A stretch of 64,000 bases of DNA from Paracoccaceae bacterium (GTDB lineage Bacteria > Pseudomonadota > Alphaproteobacteria > Rhodobacterales > Rhodobacteraceae): assembly GCA_026706985.1 (NCBI GenBank), contig JAPOXR010000016.1:18288-82287 (forward strand). Direction: 5' to 3'. How positions within the stretch are numbered: position 1 is the stretch's first letter; each line of letters opens with the position of its first letter. The notes under the pieces were generated by a model. The model ran no database searches. It worked only from the letters and a program-made list of their open reading frames with translations, and was not told where the DNA came from. Positions 1 to 64,000 of this stretch are shown in pieces. The position numbers and the translations under genes are program-made.

Positions 1-133
1 CCTGACGACAGGATCAACGATATCCGCGAAACATCCCCCTGTTCCACAAGGTGCGGCTGATCTGTTGCTGTGCCGTCACGGTGCCGGTCCAGCGAAGCAA
101 AACGGCGTTGTTCAGCCAAGTCATCATGACCAT

Positions 134-1096
134 CTAGGAGTCCCAAACGATCCGAAAGCCTTGATGCGTTGCCGAACCGTCCGGTGAGTTTCCCACGCGC
201 GAAGCAATCCTGTAGCGATAGCAATAGCTGCGGTGGCAAAGGAACGAACCGCCCTTGAGAAGTCGGAAGCCACGCATTCGGGCCAGCCTCTGCCGAACAT
301 GTTTCTTCAAAGACCGTACCCGGTACAGATCCGACGTCCATTCCCAGACATTTCCTGACATGTTGTACAAGCCAAACCCGTTCGGATGGAAGGACCGCGC
401 CGGGGCGGTTGTCTTCCATCCGTCTGCACATGTGTTGTGGTCGGGAAACCGGCCCTGCCAGATATTGCAGGGGAAATGCCCGATATCGTCGGGCTCCGCG
501 TCCCCCCATGGAAAGCGCACATCGCCACAACCGCCGCGGGCGGCATGCTCCCATTCCCGCTCGGTCGGCAACCGTCCCCCTGCCCAATCAGCATAGGCGG
601 CGGCATCGTTCCAGGACACATGGACAACGGGATGGTTCGGTAACCATGCCTCGCCCATCGTATCCGGGCCATTGATGTCTTTCCAGTTTGCACCATCGAT
701 CTTATGCCACCATTCAGCACCTGCAACGGCTTGTGTCGGCCCCAGGCATTCCGGAACTTCGGACCGGAAAACGAAGGACCATCCGATGCGCTCCGCCTCT
801 GTGACAAACCCGGTTGTCTCAACGAAGTTGAGGAATTGACGGTTCGTGACAGTCGTCGTGCATATCCTGAACGTTTTCAGGCGGTTCCTGCGGAGGGGAC
901 TTTCGCCTTCATCGTGGATCTGCGGCAAATCCGTACCCTGAAACGCCACTTCGCCCGGCACCCGCATGGTTTCAACATCTTCCGGTGATTGGGCGGCGAT
1001 CCTGTCGGGCTTGCCGGTGGCCTGGCCGCGTGACGATCGTGATGGCGTGCAGCAGGCCTGCGGAGTGAATGGGTTCTGCCTGCCACCTGTCATCAT
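134..1096 (-). CDS. Formylglycine-generating enzyme (sulfatase maturase, SUMF1/FGE family)
   Basis: Predicted aerobic maturase that oxidises the active-site cysteine of sulfatases to formylglycine, most likely acting on the sulfatase encoded five kilobases upstream in the same run. The C-terminal block FLCHRSYCYRYR matches the FGE active site, with both catalytic cysteines present (about residues 287 and 292 of the 320-residue form). The motifs GGRLPTEREWEHAARGG and GNVWEWTSD are hallmark FGE-sulfatase domain sequences. The ORF track starts at 1225, but the first 43 residues look non-coding, so I chose the ATG at 1096; the ATG at 1093 is equally possible. An N-terminal CTPSR (about residues 16-20) copies the C-x-P-S-R sequence that FGE recognises in its substrates. 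About 290 bases separate it from the upstream SDR gene, so it may be the distal gene of the operon or have its own promoter. Family assignment is firm. Confidence 0.93.
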   Translation of the reverse strand: MMTGGRQNPFTPQACCTPSRSSRGQATGKPDRIAAQSPEDVETMRVPGEVAFQGTDLPQIHDEGESPLRRNRLKTFRICTTTVTNRQFLNFVETTGFVTEAERIGWSFVFRSEVPECLGPTQAVAGAEWWHKIDGANWKDINGPDTMGEAWLPNHPVVHVSWNDAAAYADWAGGRLPTEREWEHAARGGCGDVRFPWGDAEPDDIGHFPCNIWQGRFPDHNTCADGWKTTAPARSFHPNGFGLYNMSGNVWEWTSDLYRVRSLKKHVRQRLARMRGFRLLKGGSFLCHRSYCYRYRIASRVGNSPDGSATHQGFRIVWDS

Positions 1097-1386
1097 CGAA
1101 TCCCGGCGAGAATTGGCGCATGATAGACAAATGGCCGGCACCGTAAAACCCCGGGTCCATGGCCTGGTGGATATCCGCGGAAATTCGGCTTGATCATCGC
1201 CGGATCTGAAACCTGCTTGTCGCATACCGGGAATTGGATATCTCTCGCGCCTGCCGGTTCAGAAATTCAAAAATTTATGATCAGTGACAGTCATCCAGCC
1301 TTTGCGGCTTGTCTGCAGATCAAACAGGATCGGCGCTCCAGACAAATCCTGTGAAAATATTCGGGTGGGTGCACATTACCTGCATG

Positions 1387-2160
1387 TCACAAGGGGCGCC
1401 GGGCGAGCGAGAAGATCTGCCCCGTTGGTCCACCGACCGGATATGATGCCAATTGCAGAGCCAAATCCGCGACTTCATCCGGGTGCTTGACGCGCTCCCA
1501 TGCAGGCAGCCCCTTTGGCAGGGCATCGCGTCCTGCGGCAAGGATTGCTTCCGGCGAACATTTCTGGCTAGGCCCGGCATTGGTCAGGGTCGCGGTTGGC
1601 CCGGGCACCAGGCTGTTAACATCGATCTGCCGGGGCCAAAGCTCGTTGGCGAGACCCTCGGTCATCATGTTCAGTGCCGCCTTGGATACGTGATAGGCGG
1701 TGCTGTCGGCACCGGCGCTGAAACCCTTGCCCGAAGTGAGATTGATGATCTTGCCGCCCGGTCTGATCGCTTCGATCAGTTTCCGGGTCAGCAGATACGG
1801 ACCGCGGAGATTGACCTCCACGGTTCTCCACCACAGCTCCGGATCCGAGTCGGCGAAAGCACCCCGCTCAATATAGGCACCGGCATTATTGACGAGAATA
1901 TCAACGCCCCCGAACTCACGCAAAACCGCATGGCAAAATGCCTCAACCTGCTCTGGATTCGCCAGATCAACGGAGGAGGCATGGCAGCGCCGACCCAGCA
2001 GCTCGACCGCACTTCCAGTTTCCGCGATTTCGAGTTTCGACCGGGCACAAATGGCGAGATCGGCACCCGTCCTTGCGAAAGTCAAGGCAATGGATTTGCC
2101 GATTCCACGCCCTGCCCCTGTGACAACGGCGGTTTTGCCCGCAAGCGGTGATTCATTCAC
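1387..2160 (-). CDS. SDR-family NAD(P)-dependent oxidoreductase
   Basis: Classical short-chain dehydrogenase/reductase of 257 residues, the usual length. The cofactor loop TGAGRGIG lies at residues 14-21, the NNAG structural motif at 91-94, and the catalytic Ser (about 143), Tyr156 and Lys160 in YHVSK. An Arg at the end of the second strand (ICARS) hints at NADP(H) use, though weakly. It starts at a GTG that overlaps the stop of the transketolase N-subunit gene, which indicates translational coupling. In this context it probably oxidises or reduces a hydroxyl of the desulfated substrate before or after the transketolase step. The exact substrate cannot be read from the sequence. Confidence 0.9.
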   Translation of the reverse strand: MNESPLAGKTAVVTGAGRGIGKSIALTFARTGADLAICARSKLEIAETGSAVELLGRRCHASSVDLANPEQVEAFCHAVLREFGGVDILVNNAGAYIERGAFADSDPELWWRTVEVNLRGPYLLTRKLIEAIRPGGKIINLTSGKGFSAGADSTAYHVSKAALNMMTEGLANELWPRQIDVNSLVPGPTATLTNAGPSQKCSPEAILAAGRDALPKGLPAWERVKHPDEVADLALQLASYPVGGPTGQIFSLARRPL

Positions 2161-2998
2161 GTCTCTTTGCTTCCAATTCCATCAATGTCGCCCCGATCTC
2201 GGTCAATCCTTCATCCCAATCCACGGCCGTCCGCGCAGTGTAATGCGCCATCGGCAAGGCTTTCTGCAGACAATTGATGCCGGCCCAGAGCCGCGTGTCG
2301 CAAATCATCGCATAAGGTCTGCCCTTGGTTGCGCGCGCCTCTTCAAATGCGTCCAGAAGTTCCGTGATGCCCGTCCCGTTGATGCGCCGTGACTTGAAGC
2401 CGAAAGCCTCGAACTTTTCCGGCACCGGTTCAACGGCGAGGACGTCGGCTACCTGGCCCGAAGCCTGCATGTCGTTGTTGTCGATGATGAAGCAGAGATT
2501 ATCGAGCTTCTGGTGACCCGCGAACATCGCCGCTTCCCAGACATTTCCCTCCTGCAGTTCACCATCGGAGAAAAGACAATAGACCCGCTCATCCAACCCT
2601 TGCCGCCTGAGCGACCAGGCAAGTCCCGCTGACTGGCTCGGACCCTGGCCCAGCGATCCGGCGGTGATTTCGAAACCAAGCTGACCTTCTATCGGGCTTT
2701 GATCCACCGATGTGCCATCGGCATTGTAGGTCTTCAACACATCCATTCCGTAGTGGCCGGTTTCTGCCAGCGCGCCATAAACCATGATCGCATCATGGCC
2801 GTTTGACAAAACAAAGCGATCCTTAAACCAGCCGTCGGCATCGGGACGCAGTTCGTCAAAATACAGGACTGCGGCGATATCCGCGAGCGCGACACCTTGC
2901 GCCGCATAGCCGCCGCGTTGGCGACAGATTTCCAGCACATGCCGGCGGATCCTGGCAGCGATGACTGCAAGATCATTGACAGATTGATTGCGTCTCAT
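2153..2998 (-). CDS. Transketolase-like N-terminal subunit (first split pair)
   Basis: Pyrophosphate-binding half of a split thiamine-diphosphate enzyme, 281 residues from the ATG at 2998. That start overlaps the stop of the partner gene as ATGA, so it replaces the longer track start. Visible family features are NGHDA (His68), GSLGQG (114-119), and SDGELQEG at 144-151 with Asn174, which corresponds to the GDG-x25-N thiamine-diphosphate motif but has Ser in the first Gly position. The usual T-x-GKG segment near the C-terminus is replaced by TRLWAGINCL, so this pair has diverged from housekeeping transketolase. It probably transfers a two-carbon unit from a ketose or ketose-phosphate made in this pathway. 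Related split enzymes act in apiose and sulfosugar catabolism; which reaction applies here is open. Confidence 0.88.
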   Translation of the reverse strand: MRRNQSVNDLAVIAARIRRHVLEICRQRGGYAAQGVALADIAAVLYFDELRPDADGWFKDRFVLSNGHDAIMVYGALAETGHYGMDVLKTYNADGTSVDQSPIEGQLGFEITAGSLGQGPSQSAGLAWSLRRQGLDERVYCLFSDGELQEGNVWEAAMFAGHQKLDNLCFIIDNNDMQASGQVADVLAVEPVPEKFEAFGFKSRRINGTGITELLDAFEEARATKGRPYAMICDTRLWAGINCLQKALPMAHYTARTAVDWDEGLTEIGATLMELEAKRRE

Positions 2999-3969
2999 GA
3001 CGCCAGCCCAGCCAGCCGCGACGCCAACACTTCGGCGTCCAGGCCCAGCTGTGCCCGAATATACGCGAGCGTTCCACCCGGAGCCCACCTGTTGGCCAGG
3101 CCGATACGCGTGATGCGTGGCCCGCCCCCGGTGTCGGAAACAATTTCGGCCACCAGTGATCCAAGCCCGGTAACAATCTGATGATTCTCAATTGTGACGA
3201 TCTGGTCGTGCGCGAATGCGAAGTCGGAAACCTCCTTCTCATTAACAGGCTTGATCGTCGGCACATGCAGGAGCGAATGATCAACGCCGCGTTCGGACAG
3301 CAGTTCCGATGTTTCGAGTGCCCATTGTGTGCCATGACCGCTGGCGATGATGCCGATGCCTTTGCCGGCCTTAAGCGTATAGGTCTTCCCCAACTCGAAG
3401 GTGAATTTGTCCGGATCCAGGATAAGCGGTGTGTTGCCCCGGTGACCCCTGATGTAGGTAAGACCCGGCAAATCCACCGCAATATCGAGAGCGGCGCGGA
3501 AATCCGTCGGATCCACCGGGTCGATTACGGTTGCGTTGGGGATTGCACGCACCATTCCGAGATCCTCGGCTGCCTGGTGGTGGATTCGCGCCGGGTTGGT
3601 GATGCCGGGTGTGAACCCGATCGCAATGTTTGTCAGTCCACCGGTTTCCACATTCGTGCCGGCCCCGGATCCCGTTCCCATGCAGATCAATAACTGGTCG
3701 TAGGCACGACGCGTGATGTAGCAGGCAAAGCAGGTCGCTACAGGTACAAGTCCGCCCTTGGCGACACCTGCAGCCACAGCGAGCAGGTTCTGTTCGGCCA
3801 TACCGACATCAAGATGCTGCTCCGGCAACTCTTTCTTCACCCGCACGACCTGGCAGTATTTGCTCAGATCGGCGCTCATGACCACCACGTCTCCGCGGCG
3901 CGTGCACAAATCATAGCTGATGCTGTCAAAGGGTGCGGAGTCGAATTGGCGCTCACCGGTCAAGAGCAT
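2995..3969 (-). CDS. Transketolase-like C-terminal subunit (first split pair)
   Basis: Pyrimidine-binding half of the split transketolase, 324 residues from the ATG at 3969. This start lies just past the sulfatase stop and removes a 27-residue out-of-family extension in the ORF track. The segment DVGMAEQN carries the conserved Glu (about residue 59) that activates the thiamine ring, and TRRAYDQL is also typical. The C-terminal Rossmann-like domain is intact to the end. It overlaps the N-subunit gene by four bases (ATGA), as expected for subunits of one complex. The gene order, C-subunit before N-subunit, is the reverse of the second pair at 9.8-11.6 kb. Confidence 0.88.
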   Translation of the reverse strand: MLLTGERQFDSAPFDSISYDLCTRRGDVVVMSADLSKYCQVVRVKKELPEQHLDVGMAEQNLLAVAAGVAKGGLVPVATCFACYITRRAYDQLLICMGTGSGAGTNVETGGLTNIAIGFTPGITNPARIHHQAAEDLGMVRAIPNATVIDPVDPTDFRAALDIAVDLPGLTYIRGHRGNTPLILDPDKFTFELGKTYTLKAGKGIGIIASGHGTQWALETSELLSERGVDHSLLHVPTIKPVNEKEVSDFAFAHDQIVTIENHQIVTGLGSLVAEIVSDTGGGPRITRIGLANRWAPGGTLAYIRAQLGLDAEVLASRLAGLAS

Positions 3970-3977
3970 TGACACGC

Positions 3978-5465
3978 TCACGACACCCGGATGGCGTTGG
4001 GAAGCAGAATTTTCTCCAGATGCGTCTTCGCTTCGGAATGGGTTACCCAATCGGGCGGAGGGAAATCGGCAACCATGTCCCAGTCATCGCCGGTCGCTTC
4101 CATATGGGCGGCAAGCCGGGCGTCCAATGCATCCATGCGGGCAAAATGCGCTGGATCATTCACCAGGTTGTTCTGCTCATCGGGATCAGTGCGCAGGTCA
4201 AAAAGCATCGCGCGATGGTCCCTGCGGCGCATGTAAAGCCAGTCCCTGGTGCGGATACCACGCTCGGCGAAGGGCGCATACTCGCCGGGATTGCCGCCGG
4301 TCTGCGTGAATACCTGGTACCAGATCGTATCCCGGTGTTCGCTCGTCACGCCATCGAGAACCGGCAGGTAGCTTTGGCTGTTCCGGCCTTCAGGCATCCT
4401 GATGTCAAGCAGATCAAGGATTGTCGCCATCATATCAACGCCGACATCCACCATGGCGCCGGTGCGGTGCGGCTTGAACCGCGCCGGGTAGCGAATGATA
4501 AGCGGCACCTGCATCGCGGCGCGGTAGGCCTGGTTCTTGATGCCGCAAAAGCTGCCATGCTGTCCAAACATATCCCCGTGGTCGCTGAGAAAGATAACCA
4601 TGGTTTCCTCGGCGATTCCGATAGCTTCGAGATGATCCACAATGCGGCCTAGATTGTGGTCGATATTGTGGATCATGCCGTAATACTCGGCGATGAACCC
4701 GCGGATTTCCGCCTCGGTTTCGACTTCCCCTGTCGGCTTGTTCCCGTGGGCAGCGTGACTCTTGTGCCCTGCGCGGGGATCGCCCCCGCAGAGCACCTCG
4801 TTGCGATGTCTCTGCACCTTGGCCTGCAGTTCAGGATTTGGCACACCGGGCGGTAGTGGAACCTCCTCCGGCCGGTAAATCCGACGCAAATGCGCCGGCA
4901 TGTCCATTGGGAAATGCGGCGGGCCGTAACTCAGATAGCCGAAGAAGGGCCTGTCGACCTTCGCTGCGGAGTTGATGAAATCCAGGAACTGGTCGGTTTG
5001 GTAATCCGGCTCGTATCGCGTCGAATGATAGGCTTGCCCCGTATCATCAAAATAGATGGAGGAGCGGTAATCATGGCCTCGATTGAAGCCAATGAAATGT
5101 TCGAAGCCAAAGCGCCGATCCGGAGGAACGAAGCCCGGTTTCGGCCCGCCTTCCAGATGCCACTTGCCGATATAACCGGTCTGGTAACCCGCATCCTTCA
5201 GGAATTCAGCCAGGAACCCCTGGCCGGCGCGCAGGGGAAAGTGGTTCTGGATCATCCCGTGTCCCTGCGCGTATTTACCGGTCAGGACCGAAGCGCGGAA
5301 CGGGCAGCAGATGGGATAGCTGGCATAGGCTTCGCTGAAATGCACGCCTTCCTTAGACAATTTGTCGATATTGGGCGTGCGGATGACCGGATTGCCCGAA
5401 CAGCCCATCGCGTCATAGCGCATCTGGTCGGGATAGATGATCAGAATGTTCGGGCGCATTGTCAC
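3978..5465 (-). CDS. Type I sulfatase, Cys-type, no signal peptide
   Basis: Arylsulfatase-superfamily hydrolase of 495 residues that removes sulfate esters. The modification site CCPFRASVLTG (Cys53-x-Pro55-x-Arg57) is the Cys-type formylglycine signature, so the protein needs the FGE encoded downstream. Other family elements are PNILII with metal-ligand Asp13, GKWHL at 100-104, and SDHGD near 294-298. No signal peptide is visible: the N-terminus MTMRPNILIIYPDQ goes straight into the first core strand. Desulfation should therefore happen in the cytoplasm after uptake. The GTG at 5465 overlaps the tctA stop; the ATG at 5459 is an equally good start. The substrate cannot be named, because substrate specificity in this family needs comparison with characterised members. 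Confidence 0.93.
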   Translation of the reverse strand: MTMRPNILIIYPDQMRYDAMGCSGNPVIRTPNIDKLSKEGVHFSEAYASYPICCPFRASVLTGKYAQGHGMIQNHFPLRAGQGFLAEFLKDAGYQTGYIGKWHLEGGPKPGFVPPDRRFGFEHFIGFNRGHDYRSSIYFDDTGQAYHSTRYEPDYQTDQFLDFINSAAKVDRPFFGYLSYGPPHFPMDMPAHLRRIYRPEEVPLPPGVPNPELQAKVQRHRNEVLCGGDPRAGHKSHAAHGNKPTGEVETEAEIRGFIAEYYGMIHNIDHNLGRIVDHLEAIGIAEETMVIFLSDHGDMFGQHGSFCGIKNQAYRAAMQVPLIIRYPARFKPHRTGAMVDVGVDMMATILDLLDIRMPEGRNSQSYLPVLDGVTSEHRDTIWYQVFTQTGGNPGEYAPFAERGIRTRDWLYMRRRDHRAMLFDLRTDPDEQNNLVNDPAHFARMDALDARLAAHMEATGDDWDMVADFPPPDWVTHSEAKTHLEKILLPNAIRVS

Positions 5466-6955
5466 TTGCCCATCCGACGCTTGATACGCGAAGTGACCGG
5501 CCCCCAGAATATGGTCAGCAGGAGTGCAGCATAGATCGTGAGACCGATCGGGGTGTCGAAAAACTCGGTCACGGACCCGTCCGCGATGGTGAGCGACTGG
5601 CGCAGGGAATTTTCAAGGATCGGACCCAGCACGAAACCGATGGACAGTGGTGCGATCGAGTAACCCAGCTTGCGTGTGACATAACCCAGTATGCCTGCGC
5701 CGAGCAAAACGCCGACATTGAAGAAAGAATTCGAGACCGAATAGATACCGACAAAGCTGAGAAGCATCACTGTCGGCACGATCACGGCGGTCGGGACCCG
5801 GATGAGCTGGGCGGCAAAGCGGATGGCGACAAGGCCGATGACCATCATCAGAATGTTGATCAGAAAGAGACCCGTAAAGATCGCATACATAAGGTCAGGC
5901 TCTTCCGAGAACAGCTTCGGCCCGGGAGTCAACCCCTGGATCAGGAGCGCGCCCAGCAGCACTGCGGCGGCAGGCGAGCCGGGCACACCAAGTGTCAATG
6001 TCGGAACAAGCGCGCCACCGACCGTGGCGTTGTTCGCTGTCTCGGGCGCAACAATCCCTTCAGGAATTCCGGTGCCGTACGCCTCCGGTGTTTTCGACCG
6101 CCGCTTGGCCTCGGAATAGGCAAAGAATGCACCCACCGCCGCACCCTCTCCCGGAATGATGCCGATGACCGTGCCGATGACCGATGAACGCAGGATCAAA
6201 TCCTTCATGCCTGCCAGGGTCTTGAGGCCGGGCAGTTTGACCACCAGGCTGTCAGTCGAAAACTCAATCCGCCGCGCCACGCGTTCCGCGCCGATCAGAA
6301 CTTCCGACATCGCAAACAGGCCCACCAGGAAAGGCACCAGCGGCAGACCCTCATATAGATTGTAGCTCCCGAAAGTGTATCTCTCGGTCCCGTTCAACTC
6401 GTCCAGCCCCCAGGTGGTCAGGAAGATTCCCAGGGCACCGATCAGCAAACCTTTCGGCAGGCTCTGCCCGGCCACGCGGACAACAACGATCAGGCCGAAC
6501 ACGGAAATCGCGAGATATTCACGCGGCCCGAATTTCACCGCCAGATCGGCCAACAGCGGCGCGATCAGGGCAAGGCATGCGGCACTGAACAATCCGCCGA
6601 TGATCGAACCGGTGAGCGAAAAGCCCAGCGCCTCTCCGCCGCGCCCGGATTTGAACATGTTATGCCCGTCGAGAACGGTGGCAATCGCTGCACCGGTGCC
6701 GGGAATGCCTACCGCGATTGCCGAGATCGATCCCCCGTAAATCGCCGCAGAGTAAATTCCGAGCAGCAGGACCATGGACGCCACCGTGTCCAAATGGAAG
6801 GTGAAAGGAAGTGCCAGGGCGATGGCGATTGGTGGCCCGAGACCCGGCAAAATCCCGATGACCAAACCCAACAGGATGCCGACAACAAGCAGGAGCATTG
6901 TCAGCGGGTCCGCGAGCAGGCCGAAGGCGGATATGAGTGCGGCGGCATCAAACAT
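5462..6955 (-). CDS. tctA: Tripartite tricarboxylate transporter large permease TctA
   Basis: Large membrane subunit of a TTT (tripartite tricarboxylate) importer, 497 residues with about twelve hydrophobic segments. The GLGPPIAIALALPF and PGEGAAVGAFFAYSEAKR segments are typical of the family; the second belongs to the conserved internal repeat. It works with TctB and the periplasmic binder TctC to import a carboxylate using an ion gradient. It begins six bases after the tctB stop and its stop overlaps the sulfatase start, so transporter and sulfatase are presumably co-expressed. The ligand is unknown; the context suggests an organosulfate that carries a carboxylate. Confidence 0.95.
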   Translation of the reverse strand: MFDAAALISAFGLLADPLTMLLLVVGILLGLVIGILPGLGPPIAIALALPFTFHLDTVASMVLLLGIYSAAIYGGSISAIAVGIPGTGAAIATVLDGHNMFKSGRGGEALGFSLTGSIIGGLFSAACLALIAPLLADLAVKFGPREYLAISVFGLIVVVRVAGQSLPKGLLIGALGIFLTTWGLDELNGTERYTFGSYNLYEGLPLVPFLVGLFAMSEVLIGAERVARRIEFSTDSLVVKLPGLKTLAGMKDLILRSSVIGTVIGIIPGEGAAVGAFFAYSEAKRRSKTPEAYGTGIPEGIVAPETANNATVGGALVPTLTLGVPGSPAAAVLLGALLIQGLTPGPKLFSEEPDLMYAIFTGLFLINILMMVIGLVAIRFAAQLIRVPTAVIVPTVMLLSFVGIYSVSNSFFNVGVLLGAGILGYVTRKLGYSIAPLSIGFVLGPILENSLRQSLTIADGSVTEFFDTPIGLTIYAALLLTIFWGPVTSRIKRRMGK

Positions 6956-6961
6956 TGCGCA

Positions 6962-7423
6962 TCAAATCAACTGAATGCCGAGGCCATAGGTAAAGGTGAG
7001 CGCGACCAATGCGGTCATCGCCAAGACGATCACATAGAACCATGGTGCACGGACGCCCATCGCCAACAGGCTGAGTGGCCCCATTACAATCGCCATCGGC
7101 AAAAAGCCGAATGATCGCCATATAACGTAGCAAGCCGCTGCCACGGGCAGCATCAGAATGCCCTGCCGCGCCTCGGTTTTGTTTTCAAACACGGTCCCGC
7201 CTGCGTCACCCCCCGCCGCACCGCGCACCAGGTAGAGATAGCCGATGAAAGCCGCGCAGACGGCCATGATGCCGAGCAGCAGTTGCGGAAAGAACTTTGA
7301 AGGTAAACCGGAACTGGCGAGCAGGCCGGAAGTCGAAAAACCCTCGGCCTCCCAGGCAAAATAGGCGCAGGCCGCGAGTATGATCACAATGAAGATCAGA
7401 TTGGCAGTTCGTTGGCTTAACAT
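6962..7423 (-). CDS. tctB: Tripartite tricarboxylate transporter small permease TctB
   Basis: Small four-helix membrane subunit of the TTT transporter, 153 residues from the ATG at 7423 (MLSQRTANLIFIVII). The ORF track extends upstream another 56 residues of Arg/Gly-rich, unlikely coding sequence. Helices are visible near the start, in the centre (FFPQLLLGIMAVCAAFIGYLYLV) and twice at the end (LLAMGVRAPWFYVIVLAMTALVAL). The gene precedes tctA by six bases. It follows tctC only after a long 0.5-kb gap, so it may have its own promoter or depend on read-through. Confidence 0.85.
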   Translation of the reverse strand: MLSQRTANLIFIVIILAACAYFAWEAEGFSTSGLLASSGLPSKFFPQLLLGIMAVCAAFIGYLYLVRGAAGGDAGGTVFENKTEARQGILMLPVAAACYVIWRSFGFLPMAIVMGPLSLLAMGVRAPWFYVIVLAMTALVALTFTYGLGIQLI

Positions 7424-7931
7424 CTTCAATGCATGCGAAACGGGATGCCGCGTATGTTGACCCGCGCCGGGAGGTCCCCGGCAGCCGGAGTCATCGCCCT
7501 GCAGACCTTTTGCTCCGCATCCTCTAACAGACCTTAGGCGAAACCGGCAAGTGCGCTCAGGTCGCCGGCGCTCCAGCCGTCCGCGCGCCATCCCTGCCGA
7601 TGATTATTCACAGAACCCTTTGCAGCGTGTTCCTGACCGCCCGGTCCGGGCCATGATATCCGCGGAAGCCAAGGAAATTCGAAAACCACGCAGGGCTCCG
7701 CCTCAATGACACATGCACGGCCGCATGCAGTGCATGAGGAGAAAGGAATTGTCAGCATTTGATCGTGGCGACCCCGGGACACGCTGCCGACAGGGAGGCC
7801 GGTCAACCTGGCTGACGATGCACATGGAATCCTGCAATTTCCGACCTGACCCTGGCCCAGCGCGAAGTCACGCACTCACGCTGAGCCAAGGGATTATCCG
7901 CGAATTTCCGTTCCTTGTTCTGGAACAGACC
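7424..7931. other. 508-base non-coding stretch between tctC and tctB
   Basis: The open frames across this gap (for example 7534..7875 on the minus strand) show no family features and no convincing start, so I call it non-coding. An 11-base direct repeat, aacagacctta, occurs at 7526-7536 and again at 7924-7934, where it covers the tctC stop codon. A short inverted repeat CCGGG-N5-CCCGG lies at 7468-7482. The stretch could reduce expression of the membrane genes relative to the binding protein, or could be the scar of a lost gene. Neither reading is proven. Confidence 0.45.
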
Positions 7932-8897
7932 TTACTTGTGAAGAAGGCCCAACCCGTCGAGCAGAGGCGAATAGAGGTCGATGCCGGACTGGATCAATGC
8001 GGTGGTCTCCTCGACCCCGTGAGTCCAGTCGTAGCTGACAGCCTTCGGCACCCGTGAAATAAACGCCTCAGTGCCCATGGATTCAGACGCCGCCAACAGC
8101 TTGTCGACGATCTCCTGCGGCGTGCCGGATTTCACGGCCAATCCGCCATGCACCCATGTTCCGGCCTCTTTGCCCGGAAAAGCCTCGCCCACGGTACGCA
8201 CACCCGGCAGGTCTGTCCCGTAATAGGGCTTGCGGTTGTTATCGAGAATTATGAGCGGGCGGATTTCACCGTCATAGGCATGGATGGACGCTACCTGTCC
8301 CACGGCCACGTCAACCTGGCCGCCGATTAGCCCCGCCAAAGTGGCCGGCACGGTTTTCAGCGCAACCGTTTTGAATTCCAGTCCGAACTCAGATGCCAGT
8401 TGCACGGCCGACAGATTGGGCGGTGCTCCCAAATTGTTGACACCCATGGTCAGCTTGCCGGCCTTCGCGCCCTCAATGAATTCCTCAAAGGTGGTATACG
8501 GGCTGTCCGATCGCACATACAGCGCATTGGATGCCGAGATTCCCGCAAACAGGGGGATAAAATCCTCAAGCGGCTCGTAAGGCGTCTCACGGGTCAACGG
8601 GACAACCATGAAACTCGGCGGCGACCAGTTGAACAGGGTGTAACCGTCAGCCGGCGCCTCCAGCACGCTCATCGTGGCCGGAATATGCGCGCCACCCGGC
8701 TTGTTGACAACATTGACCGGGACACCAAGCGCTTCGCTCAGCACCTCGGCATTCATCCGCGCGACGATGTCGGCGTTTCCACCTGCACCGAAAGACACAA
8801 CATAGGTGATCGGTTTTTCAGGCCATTCCGCGAGCGCTGCGCCCGCAGTGAGGCCAAGTGCCGCCAAGCCTGCGGCAGCCAGTTTGATAAGCTTCAT
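7932..8897 (-). CDS. tctC: TctC/Bug-family periplasmic solute-binding protein
   Basis: Extracytoplasmic receptor of the TTT transporter, 321 residues from the ATG at 8897. That start has a good ribosome-binding site (GGAGGG, eight bases upstream), unlike the track start nine codons earlier. A Sec signal peptide is clear: KLIKLAAAGLAALGLTAGAALA followed by EWPEKPI, the standard beginning of a mature Bug protein. The FGAGGNADIVAR and VNVVNKPGG segments form the conserved ligand-carboxylate binding region. It is the first gene of the minus-strand catabolic run and sits next to a GntR-type gene and a HutC-like operator. The ligand is unknown. Confidence 0.94.
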   Translation of the reverse strand: MKLIKLAAAGLAALGLTAGAALAEWPEKPITYVVSFGAGGNADIVARMNAEVLSEALGVPVNVVNKPGGAHIPATMSVLEAPADGYTLFNWSPPSFMVVPLTRETPYEPLEDFIPLFAGISASNALYVRSDSPYTTFEEFIEGAKAGKLTMGVNNLGAPPNLSAVQLASEFGLEFKTVALKTVPATLAGLIGGQVDVAVGQVASIHAYDGEIRPLIILDNNRKPYYGTDLPGVRTVGEAFPGKEAGTWVHGGLAVKSGTPQEIVDKLLAASESMGTEAFISRVPKAVSYDWTHGVEETTALIQSGIDLYSPLLDGLGLLHK

Positions 8898-8951
8898 TGT
8901 GCAGCCCTCCATGTTTCGTAACACCCGATACCAGCTATCAATGATCTAGAT

Positions 8952-8959
8952 GTATATAC
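8952..8959. promoter_or_regulatory. Putative GntR/HutC operator upstream of tctC
   Basis: The palindrome GTATATAC fits the GTMTAKAC operator consensus of the HutC subfamily of GntR regulators exactly. It lies 55 bases upstream of the tctC start and contains a TATATA that could serve as the -10 element. A related site, GTCCATAC, stands in front of the divergent transketolase gene, and both are followed by CTT. Confidence 0.5.
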
Positions 8960-8997
8960 CTTTCTACGTGACCATCTGAGAGTCAAGTGCACTTTTC

Positions 8998-9723
8998 TCA
9001 CACTGCGCCGGTCGAGAACTCCATTTCGAAAGCCAGGAGGTCACCGGGATAGGACAGCGTGGCCGAATAGATCAATTGTCCGTCCGCATCGAGGAATTCA
9101 CGCTGGACCCGGAAAACCGCGGAATTGACCTTAATTCCCAAAGCCTGTGCCATTGCGAAATCGGCGTATGAAATCGTCATCTTCTGCCGGGCTCTTGCGA
9201 CCGTGACTCCCAGGTCCCGGAAAACCGAAACCACGATCTCGCGTGCGAAACGTGCGGGTGCCCGCTCAAAAATCCGGTCGTCAAGCTTGATATCGACCTG
9301 ACAGAAAGGCTTACCCGACCGTGCATGAATGCGGCTCATGACACGAAAAACGCGCCCATCCACAGCCTTTTCAATTACCGCATCCCTTTGACGCACCGAT
9401 ACCTCCAGCTGCTCCACCATGGCATAGAGCTGTGAAATGTCCGCCTTCATGTGCAGCGTATGCCGCTTTGGGCGTTTGACTTCTTTGACGAAGGTTCCCT
9501 TGCCCGAGTATTTCTCGATCAACCCCTCTTCTGCCAGCGTATTCATCGCCTGAACGACGGTCATGCGTGCCACACCAAGCTGTTCTGTCAACTCGCGCAG
9601 TGCCGGTAATCTTGTCCCTGGTGGAAGATCACCCGACAGGATCTCGTGCCGTAAAACCTCGGCAACCTCAGCGTGGAGGGGAACTGCCGTGCGTTTCATC
9701 GCCTGAAGATTCATGCTAGCCAT
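8998..9723 (-). CDS. GntR-family transcriptional regulator, HutC/UTRA subfamily
   Basis: Ligand-responsive DNA-binding regulator, 241 residues from the ATG at 9723. The 45 residues before it in the ORF track look like non-coding sequence and would run into the divergent gene's promoter. The winged helix-turn-helix spans about residues 12-80 (LRHEILSGDLPPGTRLPALRELTEQLGVARMT, then YSGKGTFV). The rest is a UTRA effector domain with the typical arginine-rich strand (VSVRQRDAVIEK) and the ending SATLSYPGDLLAFE. It stands between the two halves of the catabolic region and is divergent from the second transketolase pair. It is therefore the obvious candidate to control both, with a pathway sugar acid or phosphate as effector. 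Confidence 0.92.
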   Translation of the reverse strand: MASMNLQAMKRTAVPLHAEVAEVLRHEILSGDLPPGTRLPALRELTEQLGVARMTVVQAMNTLAEEGLIEKYSGKGTFVKEVKRPKRHTLHMKADISQLYAMVEQLEVSVRQRDAVIEKAVDGRVFRVMSRIHARSGKPFCQVDIKLDDRIFERAPARFAREIVVSVFRDLGVTVARARQKMTISYADFAMAQALGIKVNSAVFRVQREFLDADGQLIYSATLSYPGDLLAFEMEFSTGAV

Positions 9724-9746
9724 CGTCGTCAACCATAGGCACAAAG

Positions 9747-9754
9747 GTCCATAC
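9747..9754. promoter_or_regulatory. Putative second GntR operator in the gntR-transketolase intergenic region
   Basis: GTCCATAC differs at one position from the HutC consensus GTMTAKAC and is centred in the AAGGT-CCAT-ACCTT inverted repeat. It lies in the 56-base gap between the divergent regulator and transketolase genes, a standard position for autoregulation and pathway control. Confidence 0.4.
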
Positions 9755-9779
9755 CTTCGAAACATAGCATGAGAACCGG

Positions 9780-10607
9780 ATGAGAGCGAAACACAATCTT
9801 GCCGAACTGGAGGCGGTCGCGACACGGCTTCGATTGCATGTCGTGAACATGGTCGCACCGTCTGGCCAGGGTTACGTGCAGCAAGGGTTGGGTGCGGCGG
9901 ACATTTTCACCTCCCTCTACTTTTTCGAAGTCAGGATGAACCCGGCAGATCCGGCTTGGCCGGAAAGGGACCGGGTGTTTCTGACCACGGCGCATAACAC
10001 CGCGATCTTCTATGCGGCACTGGCCGAACGCGGCTTCTTCCCGGTCGCCGATCTCAAGACCTATGTCACCGACGGCTCACGCCTGGAGATCAACTCTTCA
10101 GAGCGCATGGGAAAGTTTGTTGAGGCAACCTGCGGGTCACTTGGACAGGGCCTGTCAGTGGCCATCGGCTGCGCCATGGCTGCCAAGCGCCGGAACCGTG
10201 CAAGCCGCTTTTTCGTCATCATGGGCGATGGCGAGATGCAGGAAGGCCAGATCTGGGAAGCCGCGATGCTCGCCGGAGCCGAGGGCCTCGATAACCTGTG
10301 TCTGATCGTCGATTACAATTTTGTGCAGTCGGAGGGGCCGATGAATCTCGTGATGTCGCTGGAACCACTGATGGACAAGATGGAGAGCTTCGGGTTTGCC
10401 TGCCAGGAGGTCGACGGCAATGACATCGGTGCCTTGCTCGCAGCCTATGACACCGCACGCGCAACCGCGGGCAAGCCGAGCTTTATCAAAGCCAATACGC
10501 TGATGGGAAAGGGCGTGGGCTGCCTTGAGGGATTGATGTTCCACCAACTGCGCTTCCCACCGGCGGTCGCCGATGCTGCGCGCACTGAATTGGAAGCGCA
10601 GCTGTGA
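9780..10607 (+). CDS. Transketolase-like N-terminal subunit (second split pair)
   Basis: Pyrophosphate-binding half of a second split thiamine-diphosphate enzyme, 275 residues. It keeps the full GDGEMQEGQ motif with the downstream Asn in DYN, the GSLGQG loop, and TLMGKGVGCLEG near the C-terminus, all intact. The His of the usual NGHG motif is present but in an altered setting (TTAHNT). Its motifs differ clearly from the first pair, so the two are not a recent duplication. The next gene starts at a GTG that overlaps this stop. It is divergent from the GntR gene with an operator-like site between them. Confidence 0.9.
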   Translation: MRAKHNLAELEAVATRLRLHVVNMVAPSGQGYVQQGLGAADIFTSLYFFEVRMNPADPAWPERDRVFLTTAHNTAIFYAALAERGFFPVADLKTYVTDGSRLEINSSERMGKFVEATCGSLGQGLSVAIGCAMAAKRRNRASRFFVIMGDGEMQEGQIWEAAMLAGAEGLDNLCLIVDYNFVQSEGPMNLVMSLEPLMDKMESFGFACQEVDGNDIGALLAAYDTARATAGKPSFIKANTLMGKGVGCLEGLMFHQLRFPPAVADAARTELEAQL

Positions 10608-11590
10608 ACGAAGCCCTTACCCGACTGGAAGCCGCGGACTTCATCAACCGCTCATTCAAACCGCTGCCACGGACTTACGGCGATGCCTTGGTCGAGGCGG
10701 CGCTGGCTGATCCGCGGATTGTCGCGCTCTGCGCCGATTTGGTGCCGCCTACCGAGACCGACCGCTTCCGCGACGAACTGCCCGAACGCTTTCACAATGT
10801 CGGCATCGCCGAGGCGAACATGATCGGGATGGCGGGCGGAATGGCCCGTTCCGGCGAAATTCCCTTTTGCCACTCCTTCTGCGCCTTCGTCACCAAGCGG
10901 GTGCTTGACCAGATCACCATGCAGGCAGCCTATCCCAACCTACCGGTGAAGATTGTCGGATTTCTGCCCGGCGTGGCGACCTTGCTCGGCGTGTCGCACC
11001 AGGCGATCGAGGATGTTGCGATCCTGCGCGCGGTGCCCAACATGGCGATATTCGAGCCATCGGGACCTGAATACCACGCGGCGATGGTCAAAATGGCATT
11101 GGATTGGGAAGGCCCTGTCTATCTGCGGATGAAGCGGCCGGAGAAAACGCCGGCGGCGTTCACCGCAAAAGAACTGCGGATCGGGAAGGGTGTGATCCGG
11201 TGCCAGGGGAGCGACCTGACCATCATCGCCGCCGGCCTCTGCGTCGCTGAAGCGTTGAAGGCAGGTATGGAATTGGCGGGCGACGGGATCTCGGCACGCA
11301 TCGTCGACATGGCCTCGCTCAAACCAATCGATTCCAACCTGATCCTCAGCTGTGCCGCAGCCACCGGTGCCATTGTCACGGCGGAAAACCACAATGTCAT
11401 CGGCGGGTTGGGGTCCGCCGTTGCCGAAATCCTGGCGGATGAAGGCGTTGGAATTCCCTTCAGGCGTGTCGGCGTGCGGGACCGCTTCTGCGAAGGCGGG
11501 ACAACGCCATATCTCATGCGCAAATTCGGTCTCGACGCACCGGCGATTGCGGATGCGGCCCGGGAAGTCATGCAGAAGAAGTCCGGATGA
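10604..11590 (+). CDS. Transketolase-like C-terminal subunit (second split pair)
   Basis: Pyrimidine-binding half of the second split transketolase, 328 residues. NVGIAEANMIGMAGG contains the catalytic Glu of the family, with Ala where Gln is usual, and FVTKRVLDQI corresponds to the TRRAYDQI helix. The C-terminal domain is complete (TAENHNVIGGLGSAVAEIL is the usual signature). The GTG start overlaps the preceding stop as GTGA. Together with the N-subunit it should form the heterotetramer typical of split transketolases. The substrate presumably differs from that of the first pair. Confidence 0.9.
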   Translation: MNEALTRLEAADFINRSFKPLPRTYGDALVEAALADPRIVALCADLVPPTETDRFRDELPERFHNVGIAEANMIGMAGGMARSGEIPFCHSFCAFVTKRVLDQITMQAAYPNLPVKIVGFLPGVATLLGVSHQAIEDVAILRAVPNMAIFEPSGPEYHAAMVKMALDWEGPVYLRMKRPEKTPAAFTAKELRIGKGVIRCQGSDLTIIAAGLCVAEALKAGMELAGDGISARIVDMASLKPIDSNLILSCAAATGAIVTAENHNVIGGLGSAVAEILADEGVGIPFRRVGVRDRFCEGGTTPYLMRKFGLDAPAIADAAREVMQKKSG

Positions 11591-11766
11591 ACCATGTGTG
11601 TACAAAGTCAATTTGAACCGGAAGCCGGTGCCTGCGGCGGTCCTCCGCCCATCGGCGGCGATCGGGCGGACTGGAACCATGCCGCCCGGCGATGCGGATT
11701 CACACTTCCGGCCGGAAGGTGCGGCTTTTCAATCCGCGGAACACCCGGCCGAATTATCTGACTGAC

Positions 11767-12900
11767 GTGCGTTTTCGAGACACCATACAGATCGCGGATG
11801 TCGAGGTGTTCCCGATCCGGGCGTCAGGCGGCGTATCTCCGAAGATGGCACTCGGCACAATGCCGACGCGGCCCGCCCTGCTTGTCCGGATCAATGACAG
11901 ATCGGGGTGTTTCGGCTGGGGTGAAGTATGGGCGAATTTTCCGCCGCGCGCCAATCTGCACAAGGCACATATCATCGATGATGTAATCGCCGCCCATCTC
12001 AAAGATTTCACCTACACGGACCCGCGTGAAGTGCTGGATGCCCTGCGGGCTGAGCTCTCCATATTCTTCCTGCATGTCGGCCAGGCGCAGGTGTTTGAGC
12101 ATATTCTCGCCGGTATCGACGCCGCTCTGTGGGATCTGACCTTGCGGCATACGGGGATTTCATTTGCGGCGTTCATGAAACTTTCCGAGCCTTCGGCGCT
12201 GTCCTATGCGACATCGATCAATGCCGAGGACCTCGAGACGCTGATCCCGCATCATGCGGATCTCGGGCAGACATATTTCAAACTCAAGGTCGGATTCGCA
12301 GAGCATGACAGCGTTGAAATCGTGCGGCGTGCCGCCATGTTATGCCCGCGGGGTTCGCGTATCATGGTGGACAGCAATCAGTCATGGACTCTTGCGGAAG
12401 CAAAATCCTCGCTGCAGGCAATTGAAGGTTTCGACCCCTTTTTCGCCGAGGAGGCGTTGCCCGCGGATGCACCGATTGCAGCTTGGGAGGAACTGGCCAA
12501 GGCCACACGTATCCCGCTGGCAGGTGGCGAGAATATCTACTCCATCGACCATTTCCTGACCATGACACGCGCCGGGATGCGCGTATTGCAGCCGGATGTC
12601 GCCAAGTGGGGCGGCGTCTCGGGAGCACTTGATCTCGCGGATGCGGTTCCGGAGGACGTGTTGATATGGCCGCATTTCATGGGTACCGCTATCGGTCAGC
12701 TGGCAGCCCTTTCGATCAGTGCCGCAATAGGCCAAGCCTCGGTCTGCGAAGTCGACGTAAATGAAAACGCGTTGCGAACCAGGCTTTGCGGCAGTGTCAT
12801 CACTATTCAAGATGGCAAAGTGGCGCTTCCCTCGGAGCCTGGCCTGGTCAGACCGCCCGACATCGAGATTCTCACAGAGTATTTGGAACGGGTATACTGA
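11767..12900 (+). CDS. Mandelate racemase / muconate-lactonizing enzyme family (enolase superfamily)
   Basis: Metal-dependent enzyme that abstracts a proton alpha to a carboxylate, typically a sugar-acid dehydratase or racemase. The core shows FKLKVGF (K-x-K on strand two), the metal ligands in MVDSNQSW, FAEEAL and GGEN, and the His-Asp dyad in LQPDVAKWGG and WPHFMG. That pattern puts it in the mandelate racemase subgroup. I chose the GTG at 11767 (about 377 residues) because upstream residues in the track do not fit the family; the ATG at 11692 remains possible. It is followed five bases later by the flavoprotein gene. In context it probably dehydrates an aldonate or uronate-derived acid produced in this pathway. 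Confidence 0.9.
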   Translation: MRFRDTIQIADVEVFPIRASGGVSPKMALGTMPTRPALLVRINDRSGCFGWGEVWANFPPRANLHKAHIIDDVIAAHLKDFTYTDPREVLDALRAELSIFFLHVGQAQVFEHILAGIDAALWDLTLRHTGISFAAFMKLSEPSALSYATSINAEDLETLIPHHADLGQTYFKLKVGFAEHDSVEIVRRAAMLCPRGSRIMVDSNQSWTLAEAKSSLQAIEGFDPFFAEEALPADAPIAAWEELAKATRIPLAGGENIYSIDHFLTMTRAGMRVLQPDVAKWGGVSGALDLADAVPEDVLIWPHFMGTAIGQLAALSISAAIGQASVCEVDVNENALRTRLCGSVITIQDGKVALPSEPGLVRPPDIEILTEYLERVY

Positions 12901-12905
12901 GGCCG

Positions 12906-14567
12906 ATGACAGCGAATTCCTGGCTGCGACGGTTTTCGGAAACGATTGTCAACGGGGATCGGCCGCAGATCGCGCGGCTCTTTATCAAGGACGCATTCTG
13001 GCGAGACTACCTGGCTTTCGGCTGGACATTGCGGACAGTTGAAGGGAGCGGCGCCATTGCCGATCTCGGCGTGGAATTCGGCCCCCGGTCGGGTTTTCGA
13101 AACGCGGTATTCGAGGGGAATCCGAGCGATCACGAAGGTTTCTTCAGCTTCGAAACATCCGACGGCAAGGGGCGCGGTTATGTACGCGTTTCGGGCGATA
13201 ATTGCGAAACGCTGTTCACGCAACTGGACGATTTAACAATCCCGGCCGGGGTCGCCGGAGCTGCAGCTGAACCTTTCGTGCTCGTCGTTGGCGGGGGACA
13301 GGGTGGTCTCGCCCTCGGCGCACAACTGTCCGATCTCGGCGTTCCATATCTGATTGTCGACAAACACCCCCGTGTGGGTGATCAGTGGCGCTTCCGTTAC
13401 GACAGCCTGATTCTGCACGACCCGGTCTGGTACAACCATATGCCCTTCAAACCGTTTCCCGAAAACTGGCCGGTATTCACGCCAAAAGACCGGATGGGAG
13501 ATTGGTTGGAAAACTATGCCGAAGAGCTGGATCTCGAAATCTGGACCGAAACCGCGCTGAAACAAGCCGCTTTTGACAAGGACAGCCGGGTTTGGACAGC
13601 ACAGCTGAAGCACGGTGGCGAGCCTAAAACAATTCGGCCAACGCATATCGTCATTGCATTGGGACTGTCCGGTTTCCCGAAAGTGCCGGTCTTTGAGGGG
13701 CAAAACATCTTTGCCGGCCCGCAGCTTCATTCAAGCGAATACAGGCACGGCCTGTGTTTTGCCGGCAAGGATGTTGTGGTGGTCGGGGCAAATAATTCCG
13801 CGCATGATATCGCGGCTGATCTCGTTGCGGCCGGAGCCAGGCCGACGCTGCTGCAGCGCTCATCTTCGCTTGTCGTGCTTCAGGGGGATTACTGTGACCG
13901 GATCCTCGGACCGCTCTATTCCGTGGAGGCGGTCGAAAAGGGCGTATCGACGGAAAGGGCCGACATCCTGCAGGCTTCCGTTCCGCTGCGTGTCCTGGAA
14001 AGGAAACACCGCGCCATATGGGATCAGATCCGCAAGGACCGACATAGCCATTACCAACGACTCGCCGACACTGGATTCACCCTCGACTTTGCGGAAGACG
14101 GCACCGGGTTGGGAACGAAATACCGGCGCACAGCATCCGGGTATTATATTGATGTCGGCGCGTCCGAGATGGTCATGGATGGACGTATCGGCGTGAAGTC
14201 GGGTTGCCGCATCAGCCATCTGAGTGAGCGCGCCGTGCATCTGAAAAACGGCGATGCGCTCGGTGCCGATGCGGTTATTTACGCCACCGGATACGGAAAC
14301 ATGATTGACTGGGTCACAAAGTTCATGGGTCCCGAGACAGCAAGTCATGTCGGGCCGTGTTGGGGCTATGGCTCAAACACCAAGGGAGATCCGGGTCCAT
14401 GGATCGGAGAGTTGCGGAATATGTGGGTTGAAACCGCTCAGCCCGGACTATGGTTCACCGGCGGCAATTTGTCACAGGCGCGTTATTTCTCCAGGTTGCT
14501 GGCCCTGCAGCTGGCAAGACATTTCCGCATGGCAACAGCGGTGACCGGACCTCGTCACTTCGGATAA
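12906..14567 (+). CDS. FMO / Baeyer-Villiger-type flavin monooxygenase with N-terminal NTF2-like domain
   Basis: FAD- and NAD(P)H-dependent oxygenase-like protein, 553 residues from the ATG just after the preceding stop. Residues 1 to about 110 resemble a SnoaL/NTF2-like domain. The FAD fold begins at VLVVGGGQGG (125-134). FAGPQLHSSEY (269-279) matches the FMO identifying motif F-x-G-x3-H-x3-Y. The second nucleotide fold carries VVGANNSA (292-299). DATGYG-type closing sequence appears as ATGYGNMIDW near the C-terminus. Proteins of this layout oxygenate ketones, amines or sulfur atoms; the target here is unknown. It is the last gene of the plus-strand catabolic run. Confidence 0.88.
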   Translation: MTANSWLRRFSETIVNGDRPQIARLFIKDAFWRDYLAFGWTLRTVEGSGAIADLGVEFGPRSGFRNAVFEGNPSDHEGFFSFETSDGKGRGYVRVSGDNCETLFTQLDDLTIPAGVAGAAAEPFVLVVGGGQGGLALGAQLSDLGVPYLIVDKHPRVGDQWRFRYDSLILHDPVWYNHMPFKPFPENWPVFTPKDRMGDWLENYAEELDLEIWTETALKQAAFDKDSRVWTAQLKHGGEPKTIRPTHIVIALGLSGFPKVPVFEGQNIFAGPQLHSSEYRHGLCFAGKDVVVVGANNSAHDIAADLVAAGARPTLLQRSSSLVVLQGDYCDRILGPLYSVEAVEKGVSTERADILQASVPLRVLERKHRAIWDQIRKDRHSHYQRLADTGFTLDFAEDGTGLGTKYRRTASGYYIDVGASEMVMDGRIGVKSGCRISHLSERAVHLKNGDALGADAVIYATGYGNMIDWVTKFMGPETASHVGPCWGYGSNTKGDPGPWIGELRNMWVETAQPGLWFTGGNLSQARYFSRLLALQLARHFRMATAVTGPRHFG

Positions 14568-14709
14568 ACGGATATTCCATCAGCCACTGGCCGGATCAAA
14601 TCAGGTGCATTCAGCAGGTCGTGGCCTCGGCCTCGGTGATGGCTGAAATGACTTTGTGCGGCAGCGCCAGACGCGTCGCAAATTCCTGTCATTTGGTGAC
14701 CGGCATGCG

Positions 14710-14739
14710 TTGACCATTGTGGCTGAATGCGTCTATAGG
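14710..14739 (+). promoter_or_regulatory. Putative sigma-70 promoter of rpmH
   Basis: TTGACC at 14710-14715 and TATAGG at 14734-14739 with an 18-base spacer, placing transcription start about 50 bases before the rpmH ATG. It lies in the 227-base gap after the monooxygenase gene, where I saw no other coding signal. The same -10 sequence occurs in the predicted rpsL promoter. Confidence 0.55.
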
Positions 14740-14794
14740 TCTGCGTTCACACCCAACTGGCTGGGCACACCGGCATTACGCGTGGAGCAGATTC

Positions 14795-14929
14795 ATGAAA
14801 CGAACGTTTCAACCAAGCAATCGGGTACGCAAGCGGCGTCACGGATTTCGCTCGAGGATGGCAACCAAAGCGGGCAGAAAAATTCTGAACCGCCGCCGGA
14901 TCAAGGGCAGGAAGATTCTCAGCGCGTGA
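14795..14929 (+). CDS. rpmH: 50S ribosomal protein L34
   Basis: Forty-four residues beginning [20 protein letters not shown], the near-invariant L34 sequence, and ending GRKILSA. The ORF track merges it into a longer frame from 14717; the ATG at 14795 is the family start. It is followed by rnpA, the conserved pairing across bacteria. Here the two are not next to a visible dnaA or replication origin. Confidence 0.97.
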
Positions 14930-14994
14930 TGGAATCGGCACAGGAGTGGCAAACCGGGCCGCACTGGATTTACTGAACAAAAGAAGCCGGTCAT

Positions 14995-15345
14995 ATGATT
15001 GAACCTCTCAGGCGCAGACAGGATTTTCTGCGTGCGGCGAATGCGATGAATTGCCGCACACCGGGCTTCTTTTTGCAGGCCCGGAAGCGTTCCGGTACCG
15101 ACGACAGCATGCGGGTCGGCTTCACCTGCTCGCGCCGCATCGGCAATGCGGTGGCACGCAACCATGCGAAACGCCGCCTTCGGGAGGCGGCCCGTATCAT
15201 GCTGCCGAAACATGGTCGTGGCGGCTGGGATTACGTGCTCATCGGCCTGCGTGATGTCACCGAAACCAGGCGTTTCAGCAGGCTCCTCGACGACCTGGAA
15301 ACGGCGTTACACACTGCCCATAAGGCCCGGTGCAGAGGCAGATGA
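14995..15345 (+). CDS. rnpA: Ribonuclease P protein component
   Basis: Protein cofactor of RNase P, which with the catalytic RNA removes 5' leaders from pre-tRNAs. It has 116 residues. The RNR signature appears as [12 protein letters not shown] (about residues 54-65), preceded by the [12 protein letters not shown] strand-helix segment. It starts 65 bases after rpmH and its stop overlaps the start of yidD as ATGA. The order rpmH-rnpA-yidD-yidC is strongly conserved. Confidence 0.97.
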
Positions 15346-15563
15346 CTCCGCTCGCCTTTCTGTTGTCACTACCGATCCGCTTGTACAGGTTGGTCGGCAG
15401 CCCGTTCGTGGGCATGCATTGCAGATTTCATCCGACCTGCTCCGAATACGCCATGCAGTCGCTGCGACGGCATGGCGGGATCAAGGGCGGATGGCTGACG
15501 GTGAAGCGGATTGCCCGTTGTCACCCCTGGGGCGGCTTTGGGTTGGATAATGTACCGGATTGA
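15342..15563 (+). CDS. yidD: Membrane protein insertion efficiency factor YidD
   Basis: Small inner-membrane-associated protein that assists YidC-dependent insertion. It has 73 residues from the ATG at 15342, which overlaps the rnpA stop; the GTG used by the track is four codons earlier. The conserved [11 protein letters not shown] (Cys27 and Cys33) and [11 protein letters not shown] (Cys60) motifs are present, after an amphipathic N-terminus typical of the family. Confidence 0.95.
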
Positions 15564-15601
15564 TCGTTGGGTGAATCCATAGAGGCGGAAATCGGGCAAT
15601 C

Positions 15602-17497
15602 ATGGACAATCAGAACAAGAACCTCATTCTTGCCACCGTGCTCAGCTTCCTCGTGGTTTTGGGTTGGTTCATGCTGTTCCCACCGGAGGAGCAGCCGGTG
15701 GAAACCCCCACTCCGGAAGCGGCAGAGGACGGGATGGTACCGCTTGCGCAGGCCCCCGGTATCGCTGCACCACCACCCTCGGGCGATGATGCTGTCATCC
15801 GTGCCGAACCCGCCCGCAGCGAAGAGTTGGCGCGAATTCCGATAGAGACACCAAATCTCATCGGATCGATTTCGCTGCTGGGGGGGCGCATCGATGATCT
15901 GTCGCTGCGCCAATACCGGGAAACCCTGAGCCAGGAATCGGGGATCGTCAGACTGCTGGCACCGGCAGGCTCGGTGCGGCCTTATTATGCGCTTTTCGGC
16001 TGGGCACCGGCGGGTGCGCTCGAATTCCGCGATGTCCCGGGTGCCGCCACCCCGTGGCGGATTGAAAGCGGCTCGGTGCTGACGCCGGACAGCCCGGTAA
16101 CGCTGGTCTGGAGCAATGAAAACGGTCTCGTCTTCCGGCGCACGATTTCGATTGATGACGGGTATCTGTTTTCGATCAGCCAGAGCGTGACCAATTCCGG
16201 CTCCTCAACGGTCCGTCTGGCTCCCTATGGTGTCATCGCCAGGCACAGCGAACCGGACACGCTCGGCTTCTTCATCCTGCATGAAGGCGTTGTCGGCATG
16301 GCCGATGGCCAACTCGAGGAGATCGACTATTCGGATGTGCCGGATCTGCCTTTCGATTCCCGCGAACAGGCGAATCTCAGCCAGCAGCGGATCGAATCCA
16401 ATGGCTGGATCGGCTTCACCGACAAATACTGGATGATGACGCTGATCCCGAGCCCCGGTCAGAAATTCACCGCCGTCACCAAATATTCCGAGCCCGCCGA
16501 CATTTACCAGGCCGAAACCCGGCTGCCGACGGTGGAGTTGCAGCCGCGGGCGCAGATCGGCATCGATACAATGCTGTTCGCCGGCGCCAAGGAGTGGGAT
16601 CGGATCAGATCCTATGAGGCGGATTTCGGCATCGAGCGGTTCGTGGATTCCATCGATTGGGGCTGGTTCTTCTTTCTGACCAAGCCGATCTTCATGCTGC
16701 TGCATTGGATCAACGGCAAAGTCGGCAATATGGGCTGGTCCATCATCTGCCTGACTTTCGTCATTAAGGCGGTGCTCTTCCCGCTCGCCTATAAATCCTA
16801 CGTCTCCATGGCGAAGATGAAAGAGCTGCAGCCGGAAATGGAGAAAATCAAGGAGAAGGTCGGCGACGACAAGAAGGAACTCCAGCGGCGCATGATGGAG
16901 CTCTACAAGACCCGGAAAATCAACCCGGCCGCCGGCTGCCTTCCCATATTGCCGCAGATCCCGATTTTCTTCTCCCTGTACAAGGTGATTTTTGTGACCA
17001 TTGAAATGCGCCATGCGCCATTCATCTGGTGGATACATGATCTCTCGGCCCCCGATCCGACTTCGATTCTGAACCTGTTCGGTGCCCTGCCCTGGGGCGC
17101 GCCGGATCCGGGATCACTGGTCTCGATTATCTCGCTGGGCGTGTTGCCGATACTACTCGGCATCAGCATGTGGCTGCAGCAGAAACTCAACCCGGCGCCG
17201 ACAGACCCGACCCAGGCCGCCGTGTTCGCATGGCTGCCCTGGATCTTCATGTTCATGCTCGGCCAGTTCGCGAGCGGTCTCATCATTTACTGGATCGCCA
17301 ACAACAGCATCACTTTCATGCAACAATATGCGATCATGCGCAGCCAAGGGGTGCGCCCGGACATCATCGGCAACATCACCGAGAGTTTCCGCAAGGTGGC
17401 CCCGGGCAAAAAGCAACCGCCGCCGGCACCGGAGAAGAAAGCCGCGGATGAGCCGCCGAAGGGGCGGAAGCCGCGGCAGCGCAAACGCAAGAAATAA
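15602..17497 (+). CDS. yidC: Membrane protein insertase YidC
   Basis: Inner-membrane insertase (Oxa1 family), 631 residues. An N-terminal anchor (NLILATVLSFLVVLGWFMLF) is followed by the large periplasmic beta-domain of the Gram-negative form. The five-helix Oxa1 core begins near residue 370 (FFLTKPIFMLLHWINGKVGNMGWSI). The charged cytoplasmic hairpin KMKELQPEMEKIKEK and the segment GCLPILPQIPIFFSLYKV are standard. The C-terminus is Lys/Arg-rich, as expected for ribosome contact. It lies between yidD and engB on one strand. Confidence 0.97.
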   Translation: MDNQNKNLILATVLSFLVVLGWFMLFPPEEQPVETPTPEAAEDGMVPLAQAPGIAAPPPSGDDAVIRAEPARSEELARIPIETPNLIGSISLLGGRIDDLSLRQYRETLSQESGIVRLLAPAGSVRPYYALFGWAPAGALEFRDVPGAATPWRIESGSVLTPDSPVTLVWSNENGLVFRRTISIDDGYLFSISQSVTNSGSSTVRLAPYGVIARHSEPDTLGFFILHEGVVGMADGQLEEIDYSDVPDLPFDSREQANLSQQRIESNGWIGFTDKYWMMTLIPSPGQKFTAVTKYSEPADIYQAETRLPTVELQPRAQIGIDTMLFAGAKEWDRIRSYEADFGIERFVDSIDWGWFFFLTKPIFMLLHWINGKVGNMGWSIICLTFVIKAVLFPLAYKSYVSMAKMKELQPEMEKIKEKVGDDKKELQRRMMELYKTRKINPAAGCLPILPQIPIFFSLYKVIFVTIEMRHAPFIWWIHDLSAPDPTSILNLFGALPWGAPDPGSLVSIISLGVLPILLGISMWLQQKLNPAPTDPTQAAVFAWLPWIFMFMLGQFASGLIIYWIANNSITFMQQYAIMRSQGVRPDIIGNITESFRKVAPGKKQPPPAPEKKAADEPPKGRKPRQRKRKK

Positions 17498-17523
17498 GCA
17501 CCGGTGAGGGGCCGCTGCCCGCC

Positions 17524-18171
17524 ATGATCGAGGCGTATTTCGCGGAACAACCCGGGAAGGAACAGGCGGCGGCCGGGCGCAGGTTGTTTGAGAACCGGTG
17601 CGGTTTCCTGCTGAGCGCTCCGGCACTCGTGCATCTGCCGCCCCCGGAGCGGCCGGAAGTGTGTTTCGCCGGGCGGTCGAATGTCGGAAAATCGTCGCTG
17701 ATCAATGCGCTTGCCGGGCGGCGCAACCTGGCGCGCTCTTCAAACACGCCGGGCCGCACGCGGGAGATCAATATCTTCAGCCTCGGCGACAGCCACTATC
17801 TCGCTGACCTGCCCGGCTACGGTTATGCGAAAATGTCAAAAAACACCGCGCGCCGTGCCGCCGATCTGACTCAATCCTATGTCAGCGGCAGGCCATCCCT
17901 GCGGCGTGTCTTTCTGCTTATCGATGGGCGCAGGGGGCCGATGCCAATTGATGACGGTTTTATGTCCATGCTTGATGAGTCGGGGGTTTCCTACCAGCTG
18001 GTTGTGACCAAACTCGACAAAGTCAGCAAATCCGGCGCGGAACGGCTCGATGCCGGGATAGGGACCGCTATCAACCATCATCCGGCCGCCCTGCCTTCGG
18101 TGATCGGTGTCTCCGCGGCATCCGGGACCGGCATCCCCACGCTGCGGGCCGCCATCGCCGGTATCGCATGA
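17524..18171 (+). CDS. engB: Ribosome biogenesis GTP-binding protein YihA/YsxC/EngB
   Basis: TrmE-Era-type GTPase needed for large-subunit assembly, 215 residues. G1 is GRSNVGKSS (50-58), G2 lies around NTPGRTREIN, G3 is DLPGYG (95-100), G4 is TKLDK, and G5 is VSAASGTG. The 27-base gap after yidC and the following argB are the usual alphaproteobacterial arrangement. Confidence 0.96.
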   Translation: MIEAYFAEQPGKEQAAAGRRLFENRCGFLLSAPALVHLPPPERPEVCFAGRSNVGKSSLINALAGRRNLARSSNTPGRTREINIFSLGDSHYLADLPGYGYAKMSKNTARRAADLTQSYVSGRPSLRRVFLLIDGRRGPMPIDDGFMSMLDESGVSYQLVVTKLDKVSKSGAERLDAGIGTAINHHPAALPSVIGVSAASGTGIPTLRAAIAGIA

Positions 18172-18245
18172 CTTTTCCGGAATTCGGTGCGATACTCCTA
18201 GCCGCAGCGTATATGACCGATTGAGCAATGCGGAAGCGTGAGCAT

Positions 18246-19091
18246 ATGAAGAAGAACTGGATCGGAACCGCCCGCACCCTGTCTGAAGCATTGCCCTATC
18301 TGCAGCGTTATGATGACGCAGTCATTGTCATCAAGATCGGCGGCAATGCGCTTCGCGAGCGCAGGATACTGGACGCCTTTGCCCGTGATGTCGTGCTCAT
18401 GAACCAGGTCGGCGTTAACCCGGTCATCGTGCATGGCGGCGGCCCCATGATCAATGACATGCTCGGCCGGTTGGGCGTGGCCTCGGAATTCATCGGCGGC
18501 AAACGTGTCTCCAACCGTCACACGGTTGAGGTGGTTGAATTGGTCCTGTCGGGGTCAATCAACAGGCAGATCGTCCATGCCATCAATCGACAGGGAGGTC
18601 GTGCCGTCGGTCTCTCGGGCAAGGATGCCGGGCTCATGGTCTGCGCTTATGCGGCACCCGAACTCGGCTTTGTCGGCGTCCCCGAGACCGTGGACATTTC
18701 GGTGTTGCAGGCGCTGTCCGGGAGAAACTTCATTCCCGTCGTGGCACCGCTCGGCGTCAGCAAAGACGGTGAAACGCTGAATATCAATGGTGACACCGCG
18801 GCCGGGGCCATTGCCGCGGCGCTCAAGGCCGACCGTCTGCTGCTATTGACCGATGTGGACGGGGTACTGGACGCCGAGGGAAAATTGTTGACGCAATTGT
18901 CGCCTGAAGAGATTGACGCGTTGGCGCAGGCGGGGGTGCTGCAGGGCGGCATGCTGCCGAAAACCGAAACCGCTGTGAAAGCGGTGCAGAGCGGGGTGCG
19001 CGCGGCGGTGATTCTCAACGGCAAAGTGCCGAATGCGGTGCTGCTTGAACTCTTTACCGACCATGGTGCCGGCAGTCTGATCCGGGCCTGA
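18246..19091 (+). CDS. argB: Acetylglutamate kinase
   Basis: Phosphorylates N-acetyl-L-glutamate in the second step of arginine synthesis. The amino-acid-kinase fold shows [11 protein letters not shown] at the N-terminus, [12 protein letters not shown], and the TDVDGVLD loop. Start choice: the track uses ATG 18228, but ATG 18246 has a GGAAG-like ribosome-binding site at better spacing and gives a start typical of the family (281 residues). [14 protein letters not shown] near the end matches the substrate-site helix. No arginine-binding N-terminal helix extension could be judged. Confidence 0.96.
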
Positions 19092-19098
19092 TTCCGCA

Positions 19099-19776
19099 AT
19101 GGACCTTTCGGCCTACCAATCTGTCGACCGGGCCGCCAATTCGTGCTTTCTGCAGATCTATGGCGGTTTTCACCCACAGGAATCCGATCAGGCCCCGGCC
19201 GGCACCCGCACCATCCTGATGCTCGGCCCGTTTGAACCCGGCTTCTGGGAATTCACCACCAAAGCTGCCGAATTCTCCGATGAAAAACCAAATCCGCTCG
19301 ACCGTTGGTCGAGGCGGGTGATTGACGCGCTCGCGGACGAATTCGCCGCACAGGCACTCTATCCTTTCGGCGGGCCGCCCTGGCTGCCATTCTACAGCTG
19401 GGCGATAAGAACCGGCCGGAGCTGGGCTTCACCGGTCGCCTTTCTCGTGCATGACAGCGCCGGGCTGTTCGTGTCCTATCGCGGCGCCCTCGCCTTCACC
19501 TCACATATCGAGCTTCCCTCTCCGCCGGCGCACCCACCCTGCACGGGTTGCGCTGCCAAGCCTTGCCTGAATTCCTGCCCTGCCTCCGTTCTCGACGGGA
19601 CCGGCTATGACAGCGAAGGATGCATCGCCTATATCGGAAGCGGGGCGGGGCGGGACTGCCTCGAACGCGGATGCGCCGTTCGCCGTGCCTGTCCGGTCAG
19701 CGCCAACTACCCAAGGTCGGAAGCGCAATCCGAATTTCATCAACGGGCGCTTCTCCGCCGTCATGCGCCATCATGA
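19099..19776 (+). CDS. Ferredoxin-like 4Fe-4S protein of unknown function
   Basis: A 225-residue protein with a Cys-rich C-terminal part: PPCTGCAAKPCLNSCP, then CIAYIGSGAGRDCLERGCAVRRACPVS. The C-x2-C-x4-C-x3-CP run and the later cysteines look like a 4Fe-4S cluster site related to those of epoxyqueuosine-reductase-type proteins, but the corrinoid-binding part of QueG is not visible. The N-terminal half (ILMLGPFEPGFWEFT) has no motif I can name. It starts seven bases after argB and its stop overlaps the SixA-like gene (ATGA), so it is part of an operon. The function is unknown; a redox role is an inference from the cysteines. Confidence 0.75.
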   Translation: MDLSAYQSVDRAANSCFLQIYGGFHPQESDQAPAGTRTILMLGPFEPGFWEFTTKAAEFSDEKPNPLDRWSRRVIDALADEFAAQALYPFGGPPWLPFYSWAIRTGRSWASPVAFLVHDSAGLFVSYRGALAFTSHIELPSPPAHPPCTGCAAKPCLNSCPASVLDGTGYDSEGCIAYIGSGAGRDCLERGCAVRRACPVSANYPRSEAQSEFHQRALLRRHAPS

Positions 19777-20270
19777 AACTGATCATTCTCCGCCACGCCA
19801 AGTCCAGCTGGGACGCGCCGCATCTCAGCGACCATGACCGTCCTTTGGCTCCAAGAGGACAACGCGCCGCACTCACCGTAGGAAATTGGCTCGGTGAGCG
19901 CGGACATCACCCTGGCTCAGTCATCTGCTCATCGGCACTGCGGACCCGGGAAACCTGGAGCCGGGTGCGTGGAAGTCTGCCGGAACCGGAGGAGATCCGC
20001 TTTGAACGCGGTCTATATCATGCCGGAGCGGCAGCCATATCCGCGATTATGCGGACTGCACGCGCTTCGCCTCTGATGATCATTGGCCACAATCCGGGAA
20101 TCGGTGAATTCGCCCGTTCCAGCCTTGCCTCGCCACCGCCGCATGACGGTTTCAACCGTTACCCCACCGCAGCTGTCACAGTTTGTGAATTCGAAGCCGA
20201 AGACTGGCGGGCGGTGGTTGCGGGAACCGGGATATTGATTGACTTCACTGTCCCGCGCGACATTCGGTGA
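19773..20270 (+). CDS. SixA-like histidine phosphatase
   Basis: Histidine-phosphatase (RHG) superfamily protein, 165 residues from the ATG at 19773, which overlaps the previous stop; the track start 51 codons earlier is in the wrong context. The catalytic RHAKSSW motif is at residues 6-12, DRPLAPRGQ follows, and the second catalytic His sits in IIGHNPG. In E. coli SixA dephosphorylates phosphohistidine on a signalling or phosphotransfer protein; the partner here is unknown. It ends 14 bases from the convergent aapP gene with no terminator visible between them. Confidence 0.88.
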   Translation: MKLIILRHAKSSWDAPHLSDHDRPLAPRGQRAALTVGNWLGERGHHPGSVICSSALRTRETWSRVRGSLPEPEEIRFERGLYHAGAAAISAIMRTARASPLMIIGHNPGIGEFARSSLASPPPHDGFNRYPTAAVTVCEFEAEDWRAVVAGTGILIDFTVPRDIR

Positions 20271-20284
20271 ACGGCATCCGCCCG

Positions 20285-21061
20285 TCAATGGCCGAGAATC
20301 TGGCTCAGGAACAGTTTGGTGCGGTCATTCTGCGGATTTCCAAAGAATGGCTCGGGTTCATTCTGTTCCACGATCTGACCTTCATCCATAAAAATGACCC
20401 GGTTGGCGACCTGCCTCGCAAACCCCATTTCATGGGTTACACAGAGCATCGTCATACCCTCCTCGGCAAGCTCGATCATCGTGTCGAGGACTTCCTTGAT
20501 CATCTCCGGATCAAGCGCCGAGGTGGGTTCATCAAACAGCATGATGCGCGGCTTCATGCACAGCGACCTGGCGATCGCCACCCGCTGCTGCTGTCCACCG
20601 GAAAGCTGGCCAGGATATTTCAGCGCCTGCTCGGGAATTTTGACTTTCTCAAGAAAATACATTGCCGTCTCTTCGGCTTCCTTGCGTGGTGTCTTGCGCA
20701 CCCAGATCGGCGCCAAAGTACAATTGTCGAGAATGGAGAGATGCGGAAACAGGTTGAAATGCTGGAAACACATGCCGACCTCTGAACGTATCAGATCGAT
20801 ATTCTTAAGGTCCGACGACAGTTCCGTGCCCTCGACGATAATGGTTCCTTCCTGATGTTCCTCCAGCCGGTTGATGCACCGGATCAGAGTTGACTTTCCC
20901 GATCCCGAGGGGCCGCAAATGACAATTCTCTCACCTTCATAAACCGTGAGGTTTATGTCGATCAGCACCTGGAACGATCCATACCATTTATTCATGCCGG
21001 TAATCTGAACGGCAATACTGTCTGATGATGCTTCCTTGCTGGTCACGGCTTCGGCTTCCAT
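20285..21061 (-). CDS. aapP: Amino-acid ABC transporter ATP-binding protein (AapP/BztD type)
   Basis: Polar amino-acid ABC ATPase of 258 residues. The Walker [10 protein letters not shown] is at 50-58, the Q-loop Gln at 100, the signature LSGGQQQR at 153-160, Walker B with [10 protein letters not shown] near 175-184, and the switch His in VTHEMGFA. It is the last gene of the aapJ-Q-M-P order, 13 bases after aapM. It energises uptake of glutamate, glutamine, aspartate or related amino acids. Confidence 0.95.
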
Positions 21062-21074
21062 GATCTATCTTTCC

Positions 21075-22376
21075 TTAATTGTGCCCTGTCTGAAGCTTGC
21101 GCTCGAGATACATTGAGTATCGGGACATGGCGAAGCAGAATACGAAGAACAGGGCCGCGATGAATACGTAGAGTTCCCAGACAATTCCGTTCCAATTGGC
21201 ATCCGCACGGATGGCATTGGCGAGTCCCAAAGGATCCAACAGCCCGATAATGGACACCAATGTCGTGTCTTTGAACAGGCCGATAAAAGTGGAGACTATT
21301 CCGGGGATCGAAACTTTGAGCGCCTGTGGAAGAACAACCAGGCGCATCGATTTCCAGTAATCCAGGCCGAGCGCATCGGCTGCCTCATACTGGCCACGCG
21401 GCAGCGATGCGAGGCCACCGCGGACAACTTCAGCGATATAGGCGGAGGAGAACAGGGTGACCATGATCACAACCCGGAGGATGAGATCAAAATTCGTGCC
21501 CGGCGGCATGAAGATATTGAGCAGGGTCGAGGCCACAAAAAGCAATGTGATCAAGGGGACACCGCGCACGAATTCGATAAAGCCGACACAGATTGACTTC
21601 ACGATCAGGAGATCTGACTTGCGTCCCAATGCCAGCAGGATTCCGATCGGCAGCGAACAGGCAATGCCGGTGACGCCAATCGTTGTCGACAGCATGAAAC
21701 CGCCGAAGCGGGCGCTTTCCACGGGCTCGATACCAAGCGGAATGACCGCATGCAGCAGGTCCGCCACCGTACCGGTCAGGATGACCCAGTACAGGACCGC
21801 TGCCAGAGCCCCGCCAACCACGCCCGCCAACTGACCAAACATGCGCATCAGAATAGTCAGGACCGCATAGCCGACAAAAAATCCGAACAGTATCGAGATG
21901 ACGATCCAGAATGACCCGCCCCAGAGCAGCCAGAGCCCGAGAAAAGGATAGACGGCCGAAAACCAAAGCATTCTGCGCGGCAGTGATGTGAACAATACCG
22001 GTGCCAGCGCCACGAATAACATTACCAGTGCCAGGTTCGGCCGCCAGTAACTGTCCCTGGGATAGAATCCGTAAAACATCTGCAGATAACGCTCACGGAT
22101 AACCGCCCAGCATGCGCCATGGGTGCCCTCGCCATAGGCTTCCGCGATCGCTTCCCGGCAGCCATTCAGCGAAGTCGCGGTCCAGGATGACTGAATCAAC
22201 CATGGTGCGGCGGAGACCAGGGCAAAAAAGATCCCCAGCAGCGCCAGAATGGTGAGAATGGAGTTCAGCCAACTGCTGAACAGATTCTGCCGCATCCATC
22301 CAACCGGCCCCATATCCATACTCGGCGGCGGTCTGGCCGCGGCCATTTCTGTTCGGACAAAAGCTGCGCTTTCCAT
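21075..22376 (-). CDS. aapM: Amino-acid ABC transporter permease (AapM/BztC type)
   Basis: Second membrane subunit of the polar amino-acid importer, 433 residues, the long form typical of Aap/Bzt systems. The N-terminal extension carries several extra helices. The conserved inner-membrane-component domain is in the second half, with EFVRGVPLITLLF and the EAA loop EAADALGLDYWKSMRLVVLPQALKVSIPG. It is separated from aapQ by one base and pairs with it as a heterodimer. Confidence 0.95.
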   Translation of the reverse strand: MESAAFVRTEMAAARPPPSMDMGPVGWMRQNLFSSWLNSILTILALLGIFFALVSAAPWLIQSSWTATSLNGCREAIAEAYGEGTHGACWAVIRERYLQMFYGFYPRDSYWRPNLALVMLFVALAPVLFTSLPRRMLWFSAVYPFLGLWLLWGGSFWIVISILFGFFVGYAVLTILMRMFGQLAGVVGGALAAVLYWVILTGTVADLLHAVIPLGIEPVESARFGGFMLSTTIGVTGIACSLPIGILLALGRKSDLLIVKSICVGFIEFVRGVPLITLLFVASTLLNIFMPPGTNFDLILRVVIMVTLFSSAYIAEVVRGGLASLPRGQYEAADALGLDYWKSMRLVVLPQALKVSIPGIVSTFIGLFKDTTLVSIIGLLDPLGLANAIRADANWNGIVWELYVFIAALFFVFCFAMSRYSMYLERKLQTGHN

Positions 22377-22377
22377 A

Positions 22378-23637
22378 TCAGCGCTCTTTCAACTTTACGC
22401 GGTTATTGTACCAATTGAGAATCGCCGAAACGCTCAGTGAAATCGCCAGGTAGCAGAGCATCAACAGCAAAATCGTCTCCAATTCGCGCCCGGTCTGGTT
22501 CAGCGTGATGCCACCGAGCGTGCCGGTCACATCCATATAACCGACCGCGATCGCCAGTGAGGAATTCTTGGTCAAATTCAGATATTGCGAAATCAGTGGC
22601 GGGATGATGATACGCAAAGCCTGCGGTAACACCACCAAACTCATGGTAATGCCGGGACGCAAGCCCAGCGAATAGGCGGCTTCGGTCTGCCCCTTGGAAA
22701 CCGCCATAATTCCGGCACGGACATTTTCGGCGATAAAGGCGGCGGTGTAAAATGACAGCGCCAGCCACAGGGCGATCATCGAATTCCGCATGTAGATGCC
22801 GCCGCTGAAATTAAATCCCTTCAACTCCGGAAAGCCGAGATGAAATCCGAGCAGATACAAGAGGACGAGCGGCGGTATCGCAATCAAACCCAGCCGGATC
22901 GGCCAGGTCACCGGCCGAACACCGGTCTCCGCCTGCCTGCGTTCAGCCCGCCGGCGGATCATTCCGGCACCGGTAATGCCGACGAAAAGCACAATGAGCA
23001 GAGTGATCAAGTCAAGGCTGATCGAGAACCAGCCCAATATCGGCACATCTCCGAGACTGTTTGAAAACAACGGCTCTGGCACATAGACCCCACGATTGGT
23101 CAGCGCCACGGAATCTCCCAATAGCATGGATGCGGTCGCATCATCGCCGCGGAAGTCCCTCGGCCTGGGAAGCGTCTCAATAAGGATCGCCATGAAGAAG
23201 ACGATCCACAGAAGCACCGGCACATTGCGGAAACCTTCAATATAGATCGTCATCAACCGGGCAACGATCCAGTTGCGTGACAATCTGAGCACCCCGATCA
23301 AAACACCGACAACGGTTGCCAGTGTGCAGCCGAGAACGGCGACCAGCAATGTATTCAGCAGTCCAACCATCGACGCCCGAAGATGTGATGAACGCGAATC
23401 ATATTCGAGCAAATGCTGGTTGATGTCATAGCTGGAAGGCTGGCGCAGGAAGTCAAAGCTGACATCCTTGCCAAGGCTGTTCAGGTTCTGAATGGTGTTG
23501 CTGATCAGCCAGGCGACCAGAAGCATAAAGCCCATCAGGGCAATCACCTGAATGGTGAGCGAGCGGTAGCGCGTGTCATAGAGCAGCATGCCGATGCGAA
23601 ACGGCTGCCGACTCGGTGCGCTCCGTTTTTCAGACAT
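22378..23637 (-). CDS. aapQ: Amino-acid ABC transporter permease (AapQ/BztB type)
   Basis: First membrane subunit of the importer, 419 residues. It shows the FRNVPVLLWIVFF segment, a long central insertion characteristic of AapQ/BztB, and the EAA loop EAAYSLGLRPGITMSLVVLPQALRIIIPP near the end. NSSLAIAVGYMDVTG is also standard. It is set apart from aapJ by a 160-base gap that contains a strong hairpin. Confidence 0.95.
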   Translation of the reverse strand: MSEKRSAPSRQPFRIGMLLYDTRYRSLTIQVIALMGFMLLVAWLISNTIQNLNSLGKDVSFDFLRQPSSYDINQHLLEYDSRSSHLRASMVGLLNTLLVAVLGCTLATVVGVLIGVLRLSRNWIVARLMTIYIEGFRNVPVLLWIVFFMAILIETLPRPRDFRGDDATASMLLGDSVALTNRGVYVPEPLFSNSLGDVPILGWFSISLDLITLLIVLFVGITGAGMIRRRAERRQAETGVRPVTWPIRLGLIAIPPLVLLYLLGFHLGFPELKGFNFSGGIYMRNSMIALWLALSFYTAAFIAENVRAGIMAVSKGQTEAAYSLGLRPGITMSLVVLPQALRIIIPPLISQYLNLTKNSSLAIAVGYMDVTGTLGGITLNQTGRELETILLLMLCYLAISLSVSAILNWYNNRVKLKER

Positions 23638-23684
23638 ACGGGTTTTCAGGCATTTTGCCGATGACGGCGGTCAGTCGGCACCAA

Positions 23685-23709
23685 CCCGCCGCCCGATGCA
23701 GGCGGCGGG
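23685..23709 (-). terminator. GC-rich stem-loop between aapJ and aapQ
   Basis: Perfect nine-base stem CCCGCCGCC / GGCGGCGGG with a seven-base loop. In the direction of transcription no U-tract follows, so it is more likely an mRNA-stabilising or partial-attenuation element than a full terminator. Such hairpins after the binding-protein gene of ABC operons keep binding protein in excess over permease. Confidence 0.6.
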
Positions 23710-23738
23710 AAGGATTTTTTGTCACCAGTGAAGACATG

Positions 23739-23765
23739 GAACTCAAAGTCTAAGAACTCAAAGTC
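23739..23765. repeat. Tandem 12-base direct repeat after aapJ
   Basis: gaactcaaagtc occurs twice (23739-23750 and 23754-23765) separated by taa, in the aapJ-aapQ gap 32 bases downstream of the aapJ stop. Its role is unknown; a slippage-type duplication is the simplest explanation. Confidence 0.7.
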
Positions 23766-23797
23766 AAACAGGCTTCACCGACTGAGTATAGGTTTGA

Positions 23798-24814
23798 TCA
23801 ACGAAACGGAGGTGCGTAAAGGATTCCGCCTTCAGTGTAGAGCGCATTCACACCGCGCGACAGGCCGATTGCGGTATCCGGACCGATATTGTTGTCGAAG
23901 ATCTCGGCATAGTTGCCGCGTGCCCTGATGGCATTCGCGGCCCAGTCGGCGGAAAGGCCGATCATGCCACCGTATTCACCCTCAACACCAAGCAGACGTG
24001 CAACTTCCGGATCATTGGTCGAAGAGGCCATCGAGTCGACATTCGCCGCGGTGATGCCCTTTTCTTCGGCGATAATCAGCGCATTCAGGACCCAGCGGGC
24101 AATGTCAGCCCATTCATCGTCGCCATGTCGGACCAACGGGCCGAGCGGCTCTTTCGAGATGATCTCCGGCAGCACGATCAGTGCTTCCGGATCTTCGGCG
24201 GTTGCGCGCGTCGCCGCCAGACCGGACCGGTCAGTCGTATACACATCGCAGGCCTCGGCGAAGAACTGTTCGCGGGCTTCCGCATTGGTTTCAATCGGCA
24301 CCGGCTCATAGCTCATATTGTTGGCCCGGAAGAAGTCAGCCAGGTTCAACTCGGTTGTCGTGCCGGTCTGGATGCAGATCGTGGCGCCGTCCAGATCATG
24401 CGCGGACTCAACACCCAGGGATGCGTGCGTCATGAAACCCTGTCCGTCATAGTAGTTGATACCGACAAAAGTGAGTTTCAGATCGGCGTCCCTTGAAAAT
24501 GTCCAGGTCGTGTTACGCGCAAGCACGTCAACTTCACCGGAGGACAGTGCTGTGAAACGGGTTTTACCTGTGGTCGGTGTGAATTTCACCGCTTCCGGAT
24601 CGCCGAATACCGCACCGGCCAATGCCCGGCAGTAATCAACGTCAAACCCATTCCAGTTGCCATCCGCATCCGGATTCGCAAATCCGACCAACCCGGTGGA
24701 AACACCGCATTGGATAAATCCTTTAGCCTTTACGTCGTCCAGTGTGCCGGCTGCAACGGCACCGCCGACAAGGCTGGCTGCCGCAGCTGCGACAATCAGG
24801 CGAGTCTTGCTCAT
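23798..24814 (-). CDS. aapJ: Amino-acid ABC transporter substrate-binding protein (AapJ/BztA type)
   Basis: Periplasmic receptor for polar amino acids, 338 residues from the ATG at 24814, which has GGAG six bases upstream; the track start four codons earlier is less likely. The signal peptide is KTRLIVAAAAASLVGGAVAAG. Family features include VKAKGFIQCGVSTGLVGFA, GFDVDYCRALAGAVFGD, and VDVLARNTTWT, all close to Aap/Bzt binding proteins. It heads the aapJQMP operon behind a plausible sigma-70 promoter. Confidence 0.96.
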   Translation of the reverse strand: MSKTRLIVAAAAASLVGGAVAAGTLDDVKAKGFIQCGVSTGLVGFANPDADGNWNGFDVDYCRALAGAVFGDPEAVKFTPTTGKTRFTALSSGEVDVLARNTTWTFSRDADLKLTFVGINYYDGQGFMTHASLGVESAHDLDGATICIQTGTTTELNLADFFRANNMSYEPVPIETNAEAREQFFAEACDVYTTDRSGLAATRATAEDPEALIVLPEIISKEPLGPLVRHGDDEWADIARWVLNALIIAEEKGITAANVDSMASSTNDPEVARLLGVEGEYGGMIGLSADWAANAIRARGNYAEIFDNNIGPDTAIGLSRGVNALYTEGGILYAPPFR

Positions 24815-24899
24815 TTTGTTCTCCATCTTGAATCTCTATTCCCAATCAGCTTGGGCATGATCGAACTTCACCCGCCGAAACTCTGGCGGCTGCTTTGCC

Positions 24900-24927
24900 T
24901 TTATTGCAACTGGACTCCTTACGTCAA
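24900..24927 (-). promoter_or_regulatory. Putative sigma-70 promoter of aapJ
   Basis: On the minus strand, TTGACG (24927-24922) and AATAAA (24905-24900) are separated by 16 bases, about 85 bases before the aapJ start. The leader between them also holds a small inverted repeat, CCCAA-N5-TTGGG (24841-24855). Confidence 0.45.
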
Positions 24928-25043
24928 GAACTGGAATGCGGCATGAATCCGAACCACTTGGTTTTCGCTGATAAGTTCCGCGGCGGATCGCCGTTTGAAC
25001 CGGAAACAGGCATTTTGTAGAGTGGAATTCCGGAAAAAGCAGG

Positions 25044-25886
25044 ATGAATCGCGTGAAAACACTGGTTGAACATCGATGCTTCGGTGGAACTCAGGGCGTC
25101 TACTCCCACCAATCGGAGTGTTGCCGCTGTGAGATGACGTTCGGGCTGTTTCTTCCCGATGCGGCAAAGGACGGGCGGGTGCCGTCTTTATGGTTTCTTT
25201 CCGGCCTTACCTGCACACATGAGAACGCGATGATCAAGACCGGTGCCCAGTATTGGGCATCCAGGCACGGCATGGCTCTTGTGTTTCCCGATACCTCGCC
25301 GAGAGGTGAGGATGTCGCTGACCATTCGGATTACGATCTCGGGCAGGGCGCCGGATTTTACGTCAATGCCACCGAGACCCCCTGGTCCGGTCATTTCCGG
25401 ATGTGGGACTATGTTTCCGAAGAATTGCCCGCATTGCTTGCCGACCGTTTTCCGCTTGACCCCGGATCGCAGGGAATCACCGGCCACTCCATGGGTGGTC
25501 ATGGTGCCCTGACCATCGGCATGACTTTTCCGGACCGTTTCCGTTCGCTTTCAGCCTTCGCGCCGATCGCAAATCCAACGCAGTCAGACTGGGGTCGGAA
25601 ACAATTCAAGGCATACCTGGGCGGGAATGAGGATGCCTGGAAGGCGCATGACGCATCGCATCTCGTAGCCCGGCACGGTTATCCGGGCAAAATCCTGATC
25701 GACCAGGGTTCAAAGGACCCGTTTATTGATCTGCTTTGCCCGAAAGCTCTGGAAACGGCCCTGGCCGCAAGCCGCCAGGAGGCCGGCTTTCACCACCGGA
25801 GCGGCTATGACCACAGCTATTTCTTTGTCATGTCCTTTATACCCGGGCACATACAGCATCACGCCGCCGCGCTGAAAGGAAGCTGA
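25044..25886 (+). CDS. fghA: S-formylglutathione hydrolase
   Basis: Esterase-D family enzyme that hydrolyses S-formylglutathione to formate and glutathione in formaldehyde detoxification. It has 280 residues. The nucleophile elbow is GHSMGGHGAL with Ser149; the other triad members are Asp225 (QGSKDPF) and His257 (YDHSYFF). The oxyanion-loop LSGLTCTHEN is present. The GTG at 25053 is an alternative start giving the common 277-residue form. Its stop abuts the stop of the convergent ATP12 gene with no spacer. No formaldehyde dehydrogenase gene is visible nearby. Confidence 0.95.
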   Translation: MNRVKTLVEHRCFGGTQGVYSHQSECCRCEMTFGLFLPDAAKDGRVPSLWFLSGLTCTHENAMIKTGAQYWASRHGMALVFPDTSPRGEDVADHSDYDLGQGAGFYVNATETPWSGHFRMWDYVSEELPALLADRFPLDPGSQGITGHSMGGHGALTIGMTFPDRFRSLSAFAPIANPTQSDWGRKQFKAYLGGNEDAWKAHDASHLVARHGYPGKILIDQGSKDPFIDLLCPKALETALAASRQEAGFHHRSGYDHSYFFVMSFIPGHIQHHAAALKGS

Positions 25887-26594
25887 TCACTGCCGCGACA
25901 GGGAAGCGAATTCAGCTGCGGCAAGAAACTCCTTCCGGTGTTCATCTTCGATGCGCAGTTGCTCCTCATCCACACCCCAATGTTCAACCTGCCACTCTTC
26001 ATCGATGCGGGCTGACCGCCATGCTTTTTCGGCGGAGATACTTCCCTCCAGCGCCGCCAAGGCGAGCAGCAGTGATCCGGAAAGCGTAACCATCTCTCCG
26101 CAACCGGCCAGTTCAAAGGCCGGCATTTCCTGCAGCCGGGCATTCAGCCCGCGCAATGCATCCGCCGGCTGCGGTAACGGCATGACGCCACTGTGGACCT
26201 TCAGTTCACCGCCAAATCGCCGCCCTGCCCAGTCAAGAACCGGATCCCATGCCCCGCATTGCCGCCGCACCAACTCTTCCGGCTGTGTGGCGCGGTAACA
26301 GACAAGTTCAAATTCGGTATATCCGGCAATGGCGTCAACCGCCTCCTGCCGGTTCGGCTCCACCCAATCGAGAGCCGTATTGGCCCGTCGGGTCCAGGGC
26401 ATGTTCCCGGCATCGATCTTGCCGGTCTGCCGCCATTCGTCAGCCACTCTTTCAGCGAGTTGCCGTGCCGGCAGCCACAATTCTTTTCCTGCCGGAGTCT
26501 TCGCCGGTTTCCGGTCAAGCAGGATTGCGTAACCGCCGCCCTTTCGGCGCAACGAAACCTGATCCCAGTTTCGTCTGACATTCCACTCATTCAT
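25887..26594 (-). CDS. ATP12-family F1-ATPase assembly chaperone
   Basis: Homologue of mitochondrial ATP12, which binds the F1 alpha subunit during ATP synthase assembly. It is widespread in Alphaproteobacteria. It has 235 residues from the ATG at 26594, which overlaps the rluC-type stop as ATGA. Typical segments are GGYAILLDRKPAKTPAGKEL near the start, LAERVADEWRQ, MPWTRRANTALDWV, and the C-terminal WGVDEEQLRIEDEHRKEFLAAAEF. The presence of this family supports the alphaproteobacterial assignment. Confidence 0.94.
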   Translation of the reverse strand: MNEWNVRRNWDQVSLRRKGGGYAILLDRKPAKTPAGKELWLPARQLAERVADEWRQTGKIDAGNMPWTRRANTALDWVEPNRQEAVDAIAGYTEFELVCYRATQPEELVRRQCGAWDPVLDWAGRRFGGELKVHSGVMPLPQPADALRGLNARLQEMPAFELAGCGEMVTLSGSLLLALAALEGSISAEKAWRSARIDEEWQVEHWGVDEEQLRIEDEHRKEFLAAAEFASLSRQ

Positions 26595-27556
26595 GATACG
26601 ATCCGTACCCATTCCGGCGTGGCTCCGCCCAGCCCGAGAGCCTGGATTTTTTCCCGCATATGCGATGGCAGCGGAGCTGTCAGGTGGAGCTCCGTCTCCG
26701 AGACCGGATGCCGGAAAGCCAGCATATGGGCATGCAACTGAAGGGGGCCACTGAGAATTCCGCCTTCCCGGGCACGGTCACCATATCTTCGGTCACCGAG
26801 TACGGGATGCCCGATGGCCGCCATATGGGCACGCAGCTGGTGTTTGCGCCCGGTCAGCGGAGACAGTGCCACAAGCGAAGCGCGGTCACCCAGATTCTCC
26901 AGCACTTGGAATTCGGAAACCGCGCTCTTAGCCTCGGCGCCGGGCAGACAAATCATGCTCCCCTGCCGCCCTTTGGCAGGCTGAAGTGCCAACTCCACGC
27001 GCCCGCATCGCGGCTCCGGACAACCCAGAAGGATTGCCCAATACAGTTTACGCACAGCGCCGGAACGAAAGGCGTGGGCAAGGCCGGCGGCGGCTTTGCG
27101 GGTCCGGGCCATAACCACGACGCCGGAAGTGTTCATGTCCAGCCGGTGCACGAGTCTCGGCCTTTCATTCTCTGTGGACAGAAAATGCTCCGCCACCGCA
27201 TCCAGATGCCGCACCCGACCGCGTCCGCCCTGCACCGCCACTCCCTGCGGCTTGTTGAAGCCGATGACATGCTCGTCAGAATACAGAATTGATCGGCGCA
27301 GCCATTCCGGCTCAGGAAAATCTGCCGCCACATCCCGCCGTTGCCTGTCAGAGTGATCCTGCCGGATCTCCGGCAGTTGAATGACCTGCCCGTCCCGTAA
27401 CCGTGTCGACGCCTCGGCAGGGTTTCCGTCGATCCGTATCCGGCCCTCACGGCAAAGCTTCTGAATGCGTGATTGGGGTAGCCCTTTGAACCTGCATTTG
27501 AGCCACCTGTCCAGCCGAAGCCCTGAATCCCGGGCTTTTACCTCAGTCGTCCGCAT
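26591..27556 (-). CDS. RluC/RluD-family 23S rRNA pseudouridine synthase
   Basis: Isomerises specific uridines in 23S rRNA. It has 321 residues from the ATG at 27556; the track extends into crcB. An S4 RNA-binding domain is at about residues 12-60 (LRLDRWLKCRFKGLPQSRIQKL). The catalytic Asp140 lies in LVHRLDMNTSG. LTGRKHQLRAHMAAIGHPVLGD is the other family signature. The position between crcB and ATP12 matches many alphaproteobacteria, where it is usually annotated RluC; exact target positions cannot be told from sequence. Confidence 0.93.
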   Translation of the reverse strand: MRTTEVKARDSGLRLDRWLKCRFKGLPQSRIQKLCREGRIRIDGNPAEASTRLRDGQVIQLPEIRQDHSDRQRRDVAADFPEPEWLRRSILYSDEHVIGFNKPQGVAVQGGRGRVRHLDAVAEHFLSTENERPRLVHRLDMNTSGVVVMARTRKAAAGLAHAFRSGAVRKLYWAILLGCPEPRCGRVELALQPAKGRQGSMICLPGAEAKSAVSEFQVLENLGDRASLVALSPLTGRKHQLRAHMAAIGHPVLGDRRYGDRAREGGILSGPLQLHAHMLAFRHPVSETELHLTAPLPSHMREKIQALGLGGATPEWVRIVS

Positions 27557-27561
27557 TCCTT

Positions 27562-27945
27562 TCACCCGGCAATCCAACGGCCGAAGGCAATTCCGGCGCA
27601 CAGCATCGCCATCGCGAGAATCACGGTTGCGGTGAGATAGAGGAATGCTTCCCAGATGCGGCCGGAACCCGCCAGTGTCCAGGCATCCAGGGCATAGGCT
27701 GACATCGTCGTGTAGCCACCGAGCACTCCGGTCATGATGAACGGTGCCGGCCAGACGGGTCCGGACGACCGTTCGGGCAGAAGGGAGAATGCGATCCCCA
27801 TGAGGAGGCAGCCGATCAAATTCACCGCCAGAGTGCCGACCGGGAAGTGGGTGCCGAAGACAAGATCCGCCAGACGGTCAGTCAAATACCGGGCCACGGC
27901 ACCCGCCGCGCCGCCGATGGCAATCTGCAGCAAAGTCACGGTCAT
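27562..27945 (-). CDS. crcB: Fluoride ion transporter CrcB/Fluc
   Basis: Small four-helix fluoride channel, 127 residues, working as an antiparallel dimer. GGAAGAVARYLTDR at the N-terminus, GTLAVNLIGCLLMG (the Asn that lines the pore) and the TGVLGGYTTMSAYALDA loop are signature segments. Only 37 bases separate it from rarA, so there is no room for a fluoride riboswitch directly upstream. It is part of the rplQ-rarA-crcB-rluC-ATP12 run. Confidence 0.95.
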   Translation of the reverse strand: MTVTLLQIAIGGAAGAVARYLTDRLADLVFGTHFPVGTLAVNLIGCLLMGIAFSLLPERSSGPVWPAPFIMTGVLGGYTTMSAYALDAWTLAGSGRIWEAFLYLTATVILAMAMLCAGIAFGRWIAG

Positions 27946-27982
27946 GTTCCAGTTTCCGCCGTTACCGGCCGAAGCGGGTGGC

Positions 27983-29323
27983 TCAGGCCTGCTGACGTTT
28001 TCGCCTCAGGCGGGCGAAATAGGCAAGCCGTTTCCGCATTTCACGCTCGAATCCACGCTCGACCGGGAAATAATATTCGGCGCGCGGGAGAGATTCAGGA
28101 AAGCAGTTCTGTCCGGAAAATCCATCCTCCGAATCATGATCATAGGCGTAGTCTTCCCCATATCCGATCTGTTTCATAAGCTGTGTCGGCGCATTCAGTA
28201 TGTGCTTGGGAGGCGGCATCGAACCGCTGGCGGCCGCGGCCTTTCTGGCGGAGCTGAATGCCTTGTAGGCGGCGTTGGATTTCGGTGCCAATGCCAGATG
28301 GATGACCGCCTGCGCAATCGCCAATTCGCCCTCAGGACTGCCGAGCCGTTCGTAACATTCCCACGCCGCCAGACATTGCGCCAATGCGCCCGGATCAGCG
28401 AGGCCGATATCCTCTGACGCCATCCGGGTTACCCGGCGGGCCACGAAACGCGGATCCTCGCCGGCATTCAGCATCCGCGCAAGCCAATAAAGTGACGCGT
28501 CCGGGTCGGAACTGCGTACCGATTTGTGCAGCGCCGAAATCAGATTGTAATGCCAGTCTCCGGACTTGTCGTAATGCGCCGCCCGCCGCGAAAGCACCTC
28601 TTCCACTTCCAGCCGCTCCATTGCCTGAGCCGGACCGTGCAGCCACAACTGTTCCGCCAGGCTGATCAAAATCCTCGCATCTCCATCCGCCAGATCAATC
28701 ACATATCCGCGTGCCTCCGGTGTAGCCGGAAGCCGACCGCCAAGATATGTTTCCACGCGCTCCAGAATTTCCTCCAATTCGGCCGCATTCAGCCGTTCCA
28801 GGACCAACACGGAAGCTCTCGACAGCAGCGCCGAATTGAGTTCGAAGGATGGGTTTTCGGTGGTGGCGCCGATCAGCGTGATGGTGCCGTCTTCCATAAA
28901 GGGTAGAAAAGCGTCCTGCTGGCTGCGGTTGAACCGATGCACTTCATCGACGAAAAGCAGCGTTCCCTGCCCATTTCTGAAGCGCTCGCCGGCTCTGTCG
29001 AAAATCGCCCGCAATTCGCGCACGCCGGCAAGAACAGCGCTGGTCTGAACAAATTCCTGTCCCGAAATACCGGCCAGCAACCTGGCGACAGTGGTCTTGC
29101 CGACCCCGGGCGGTCCCCACAGAATCGTCGATGAGACCCTGCCCGATGAGATCATCCGACCGAGCGCACCGCCGCTGCCGAAAAGGTGCGACTGCCCGAC
29201 AAATTCAGCAAAACCGGCTGGACGCAGACGATCCGCGAGTGGACGCAACTCCGCACCCGCCGCCGGTTGTTTTCTGTCAGACTTCAATGGCTTTGCCCGA
29301 TTGACAGCCGGGCCGCGGCTCAA
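27983..29323 (-). CDS. rarA: Replication-associated recombination protein A (RarA/MgsA)
   Basis: Clamp-loader-like AAA+ ATPase acting at stalled replication forks, 446 residues. The Walker [10 protein letters not shown] is at 70-78, Walker B is [10 protein letters not shown] with the DEVH box near 126-129, and sensor 1 is [12 protein letters not shown]. The tetramerisation domain contains [24 protein letters not shown] and the C-terminal MKQIGYG. It starts with TTG overlapping the rplQ stop; no ATG or GTG offers a better start, so translational coupling to rplQ is likely. Confidence 0.94.
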
Positions 29324-29739
29324 CTCTCCGGCGCCGGTTCCTGTTCCGCCCGCGCCCGGTCGTCAGCCCCCTTCGCCTCGACATCCCGCTCAATCAATTC
29401 CACAACCGCCATCGGTGCCGAGTCACCATATCTGAATCCGGCTTTGAGCACGCGTGTGTAACCGCCATTACGCGCTTCGTAACGCGGCCCCAGAACATCA
29501 AACAGCTTGCTGACATGGCGGTCCTGTTTCAGGCGTGACGCCGCCAGCCGGCGCGCATGCAGATCTCCACGCTTTCCGAGCGTAATCAACTTGTCGACAA
29601 TCGAGCGCAATTCTTTCGCCTTCGGCAGCGTCGTTACGATCTGCTCATGCTCAATCAACGAGCCCGCCATATTGGCGAACATCGCCCGGCGATGCTCGCT
29701 GGTTCTGTTGAGGCGACGGTAACCGCCGGAATGGCGCAT
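29320..29739 (-). CDS. rplQ: 50S ribosomal protein L17
   Basis: Binds 23S rRNA near the exit-tunnel region. It has 139 residues from the ATG at 29739, preceded by a strong GAGGAG; the 18 extra residues in the track are not part of the family. [20 protein letters not shown] is the classic N-terminus. A charged C-terminal tail ([14 protein letters not shown]) follows the core. It ends the alpha operon and overlaps the rarA start. Confidence 0.97.
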
Positions 29740-29813
29740 GGCTCTAACTCCTCTGAGCACTGTCAATCGGCCTGCGGGCGCATCTATGGGCAACCCCGGC
29801 CTCTGTCAATTGA

Positions 29814-30869
29814 TCAGTAGCTTCCTTCATGCAGTTTCGAGAGTTCGTCAACATTCTCCGGCGGCCAATCGGGATTCTCCATTCCCAGCGACAGCCCCAT
29901 CTCCGCCAAAACAGCCTTGATTTCGCCGAGCGACTTACGGCCGAAATTCGGCGTTTTCAGCATTTCATGCTCCGATTTCAGCACCAGATCACCGATATAG
30001 ACGATATTGTCATTCTTCAGACAATTAGCGGCGCGGACCGACAGTTCCAGCTCCTCCACCTTGCGGAAGAATTGCGGGTTAAGGCGTGCCTGTTCCGGTT
30101 CGTCGGCCGGTTTAACGATCTGCGGCTCCTTGAAATGGACAAATTCGCTGATCTGTGACTCGATGATGCGTGCTGCGATGCCGAGCGCATCCCGCGGCGA
30201 AACCGAGCCGTCGGTCTCAATATTCAGCACCAGTTTATCGTAGTCCAGCCGTTGGCCTTTGCGCGCCTGCTCCACCTTGTAGGCGACCCGGCGCACCGGT
30301 GAAAAAATCGAGTCCACGGCGATACGACCGACCAGATTCTCATCAAACCGGTGTTCTTCGGCGTCGACAAATCCCCGTCCCCGTTCCGCTGTCAATTCGA
30401 TCCTGAGCGAGGCACCTTTGTCGAGATGGCAGATGATATGTTCGGGATTCAGAATGGTAACACCGCTTCTGCCTTCGATATCGCCGGCGCAGACTTTGCC
30501 GGACCCGGAGGCATTCAGTGAAAGGCGGCATTTTCCCTCCGGGTTGGTGACGCTGAGCCTGATATCTTTCAGGTTGAGCACAATTTCGGTGATGTCTTCG
30601 CGCACACCCTTGATCGAAGAGAATTCATGCACTTCACCTTCTATTAGCACTGAGGTGATCGCCGCCCCTTTGATCGAAGACAACAGCACCCGCCGCAGCG
30701 AATTTCCGAGTGTCAGGCCGAACCCCCGTTCCAGCGGTTCCACAGTGATGGTCGCCTGCCGACCGGGGTCTTTCCCCGCTTTCACATCGATCCTGTCCGG
30801 CTTGATCAGTCCTTCCCAATTTTCTGCGAAATCTGCATTCTTGGCTGCATTTGCGCTCAATACGTTCAT
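29814..30869 (-). CDS. rpoA: DNA-directed RNA polymerase subunit alpha
   Basis: Assembly platform of RNA polymerase, 351 residues from the ATG at 30869 with GGAG upstream. The N-terminal domain shows [23 protein letters not shown] (dimer and beta contact). The C-terminal domain, [16 protein letters not shown] onward, carries the Arg used for UP-element DNA contact. The end, [21 protein letters not shown], is slightly longer than in E. coli. It lies 89 bases after rpsK and 74 before rplQ. Confidence 0.98.
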
Positions 30870-30958
30870 TGCGTTGTCTCCAAATTCATTTCCTGCTCCC
30901 TCAGGGGGGCGGAAAAACCGGGATTGAAATTCCTGCACCGGCTTGCGGCGCAGCATTA

Positions 30959-31342
30959 TCAAACGCGGCGACGTTTCGGTGGGCGGCACCCATTATGGGC
31001 AATCGGAGTGACATCCCGGATAGCGGTGATCACAAATCCGGCACCGGCCAAGGCGCGCAATGCGCTTTCACGGCCTGATCCGGGGCCCTGAACCTCGACT
31101 TCGAGCGTCCTGATGCCATGATCACTGGCCTTGCGGGCCACATCCTCCGCAGCCAACTGTGCGGCATATGGGGTGGATTTACGGGATCCCTTGAAACCCA
31201 TTGCTCCGGCCGATGACCAGGCAATCGCATTGCCTTGAACATCGGAGATGAGAATCTTGGTATTGTTGAATGAGGAATTCACATGCGCCACACCGGTCGC
31301 AATGTTTTTCCGTTCTTTCCGACGGGGGCGGTCTGCTGCCAA
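30959..31342 (-). CDS. rpsK: 30S ribosomal protein S11
   Basis: Small-subunit platform protein, 127 residues. [19 protein letters not shown] and the C-terminal [17 protein letters not shown] are family hallmarks. It starts at TTG (31342) with GGAG eight bases upstream and lies 12 bases after rpsM, which also starts at TTG. No in-frame ATG or GTG would preserve the conserved N-terminus. Confidence 0.97.
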
Positions 31343-31354
31343 CTCTGCTCTCCG

Positions 31355-31723
31355 TTACTTCTTCTTGCCCGCGATTGGCTTGGCCGGGCCTTTCCGCGTC
31401 CGCGCATTGGTATGGGTGCGCTGACCTCTTGTCGGCAGCCCACGACGATGCCGGAGTCCGCGGTAACAGCCAAGATCCATCATTCGCTTGACATTCATCT
31501 GGATTTCACGGCGAAGGGCGCCTTCAACCGTGAGGTTGCGGTCGATATGCTCGCGCAGCACCAGGACTTCACTATCGGTCAATTCATTCAGGCGCTTGGC
31601 CTGATCAATACCGACGGATTCGCATATGGAACGCGCCGTCGCGTGTCCGATGCCGTAAATGCTGGTCAGAGCAATCGGGACGCGCTTGCGTGTTGGAAGA
31701 TTAACGCCTTGAATTCGCGCCAA
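31355..31723 (-). CDS. rpsM: 30S ribosomal protein S13
   Basis: Head protein of the small subunit contacting tRNA and L5, 122 residues. [26 protein letters not shown] and the end [15 protein letters not shown] fit the family. It starts at TTG (31723) with an excellent ribosome-binding site, AAAGGAG. It is the first ribosomal gene after the 2.9-kb interruption that separates it from adk, so it needs its own promoter. Confidence 0.97.
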
Positions 31724-31886
31724 TTGTCAGGCTCCTTTCTCTGCCTCCGCAAACCCGTTTCAACGCAGCCGCACATCCTGCCATTGCAGACCCGTCTGCT
31801 GCCGGGCGGAGGTTCTGCGAAGATGGTCGGATGTGAAGAATGGCCGAAAATTCGAATAAGCGAAGCGACGTAACAACAGGGCGATG

Positions 31887-31915
31887 CCGATAACAGGCCT
31901 GCACGGCATGGTCAA
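31887..31915 (-). promoter_or_regulatory. Putative promoter of rpsM-rpsK-rpoA-rplQ
   Basis: On the minus strand TTGACC and TATCGG are separated by 17 bases, leaving a leader of about 155 bases before rpsM. The -10 match is modest. A promoter in this gap is required by the layout, because guaC and the toxin-antitoxin genes on the opposite strand cut the alpha operon off from adk. Confidence 0.4.
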
Positions 31916-31999
31916 GCACCTGTCGGCGTTTTTCGTAGCTGTTTTCAGTCGGCCTCTTGCCACCTAGGGTACCAAAATCCCGTTGCCTTGATCAGTTGT

Positions 32000-32013
32000 G
32001 CAAGTTGACTTGC
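32000..32013 (+). promoter_or_regulatory. Inverted repeat over a -35-like element upstream of guaC
   Basis: GCAAGT-TG-ACTTGC is a perfect six-base inverted repeat that includes TTGACT at 32005-32010. The downstream -10 match is weak (TATGCG at 18-base spacing). It could be an operator or a coincidence. Confidence 0.25.
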
Positions 32014-32220
32014 GGCCGATCTTACTGATATGCGGTATTGGCAAGGAGACCAGACGGATTCCACCCGACAGACTGCGGTTGAGAAGTATCGATGACAGTC
32101 GTTCGGGTGCGGGAAAAGTCAGGTATATTTGCGCGAAAGTGGTTGTTTGGCGGGGCCGTGATCCGCAGGCGACCGGATTGTCTGTTGAGTGGCGGATGAT
32201 CACCGGGGGAAACGCGCAGC

Positions 32221-33336
32221 ATGATCAGTGAAGATATCAAGCTTGACTATGATGATGTTCTCATTGTCCCGGGAAAGAGCCCGATTGCCAGCCGCAAACA
32301 GGTTGAATTGAATGTCGGTATCGATTTCCCGGCACGCCGGGCCGGCTTTTCCGGAATTCCCATCATGGCGGCGAACATGGATGGTGTCGGCACGGTTGAG
32401 ATGGCCGACGCCCTCCGACGGCACGGGATTTTCACCTGCCTGACAAAATTTCATGCGCCGGAGCAGCTGGCGGAATATTTTTCAGCCGATCCGGAACGCC
32501 GGGCTTTTGCCGCTGTGACCATCGGCATCGGCGACGAGGATTGGGAGAAATTCACCAGAACCGCGGAACTGACCGGCGCGCATTTGACCTATGTGTGCCT
32601 GGATGTCGCAAATGGCTACACCGACCGGTTCGTCGACTGCGTCCGCCGCTTCCGCGACACTTTCCCCGACAAGGTTCTGATTGCCGGCAATGTGGTGACG
32701 CCGGAACAGACCGGCTGTCTGATCGCGGCGGGCGCCGATTTGGTGAAAGTCGGTATCGGCGGCGGCAGCGTCTGTGAAACCCGCGTCAAGACCGGCGTCG
32801 GCTACCCGCAATTCTCAACCGTCATCGAATGCGCGCATGCGGCCCGGGAAGCGGGGGGACGTATCATCGCTGACGGCGGTTGCACCACGCCCGGAGATGT
32901 CGCGAAGGCGCTTGCGGCCGGTGCCGATTTTGTCATGCTCGGGGGTATGTTCGCCGGGCACCTGGAAGGGGGCGGCAAGATTGTTGACCGCTATTTCCGC
33001 TGTGACGAAGTGTCAGAGAGCGGAGAATTGGTCATCGATAAGCGTCAATTCGTGGAATTCTATGGTATGAGTTCCAAAACCGCCAATGAGAAACATTTCG
33101 GCGGTCTGCAGAATTACCGTTCAAGCGAAGGCAGAAGGGTGCTGCTGCCGCTGAAACCCGACCTCAATGAAACCATCCGCGATCTGCTCGGAGGCCTGCG
33201 CAGCGCCTGCAGCTATGTCGGTGCGGGAAATCTCCGGCAATTACCGGAGCGGGCACGTTTTGTGCGCTGTGGAAACACCCACAACCGCGTTTTTGAGGAA
33301 CTGGCACTGCAGGAAACCGGCGCTATCCGGATATAA
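32221..33336 (+). CDS. guaC: GMP reductase
   Basis: Converts GMP to IMP with NADPH and release of ammonia, linking guanine salvage to the adenine branch. It has 371 residues, somewhat longer than the 347 of E. coli. [20 protein letters not shown] contains catalytic Cys185, and [14 protein letters not shown] and [11 protein letters not shown] match the IMPDH/GMPR fold. No CBS domains are present, which argues against IMP dehydrogenase. Position is unusual: opposite strand inside the ribosomal super-cluster, between adk and rpsM. A nucleotide-metabolism gene beside adk may be chance. Confidence 0.93.
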
Positions 33337-33529
33337 CCGCCTTCCGAAAAATGGTTCTTGACCCGGGGACGCATGGCGACACAGCCTATCTCCGCCATCG
33401 ACCGCCGTGTTCCGCCGGGAAAATGTGTGAGAGTGCAATGGTTATTTTTTCCAATCTACTCCGGTTTGCAGCCTTCAGCACGACAATCCGGTCGAGAGCT
33501 GCGCGACAACTTTGATTGAAATCTGGCAG

Positions 33530-33543
33530 CGTGCCGAGGCACG
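33530..33543. promoter_or_regulatory. Inverted repeat upstream of the higBA promoter
   Basis: CGTGCC-GA-GGCACG is a perfect six-base palindrome directly upstream of the predicted higB promoter. Type II antitoxins usually repress their own operon through such repeats, so this is a candidate HigA operator. Confidence 0.35.
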
Positions 33544-33554
33544 AAATTATGTCT

Positions 33555-33583
33555 TTGACTTCATATTTTGACGACCCTATTCT
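33555..33583 (+). promoter_or_regulatory. Putative higBA promoter giving a leaderless toxin mRNA
   Basis: TTGACT (33555-33560) and TATTCT (33578-33583) with a 17-base spacer. The toxin GTG codon begins at 33590, where transcription would be expected to start, and no ribosome-binding site precedes it. Confidence 0.45.
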
Positions 33584-33589
33584 GCCGCC

Positions 33590-33946
33590 GTGAGTTGGCG
33601 AGTCCAGATAGTGGAGGAATTCGAACCCGAACTGTCAGCATTGCCGCTGAAGGTACGCCGGTCAATTTTTGCATATTCGCGGCTGCTTAGTGAATTCGGC
33701 CCGAATCTCGGGCGCCCGCGTGTGGATACTTTGAACGGCTCGCGGCATGCGAACATGAAGGAGATACGGTTTAGCGCGGCAGGCGGGGAATGGCGGGTGG
33801 CCTTTGCGTTTGATCCCGTGCGCAGCGCAATGCTTCTGGTAGCGGGCGACAAGTCAGGTGGCAGCGGAAGGCGATTCTATCGTAAACTTATCCGCAAGGC
33901 AGACGAGCGGTTCGACCGGCATCTTGCGGACCTCGCCGGCAAATAA
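33590..33946 (+). CDS. HigB/RelE-superfamily toxin (Gp49-like)
   Basis: A 118-residue protein fitting the phage-Gp49/HigB branch of RelE toxins, which cleave mRNA in the ribosome. Recognisable segments are WRVQIVEEFEPELSALPLKVR at the start, GRPRVDTLNGSRHANMKEIRF, and WRVAFAFDPVRSAMLLVAGDK, followed by a basic C-terminal helix. It starts with GTG and has no Shine-Dalgarno sequence. The antitoxin follows 15 bases later, giving the toxin-first order of HigBA modules. Confidence 0.87.
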   Translation: MSWRVQIVEEFEPELSALPLKVRRSIFAYSRLLSEFGPNLGRPRVDTLNGSRHANMKEIRFSAAGGEWRVAFAFDPVRSAMLLVAGDKSGGSGRRFYRKLIRKADERFDRHLADLAGK

Positions 33947-33961
33947 GAAAGGAGAAAGCTC

Positions 33962-34288
33962 ATGGTTCTGGATATTGAGGATGCGATCGCGGGTCTTGAC
34001 TCTGACGAACGCCGCAAGGTGGAGGAAATGGCCGCTGAATTGATTGCCGAGGAGATGACGTTGCGCGAGTTGCGCAAGGCTCGCGCCCTTACTCAAGCCA
34101 GCGTAGCGCGTGAGCTCGGCATAAGCCAGGATGCGATCTCCCGGCTGGAGAAGCGGAGTGACCTCATGCTGTCCACGCTGTCCAGAACGGTGGAGGCGAT
34201 GGGCGGCCGCCTGTCGCTGATCGCCCACTTTCCTGACCGCCCGCCGGTCGAACTCGCCGGCATCGCCGAACACGACGCGCGGAATTGA
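33962..34288 (+). CDS. HigA-like XRE-family antitoxin
   Basis: A 108-residue protein with a helix-turn-helix (LTQASVARELGISQDAISRLEKRSD, about residues 43-67), expected to bind the toxin and repress the operon. The N-terminal helix region DSDERRKVEEMAAELIAEEMTLRELRKA is the probable toxin or dimer contact. A strong AAAGGAG lies just upstream, unlike the toxin gene, which would favour antitoxin excess. The motif LSLIAHFPDRPPVEL at the end is common in this group. Confidence 0.88.
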   Translation: MVLDIEDAIAGLDSDERRKVEEMAAELIAEEMTLRELRKARALTQASVARELGISQDAISRLEKRSDLMLSTLSRTVEAMGGRLSLIAHFPDRPPVELAGIAEHDARN

Positions 34289-34660
34289 TGCGGTATACTG
34301 ACTGACTGCGGGAAGGAAAAGTGCCGAAGCGATGCTGCGACTTGCTCAGGTTTCCTTGTCTCCGGAGGTATGGAATCTGGCCATTGCGCACGGGATGAGG
34401 ACTCACTCTTCTGCCCGAAATATCGATGAAACAGCAGCCAGAGGACAACTTACGAATTCTGAGAGCCACTACCCGGGTTAGCCTCAAGCGGCCGAAGACT
34501 GCTTCCGAGCGACGATTCGGCATGAATGAGAACACCTTGGGAACCGCCGATTCTTGGGACTATCGCCAGAAAGTGGCATCATTTGATGACTTGCACCGGA
34601 CACACTTTCTCCAACACTTAGACATTTTTTCACAACCCATCAACTTGACCCGGATCGGGG
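34289..34660. other. 372-base gap between higA and adk with no recognised gene
   Basis: Short open frames on both strands (for example 34164..34535 minus and 34426..35022 plus) have no family signature and overlap real genes. No insertion-sequence ends, tRNA or terminator are visible. The composition is less GC-rich than the flanking ribosomal genes, compatible with acquired or decaying DNA. Confidence 0.5.
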
Positions 34661-35317
34661 CTATGCGGATACAACGGCTTCCAGTTCATGGTGTAACTGC
34701 GCCGCAACTTCATCCGGCCCACCGGCGCAATTCACGCGACGCAGCAGCCCGGCGCGGTAGTAATATCCCGTCAGCGGAGCCGTGTTGCGGAAATATTCCA
34801 TCAGGCGGGTGCGCAGCGCCTCCTCGGAATCATCGTCGCGGCGACGGAAATCATCCGCGCCGCAGATGTCGCAGGCATCCGGTCTTGCCGGTGGATTGGT
34901 CTTCAAATGATAGACTGCGCCGCATTTGCCGCAGGATATGCGGCCGGTTATCCGCTCAACCAACTCGTCAGGATCCACCACCAACTCAATCACCGCCGCA
35001 AGTTCCGCCCCGGCATCGGTGAGCAACTTCTCCAGGGCATCCGCCTGTGCCAGGGTGCGCGGAAATCCATCGAAGACGAAACCGCCGCCGCGGTCGCCGG
35101 AAAGCCGCTCGGCAATCAAGCCGATCACCACCTCATCGGGGACGAAGGCGCCGGTTTCCATGATCGCGGCGGCCCGTCTGCCAAGTTTGCTCCCGGACCG
35201 GGCTGCCTGGCGCAGCATATCGCCGGTCGAAAGCTGGACCATGCCGCGTTCACTGACGAGCCGCGTCGCCTGAGTGCCCTTCCCCGCGCCCGGGGGGCCC
35301 ATCAGGATCAGATTCAT
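34661..35317 (-). CDS. adk: Adenylate kinase, zinc-LID type
   Basis: Interconverts ATP, AMP and ADP. It has 218 residues. The P-loop GPPGAGKGT is at 7-15, and FDGFPRTLAQA is the AMP-site segment. The LID domain carries four cysteines (CGKCG and CDICG), the zinc-binding form. The start overlaps the secY stop as ATGA. In other genomes adk is followed by rpsM; here it is followed by the insertion region. Confidence 0.97.
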   Translation of the reverse strand: MNLILMGPPGAGKGTQATRLVSERGMVQLSTGDMLRQAARSGSKLGRRAAAIMETGAFVPDEVVIGLIAERLSGDRGGGFVFDGFPRTLAQADALEKLLTDAGAELAAVIELVVDPDELVERITGRISCGKCGAVYHLKTNPPARPDACDICGADDFRRRDDDSEEALRTRLMEYFRNTAPLTGYYYRAGLLRRVNCAGGPDEVAAQLHHELEAVVSA

Positions 35318-36669
35318 CGGGATTTCTCGGACCGTTTGCGCCGCTTGCGGCCGCGCAGTTGCGACTTCTCGATCAGCCCCTCATATTGATGCGCCAGCAA
35401 ATGCGACTGCACCTGATTGATCGTATCCATGGTCACGGAAACCACGATCAGGACCGAGGTGCCGCCGAAATAAAATGGAATTGCCAGCTCCGCACGCAGA
35501 ATTTCCGGCAGCAGGCAGACCGCGGCGAGATAACCCGAACCCAGCACAAGAATACGGTTAACCACATAATCCAGATATTCGGCGGTGCGCGGCCCCGGCC
35601 GGATTCCGGGCACAAAGCCATTCTGATTCTTCAGATTATCGGCAACATCCTCGGTCTTGAATGAGACATTCGCGGTATAAAAATAGGCGAAGAAGATGAT
35701 CATGGTGACAAAGAACAGCAGGTATAGCGGTTGGCCGGGGCCAAAATAGGCCAGTATCGTCGACATCAGGGGGCTGGTTGAATTGCCGGAAAATGTCGAA
35801 ATCGTGGTCGGCAGCAACAGCAGGGAGGAGGCGAAGATCGGCGGAATGACTCCCGAGGGATTGATCTTGAGGGGCAGATGCGACGAGCCGCCGTCAAAAA
35901 CCTTCATCCCCACCTGGCGGCGCGGATACTGAATGTGAATCTTGCGCAGCGACCGTTCCATATAGACCACGAAACCGATCACCACCACGACCATGAGGAT
36001 AACCCCGACGATCACCGCCGGAGACAACGCGCCGGACCGGCCCTGGCTGAAGAATTGTGCCAATGCCGCCGGGATCTCGGCAATGATGCCGGTGAAAATG
36101 ATCAGCGAAATACCGTTGCCGATACCACGCGAGGTGATCTGCTCGCCGAGCCACATCAGGAACATGGTTCCTCCGACCAGCGTCACAACGCAGGAAATTC
36201 GGAAGAACCAGCCGGGATCAACCGCCAATCCACCGGATTCCAGGCTGACCGCCAGCCCATAGGCTTGGAATGTGGCGAGGAAAACGGTTCCGTAACGGGT
36301 GTATTGATTGATTTTCTTGCGCCCCTGCGCACCCTCTTTCTTCAGCTGCGAGAGCTGAGGCGACATCGCCACCAGCAGCTGCACAATAATGGAGGAGGAA
36401 ATATAGGGCATGATACCGAGCGCAAACACGCCCATCCGGCCTATGGCGCCGCCGGTGAACATATTCAGCATGCCGCCGAGCCCGGTTGATGCCGCCTCGA
36501 CAAATTCGCGCAGCGCCAAAGTGTCGATTCCGGGAACCGGGATGAAGGTGCCGATCCGGTACACGATCAGCAGACCGAGCGCGAAAAGAATCCGGCGGCG
36601 CAGTTCAGTGGCTTTACCGAATGCGCTCCAGCTCAGATTCGCCGCCATTTGTTCAGCGGCTGAGACCAT
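35314..36669 (-). CDS. secY: Preprotein translocase subunit SecY
   Basis: Channel-forming subunit of the Sec translocon, 451 residues with ten membrane helices. LLIVYRIGTFIPVPGID begins helix one and GMLNMFTGGAIGRMGVFALGIMPYISSSI covers the plug and helix two. The C-terminal cytoplasmic loop SQLRGRKRRKRSEKSR is basic. It is co-transcribed with rplO upstream and adk downstream. Confidence 0.98.
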   Translation of the reverse strand: MVSAAEQMAANLSWSAFGKATELRRRILFALGLLIVYRIGTFIPVPGIDTLALREFVEAASTGLGGMLNMFTGGAIGRMGVFALGIMPYISSSIIVQLLVAMSPQLSQLKKEGAQGRKKINQYTRYGTVFLATFQAYGLAVSLESGGLAVDPGWFFRISCVVTLVGGTMFLMWLGEQITSRGIGNGISLIIFTGIIAEIPAALAQFFSQGRSGALSPAVIVGVILMVVVVIGFVVYMERSLRKIHIQYPRRQVGMKVFDGGSSHLPLKINPSGVIPPIFASSLLLLPTTISTFSGNSTSPLMSTILAYFGPGQPLYLLFFVTMIIFFAYFYTANVSFKTEDVADNLKNQNGFVPGIRPGPRTAEYLDYVVNRILVLGSGYLAAVCLLPEILRAELAIPFYFGGTSVLIVVSVTMDTINQVQSHLLAHQYEGLIEKSQLRGRKRRKRSEKSR

Positions 36670-36720
36670 CCATCACCTCCACGGCCGCACCGGTGCCAAG
36701 GATTTAACTCACCTTGGGTT

Positions 36721-37224
36721 TCACCCGGATTCTTCGGCGCTATCCTTCAATATATTTTTTGTTCCGCGTCCAACAAGCTGAACCGAACCGCCGACGGCCT
36801 CTATCCTGGCCGCAGCCGGTTTCGACACGCCGGTGACGATCAATTCCGCCTTGGCGGTGATTTCGCCTTTGGCAAGCAGGCGGATACCGTCACGCCGGCG
36901 CCTCACCAGACCACTCGCTATCAATGCCGCCTCATCAATCGGTTTCGACGCGTCCAACCGGCCGGCATCAATAAAGCTCTGCAGCTGTCCGATATTGATC
37001 ACCGCATGCCGCTTGACATTGGGGTTGCGGAAACCCCGCTTCGGCAGGCGCTGATAAATCGGCATCTGCCCGCCTTCAAAACCGTCCAATGCGACACCGG
37101 AGCGCGATTTCTGGCCCTTATTGCCCCGTCCCGCGGTCTTGCCCGACCCCGAACCCGGGCCACGCCCGACCCGTTTGCGTTTCTGGGTCGCGCCCGGCTT
37201 GTCTCTCAATTCGTGAAGTCTCAT
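36721..37224 (-). CDS. rplO: 50S ribosomal protein L15
   Basis: Late-assembly 23S rRNA binder of 167 residues. [41 protein letters not shown] is the typical Gly/Lys-rich N-terminal extension. I used the ATG at 37224, since the track GTG precedes it directly. It precedes secY by 51 bases, the usual spc order. Confidence 0.97.
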
Positions 37225-37254
37225 CACTCAATATCCTTCACCGGACAGGCCGGA

Positions 37255-37443
37255 TCACTTTTTCTCTTCGACAATCACGGCAAGATGCGGAATCTTGCGC
37301 ACCATACCGCGGATTGCCGGCGTATCTTCAAGCTCGCGCATGCGGTTCATCCGACCAAGTCCCAATCCGGCCAAAATCCGCCTTTGCTTTTCCGGTCTGC
37401 GGATCGGAGAACCGATCTGTTTGACGACAATCTTCGCACCCAT
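37255..37443 (-). CDS. rpmD: 50S ribosomal protein L30
   Basis: Sixty-two residues starting [20 protein letters not shown] at the ATG at 37443; the track frame runs further upstream into rpsE. The [14 protein letters not shown] segment is characteristic. It lies between rpsE and rplO as usual. Confidence 0.96.
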
Positions 37444-37453
37444 GGTCGAACTC

Positions 37454-38002
37454 CTAGCTCTGCGCCGCCTCGGCGCTCGGCCGGCGGAAAATTTCCGCCA
37501 CCTTCTTGCCACGGCGCTGCGCTACCCAACGCGGGCTGGAAACCTGCGACAGCGCATCCAGCGTCGCCCGGATCATGTTGCAGGCATTCTGCGAGCCGAT
37601 GGACTTCGCCACCACATCCTGCACGCCGAGCATTTCAAACACCGCCCGCATCGGTCCACCGGCGATTATTCCTGTTCCCTGCGGCGCCGGGCGCAGGATC
37701 ACTTTGCCGGCGCCATGCGCGCCTTCCACATCATGATGCAGCGTCCGTCCTTCGCGCAGCGGCACCCGGAACAGGCTGCGTTTCGCCTTTTCCGTGGCTT
37801 TGCGGATGGCCTCGGGCACTTCCTTGGCTTTGCCCTTGCCGAATCCGACGCGTCCCTTCTGGTCACCCACAACCACCAAGGCCGAAAAGCCGAATCTTTT
37901 GCCGCCCTTCACGGTTTTCGAAACCCGGTTGATTGCCACGAGCTTGTCCAGAAACTCCGAAGCTTCAGACCTTGGCCCCCTGCGGTTTTCCGCTCTTGCC
38001 AT
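37454..38002 (-). CDS. rpsE: 30S ribosomal protein S5
   Basis: Decoding-fidelity protein, 182 residues. The double-stranded-RNA-binding half contains [26 protein letters not shown], and the second half contains [24 protein letters not shown]-terminal extension ([12 protein letters not shown]) is somewhat longer than in E. coli. Confidence 0.98.
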
Positions 38003-38013
38003 CGGTGTCTCCT

Positions 38014-38373
38014 TTAAAATTTAAGCCCGCCGGCCCGCGCCGCATCCGCCAAAGCCTTGACCCGGCCATGAAACAGATAACCTCCGCGGTCCAGATAGCA
38101 TTCCGATATCCCGGCATCGACAGCGCGTTTGGCGATTTGTTCGCCAACCCGCTTCGCCGCCTCACGATTACTGCCACGCCCGATGCCGAGCTCCGATTCC
38201 AGCGACGATGCGGCAGCCAGTGTGTGGCCTTCCCGATCATCAATCAGCTGTGCCGCGATATTGCGGTTGGAACGGTGCACCGACAACCGCACCCGCCCAC
38301 GGCTGCATTGGCGCAGGCGGTAGCGAACCCGCATCTGGCGCCGTTTGAACAGCCGGTCTTTCTTATTCGACAT
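38014..38373 (-). CDS. rplR: 50S ribosomal protein L18
   Basis: 5S rRNA-binding protein of 119 residues. The basic N-terminus ([12 protein letters not shown]), [17 protein letters not shown] and the end [20 protein letters not shown]-type sequence (here [12 protein letters not shown]) are diagnostic. It lies 11 bases after rplF. Confidence 0.97.
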
Positions 38374-38384
38374 ATGTGAACCGC

Positions 38385-38918
38385 CTATTTCTTCTTACCG
38401 ACTTTCCGGACCACGATTTCGTCCGAATAGCGGATTCCCTTGCCTTTGAAAGGCTCCGGCGGCCGCACATTGCGGATCTCCGCCGCCAGCTGCCCAACCT
38501 TCTGTTTGTCATTGCCCTCAATGATGATCTGAGTCTGCTTCGGCACCGTGATCGTCAGCCCGTCGCGCGGCTCAAATTTCACCTCATGGCTGAGACCTAG
38601 CGACAGATGCAGGTCCGAACCGCGCAGATCGGCGCGGTAACCGACTCCCGAAATCGCCAATTCCCTGCTGAATCCCCGGGTTACCCCTTCGATGCAATTG
38701 GCGACCATGGATCGCGACATTCCCCATTGCTGGCGGGCGAATTTCGAATTCCCGCGTGGCGAAACGGAGATGGATTTGTCATCAATCTCGATGCTTACCT
38801 GATCGGATGCGGTGAAACACAGCGAACCTCTGGGGCCTTTCACCTCAACCATGCGGCCACTCAGCTTCGCCGAGACGCCATCCGGTAACCCGACCGGGAT
38901 CTTTCCAATTCGTGACAT
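38385..38918 (-). CDS. rplF: 50S ribosomal protein L6
   Basis: Two-domain protein near the factor-binding site, 177 residues from the ATG at 38918 with AAGGAG upstream; the 23 extra residues in the track overlap rps[16 protein letters not shown] is the family start, and the second repeat ends [15 protein letters not shown]. Confidence 0.97.
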
Positions 38919-38931
38919 CGCCCGGAACTCC

Positions 38932-39330
38932 TTAAAACACCGTGCACAGCACTTCGCCGCCGACATTGGCATCGCGCGCATCCGCATCCGACATCACGCC
39001 GCGCGCCGTCGAAAGGATGGCGACCCCCAGCCCCTGACGGACCGACGGCAGGTTACGGACATTCGCATACACCCGGCGGCCAGGCCTGGAGACACGTTTC
39101 AATTCGCGGATGGCGGGGGAACCGTCGAGATATTTGAGGCCGATCTCGATCTCCTGGCGGCCATCGCCGGAGTCGACAAACTCGTAACCGCGGATATACC
39201 CCTCATTGGCCAGAACATTGAGAACCCAGCCACGCAGTTTGGACGCCGGCGCGCGGACCGTCGACCGGCCGCGGGTCTGCGCATTGCGGATGCGTGTCAG
39301 CATGTCGCCGACCGGATCGCTGAAAGACAT
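38932..39330 (-). CDS. rpsH: 30S ribosomal protein S8
   Basis: Primary 16S rRNA binder and, in E. coli, translational repressor of the spc operon. It has 132 residues. [17 protein letters not shown] at the N-terminus and the C-terminal [31 protein letters not shown] are the recognised ends. Whether it also represses this operon cannot be judged. Confidence 0.97.
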
Positions 39331-39342
39331 CGGAATCCCCCT

Positions 39343-39648
39343 CTACCAGCTTGACTTGACCATGCCGGGAATCTGCCCGAAACCGCCCAATTCACGCAGC
39401 GCAATGCGCGAAATTTTCAGTTTGCGGTAATACCCCTTCGGCCGCCCGGTGACCTGGCAGCGGTTGTGCAGCCGGGTTGGAGATGAATTGCGCGGCATCT
39501 TCGCCAGCTTGAGCGTGAGTTTGAAACGCTCCTCAATTCCGACTTCTCGGTCAGCAAGGGTTTTTTTCATGGCTTCCCTCGTTGCCGCGTGACGTTTCAC
39601 CATTCGCTGGCGCCTGCGTTCGCGCTCAACCATTGCTTTCTTTGCCAC
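39343..39648 (-). CDS. rpsN: 30S ribosomal protein S14 (zinc-free long form)
   Basis: Head protein of 101 residues, the long C-minus form without the CxxC zinc motifs. [25 protein letters not shown] is the conserved core. It starts at GTG overlapping the rplE stop by one base (TAGTG), which indicates coupled translation. Confidence 0.97.
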
Positions 39649-40217
39649 TATTGCGCTCCTCCGGACCTGCTGCTGAACGGCATGCGGAAACCTTCCAGCA
39701 GGCTCTTAGCCTCTGCATCGGTGGAAGCCGTCGTGCAGATCACGACATCAAGACCGCGTACCTCATCCACCGAATCATAATCGATCTCCGGAAACACGAT
39801 ATGTTCCTTGAGACCCATGGAAAAATTACCGTTGCCGTCAAAGGATTTCGTCGACAATCCGCGGAAATCCCTCACCCTCGGCATCGCGACCGTCACCAGC
39901 CGGTCAAGAAATTCATACATCCGGCTGCCGCGCAGGGTGACCTTGGCACCGATTGTCATGCCTTCGCGCAATCTGAATGCGGCGATGGATTTCCGCGCCC
40001 TGGTCGGCACCGCCTTCTGCCCGGCGATGGCTGTCAGATCCTCGACCGCCGCCGCCGCTTTGCGCGAATCCTTAACACCTTCGCCGACGCCCATATTGAG
40101 CACGATTTTTTCCAGCCGCGGGATCATCATCTCATTGCGGTATCCGAACCTGTCTTTCATATTCGGCCGGATTTCATCGACATAGATCTGCTGCAGCCGC
40201 GGTTTGTATTCAGCCAT
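39648..40217 (-). CDS. rplE: 50S ribosomal protein L5
   Basis: Central-protuberance protein binding 5S rRNA and contacting P-site tRNA, 189 residues from the ATG at 40217. The track extends upstream inside rpl[14 protein letters not shown] and the end [23 protein letters not shown] are standard. Its start overlaps the rplX stop by eight bases. Confidence 0.97.
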
Positions 40218-40524
40218 CAATCGCCCTCCCGGACCGTTTGGCAAAGCGGATCTTCCTGCCCTCCTCAAACCGGAAACCGACCCTGCTCGGGGTGTCATCC
40301 TCCGGATCCGCGATCATCAGATTGGACAGGTCGATCGGCAGTTCAATACTTGTCCGTCCGCCCTGGCGGTTGGCGGTCTGTTTGAGATGCCGGACGGCGC
40401 GGTTGGCACCGCTGACGACAGCCCGGCGCCGGGTCGGATCAAGGCTCAATATCTCGCCCTTCACACCGGCATCTTTACCGGCGATCACAACCACGCGGTC
40501 GCCCTTTTTCAGTTTTGCCGCCAT
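40210..40524 (-). CDS. rplX: 50S ribosomal protein L24
   Basis: Assembly-initiator protein, 104 residues. A KOW motif lies at the N-terminus ([20 protein letters not shown]), followed by [17 protein letters not shown]. The ATG at 40524 overlaps the rplN stop by one base (TGATG), so it is preferred to the GTG before it. Confidence 0.96.
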
Positions 40525-40892
40525 CACAGCACCTCCGGGGCCAGCGAAATGATCTTCATGAATTTCCGGCTGCGCAGCTCGCGCACCACCGGCCCGAAGA
40601 TCCGTGTCCCCACCGGCTCGTCATTATTGTTGAGAATCACCGCGGCGTTATTATCAAAACGGATCGCGGTTCCGTCATCGCGGCGCACCTCCTTGGCGGT
40701 GCGGACGATAACCGCCCGACGGACATCGCCTTTCTTGACCCGGCCGCGCGGAATCGCCTCCTTCACAGATACGATGATCACATCGCCAACCGATGCGAAG
40801 CGGCGCTTTGAGCCGCCGAGCACCTTGATACACTGGATCTTGCGTGCGCCTGAATTATCGGCGACGTCAAGATTTGTCTGCATCTGGATCAT
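40524..40892 (-). CDS. rplN: 50S ribosomal protein L14
   Basis: Interface protein of 122 residues. [28 protein letters not shown] is nearly invariant across bacteria and the ARTPVVRELR-type end appears as [23 protein letters not shown]. Sixty-one bases separate it from rpsQ. Confidence 0.98.
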
Positions 40893-40953
40893 TCGGCGTC
40901 TCCTGACCTTTGGGGACTGAATTCAGCCCCATGGTTTCGTTCGAGCGGGGAAT

Positions 40954-41193
40954 TCAAGCCTGATCGGCGGCGAGCAATTCCCAACGTTTGGTTTTTGAAA
41001 TCGGCGAACATTCGCGTATGCGGACGATATCACCCGTTTTGGCGGCATTGTCGGCGTCATGCGCCGTGTATTTTTTTGACTTACGCACAGTTTTCTTCAT
41101 CACCGGATGGGTGAAGCGGCGTTCGACCAGCACCGTGACCGTCCGATCCCTGCGGTCGCTGACCACCCGTCCTGTCAATATTCTTTTCGGCAT
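40954..41193 (-). CDS. rpsQ: 30S ribosomal protein S17
   Basis: Oligonucleotide-binding-fold 16S rRNA protein, 79 residues. The core [38 protein letters not shown] and [16 protein letters not shown] are standard. It starts two bases after the rpmC stop. Confidence 0.97.
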
Positions 41194-41195
41194 CC

Positions 41196-41411
41196 CTAAT
41201 CTTCCCGGTCAACTGAACGCTGTGGCGGCTCTTTTTCATTCAATACCGTGAGCACGCGCGCGGTATCGCGCCGCACTTCCCGCATGCGCGCGGTATTCGA
41301 AAAACCACCGCTGGCGACCTGGAATCTCAAATTGAAGGATTCCTTCTTCAGCCGCGCCAATTCGCTTTTCAGCTCGTCGGCGGTTTTTTCCCGAAGCTCA
41401 GCTGCGTCCAT
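41196..41411 (-). CDS. rpmC: 50S ribosomal protein L29
   Basis: Exit-tunnel rim protein, 71 residues. It consists of two helices with the conserved [19 protein letters not shown] and the basic second helix ([14 protein letters not shown]). It lies between rplP and rpsQ. Confidence 0.96.
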
Positions 41412-41444
41412 TATGCTGCAATTCCCTTCACTCGCCGCCGGACT

Positions 41445-41858
41445 TCACCAATCCGAACGTTCAACAATGCGTGTCTTGACCGGCAGTTTCATCGCCGCCA
41501 GCCGCAGCGCTTCCCTTGCCACGGCATCGGCCACACCATCAATCTCAAACATGACCCGTCCGGGTTTGACCTTTGCGGCCCAGTATTCAACCGAACCCTT
41601 GCCCTTACCCATGCGGACCTCGGTGGGTTTTTTGGAAACCGGAACATCCGGAAAGATACGGATCCAGACCCGGCCCTGGCGTTTCATATGGCGGGTCATC
41701 GCCCGTCTCGCGGCTTCGATCTGCCGCGATGTCACCCGTTCGGGCTGCACCGCCTTGAGTCCGAAAGAGCCGAAATTCAGGCTTGAGCCACCCTTGGCCA
41801 TGCCGTGAATGCGCCCCTTATGCTGTTTGCGGTATTTGAATTTTTTCGGCTGCAGCAT
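41445..41858 (-). CDS. rplP: 50S ribosomal protein L16
   Basis: Large-subunit protein near the A-site tRNA elbow, 137 residues. [19 protein letters not shown] and [23 protein letters not shown] match the family from end to end. It starts 14 bases after the rpsC stop. Confidence 0.98.
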
Positions 41859-41872
41859 CTCACCGGCTCCGA

Positions 41873-42574
41873 TTAATTCTGCCGCTTACGCGGAACTGTT
41901 CCATCGCGGATTTCCTGTTCACGACGGTCGCGTGCGGCCGGATCATGCTCCATGATTTCGCCTTTGAAAATCCAGACCTTGACGCCGATAACGCCATAGG
42001 GGGTCGAGGCGACACAGGTCGCATAATCGATGTCGGCCCGCAACGTGTGCAGCGGTACCCGGCCTTCCCGATACCATTCGGTACGGGCGATTTCGACTCC
42101 ACCCAGCCGGCCGGCGACATTGATACGGATGCCCAAAGCACCCATACGCATGGCATTCTGCACCGCACGTTTTATCGCGCGGCGGAACGACACCCGCCTT
42201 TCGAGCTGCTGCGCAACCGACTCAGCGACCAGCTGGGCATCGATTTCCGGTTTCCGCACCTCGACAATATTGAGATGGGTTTCCGAAACCGTCATCTCCG
42301 CCAGCCGCGCGCGCAGCGACTCGATATCCGCCCCCTTACGGCCGATAACCACTCCCGGGCGGGCAGTATGAACCGTGACCCGGCATTTGCGGTACGGGCG
42401 TTCGATCACCACCCGACTGACACCGGCCTGGGCGCAGGCCTTGCGGATAAACTTCCGTATCTTGAGATCTTCCTGCAGCAGATCACCGAATTCCCGCTTG
42501 TCGGCATACCAGCGGCTGTCCCAGGTCCGGTTGACCTGAAGGCGCATTCCGACCGGATTGATCTTTTGGCCCAT
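41873..42574 (-). CDS. rpsC: 30S ribosomal protein S3
   Basis: mRNA-entry-channel protein of 233 residues from the ATG at 42574 ([24 protein letters not shown]). The KH domain contains [14 protein letters not shown], and the C-terminal domain contains [30 protein letters not shown]. The track adds 66 upstream residues that overlap rplV. The ATG overlaps the rplV stop by one base. Confidence 0.98.
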
Positions 42575-42954
42575 CAGTCGATCTCCTCGATTTCGCGCAC
42601 CTTGACCGTCAGCTGGGAAAACGGCTTCAACACCCGGGCCGCCCGGCCCCTGGCGCGTGCCCTGAACCGCTTCATCGTCAGATTCTTGCCGACATAGGCC
42701 TCGGACACCATCAACCTGTCGACATCCAGCCCATGATTGTTTTCCGCGTTGGCAACAGCCGACATCAGGCATTTCAGGACTTCGCCGGAGATCCTGCGGC
42801 GCGAAAATGTAAGATCGGCAACCGCCAGATTGACTTGCTTTCCACGGATCGTCGCAGCCACCAGATTGAGTTTCTGCGGCGACACCCTGAGCATACGGCT
42901 GACTGCCATAGCTTCATCGGCCGGAGTTACCCGCATGCGTTTGACTTTACCCAT
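42574..42954 (-). CDS. rplV: 50S ribosomal protein L22
   Basis: Tunnel-constriction protein, 126 residues. [38 protein letters not shown] and [18 protein letters not shown] are the three conserved blocks; the middle and last include the tunnel hairpin region involved in macrolide effects. No deviation in the hairpin is apparent. Confidence 0.98.
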
Positions 42955-42957
42955 GGA

Positions 42958-43236
42958 TCAGCTGCGCCTCGCTTTTTTGTCGCCGGCATGTCCATGGAAG
43001 ATACGGGTCGGCGAGTATTCACCAAATTTCTGGCCAATCATGTCCTCGGTCACGAATACGGGAATGAATTTGCGTCCATTATGCACGCCAAAGGTCAAAC
43101 CGACGAATTGCGGCAGAATAGTGGAACGGCGTGACCAGATCCGGATCACATCCTTGCGCCCGGAGGCACGGGCGCGTTCCGCTTTGCGCAGGACATCGGT
43201 ATCGACAAACGGTCCTTTCCATACAGATCGCGGCAT
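42958..43236 (-). CDS. rpsS: 30S ribosomal protein S19
   Basis: Head protein of 92 residues. [12 protein letters not shown] and [25 protein letters not shown] are the expected N- and C-terminal sequences. It lies two bases after rplB and three before rplV. Confidence 0.98.
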
Positions 43237-43238
43237 AA

Positions 43239-44078
43239 TCAGCGTCCTTTCTTCCGCGCATGCCGGCGGCGGATGATGAATTTATCGGTGGATTTGTTTT
43301 TCCGGGTGCGCATGCCGCGGGTCGGCCGGCCCCAGGGCGTGACCGGATGCCGTCCGCCACTCGCCTTACCTTCACCCCCACCATGCGGGTGATCGACCGG
43401 GTTCATGGCCACACCGCGCACACTCGGCCGCTTGCCGAGATGCCGGCTTCGCCCGGCTTTGCCGAGATTGATATTGGCATTATCCGGATTGGAGACCGGC
43501 CCGATCGTCGCCATGCATTCCTGGCGCACAACCCGTAACTCACCCGACGAAAGCCGGATCTGCGCATAGGCACCGTCGCGGCCGATAAACTGACCATAGG
43601 TGCCGGCGGCGCGTGCAATCTGCCCGCCCTTGCCCGGCTTCAATTCGATATTATGCACGATCGTGCCGATCGGCATGCCTGAGAACGGCATGGCGTTGCC
43701 GGGCTTGATGTCGGCGCGGGCGCTGGACAGCACCTTGTCGCCGACCGCCAACCTCGCCGGAGCCAGAATATAGCTCAACTCGCCATCCTCATAGCGGACC
43801 AAAGCGATAAAAGCGGAACGGTTGGGATCATATTCGATCCGCTCAACCGTCGCCGGGATATCCATTTTGCGGCGGCGGAAATCAATCATCCGGTAGCGCC
43901 GCTTGGCCCGACCACCCCGCCGGCGCATCGTGATTCGACCGGAATTGTTGCGCCCGCCCTTTGCCGGCAACCCTTCGGTCAGAGACTTGACCGGTGCGCC
44001 TTTCCACAGCGCCGAACGGTCAACCAATACAAGTCCACGGCGGCCTGGCGTAACCGGATTGTAGGATTTCAAAGCCAT
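43239..44078 (-). CDS. rplB: 50S ribosomal protein L2
   Basis: Peptidyl-transferase-proximal protein, 279 residues. The near-invariant [18 protein letters not shown] segment contains the His important for activity, and [21 protein letters not shown] is the RNA-binding N-terminal region. The start is 52 bases after rplW. Confidence 0.98.
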
Positions 44079-44130
44079 GTCTTTGCCTTCCCTCTGCCTT
44101 GCCCCGGAGCCCTGATCACTGCCTCAACCA

Positions 44131-44427
44131 TCACAGCTGCGCCGTGACGTCGATGGTGTATCCTTCGACAAGCCGGACATAAGCCTTCTTGCTGTCCCGG
44201 CGTTTTCCCGGGCGGCCGCGGAACCGCACCCGTTTACCCTTAGCGATCAACACATTGACAGACTGCACTTTGACATTGAACAGCGCTTCGACCGCTTCTT
44301 TGATGGCACCTTTATCGGCATCCATCGCGGCTTCGAACACGACCGCATTCGCCGCCGAGGCCTGGGTTGATTTCTCGGTGATCACGGGCCGCCTGATGAT
44401 ATCGTAATGATGCGGTAATGCGCTCAT
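44131..44427 (-). CDS. rplW: 50S ribosomal protein L23
   Basis: Tunnel-exit protein that docks trigger factor and SRP, 98 residues from the ATG at 44427. That start overlaps the rplD stop as ATGA; the track frame begins further upstream inside rpl[18 protein letters not shown] and [23 protein letters not shown] are diagnostic. Confidence 0.97.
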
Positions 44428-45044
44428 GACAGCCTCTTCTGCAAAGCGTCCAATCCGGCCTGCGTGACCACAAGGGTATCGCGTTTCAGAATGTCGTAAA
44501 CATTGGCTCCCTGACAGGGGAGAATGTCGATACCCTGTATATTGGCGGCGGCGCGGGCAAATTCCGGATTCACTTCCGCCCCATCGATAATGAGCGCCCG
44601 TCCCCAATCGAATCCAGCCAATGCCCTGGCCAGATCAGCGGTCCTGGAGGAAACCACCGTGGCCTCCTTCAACAGAACCAACTCGCCCGCCTGCGCCTTT
44701 GCCGACAGGGCATGACGCAGACCCAGAGCGCGGAACTTTTTCGGTAAATCATGCGCATGGCTGCGTGGAACCGGTCCCTTATAGACACCACCCTTGCGGA
44801 AAATCGGTGCATTACGGTCGCCGTGGCGGGCACTGCCGGTGCCTTTCTGGCGATAAATCTTGCGCCCCGAATAGCTGGTCTCGGAACGCGTCTTGACCTT
44901 ATGCGTCCCCTGGCGGGCCTTGGCCCGCTGCCAGCGGACGACACGATGCAGAATATCGGCACGCGGCTCGAGGCCGAACAGTTCCGCCGGCAGCGTCACC
45001 TCGCCGGCCTCGGCTCCATCAAATGCAACCACAGACACGATCAT
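44424..45044 (-). CDS. rplD: 50S ribosomal protein L4
   Basis: Tunnel protein and, in E. coli, autogenous regulator of the S10 operon. It has 206 residues. The loop sequence [32 protein letters not shown] is intact. The start overlaps the rplC stop (ATGA). Confidence 0.97.
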
Positions 45045-45775
45045 GCTTCGTCACCCTGTGTCTCACCTTCGGCAGCCGCTTCTTCGACCACCGGCGCCGT
45101 AACCCCGCGCACCGCCGCCGGAAAACAGGCATTTTCCGGTACCGCCCGCTTGATCGCGTCCCGGATTGTGACCCAGCCGCCTCTGGAACCCGGCACCGAT
45201 CCCTTGACCATGATCAGGCCGCGTTCGGCATCCGTCCGCACAATTTCGAGATTCTGCGTCGTCACCCGCTCCGACCCCATATGCCCGGCCATTTTCTTGC
45301 CCTTGAAGACCTTGCCGGGGTCCTGGCACTGGCCGGTGGATCCATGCGAACGGTGGCTGATCGAAACCCCGTGCGAGGCCCTGAGCCCGCCGAAATTATG
45401 CCTTTTCATGGCACCGGCGAATCCTTTACCGATCGATGTGCCGGAAACATCCACGCGCTGGCCCGGCACATAATGGTCGGCGGTGATTTCGCAGCCGACA
45501 TCAATGAGATTGTCCGGGCTGACCCGGAATTCGGCAAGCTTGCGCTTCGGCGAAACCGTGGCAACCGCGAAATGACCACGCATGGCACGGGATGTGCGCA
45601 CGGGTTTGCGTGACCCGGCACCGAGTTGCACGGCGGTGTAGCCGTCCCGGTCCGCGGTCCTCTGCGCTACCACTTGCAAATGATCCAGATGCAACACGGT
45701 CACCGGCACCTGCCGGCCGTCATCCAGAAACAACCGTGTCATACCCAGTTTTTTAGCAATGACTCCAGAACGCAT
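45041..45775 (-). CDS. rplC: 50S ribosomal protein L3
   Basis: Early-assembly protein near the peptidyl-transferase centre, 244 residues. [19 protein letters not shown] at the start and [28 protein letters not shown], which includes the methylated-Gln region, are typical. An acidic C-terminal tail ([16 protein letters not shown]) makes it longer than the E. coli protein, as common in alphaproteobacteria. Confidence 0.97.
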
Positions 45776-45789
45776 TCCGGAATTCCTCT

Positions 45790-46101
45790 CTAGGTCTTAA
45801 TCTCGACCGCGACTCCAGCGGCCAGGTCAAGTTTCATCAGTGCATCAACGGTCTGCGGTGTCGGGTCGATGATATCCAGCAACCGCTTATGCGTCCGGAT
45901 TTCCATCTGCTCCCGCGACTTCTTGTCGACATGCGGGCCCCGCAGAACGGTGAATTTCTCAATCTTGTTCGGAAGTGGAATCGGCCCCCTCACGTCAGCG
46001 CCGGTACGCTTGGCGGTCTGGTAGATCTCCTCGGTGCTCGCATCGAGCACCCGGTAATCGAACGCTTTCAGCGTTATGCGGATTTTCTGGCTTTGGATCA
46101 T
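45790..46101 (-). CDS. rpsJ: 30S ribosomal protein S10 / NusE
   Basis: Head protein that also serves as NusE, the NusG and NusB partner in antitermination. It has 103 residues. [16 protein letters not shown] and [35 protein letters not shown] are near-invariant. It follows tuf after a 50-base gap containing a hairpin. Confidence 0.98.
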
Positions 46102-46119
46102 GGGGCCGCTCCGGAGGCG

Positions 46120-46142
46120 ATGGCGGGCACTTCACCCGCCAT
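46120..46142 (-). terminator. Stem-loop between tuf and rpsJ
   Basis: Perfect eight-base stem ATGGCGGG / CCCGCCAT with a seven-base loop, ten bases after the tuf stop. No U-tract follows, so partial attenuation or mRNA processing between the str and S10 parts of the operon is more likely than full termination. Confidence 0.5.
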
Positions 46143-46151
46143 GCCGCCCTG

Positions 46152-47327
46152 TCACTTGATTATCTTCGAAACGATGCCGGCACCGACGGTGCGTCCACCC
46201 TCGCGGATCGCAAACCGGAGCTTGTTCTCCATGGCAATCGGCGAGATCAGTTTGACGGTGAAATTCACATTGTCACCCGGCATCACCATTTCGGTTCCCG
46301 ACGGCAGATCCACAGTACCGGTCACATCCGTGGTACGGAAATAGAATTGCGGCCGGTAATTGGTGAAGAACGGGGTGTGGCGCCCGCCCTCTTCCTTGGT
46401 CAGAATATAGGCTTCCGCCTCGAATTCGGTATGCGGTGTCACCGAGCCCGGCTTACACAACACCTGACCGCGCTCGACAGAGGTACGGTCGACACCGCGC
46501 AGCAGGGTTCCGACATTATCGCCGGCTTCACCGCGGTCGAGCAGTTTACGGAACATCTCAACGCCGGTGCAGGTGGTTTTCCTGGTGTCACGGATGCCGA
46601 CGATTTCAATTTCGTCACCGACCGTCACCACACCGCGCTCAATTCTCCCGGTGACAACCGTGCCACGGCCTGAAATCGAGAACACATCCTCGATCGGCAT
46701 CAGAAACGGTTGGTCAACCGGACGGTCCGGAGTGGGAATATGCCCGTCCACCGCCTGCATCAGCTCATCGATGCTGTTCTTGCCGAGTTTTTCGTCACCG
46801 CCTTCGAGCGCGATCAGGGCTGAGCCCATGATCACCGGAATATCGTCGCCGGGAAAATCATAGTCGCTGAGAAGCTCGCGGACTTCCAGCTCCACCAGTT
46901 CAAGCAGTTCCTCATCATCAACCTGGTCGACTTTATTCATATAGACAACCAGCGCCGGCACACCCACCTGACGGGCCAGAAGAATATGCTCGCGTGTCTG
47001 CGGCATCGGCCCGTCAGCGGCGCTGACGACAAGGATGGCGCCATCCATCTGCGCCGCGCCGGTGATCATGTTTTTCACATAGTCGGCATGGCCGGGGCAG
47101 TCGACATGCGCGTAATGGCGGTCGCCGGTCTCATATTCGACATGCGCCGTCGAGATGGTGATGCCGCGCTCTTTCTCTTCCGGTGCCCGGTCGATCGAGT
47201 CATATGACTGGAAATCGCCGTAATATTTGGTGATTGCGGAGGTCAATGTCGTCTTGCCATGATCGACATGGCCGATCGTGCCGACATTTGCATGCGGTTT
47301 CGTGCGTTCGAATTTTTCTTTCGCCAT
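46152..47327 (-). CDS. tuf: Elongation factor Tu
   Basis: GTPase that delivers aminoacyl-tRNA to the ribosome, 391 residues. G1 is [10 protein letters not shown]3 is DCPGHADY, G4 is NKVD, and the switch I region has the unchanged RGITI. The C-terminal barrel has the usual [23 protein letters not shown]. It is the only tuf copy in the window; a second copy elsewhere is possible. Confidence 0.99.
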
Positions 47328-47369
47328 CGATTCACTCCTTTCTTACAGTGTTTCAGCCCGAAACCGCGC

Positions 47370-49487
47370 TCACGCGTATTTCGATTGAATTTCTTCCGAT
47401 ATGTTCTGAGGCACCATCTCATAATGCGAAAACTGCATGGTGAAACTTGCCCGTCCTGAACTCATCGACCTGAGATTGTTGATGTAACCAAACATATTGG
47501 CCAGCGGCACAAATGCGGTGATGACCGAGGCATTGCCTCTCGTATCCTGACCCTGCACCTGCCCGCGCCGGCGGATGAGATCTCCATTCACCGGACCGGT
47601 ATATTCGTCCGGTGTCACAACTTCGACTTTCATGATCGGTTCCAGCAGCTTGGCACCGGCCTTACGCAATCCTTCGCGCATCGCCGCCCGCGCCGCCAAT
47701 TCGAACGCCATCACCGAGGAATCAACATCGTGATAAGCACCGTCAAGCAGGCTGACATTGAAATCAATCACCGGAAAACCCGCCAGCGGTCCGGAATCAC
47801 AGACCGAGGAAATGCCCTTTTCCACGCCCGGAATATATTCCTTCGGAATGGCACCACCGACGATTTTTGACTCGAAATTATAACCCTCGCCCGGCTTTGC
47901 CGGTTCAATCAGCAGCTTGAGCCGCGCGAACTGACCGGCACCGCCGGTCTGCTTCTTATGCGTATAATCGATTTCGGCCTGATGCGATACGGTCTCACGG
48001 TAAGCCACCTGCGGATTGCCGATATTGGCCTCGACACGGAACTCACGTTTCATCCGGTCTATCAGAATATCGAGATGCAGCTCGCCCATGCCCTTCATGA
48101 TCGTCTGACCCGACTCATGATCGGATTCAACCCGGAATGACGGGTCTTCCGCCGCCAGCCGCTGCAGGGCCTGGGACATTCTTTCCTGATCGGCCTTGGA
48201 TTTCGGCTCAACGGCAATTTCAATCACCGGGTCAGGGAAAGTCATTGTCTCCAGCACAACCGGCGAGGAAGCGGCACACAGCGTATCACCGGTCGTCGTC
48301 GTTTTGAGACCGGCCAAAGCCACGATATCGCCGGCAAAAGCCACATCCGTCTCTTCCCGGTTGTTGGAATGCATCATCATCATTCGGCCGACACGTTCGC
48401 GTTTGCCCTTGGTCGAATTCAGTATGGCATCGCCCTTGCGGACGCAGCCCGAATAGACGCGCATGAAAGTGAGTGAGCCGACGAACGGATCATTCATGAT
48501 CTTGAAGGCCAGCGCCGAAAGCGGCTGCCCGTCATCCGCCTTACGCTCAATATTCCGCGTCTCACTCGCATCGCCCGGCGCAAAGCCCTGATAGGCGGGA
48601 ACATCCAGCGGACCCGGCAGAAAATCAATCACCGCGTTCAGCATCGGCTGCACGCCCTTATTCTTGAAGGCGGAACCGGCGAGAACAGGAACAATGTCCA
48701 GATTCAGTGTGGCGCTGCGGATCAGGCTGCGCAGCTTTTCGATGCCGGGCTCCTCACCCTCGAGATAAAGCTCCATGGCCTCATCGTCATGCTCAACGGC
48801 GAGCTCCACCATTTTCGCGCGCCACTCTTCCGCCAATTGGCGTAGTTCCGGCCGCACCTCCTGACGCGTCCATGTGGCACCGAGATCCTCTCCCTTCCAG
48901 GTCCACTCTTCCATCGTGCACAGATCAACAATGCCCTCAAACCGGTCTTCCGCACCGATTGGAATCTGAATCGGCAGTGGCACCGCGCCGGTGCGGTCGC
49001 GGATCATTTCCACACAGTTGAAGAAATCCGCACCGATCTTGTCCATCTTGTTGACCAGCACGATGCGTGGAACCCGGTACCGGTCCGCCTGGCGCCAAAC
49101 CGTTTCGGTCTGCGGTTCGACACCGGCATTGGCATCAAGGACGCAGATCGCGCCATCCAGAACCGCCAGCGACCTTTCCACCTCGATGGTGAAGTCAACA
49201 TGGCCCGGCGTGTCGATGATATTGAAACGGTGCTTTTCCGACTGCGCATTCTCGCCGTCCTCGGTCCGCTCCCAGAAAGTGGTGGTCGCCGCCGAGGTGA
49301 TGGTTATGCCGCGCTCCTGCTCCTGTTCCATCCAGTCCATGGTCGCGGCACCGTCATGCACCTCGCCAATTCTGTGTGACTTGCCGGTATAGTAAAGCAC
49401 GCGTTCCGTCGTCGTCGTCTTTCCGGCATCGATATGCGCCATGATACCGAAATTCCGGTATCGCCGGAGAGGGTAATCGCGTGCCAT
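47370..49487 (-). CDS. fusA: Elongation factor G
   Basis: Translocation GTPase of 705 residues. G1 is [14 protein letters not shown]2 is RGITITSA, G3 is DTPGHVDF and G4 is NKMDK. Domain IV contains [16 protein letters not shown], whose tip includes the GGAGQ loop that enters the A site. It sits between rpsG and tuf with short spacing, the conventional str order. Confidence 0.99.
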
Positions 49488-49496
49488 TTTCCCGTC

Positions 49497-49967
49497 CTAC
49501 CAGCGATAATGGCTGAAGGCTTTGTTCGCCTCCGCCATCTTGTGGGTGTCTTCGCGGCGCTTGACAGCCCCGCCGCGCAGATTCACCGCATCCATCAACT
49601 CTCCGGCGAGACGTTCCTCCATGGTGAACTCACCGCGCTTGCGCGCCGCAGAGATCAGCCACCGGATTGCCAGGGCATCGCGCCGCTCGGGACGCACTTC
49701 CACCGGAATCTGGTAGGTCGAACCGCCGACGCGGCGCGAACGCACCTCAATCGACGGTTTCACATTCGCCAGAGCCTCATGAAACACCTCGACCGGGGTC
49801 CGGCGCATCTTCGCCTCGATCCGGTCAAGCGCATTGTAGACGATCGCCTCGGCGACCGTCTTCTTGCCGTCCTTCATGAGATTATTCATGAATTTCGTCA
49901 CCGTCTGGTCACCGAACTTCGCGTCGGGAAGAATTTCGCGCTTCTCGGCACGCCGCCGCCGTGGCAT
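49497..49967 (-). CDS. rpsG: 30S ribosomal protein S7
   Basis: Primary head-assembly protein, 156 residues. [42 protein letters not shown] and the end [14 protein letters not shown]-type sequence (here [15 protein letters not shown]) are standard. In E. coli S7 represses the str operon; nothing here speaks for or against that. Confidence 0.98.
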
Positions 49968-49978
49968 CAGCAGACTCC

Positions 49979-50350
49979 TTATTTGGGCCGTTTGGCGCCG
50001 TATTTGGAGCGGCGCTGACGACGGTCCGCCACACCCTCCGTGTCACGGACGCCGCGTAGAATATGATAGCGGACACCCGGCAGATCCTTCACCCGTCCGC
50101 CACGGATCAGCACCACCGAATGTTCCTGCAGATTATGTGATTCACCGGGGATATAGGAAATCACCTCATAGCCACCGGTCAGCCGCACCTTGGCGACTTT
50201 GCGCATCGCTGAATTCGGCTTCTTCGGGGTTGTCGTATATACGCGCGTACAGACGCCCCGGCGCTGCGGACAGCCCATCAGATGTATCGATTTCTGGCGC
50301 TTCACCTTGGCCTTGCGCGGCTTACGGATCAGCTGTTGAATGGTCGGCAT
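49979..50350 (-). CDS. rpsL: 30S ribosomal protein S12
   Basis: Decoding-centre protein of 123 residues from the ATG at 50350; the track frame starts 22 residues earlier in the leader. [31 protein letters not shown] and [12 protein letters not shown] are present. The Lys residues at the two positions where streptomycin resistance arises are unaltered. Confidence 0.98.
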
Positions 50351-50509
50351 TCCGCCTCCCCGGTTATCAAAATTCTCCAACCCCCGGACACAGCCGGGGG
50401 AACCCACTGCGAACACGGCTAAACGCCGCCCATTTCGGATCGGCGGCTCCGCTTCAGAGGATCCTGGCCGCGGCCGGGATCTTGTTCACCAGTACACAGC
50501 TTTGACCAA

Positions 50510-50527
50510 GGAGAACGCAAGTTCTCC
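50510..50527 (-). promoter_or_regulatory. Hairpin near the 5' end of the predicted rpsL transcript
   Basis: Perfect seven-base stem GGAGAAC / GTTCTCC with a four-base loop, starting about 14 bases downstream of the predicted -10. It would form at the very start of the str mRNA, a place where it could protect the 5' end or act in regulation. Confidence 0.4.
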
Positions 50528-50540
50528 GGAAGGCTCGCGG

Positions 50541-50569
50541 CCTATACGAGTGATTCGCCTTCCCGTCAA
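50541..50569 (-). promoter_or_regulatory. Putative sigma-70 promoter of rpsL-rpsG-fusA-tuf
   Basis: On the minus strand TTGACG (50569-50564) and TATAGG (50546-50541) are exactly 17 bases apart, about 190 bases before the rpsL start. The -10 is the same as in the rpmH promoter candidate. Confidence 0.6.
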
Positions 50570-50691
50570 CAAGGTAAATCGATCCACAGTGCGTGCGACA
50601 TGCCCGAATCCGGCCCGCTGGCACCTGACAGGCACGGCATGAATACAGCTCTCCTGCCGCCTACTCTGCGGCATCGGCGGCCGCACTTGAA

Positions 50692-53600
50692 TCACTCGGT
50701 TCCGAATGTCTGCTGGCTCAGCTCTTCCGGATCCATACCGATATAATCATCGGCTGACGGCGGCAGCAATTGCGCACTCTGCTCAAGATTTGCCAATGCG
50801 GCTTTTTCGCGCGCCTCCTGATCGCGGTCTTCGGCAATCTGACGCATCGAATTCACCGCACCTCCGGTTCCGGCCGGAATCAGGCGTCCAACGATGACAT
50901 TTTCCTTCAACCCGATCAGCTTGTCGCGTTTCCCCTGGATCGCGGCTTCCGTCAGAACCCGCGTCGTTTCCTGGAATGACGCCGCTGAGATGAATGACCG
51001 GGTCTGCAACGCCGCTTTGGTGATGCCGAGGAGGATCGGGTGTGCCGTAGCCGGCTTACGGCCTTTGCTTTCGGCGCGCCGGTTCACCTCCTCCAGTTCC
51101 GCCTTGTCAACCTGTTCATCTTTCAGGAGCGTGGTTTCACCGGGATCAAGGATTTCCAGCTTCTGCAGCATCTGCCGGATTATCACCTCGATATGCTTGT
51201 CATTGATCTTGACGCCCTGCAGCCGGTACACATCCTGAACTTCATTGACCAGATAGTTCGCCAACTCCTCAACACCGAGAACCCGCAGAATGTCATGCGG
51301 CGCCGGATTGCCGTCCACAATATAATCACCCTTGCGGACATAGGAGCCATCCTGCACCGCAATATGCCGCCCCTTCTGCACCAGATACGTCCTCGGCTCT
51401 TCCTCACCATCATCCGCATCCGGTTCGACGACGATCTTGCGTTTGTTTTTATAGTCCTTCTCGAAGAATCTGACCCTGCCGTCGATTTCAGCAATGATCG
51501 CATGGTCTTTCGGCCGCCTCGCCTCGAACAGCTCAGCCACCCTCGGCAAGCCGCCGGTGATGTCTTTCGTCATCGCCCCTTCGCGGGGAATCTGCGCGAT
51601 GACTTCGCCCGACCTGACCTGCTGCCCGTCGCTGACGGCCAGCACAGCCCCGACGGATAAATCATACACCGCGGTCCGATCACCGGGCAGTTGAATCGGC
51701 TCGGAGTCATCCTTCGCATGCTTGATCTCGATACGCGGACGCAGATCCTTCTTTTCCTTGGCATCGCTTGCCTGCCAAAGCTGCACCGTCTTGACAATGA
51801 TGCCGGTGGTTTCATCAGCCTTTTCGCTCAACGCCTCATTGGCATTCAGATCCCGGTATCCGGCAACCCCATCGGTTTCGGCGATGATCGGAAGCGAATA
51901 CGGATCCCATTCAAACAGGTTCGCACCCTTTTTCACCTTCGCCCCATGTTTCACCAACATTCTGGCTCCATGCGGCAGCCGGTGCCGGGTTGGCCGACCG
52001 GACAGATCGGTGAGGACCAGTTCGGAACTCTGCCCGACAATGATGCCAACGGTATCCGGATCCAGAGGATTTTTGGCACCGAGAATATTGGCATCCTTGA
52101 GATTGACTTTGCCGTCATGGCTCGCCGTTACCGAGGATTGGCGTTCCGCCTGCGCAATTCCACCGATATGGAATGTGCGCATGGTCAACTGCGTCCCCGG
52201 CTCACCGATCGACTGCGCGGCGATGATTCCGACCGCCTCACCCACATTCACCGGCGTTCCGCGTGCCAGATCGCGGCCATAGCATTTGCTGCAGATGCCT
52301 TCTTCCGACTCGCAGGTCAAAGGCGAGCGGACATACACCGAAACCACACCGGCGCGTTCAATCGCCTCAACGGTGTTTTCCTCCATCAGCTGATTCTTCG
52401 CCACCAGCTTCTCACCGGTCACCGGATGCGTCACATCCTCCGCCGCCACCCGGCCGAGCAGCCTTTCGCTCAACGGTGCCACCGTGTAACCGTCGCGCTC
52501 GCCCGGACGGATGGTGATGCCGTTATCAGTGCCGCAATCCACCTGACGCACGATACAATCCTGCGCGACATCGACCAGTCGACGCGTCAGGTATCCGGAA
52601 TTCGCGGTCTTCAGGGCGGTGTCCGCCAAGCCTTTGCGTGCCCCGTGAGTGGAATTGAAATATTCGAGCACATCAAGGCCTTCCTTGAAGTTCGAGATGA
52701 TCGGGGTCTCAATGATCTCGCCGGAAGGTTTCGCCATCAGGCCCCGCATTCCGGCAAGCTGCTTCATCTGCGCTTCGGAACCCCGGGCACCGGAATCAGA
52801 CATCATCCAGATCGAATTCGGCTCACCGCCGGCACCATTGTTTTTCACCCTGCGTCCGGCACGCGGCGTGAAGGAGATTTCCTCCATCATCTCGCGCGCC
52901 ACAGCTTCCGAACATTCGGTCCAGGCGTCGATGACCTTATTGTATCGCTCGCGCTCGGTGATGCCGCCCTCATAGTGCAGTTCCTGGTTCCGCTTCACCT
53001 GGCTGCGGGTCTTTTCGACCAGTTTCCATTTTTCCTTCGGGATCATCATATCGTCCTTACCGAAGGAAATTCCGGCATTGCACGCCTCACGGAAACCCAG
53101 ATCCATAATCCGGTCGCAGAAAATGACCGACTCCTTCTGCCCGCAATAGCGGTATACCGTGTCAATCACTTCCTGCACTTCGCGTTTGCGCAGCCGCCGG
53201 TTGACGAGTTCAAACGGAGTCTTGGCATTTTTCGGCAGCAGCGCTCCGATGATCACCCGGCCGGGAGTGGTATCGAAAATCCGATGCTCCTCCTCGCCAT
53301 CCTCATTGATCTGCCGGATCCGGGCTCTCACCCTGGCATGCAGATGCAGATTGCCGGACTGCAGGGCATGTTCGATTTCGCCGATCGAGGAATAGACTTT
53401 GCGGTACCGCTTGTCATCGCTTTCCGCACCGCTGCGGGATTCCCCTTTCATGCCCGGGCGTTCCATGCTCAGATAATACAGGCCGAGAACCATATCCTGC
53501 GACGGCACGATGATCGGAGACCCGTTCGCCGGAGACAGGACGTTGTTGGTGGACATCATCAACACACGCGCTTCGAGCTGCGCTTCAAGTGACAACGGCA

Positions 53601-55017
53601 CATGCACCGCCATCTGGTCGCCGTCAAAATCGGCATTGAATGCTGAACAGACAAGCGGATGCAACTGAATGGCCTTACCCTCGATCAGAACCGGCTCAAA
53701 TGCCTGAATTCCGAGACGGTGCAATGTCGGCGCGCGGTTCAGCAATACCGGATGTTCGCGGATAACGCTCTCCAGGATATCCCAGACATAGGGTTCTTCG
53801 GATTCGACAATTTTCTTGGAATTCTTGACCGTCGTCGATTTTCCTTCCTGCTGCAGGCGCGAAAAAACGAACGGCTTGAACAGTTCCAATGCCATCTTCT
53901 TCGGCAATCCGCACTGGTGCAGTTTCAATTCCGGACCGGTGACGATCACCGAACGGCCGGAAAAATCGACCCGCTTGCCGAGAAGGTTCTGCCGGAAGCG
54001 GCCCTGTTTGCCTTTCAGCATATCGCTGAGGGATTTCAACGGCCGCTTATTGGTGCCGGTGATCGCCTTGCCCCTGCGGCCATTGTCAAAAAGCGCATCC
54101 ACCGATTCCTGCAGCATGCGTTTTTCATTGCGGACAATGATGTCCGGGGCACGCAGTTCGATCAACCGTTTCAGCCGGTTATTGCGGTTGATCACCCGGC
54201 GGTAGAGATCATTCAGATCCGAGGTCGCGAAGCGACCGCCATCGAGGGGAACGAGCGGTCGCAGTTCCGGCGGAATGACCGGGATAACCGTCATGATCAT
54301 CCATTCCGGACGATTACCGGATTGAGTGAAATGTTCAAACAGTTTCAGCCGTTTGACGATCTTTTTCTGCTTCGACTCGGCCCTGGTGTTCATCAGATCA
54401 GTGCGCAGCTGCTCAGCTTCCTCCTGCAGATTGATCTGACTCAGCATTGATCGGATCGCCTCAGCGCCGATTCCGGTGGAGAAACTTTCCGTACCATATT
54501 CGTCCTGGGCTTCGAGCAGCTGTTCCTCGCTCAACAAAGTGCCGTATTCGAAAGGTGTCAATCCCGGCTCAGTGACCACAAAGCTTTCGAAATAAAGGAT
54601 GCGTTCCAATTGCTTCAGCGTCATGTCGAGCATCAGCCCGATACGGCTCGGAAGCGATTTCAGAAACCAGATATGGGCAACCGGAGCCGCCAGTTCGATA
54701 TGACCCATGCGCTCGCGGCGCACTTTCTGCAGCGTCACTTCAACGCCGCATTTTTCGCACGTCACACCGCGGTTCTTCATCCGCTTGTATTTGCCGCAGA
54801 GACATTCATAATCCTTGACCGGGCCAAGTATACGGGCACAGAACAAACCGTCGCGCTCGGGCTTGAACGTCCTGTAATTGATGGTTTCCGGCTTGCGGAT
54901 TTCGCCATAGGACCAGGAAATAATCTGCTCCGGCGAGGCCAGGGAAATTCTGATCTCGTTGAAAGAATCCGGCTTTTCGACCTGCCGGAAAGCGGCGGGA
55001 GGAGTTTCTCTATTCAT
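50692..55017 (-). CDS. rpoC: DNA-directed RNA polymerase subunit beta-prime
   Basis: Catalytic clamp subunit, 1441 residues from the ATG at 55017, just after the rpoB stop. The N-terminal zinc site is [20 protein letters not shown]. The active-site loop [12 protein letters not shown] carries the three Mg-binding Asp residues. A second zinc site appears with [16 protein letters not shown]. The trigger-loop region [28 protein letters not shown] is intact. Large antisense frames over it, including a 633-residue one, are shadows. Confidence 0.99.
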
Positions 55018-55018
55018 T

Positions 55019-58000
55019 TCAGTGGTCTCTCCTTTCGCTGATCGCCGGCCCGACAGGTTCCGGCTGCTCGACATTGTCACGCTGGATCAAATCCAAATTC
55101 AGTGCCAGCCCCCGCACTTCCTTCACCAGCACGTTGAAGCTTTCGGGAACGCCGGCCTCGTAACCATCCTCGCCCTTGACAATGGATTCATAGGCCTTGG
55201 TCCGCCCAGTCACATCATCGGCCTTGACGGTCAGCATTTCCTGCAGAATATGCGAGGCGCCATAGGCTTCGAGCGCCCAGACTTCCATTTCCCCGAAACG
55301 CTGGCCGCCGAACTGCGCCTTGCCGCCGAGCGGCTGCTGCGTCACCAGGCTGTACGGACCGGTTGAGCGGGCATGGATTTTATCATCCACCAAATGGTGC
55401 AGCTTCAGCAGATATTTCATGCCAACGGTGACCGGGCGGGCGAATTTCTCCCCGGTGCGGCCGTCATAGAGGTCCGACTGCCCGGAGATGTCGAAATCCG
55501 CGAGCTTCAGCGCCTCGGTGACATCCGCTTCCTTCGCACCGTCGAAAACCGGCGTTGCGATCGGCACGCCGGCAGCCACATTGCGGGCGGCATCGATCAA
55601 CTCGTGATCATTCAGGCCGGCAATCTCCTTGGTATAGGTCTCGTCGCCGAATACCCGCTTCATTTCCTTACGCACGGATGCGGCGTTTTCGGTATCCTCG
55701 AAGGATTTCAAAGCCTCGGTTATGGACAGGCCGAGCCCGCGCGCCGCCCAACCCATATGAGTCTCCAGAATTTGCCCGACATTCATCCGCGACGGAACTC
55801 CGAGCGGGTTCAACACGATATCCACCGGCATGCCATCCGCAAGAAACGGCATATCCTCCATCGGCACCACCTTCGAGATCACGCCCTTATTGCCATGGCG
55901 GCCGGCGATCTTGTCACCGGGCTGAAGCTTGCGCTTCACAGCGATATAGACTTTGACCTTGCTCATGACGCCGGGCGGCAGATCATCGCCGCTCCGGATT
56001 TTCGTCACCTTGTCCTCAAACCGGGCTGACAGCGCCTCTTTCTGCGCCTTGAACTGAATCTGCAGCGCTTCCAGCTTTTTGGCGGCCGATTCATCGTCAA
56101 GCGCCAATTGCCACCACTGTCCCCGGCTCAGAGAGTCCAGAAGCCCGCGGTCTATCCTGGAGCCGGCTTTGATTCCCTTGGGACCTTTCAGCGCCGTTTT
56201 TCCCAGTATCAGCGACTCAAGGCGGCCGTAAATGTTGCGCTCCAGGATTTCCTGTTCGTCGTCCCGGTCGCGCGTCAGGCGCATGATTTCTCCACGCTCA
56301 TTCTGAATCGCCCGCTCGCTCTTCTCGACACCATGGCGATTGAAGACACGCACATCGACCACGGTTCCGAAGTCACCGGCGGGCAGCCGCAATGATGTGT
56401 CGCGCACATCGGATGCCTTTTCGCCGAAAATGGCCCGCAGCAGTTTTTCCTCCGGGGTCATCGGCGATTCACCCTTCGGGGTGATTTTGCCGACCAATAT
56501 GCTGCCCGGTCCAACCTTGGCACCGATATAAACGATTCCGGCCTCATCCAGATTGGCCAGATTCTCCTCGCCGACATTGGGAATGTCGCGGGTGATTTCC
56601 TCGGGTCCCAGCTTGGTGTCCCTGGCGTCAATCTCGAATTCGTCAATATGGATCGAGGTAAAGACATCGTCGCGCGCGATACGCTCCGAAATCAGCACCG
56701 AATCCTCGAAATTGTAGCCGTTCCACGGCATGAAAGCGACCAGCACATTACGGCCCAGCGCCAATTCACCGAGATCCGTCGACGGGCCGTCGGCAATCAC
56801 ATCGCCGCGTTCAACCACGTCATTCACATTCACCAGCGGGCGCTGATTGATGCAGGTATTCTGGTTGGAACGCTGAAATTTGCGCAGCCGGTAGATATCC
56901 ACCCCGGGATCACCGAGTTCCAACTCTTCGCTGACACGGATGACGATCCGGGTCGCATCGACCTGATCCACCACTCCTGCCCTGCGGGCGGTGAACGCGG
57001 CTCCGGAATCGCGGGCGACAACGGTTTCAATGCCGGTGCCGACAAACGGCGCCTCGGCGCGCAGGAGCGGCACCGCCTGCCGCTGCATGTTGGAACCCAT
57101 GAGGGCCCGGTTCGCATCATCATTCTCCAGGAACGGAATCAGCGACGCGGCCACCGAGACCAGCTGTTTCGGCGATACATCGATCAGATCCACATTTTCC
57201 CGCGGACTCATCTTGAATTCACCGTCCTCACGGGTGGAAACAAGCTCATCCATCAATTGTCCATCGGCGGAAATCTCAGCATTGGCCTGAGCGATGGTGT
57301 GCCCGGACTCCCGGTCCGCACTCAAATATCTGACACTGTCCGTGACCGTTCCCTCAACAACTTCTCTGTACGGCGTTTCAATGAAGCCATACTGGTTCAC
57401 CACGGCAAATGTCGCGAGCGAGTTGATCAGTCCGATATTCGGGCCCTCGGGCGTTTCCACCGGGCAGATCCGGCCGTAATGGGTCGGGTGGACATCGCGA
57501 ACCTCAAACCCGGCGCGTTCGCGCGAAAGCCCGCCCGGGCCGAGAGCCGAAAGGCGCCGCTTATGCGTCACCTCCGACAGGGGGTTGGTCTGATCCATGA
57601 ACTGCGACAGCTGCGACGAACCGAAGAATTCGCGCACAACCGAAGCCGCTGGTTTGGAATTGATCAGATCCTGCGGCATGGAGACACCGACCTCGATTGA
57701 AGCCATCCTTTCCTTGATCAGGCGGGCCATGCGGGTGAGGCCGATCCGGTATTGGTTCTCCATCAATTCACCGACCGAGCGGACGCGGCGGTTGCCGAGG
57801 TGATCAATATCGTCGACTTCGCCCTTGCCGTCGCGGAGCCGCACCAATTCGCTAACACAGGCTAGAATGTCTTCCAGCCGCAGCGTGCGTTCGCTATCCG
57901 CGGCATCGAGATTGAGCCGGTTATTCATCTTCACCCGCCCAACCGCGGACAGGTCGTAACGGTCGGGATCACTGATCATCTGCGCGAACAGTTCCGCCGC

Positions 58001-59182
58001 CGCTTCTTCAGTCGGCGGATCTCCCGGACGCAGCATCCGGTAAATCTCCAGCAGCGCGCTGACCCGGTCCCGGCATTTGTCGACCGCCATGGTATTGCGG
58101 ATATACGGCCCGACATTGGCGCCATCGATATACAGGACCGGAATTTCCTGAACGCCGTTTTCAAGCAACAGATCCAGCGCCTCTTCGGTCAATGGATTTC
58201 CGGCCTCAATCCAGACCAGCCCGGTTTTCTCGTCAATCAGATCGCAGGCCACAAACCGGCCGACGATATCCTCATATGGGCGTAATATTTCCTTGTCCTG
58301 AAAATGCCGGCTCCAGGCTTCGGCTTTCTTCTGCGTGACCTTGGCATCCTTTTCCGCGACAATTTCCCCGGTATCGGCATCGACGAGGTCAAATGGCAGG
58401 GTCGGAACCTTGTATTTGTCCAGCATATAGCCGGTGCGCCAGTGGGTGCCGTCTTCCGCCAATCGGTAGGTGTCGAATTCATACAGCGCCGCCAGAATAT
58501 CATCCTGGCTCAAGCCGAGCGCATAGAGGAGCGTGGTGACCGGAAGTTTCCGGCGCTTGTCGATGCGCACATTGACGATATCCTTGATATCAAACTCGAT
58601 ATCGATCCATGAACCGCGGTAGGGAATGATGCGGCAGAAGAACAGAATCTTTCCGGAAGAGTGACTCTTGCCCTTGTCATTGTCGAAAAACACCCCCGGC
58701 GAGCGCTGCATCTGTGACACCACGACGCGTTCGGTGCCCTTGATGATGAATGTGCCATTGTCGGTCATCAGCGGCATGTCGCCCATGAAGACATCCTGCT
58801 CCTTGACATCATCCAAAACGCGCTCTTCGGTCTCCTCATTGATTGAAAACACCAGCAGCTGCATTTTTACCCGCAGCGGCGCCGCGTAAGTCATGTCGCG
58901 CTGCTGGCATTCCTCGACATCATATTTCGGCGGCTCCAGTTCATAGCTTTCAAAGGCGAGAGTCGCCGTGCCGTTATAATCCGTGACCGGGAACACGGAT
59001 TGGAACACACCGCGCAGCCCGACACCGTCCTCATGCGGTCCGCCGCTGCCGGAATTCAGAAACAGATCATAAGAACTTTTCTGAACCTCGATCAGATTGG
59101 GCATTTTCTCGGCTTCACGAATGCGCCCGTATTTGCGGCGGATGCGTCGCCGTCTCTGTGCCGTAGAAACTGATTGGTCCAT
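55019..59182 (-). CDS. rpoB: DNA-directed RNA polymerase subunit beta
   Basis: Catalytic subunit of 1387 residues. The rifampicin region [42 protein letters not shown] shows the sensitive-type residues. [20 protein letters not shown] and the C-terminal [25 protein letters not shown] are standard. One base separates its stop from rpoC. The 209-base gap to rplL upstream contains two strong palindromes. Confidence 0.99.
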
Positions 59183-59310
59183 GCGTGAGCTTCCCTGTCC
59201 AAAACAAACGCGCGGCGGTCACCGCCTGCAAAGCGGTGCGCGGGAGCTTGTGAACACGGTGTTCAATTCCTGCAGGCTCCGCCAAAAGCCTGCTCCCGAA
59301 TCACCGTTCA

Positions 59311-59350
59311 CGCCTTCCACGCGGCTGCATATGCAGCCGCGTGGAAGGCG
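59311..59350. repeat. Perfect 40-base palindrome between rplL and rpoB
   Basis: Twenty-base arms CGCCTTCCACGCGGCTGCAT / ATGCAGCCGCGTGGAAGGCG without any spacer. In RNA it would form a stem of about 18 pairs with a minimal loop. No U-tract follows in the transcribed direction. In E. coli this same gene interval carries an attenuator and an RNase III processing site, so the same role is likely. Confidence 0.75.
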
Positions 59351-59373
59351 CCGGACCGGAACCCCGGTCCGGC
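59350..59373. repeat. Second perfect hairpin in the rplL-rpoB gap
   Basis: GCCGGACCGG-AACC-CCGGTCCGGC, ten-base arms with a four-base loop, abutting the 40-base palindrome. It begins 18 bases after the rplL stop and is the first of the two hairpins to be transcribed. Confidence 0.7.
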
Positions 59374-59391
59374 AATTTTAAAAACTACGGT

Positions 59392-59772
59392 CTATTTGAT
59401 CTCAACTTCCGCCCCGACCGCTTCCAGCTTGGCTTTGACTTCTTCGGCCTCTTCCTTGGAGATGCCTTCCTTGACCGCCTTACCGCCGGCATCGACGAAT
59501 TCCTTTGCCTCTTTCAGCCCGAGCCCGGTGAGTGCCCGCACTTCCTTGATCACCGGAACCTTCTGTTTTCCGGGCGATTTCAGGATGACGTCAAACTCGG
59601 TCTGTTCCTCGGCTTCGCCGCCGCCTGCTTCGGCACCGCCGCCGCCGGCCACCATCACCGCTCCGGCGGCTGGCTCAATACCATACTCGTCTTTCAAAAT
59701 CTGCTTCAGCTCCTGTGCTTCAAGCAGCGTCAAACCAACAATTTGTTCGGCAAGCTTTTTCAAATCCGCCAT
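59392..59772 (-). CDS. rplL: 50S ribosomal protein L7/L12
   Basis: Flexible stalk protein that recruits translation factors, 126 residues from the ATG at 59772. The N-terminal dimerisation part is followed by a Gly/Ala/Glu hinge ([16 protein letters not shown]). The C-terminal domain contains [25 protein letters not shown]. The track frame adds 19 residues of leader. Confidence 0.98.
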
Positions 59773-59840
59773 TTTCCTAACTCCAATTCTTTGCCCTGCG
59801 GGCCGGATAACGTCCCGGCCGATCCGCACTCCGCTTTCCG

Positions 59841-60356
59841 CTAAGCCGCTTTCCGCTCTTCAATCGTGCTGAGTATTGACGCCATATTTGACGCCGGAGA
59901 GCCGACTGCCGCGGCGATACCGGAAGCCGGTGACGAAAGGCAGCTGGCGATCATCCCCAGCAACTCGTCACGCGACGGCATCGTCGAAAGCGTTTTCACG
60001 CCTTCTCTGTCGAGCAGCACATCCCCGATTGCACCCCCGAGGATAACCAGACTGGAATTATCCGAGGCATAGGACTCCACTACCCGCGCAGCACTGACTG
60101 TGTCCTCCGAATAGGCCAGAACGGTCATGCCGTTCAGATAATCCGCGATGCCTTCGCAACGCGTGCCCTTCAGCGCGATTTTGGCGAGCCTGTTCTTAGC
60201 GACACGCACGGAACCTCCGGCTTCGCGCATGCGATTCCGGAAATCCTCCATGTCAGCGACCGTGAGACCGGCATAGTGCGATACCACAACCACGCCAGAG
60301 CTCTCGAAGATATGCCCAAGTTCCTGGACTACCTGTTCTTTTCGGGCTCGATCCAC
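59841..60356 (-). CDS. rplJ: 50S ribosomal protein L10
   Basis: Stalk base that anchors L7/L12 dimers and, in E. coli, represses its own mRNA. It has 171 residues from GTG 60356 ([14 protein letters not shown], the expected N-terminus). [40 protein letters not shown] is the core. The GTG start and structured leader both fit translational control. Confidence 0.97.
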
Positions 60357-60618
60357 GTGTCTCGCTCCAGTTTATGGAAGGGAAATCCCTTCCGGCTCGT
60401 CATAGCCGACCTGATCGGCCGACCAACTATCCCAGACATTCGGGGACAACCGGTTACGCCAGGGGCATGGCCCCGGACGATGCATGGCTTTCCCGTCTCA
60501 GGCAGGATTTACACCTCAGGCCAACCAGCCAGTCGGCACCCGCCGTCTCGGACAGACCGGAAGGCACATGAATGCGCCCTCCGAACTCCCCGCCTCACCA
60601 TTGAGGCGGAAGAATCTC
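60357..60618 (-). promoter_or_regulatory. Structured leader between rplA and rplJ (probable L10 leader)
   Basis: A 262-base untranslated stretch upstream of rplJ with several hairpins: CCGCCTCA / TGAGGCGG (60590-60609), GGGGC / GCCCC (60462-60474) and GGAAGGG / CCCTTCC (60376-60393). Such leaders bind the L10-L12 complex in many bacteria. I did not fold it or match it to a covariance model. Confidence 0.5.
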
Positions 60619-61317
60619 CTAATTTCCCATCGCCGACACGAGGTCGACCGATACGCCGGGCCCCATGCTGGAGCAGACAGCGATTTTCTGAATATATTTT
60701 CCCTTCGCACCGGAAGGTTTCGCCTGAGTCACCGCAGCCACAAAGGCTCTGACATTCTCAGCCAGCTTCACTTCCTCGAATGACACCTTGCCGACACCCG
60801 CATGCACGATACCGGCCCGTTCCGCACGGAACTGCACTTCGCCGCCCTTGGCATTGGCCACAGCCTCGGCAACATCCGGAGTCACGGTCCCGACACGCGG
60901 ATTTGGCATCAGGTTGCGCGGCCCCAGAATCTTACCGAGCCGCCCGACAATCCGCATCATGTCCGGGGTGGCGATACAGCGGTCAAAATTGATCTCGCCG
61001 CGCTGCACTGCCTCCATAAGATCCTCGGCGCCGACGATATCGGCACCGGCTTCCCTGGCCTCGTCAGCCTTGGCATCACGTGCAAACACCGCCACCCGCA
61101 CTTTCTTGCCGGTTCCGTTCGGCAGCCGCACCGTGCCCCTGACCATCTGGTCCGCATGCCGCGGGTCGACGCCGAGATTCATTGCCACCTCGACAGTCTC
61201 ATCAAATTTCACCTGTGCGTTCTGCTTCAGCAACGCCACCGCCTGTTCGACCGTCGCCCCGGTTGTGCCGGCAGCTGCTTCACGCGCAGCACGAATTCGT
61301 TTTCCGCTCTTGGCCAT
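60619..61317 (-). CDS. rplA: 50S ribosomal protein L1
   Basis: Mobile-stalk protein, 232 residues from the ATG at 61317; the GTG one codon earlier directly follows the rplK stop. [46 protein letters not shown] is the family core, and the [14 protein letters not shown] segment is also typical. In E. coli L1 represses rplKA; not testable here. Confidence 0.98.
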
Positions 61318-61320
61318 CAC

Positions 61321-61749
61321 TCAGCCTTTCACTTCAATGCCCATGGAACGGGCCGAACCGAGCACGATCTTCATCGCCTCATCAATGTTGCCGGTATTGA
61401 GGTCCGCCAGCTTGGCTTCGGCGATGCTGCGGACCTGTTCCACGGTCACCGAGGCAATGGCCTCCCGACCCGGTGTCTGCGACCCCGATTCAACGCCCGC
61501 CGCCTGTTTCAGGAACCAAGAAGCCGCCGGAGTCTTCACTGTGATGGTGAAGGACTTATCCTGGTAATAGGTGATCAGCGTCGGACAGGGCGCCCCCGGC
61601 TCGACACCTTCGGTCTGAGCGTTGAACGCCTTACAGAACTCCATAATGTTCAAACCGCGCTGACCGAGCGCCGGCCCCACCGGAGCACCTGGCTGCGCCC
61701 GCCCCGCAGGAACCTGAAGTTTAAGTTTTCCGGCTAATTTTTTTGCCAT
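61321..61749 (-). CDS. rplK: 50S ribosomal protein L11
   Basis: GTPase-centre protein, 142 residues. [39 protein letters not shown] contains the thiostrepton-region prolines. It starts 28 bases after nusG and ends directly before rplA. Confidence 0.98.
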
Positions 61750-61777
61750 CGGTTCCCCGCTTCAGTCTTCAATGCCA

Positions 61778-62311
61778 TCACGTCTGCTTCGTGACCTGGG
61801 AATATTCCAGATCCACAGGCGTTGCCCTGCCGAATATCGAAACCGACACTTTCAGCCGCGCCGCTTCGGCATCCACTTCCTCCACCATTCCCGAAAAGCC
61901 TTCAAAGGGACCGTCGGTGACATTCACCATTTCGCCGACATCATACATGATCAATGTCCGCGGCTGTTCCGCCCCTTTCTCGACCCTCTGCAGGATCGCA
62001 TCCACTTCCACATCCGGCATCGGCGAAGGTTTACCTTCGGGACCGAGAAATCCCATAACCCGGTTTACCGATTTAATCAGGTGGTAACCCTCATCGGTCA
62101 TCTGCATCCTGATCATGATGTAACCGGGCAGCAGCCTGCGTTCGACATCGGTCGGCTTGCCGCGGCGGTATTCCGCCACTGTCTCAGTCGGTACCACAAT
62201 CTGTTTGATCTGCTTGTCCAGGCCTTTCTGAACCACAAGCGCCTTGATCTGCTCGGCCACCCGCTTTTCGTAATTCGAAAGCACACTGACTGAAAACCAA
62301 CGCATCGCCAT
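61778..62311 (-). CDS. nusG: Transcription termination/antitermination protein NusG
   Basis: Universal elongation factor that links RNA polymerase to Rho or the ribosome, 177 residues from the ATG at 62311 (MAMRWFSVSVLSNYEKRVAEQI); the track adds 14 residues. The NGN domain ends LLPGYIMIRMQMTDEGYHLIKSVNRVMGFLG, and the KOW domain contains VNVTDGPFEGFSGMVEEVD. The secE gene that normally precedes nusG is not found upstream within the window. Confidence 0.97.
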   Translation of the reverse strand: MAMRWFSVSVLSNYEKRVAEQIKALVVQKGLDKQIKQIVVPTETVAEYRRGKPTDVERRLLPGYIMIRMQMTDEGYHLIKSVNRVMGFLGPEGKPSPMPDVEVDAILQRVEKGAEQPRTLIMYDVGEMVNVTDGPFEGFSGMVEEVDAEAARLKVSVSIFGRATPVDLEYSQVTKQT

Positions 62312-62743
62312 ATCGCCGAACCCTTGCGTCGCCGACCTGTCCGGCGCACTCATAAAAGAACCTGTGGAAACTCCATAGCAAAGCGCGCCTGCACGCCAAC
62401 CCGGCGCACAGCGCGAATCAGGAAATACTCATATAGCTTCAGCACCGGTGATGTGCAAGCACAGTACATACAGCCAATTTGGGCCAGGACCTGTAACCTA
62501 TGTAGCGGCAATCAAGATGGCAGTTCAGCGAAAATCAGCCATATCCGCAATCGTCAGTAATTAACGGGTTGACCCTACACTTCCGGACACGAGGCGGCAA
62601 AGGAGCACCCGCAGAAACTCATCAGTCTATTTGTCCATACTCCGCAGCGGAGGGGCTACGAAAACGAATGGTATGTCTTCAGGTCTAGCTGGCCCATATT
62701 GACTCAAACCAGACTGCAGCTGACTCCATATCGTTCATAGTGT
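62312..62743. other. 432-base non-coding stretch upstream of nusG
   Basis: I looked here for secE and a tRNA-Trp gene, the usual upstream neighbours of nusG, and saw neither on either strand. Open frames are short and shadow-like. It holds a plausible nusG promoter and a small inverted repeat, CTCCGC-A-GCGGAG, near 62640-62652. Confidence 0.55.
62430..62458 (-). promoter_or_regulatory. Putative nusG promoter
   Basis: On the minus strand TTGCAC (62458-62453) and TATATG (62435-62430) are 17 bases apart, about 120 bases before the nusG start. The -35 match is weak and the -10 fair. Confidence 0.35.
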
Positions 62744-63478
62744 TCAGAACTTCAGATCCACGGAGTCCCGAGGTGTGGCAAGAACCTTGAGAACTCTGCT
62801 GTGGGCCTTGATCCACTCCCGCTTATGAGGGGTGATCCAAGAGGTGATCTCCAAGATATTTGCGTAGTCTTGTTCGAGATGCCGGGGGAAGACCGGCTCG
62901 TGATGCGCAATCCGGTTCCTGAATGTTCTAAGGAAGTTCAGCGGCGTGTGGGCGTTCTTACTGGAAAGTCTGGCTGCGTGTGGGAACGCCGATCTGAGGG
63001 CAGGCCGCCAAAGCGTCATTTCGTAATTGGCCTTCGTTCCGGTCTTCCGGTCAATGAGCCCCCCTGGTCCCAGCAAAGAGACCCAGAAGCCGAAGGACAG
63101 TGAAGCAACCACCTGGGGTGGATGGGGTGGATCGTCGGGATATTTGTCCTTACGAAGGTCCCGTTTGGTTTGCTCGATCCGTGCGAGACAACCGCCGTCG
63201 AGGCCGGTCTTGCTGTTATCATACCACGCCTGTCCATACACGGCTGCCAGTTCACGGTTCATTGCATTGCGGAGCGCAACCTCCAAGGCCTGCAGCGGAC
63301 CATAGAAAGCGGCGCTGATGGCCGTGTTCCACGTGTAGAGCCTGACCGCATCGGCGCGGTCGCCTCCAGTTACGGTCAGATATGTTCTAAGCCGGTCTGC
63401 CGAGAGCGAGCCCTCCAGCTCATCAAGCATCTTACTGTTCAGGTTAAAATTCTTGACATCTGGAATGGGGATGGTCAT
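62744..63478 (-). CDS. Abi_2-family abortive-infection-like protein with HEPN motif
   Basis: A 244-residue protein resembling the Abi_2/AbiD-F family linked to phage resistance. AVRLYTWNTAISAAFYGPLQALEVALRNAMN (about 44-74) and FLRTFRNRIAHHEPVF (182-197) are the family blocks. The latter contains Arg187-x4-His192, the R-x4-6-H signature of HEPN ribonucleases. The partner, trigger and activity are unknown. It lies on the same strand as nusG, 432 bases upstream, and 85 bases after a small helix-turn-helix gene. The position, in place of secE, suggests acquired DNA. Confidence 0.82.
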   Translation of the reverse strand: MTIPIPDVKNFNLNSKMLDELEGSLSADRLRTYLTVTGGDRADAVRLYTWNTAISAAFYGPLQALEVALRNAMNRELAAVYGQAWYDNSKTGLDGGCLARIEQTKRDLRKDKYPDDPPHPPQVVASLSFGFWVSLLGPGGLIDRKTGTKANYEMTLWRPALRSAFPHAARLSSKNAHTPLNFLRTFRNRIAHHEPVFPRHLEQDYANILEITSWITPHKREWIKAHSRVLKVLATPRDSVDLKF

Positions 63479-63563
63479 ATACGTCTCGTTAGCCTCGGAC
63501 CCGCCTCTGCCTCAGGTATGCGCCCGGGGCTCAGCTTTTTGGGACACTATAGTTGCTAGTTGT

Positions 63564-63968
63564 TCAACTTACGCTAGCAGATGGCTTGCGTTTCGGCTTG
63601 TAGCCTCTCTTTGTTACAGCTTTGCGCTCGCTCTTCACGTCTTCTTCAACCTTGCTGAATTCTGGCTCCAGTTCAGCGATGTAACGTTGCACTTGTCTCT
63701 CACCCAGTCCGAGCCGTTCTGCCAGAAGTTTCTTTCCCGGGTGAGGTTTGCGAGCTTCATCCCACCAGAAGTCACAGAGTTGGATGAGAACAGCAAGATG
63801 AGTCGGATTCAAGCCGATTCTTTGCTGTGCTTTCAGAAGCAGGGACGGAACAATACAGAAGCCGAGTTTCATGACCTTCTTACCCCATTTTTTTTCCGAA
63901 ACCCTGCCAGATTTGGAAGGATGGGGCTGGACAACATTCCCACTAGCCTCGATAACCAACGACCGCAA
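63564..63968 (-). CDS. Small helix-turn-helix protein of unknown function
   Basis: A 134-residue frame starting at TTG; GTG 63902 (VSEKKWGKKVMKLG) or ATG 63872 are alternative starts, and the true start is uncertain. The core KLGFCIVPSLLLKAQQRIGLNPTHLAVLIQLCDFWW is followed by a helix-turn-helix, KKLLAERLGLGERQVQRYIAELE, like that of replication-initiator or plasmid-type winged-helix proteins. The C-terminus is Lys/Arg-rich (RGYKPKRKPSASVS). Related proteins occur in accessory regions; function unknown. It precedes the Abi-like gene on the same strand and could regulate it. Confidence 0.65.
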   Translation of the reverse strand: MRSLVIEASGNVVQPHPSKSGRVSEKKWGKKVMKLGFCIVPSLLLKAQQRIGLNPTHLAVLIQLCDFWWDEARKPHPGKKLLAERLGLGERQVQRYIAELEPEFSKVEEDVKSERKAVTKRGYKPKRKPSASVS

Positions 63969-64000
63969 TTGATGTGAGGCCTTCCGCCTTTGTTCACAGG

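Follow-up and report, generated by a model that had tools for sequence, protein, structure and literature searches.

The stretch of DNA analysed here (the window) comprises 64,000 nucleotides of a Rhodobacteraceae genome (G000), and corresponds to positions 18288-82287 of contig C35, with its right edge coinciding with the end of that contig. The features near this edge are as follows, in window coordinates:

61778-62311, minus strand: nusG (TIGR00922 equivalog, 191 bits); the frame reaches 62353, and the conserved ATG at 62311 is placed by alignment with relatives
62414-62419, minus strand: GATTCG core of the nusG-leader hairpin, by alignment; the arms are degenerate in the genus and covariance model R1 gives this copy no score
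62430-62458, minus strand: candidate nusG promoter TTGCAC-17-TATATG, by alignment; weak consensus, at a position matching the CTTGA-N17-TA of relatives
62744-63478, minus strand: intact Abi_2 gene (AbiD/AbiF-type HEPN), 244 aa, by PF07751, the PD-T4-5 profile and motif alignment
63564-63942, minus strand: HTH_36 gene, partner of the Abi gene, by PF13730 and alignment with three plasmid homologues
63943-63946, plus strand: CTAG, presumed IS target-site duplication; the identical four bases adjoin the repeat in 6 of 8 aligned copies
63947-64000, plus strand: one end of an unassembled IS, and the contig end; a 31-bp terminal repeat (63947-63977) plus 23 bp, with 10 exact repeat copies at contig ends, five per end type

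The usual neighbour of nusG is secE. An earlier note on this DNA had reported that the 1.7 kb preceding nusG contains neither secE nor tRNA-Trp, and that an Abi/HEPN gene and an HTH gene stand there instead. Both observations are borne out: a tRNA scan of the 64-kb window finds no tRNA anywhere, positions 62312-64000 hold no SecE frame, and the two minus-strand ORFs exceed their Pfam cut-offs (33 bits against 25.6 with PF07751 for the Abi ORF; 42.3 bits against 25 with PF13730 for the HTH ORF, 63564-63968). Nor does secE hide in a missed frame, as that note had allowed, since a single SecE match in all of G000 exceeds the Pfam cut-off, and it lies on another contig (C53:2100-2261). The search outside the window that it proposed finds secE and tRNA-Trp there together, in the following setting on G000:C53:

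412-1842: pyk
1896-1971: tRNA-Trp
2061-2276: secE, 71 aa
12156: rplT
12611: pheS

Between secE and rplT lies a cargo of approximately 9.7 kb (2277-12150), whose ORFs include a methylase-like and a hydratase-like gene, a TOTE AEP-type primase-helicase (5503-8001) and an AAA_14/DUF4143 ATPase. The contig itself starts within an ISAs1-like transposase fragment (C53:1-243), just upstream of pyk. In two relatives from the same genus (G002 and G003) the tRNA-Trp and secE genes likewise sit between pyk and rplT-pheS, with nusG on another, long contig; secE and nusG are both well away from the contig ends there. The cargo differs in position among the three genomes: it follows secE in G000, it consists in G002 of two large genes (4.7 kb) separating pyk from tRNA-Trp, and in G003 it occupies the 5.6 kb between tRNA-Trp and secE (L076:2161-7772), where HD-domain and CoiA-like genes are included. 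Across 11 further genera of the family, the distance from pyk to pheS is 0.9-3.2 kb, both genes being on one strand with no secE between them, which argues that the pyk-pheS neighbourhood is old and the presence of secE within it new.

The fourth member of the genus, G001, retains the canonical tRNA-Trp-secE-nusG order; its assembly lacks pyk and pheS, and its pyk-pheS site is not visible. A FastTree phylogeny of RpoB, RpoC, NusG and L11 resolves as (G017,(G001,(G000,(G002,G003)))) with support of 1.00 at each node. As G001 branches first within the genus, one relocation of tRNA-Trp and secE after the split from G001 suffices to account for the three genomes in which they stand apart from nusG. 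To gauge how unusual such a separation is, we sampled 120 family genomes with both genes listed, almost all from different genera. In 115 of these secE and nusG share a contig and strand, with a median gap of 220 bp; in eight family genomes the two are more than 1 kb apart. The earlier note had also weighed whether its arrangement might be common in the lineage, and the answer depends on the rank considered: the missing secE is common in the genus and is not so in the family. The two genes fall on different contigs in five of the 120 genomes (G000, G003, G004, G079 and G077). One of these, G077, was set aside, its separation being an assembly break only, with the secE contig running into nusG. 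Separation is rare, and is found in at least three genera. Neither of the other two separated genomes, G004 (L077, L078) and G079 (L128, L129), groups with the window genus in the four-protein tree.

What now occupies the vacated joint differs from genome to genome: a class I/II aminotransferase-fold gene in G002, an AAA_14/DUF4143 ATPase and HipA among others in G003, and the IS, HTH and Abi genes in G000. Elsewhere in the family, inserts between secE and nusG include cytochrome b561 and an aminoglycoside N-acetyltransferase-type gene; the joint is permissive, and is no dedicated spot for defence genes. These comparisons bear directly on the proposal that a defence island inserted at the secE-nusG joint and displaced secE, which would then lie just past the contig end with the Abi and HTH genes inside one large insert. 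Inserts of 0.8-4 kb between the two genes in other family members, and a window that stops at an assembly break, lend this some plausibility. It is nevertheless already contradicted by the assembly of C53, where secE and tRNA-Trp are contiguous with pyk and then, via the cargo, with rplT-pheS, and by G002 and G003, where secE has left nusG for the same new location with no Abi or HTH gene at nusG; we regard it as very improbable. The earlier note had offered "a defence-type insertion or a rearrangement" as its explanation. Both did occur, as separate events, and it is the insertion as cause of the separation that fails, because Abi and HTH genes are absent from every nusG locus examined in relatives.

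PD-T4-5 is the best PADLOC profile for the Abi protein (4.5e-18; profile positions 15-213 of 309), and the Arg187 and His192 that the earlier note had singled out are where it placed them, as R187 N R I A H192 within RNRIAHHE, an R-x4-H motif shared by every one of the 26 aligned sequences that extend over it. At a threshold of 1e-15, only 20 genomes out of 385 in the class have a match, and besides G000 just one of these is from the same family; the nearest plasmid relatives (54-58%) reside on Ancylobacter, Bosea and Acetobacter plasmids. Phage records hold remote relatives only (≤33% identity), none was confirmed in IMG/VR, and a search of solved structures by sequence gave none that was credible. 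With Pfam Abi_2 above cut-off and the R-x4-H HEPN motif, the protein resembles the Abi_2/AbiD/AbiF HEPN family (Anantharaman 2013, PMC3710099), to which AbiF of C. difficile (PMC12373285) belongs, and on these grounds is predicted to be a HEPN RNase acting by abortive infection. In contrast to AbiF, its partner is an HTH_36 protein, and no Rfam match to the abiF RNA was obtained at the window or at the five loci representing this gene and its close relatives. PD-T4-5 is a plasmid-borne, distant relative of AbiF/D that provides abortive defence against T4 (Vassallo 2022, PMC9519451). Many relatives of the window protein are likewise plasmid-borne, whereas the match spans 199 of the 309 profile positions and the window gene has its HTH partner.

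That partnership is recurrent. HTH_36 precedes Abi by approximately 75-93 bp on the same strand on plasmids of Ancylobacter, Bosea 685 and Bosea AS-1 and in G386 and G480, the spacing here being 85 bp, and the Acetobacter copy of Abi sits amid restriction-modification and toxin-antitoxin genes. HTH_36-Abi_2 is, as judged from these arrangements, a recurrent pair of alphaproteobacterial plasmids and islands, in which the HTH protein is presumably a regulator; homology, together with the plasmid and defence-gene company of the relatives, points to a role in defence. A protein of approximately 1,330 aa is encoded directly downstream of the pair on the Ancylobacter and Bosea AS-1 plasmids (L157:4730-8716; L159 from 4709) and is absent from the window; it is a possible third component of the module. 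The window copy of the HTH gene does not match the intact gene of approximately 172 aa found in the plasmid modules. The IS cuts its 5' end, so that the first codons are replaced by IS sequence, and a 35-residue in-frame deletion at approximately 63671 has removed the wing segment (EKEGLVQRI...KLQA of relatives).

One might suppose that the pair has been co-opted for regulating nusG or protecting the nusG-rpoBC operon, and that its position is functional, given that both genes lie on the nusG strand, 432 bp upstream in the case of the intact Abi gene. This supposition strikes us as scarcely credible, as the pair is found at nusG in one genome only, its HTH member is IS-truncated and lacks the wing segment, and its relatives are on plasmids or beside an integrase-like ORF, away from nusG.

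The 54 bases that end the window are one end of an IS. The 31-bp CCTCRATAACCAACGACCGCAATTGATGTGA has 10 exact copies in G000, all within 54 bp of contig ends, and its variable base is G in five copies and A in five, with distinct adjoining sequence for each type. This is the signature of five unassembled IS copies with near-identical terminal repeats. The terminal repeat, searched against plasmids, gave no match. Since the window stops at this contig and IS end, G000 sequence past 64 kb is not directly readable. An attempt to pair the IS ends by target duplication failed, CTAG being common to most copies, and synteny was used instead. Contig C5 terminates in the other IS end type, and carries a methyltransferase (52% to its G001 counterpart) followed by an ORF with 58-62% to G001, G002 and G003 (62% to G001). 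Its further genes, encoding a ParC-like protein, an SDR and an EtfB-like protein, are found likewise in G002 and several other family members. The gene order and orientation of C5 match the region upstream of tRNA-Trp-secE-nusG in G001 and upstream of nusG in G002 and G003. We infer that C5 is the other side of the gap. The resulting C35-IS-C5 join is drawn from synteny and unassembled, and all four genus members are draft assemblies. That the separation of secE is itself mimicked by chimeric contigs, through misassembly or misbinning, is the least probable reading of all: G000 is a draft of 75 contigs and C35 ends in a repeat, but the order pyk-(tRNA-Trp, secE)-rplT-pheS recurs in three separate assemblies, secE lies 16-18 kb into its contig in G003 and G002, and each genome has a single SecE over the cut-off.

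Taken together, we consider it highly probable that the locus has a history of two steps, namely relocation of tRNA-Trp and secE, followed by arrival of the HTH_36-Abi_2 module and the IS in the vacated joint. In the first step, which the comparisons above show, the tRNA-Trp-secE unit left its site upstream of nusG in one branch within the Rhodobacteraceae genus and was re-established between pyk and rpmI-rplT-pheS. The nusG gene remained with rplKA-rplJL-rpoBC, where an apparent promoter and leader of its own would keep both units expressible. In the second step, unrelated cargo would have entered the vacated joint separately in each descendant. That of G000 would have received a plasmid-type HTH_36-Abi_2 module, and the IS would then have landed in the HTH gene at its 5' end, breaking the assembly at 64000; this order of insertions is the one that we infer. 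What took place is the break-up of an operon by a known kind of rearrangement, along with the arrival of a known kind of defence gene, and there is no new system here.

The least expected by-product of this analysis is the nusG leader hairpin. Alignment of the 170 bp before nusG reveals a promoter-like CTTGA-N17-TA element and, 101-118 nt before the gene across Rhodobacteraceae, a hairpin GGCGYGC-nnCGATTCGnnnn-GCRCGCY followed by a T-run. Examples in secE-nusG spacers are at G006:C1:107865-107901, G008:C30:1048-1084 and G016:C1:874337-874373. Over 19 sequences, pairing holds in 99.2% of helix cells and in 14-63% when the helix is slid, and covariation support is modest because two pairs alone show double changes. 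A covariance model gave 34 matches at E <1e-5 in 61 family genomes, of which 33 are beside a listed secE or nusG, the 34th being in a genome whose secE and nusG genes are not listed. We also entertained the hairpin as a terminator of secE, and rejected it: the hairpin remains beside nusG both in genomes whose secE is carried on a different contig (G004, G079) and in those whose secE is 0.8-2.1 kb off behind an insert (G080, G084, G118, G121, G203, G209), and as such belongs to nusG rather than to secE. Rfam 15 has no match to clean hairpin copies, and Rfam searches of the window and relatives, at gathering and relaxed thresholds, gave nothing of use. In the window genus the hairpin is reduced to its GATTCG core. 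A sigma-70 and terminator scan upstream of nusG in the window found nothing, and the nusG promoter is consequently argued from alignment.

From these alignments, the approximately 220-bp secE-nusG spacer appears to hold a dedicated nusG promoter and leader in this family, and it is probably because nusG has its own leader that the separation is tolerated. A stronger proposal is that Rhodobacteraceae nusG forms an independent transcription unit under an attenuator-like leader, in which a covarying hairpin of 7 bp, its CGATTCG loop strongly conserved, is accompanied by a U-run approximately 100 nt upstream; we advance this tentatively, and with more doubt than conviction. Such a leader would make secE dispensable as a neighbour, and it has decayed in the present clade. 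The hairpin may serve in sensing of NusG or of the elongation complex, and in autoregulation. In any case, it is a candidate for an unlisted regulatory RNA of a universal transcription factor.

The locus illustrates that a highly conserved joint can come apart with both genes preserved, tRNA-Trp-secE moving as a block and nusG keeping its leader, and that the emptied joint then offers mobile cargo a place to insert. It is comparable in this respect to a published cluster reconstruction in Gammaproteobacteria and Bacilli, with which it shares the insertion and disconnection of genes within a strongly conserved cluster, and for which duplications and transposable elements were proposed as drivers. 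It differs in being alphaproteobacterial and in that tRNA-Trp moves with secE to pyk-rplT-pheS. On a practical level, a neighbour missing at a contig edge should be sought in the rest of the genome before its absence is given a functional explanation. As a candidate two-gene defence module, the HTH_36-Abi_2 pair lends itself to testing. Last, the end of another contig (L112:11881-13818, at the end of G000:C42) holds an AAA gene resembling McrB that is apparently interrupted by the same IS, which may thus have struck more than one defence-type gene in G000.
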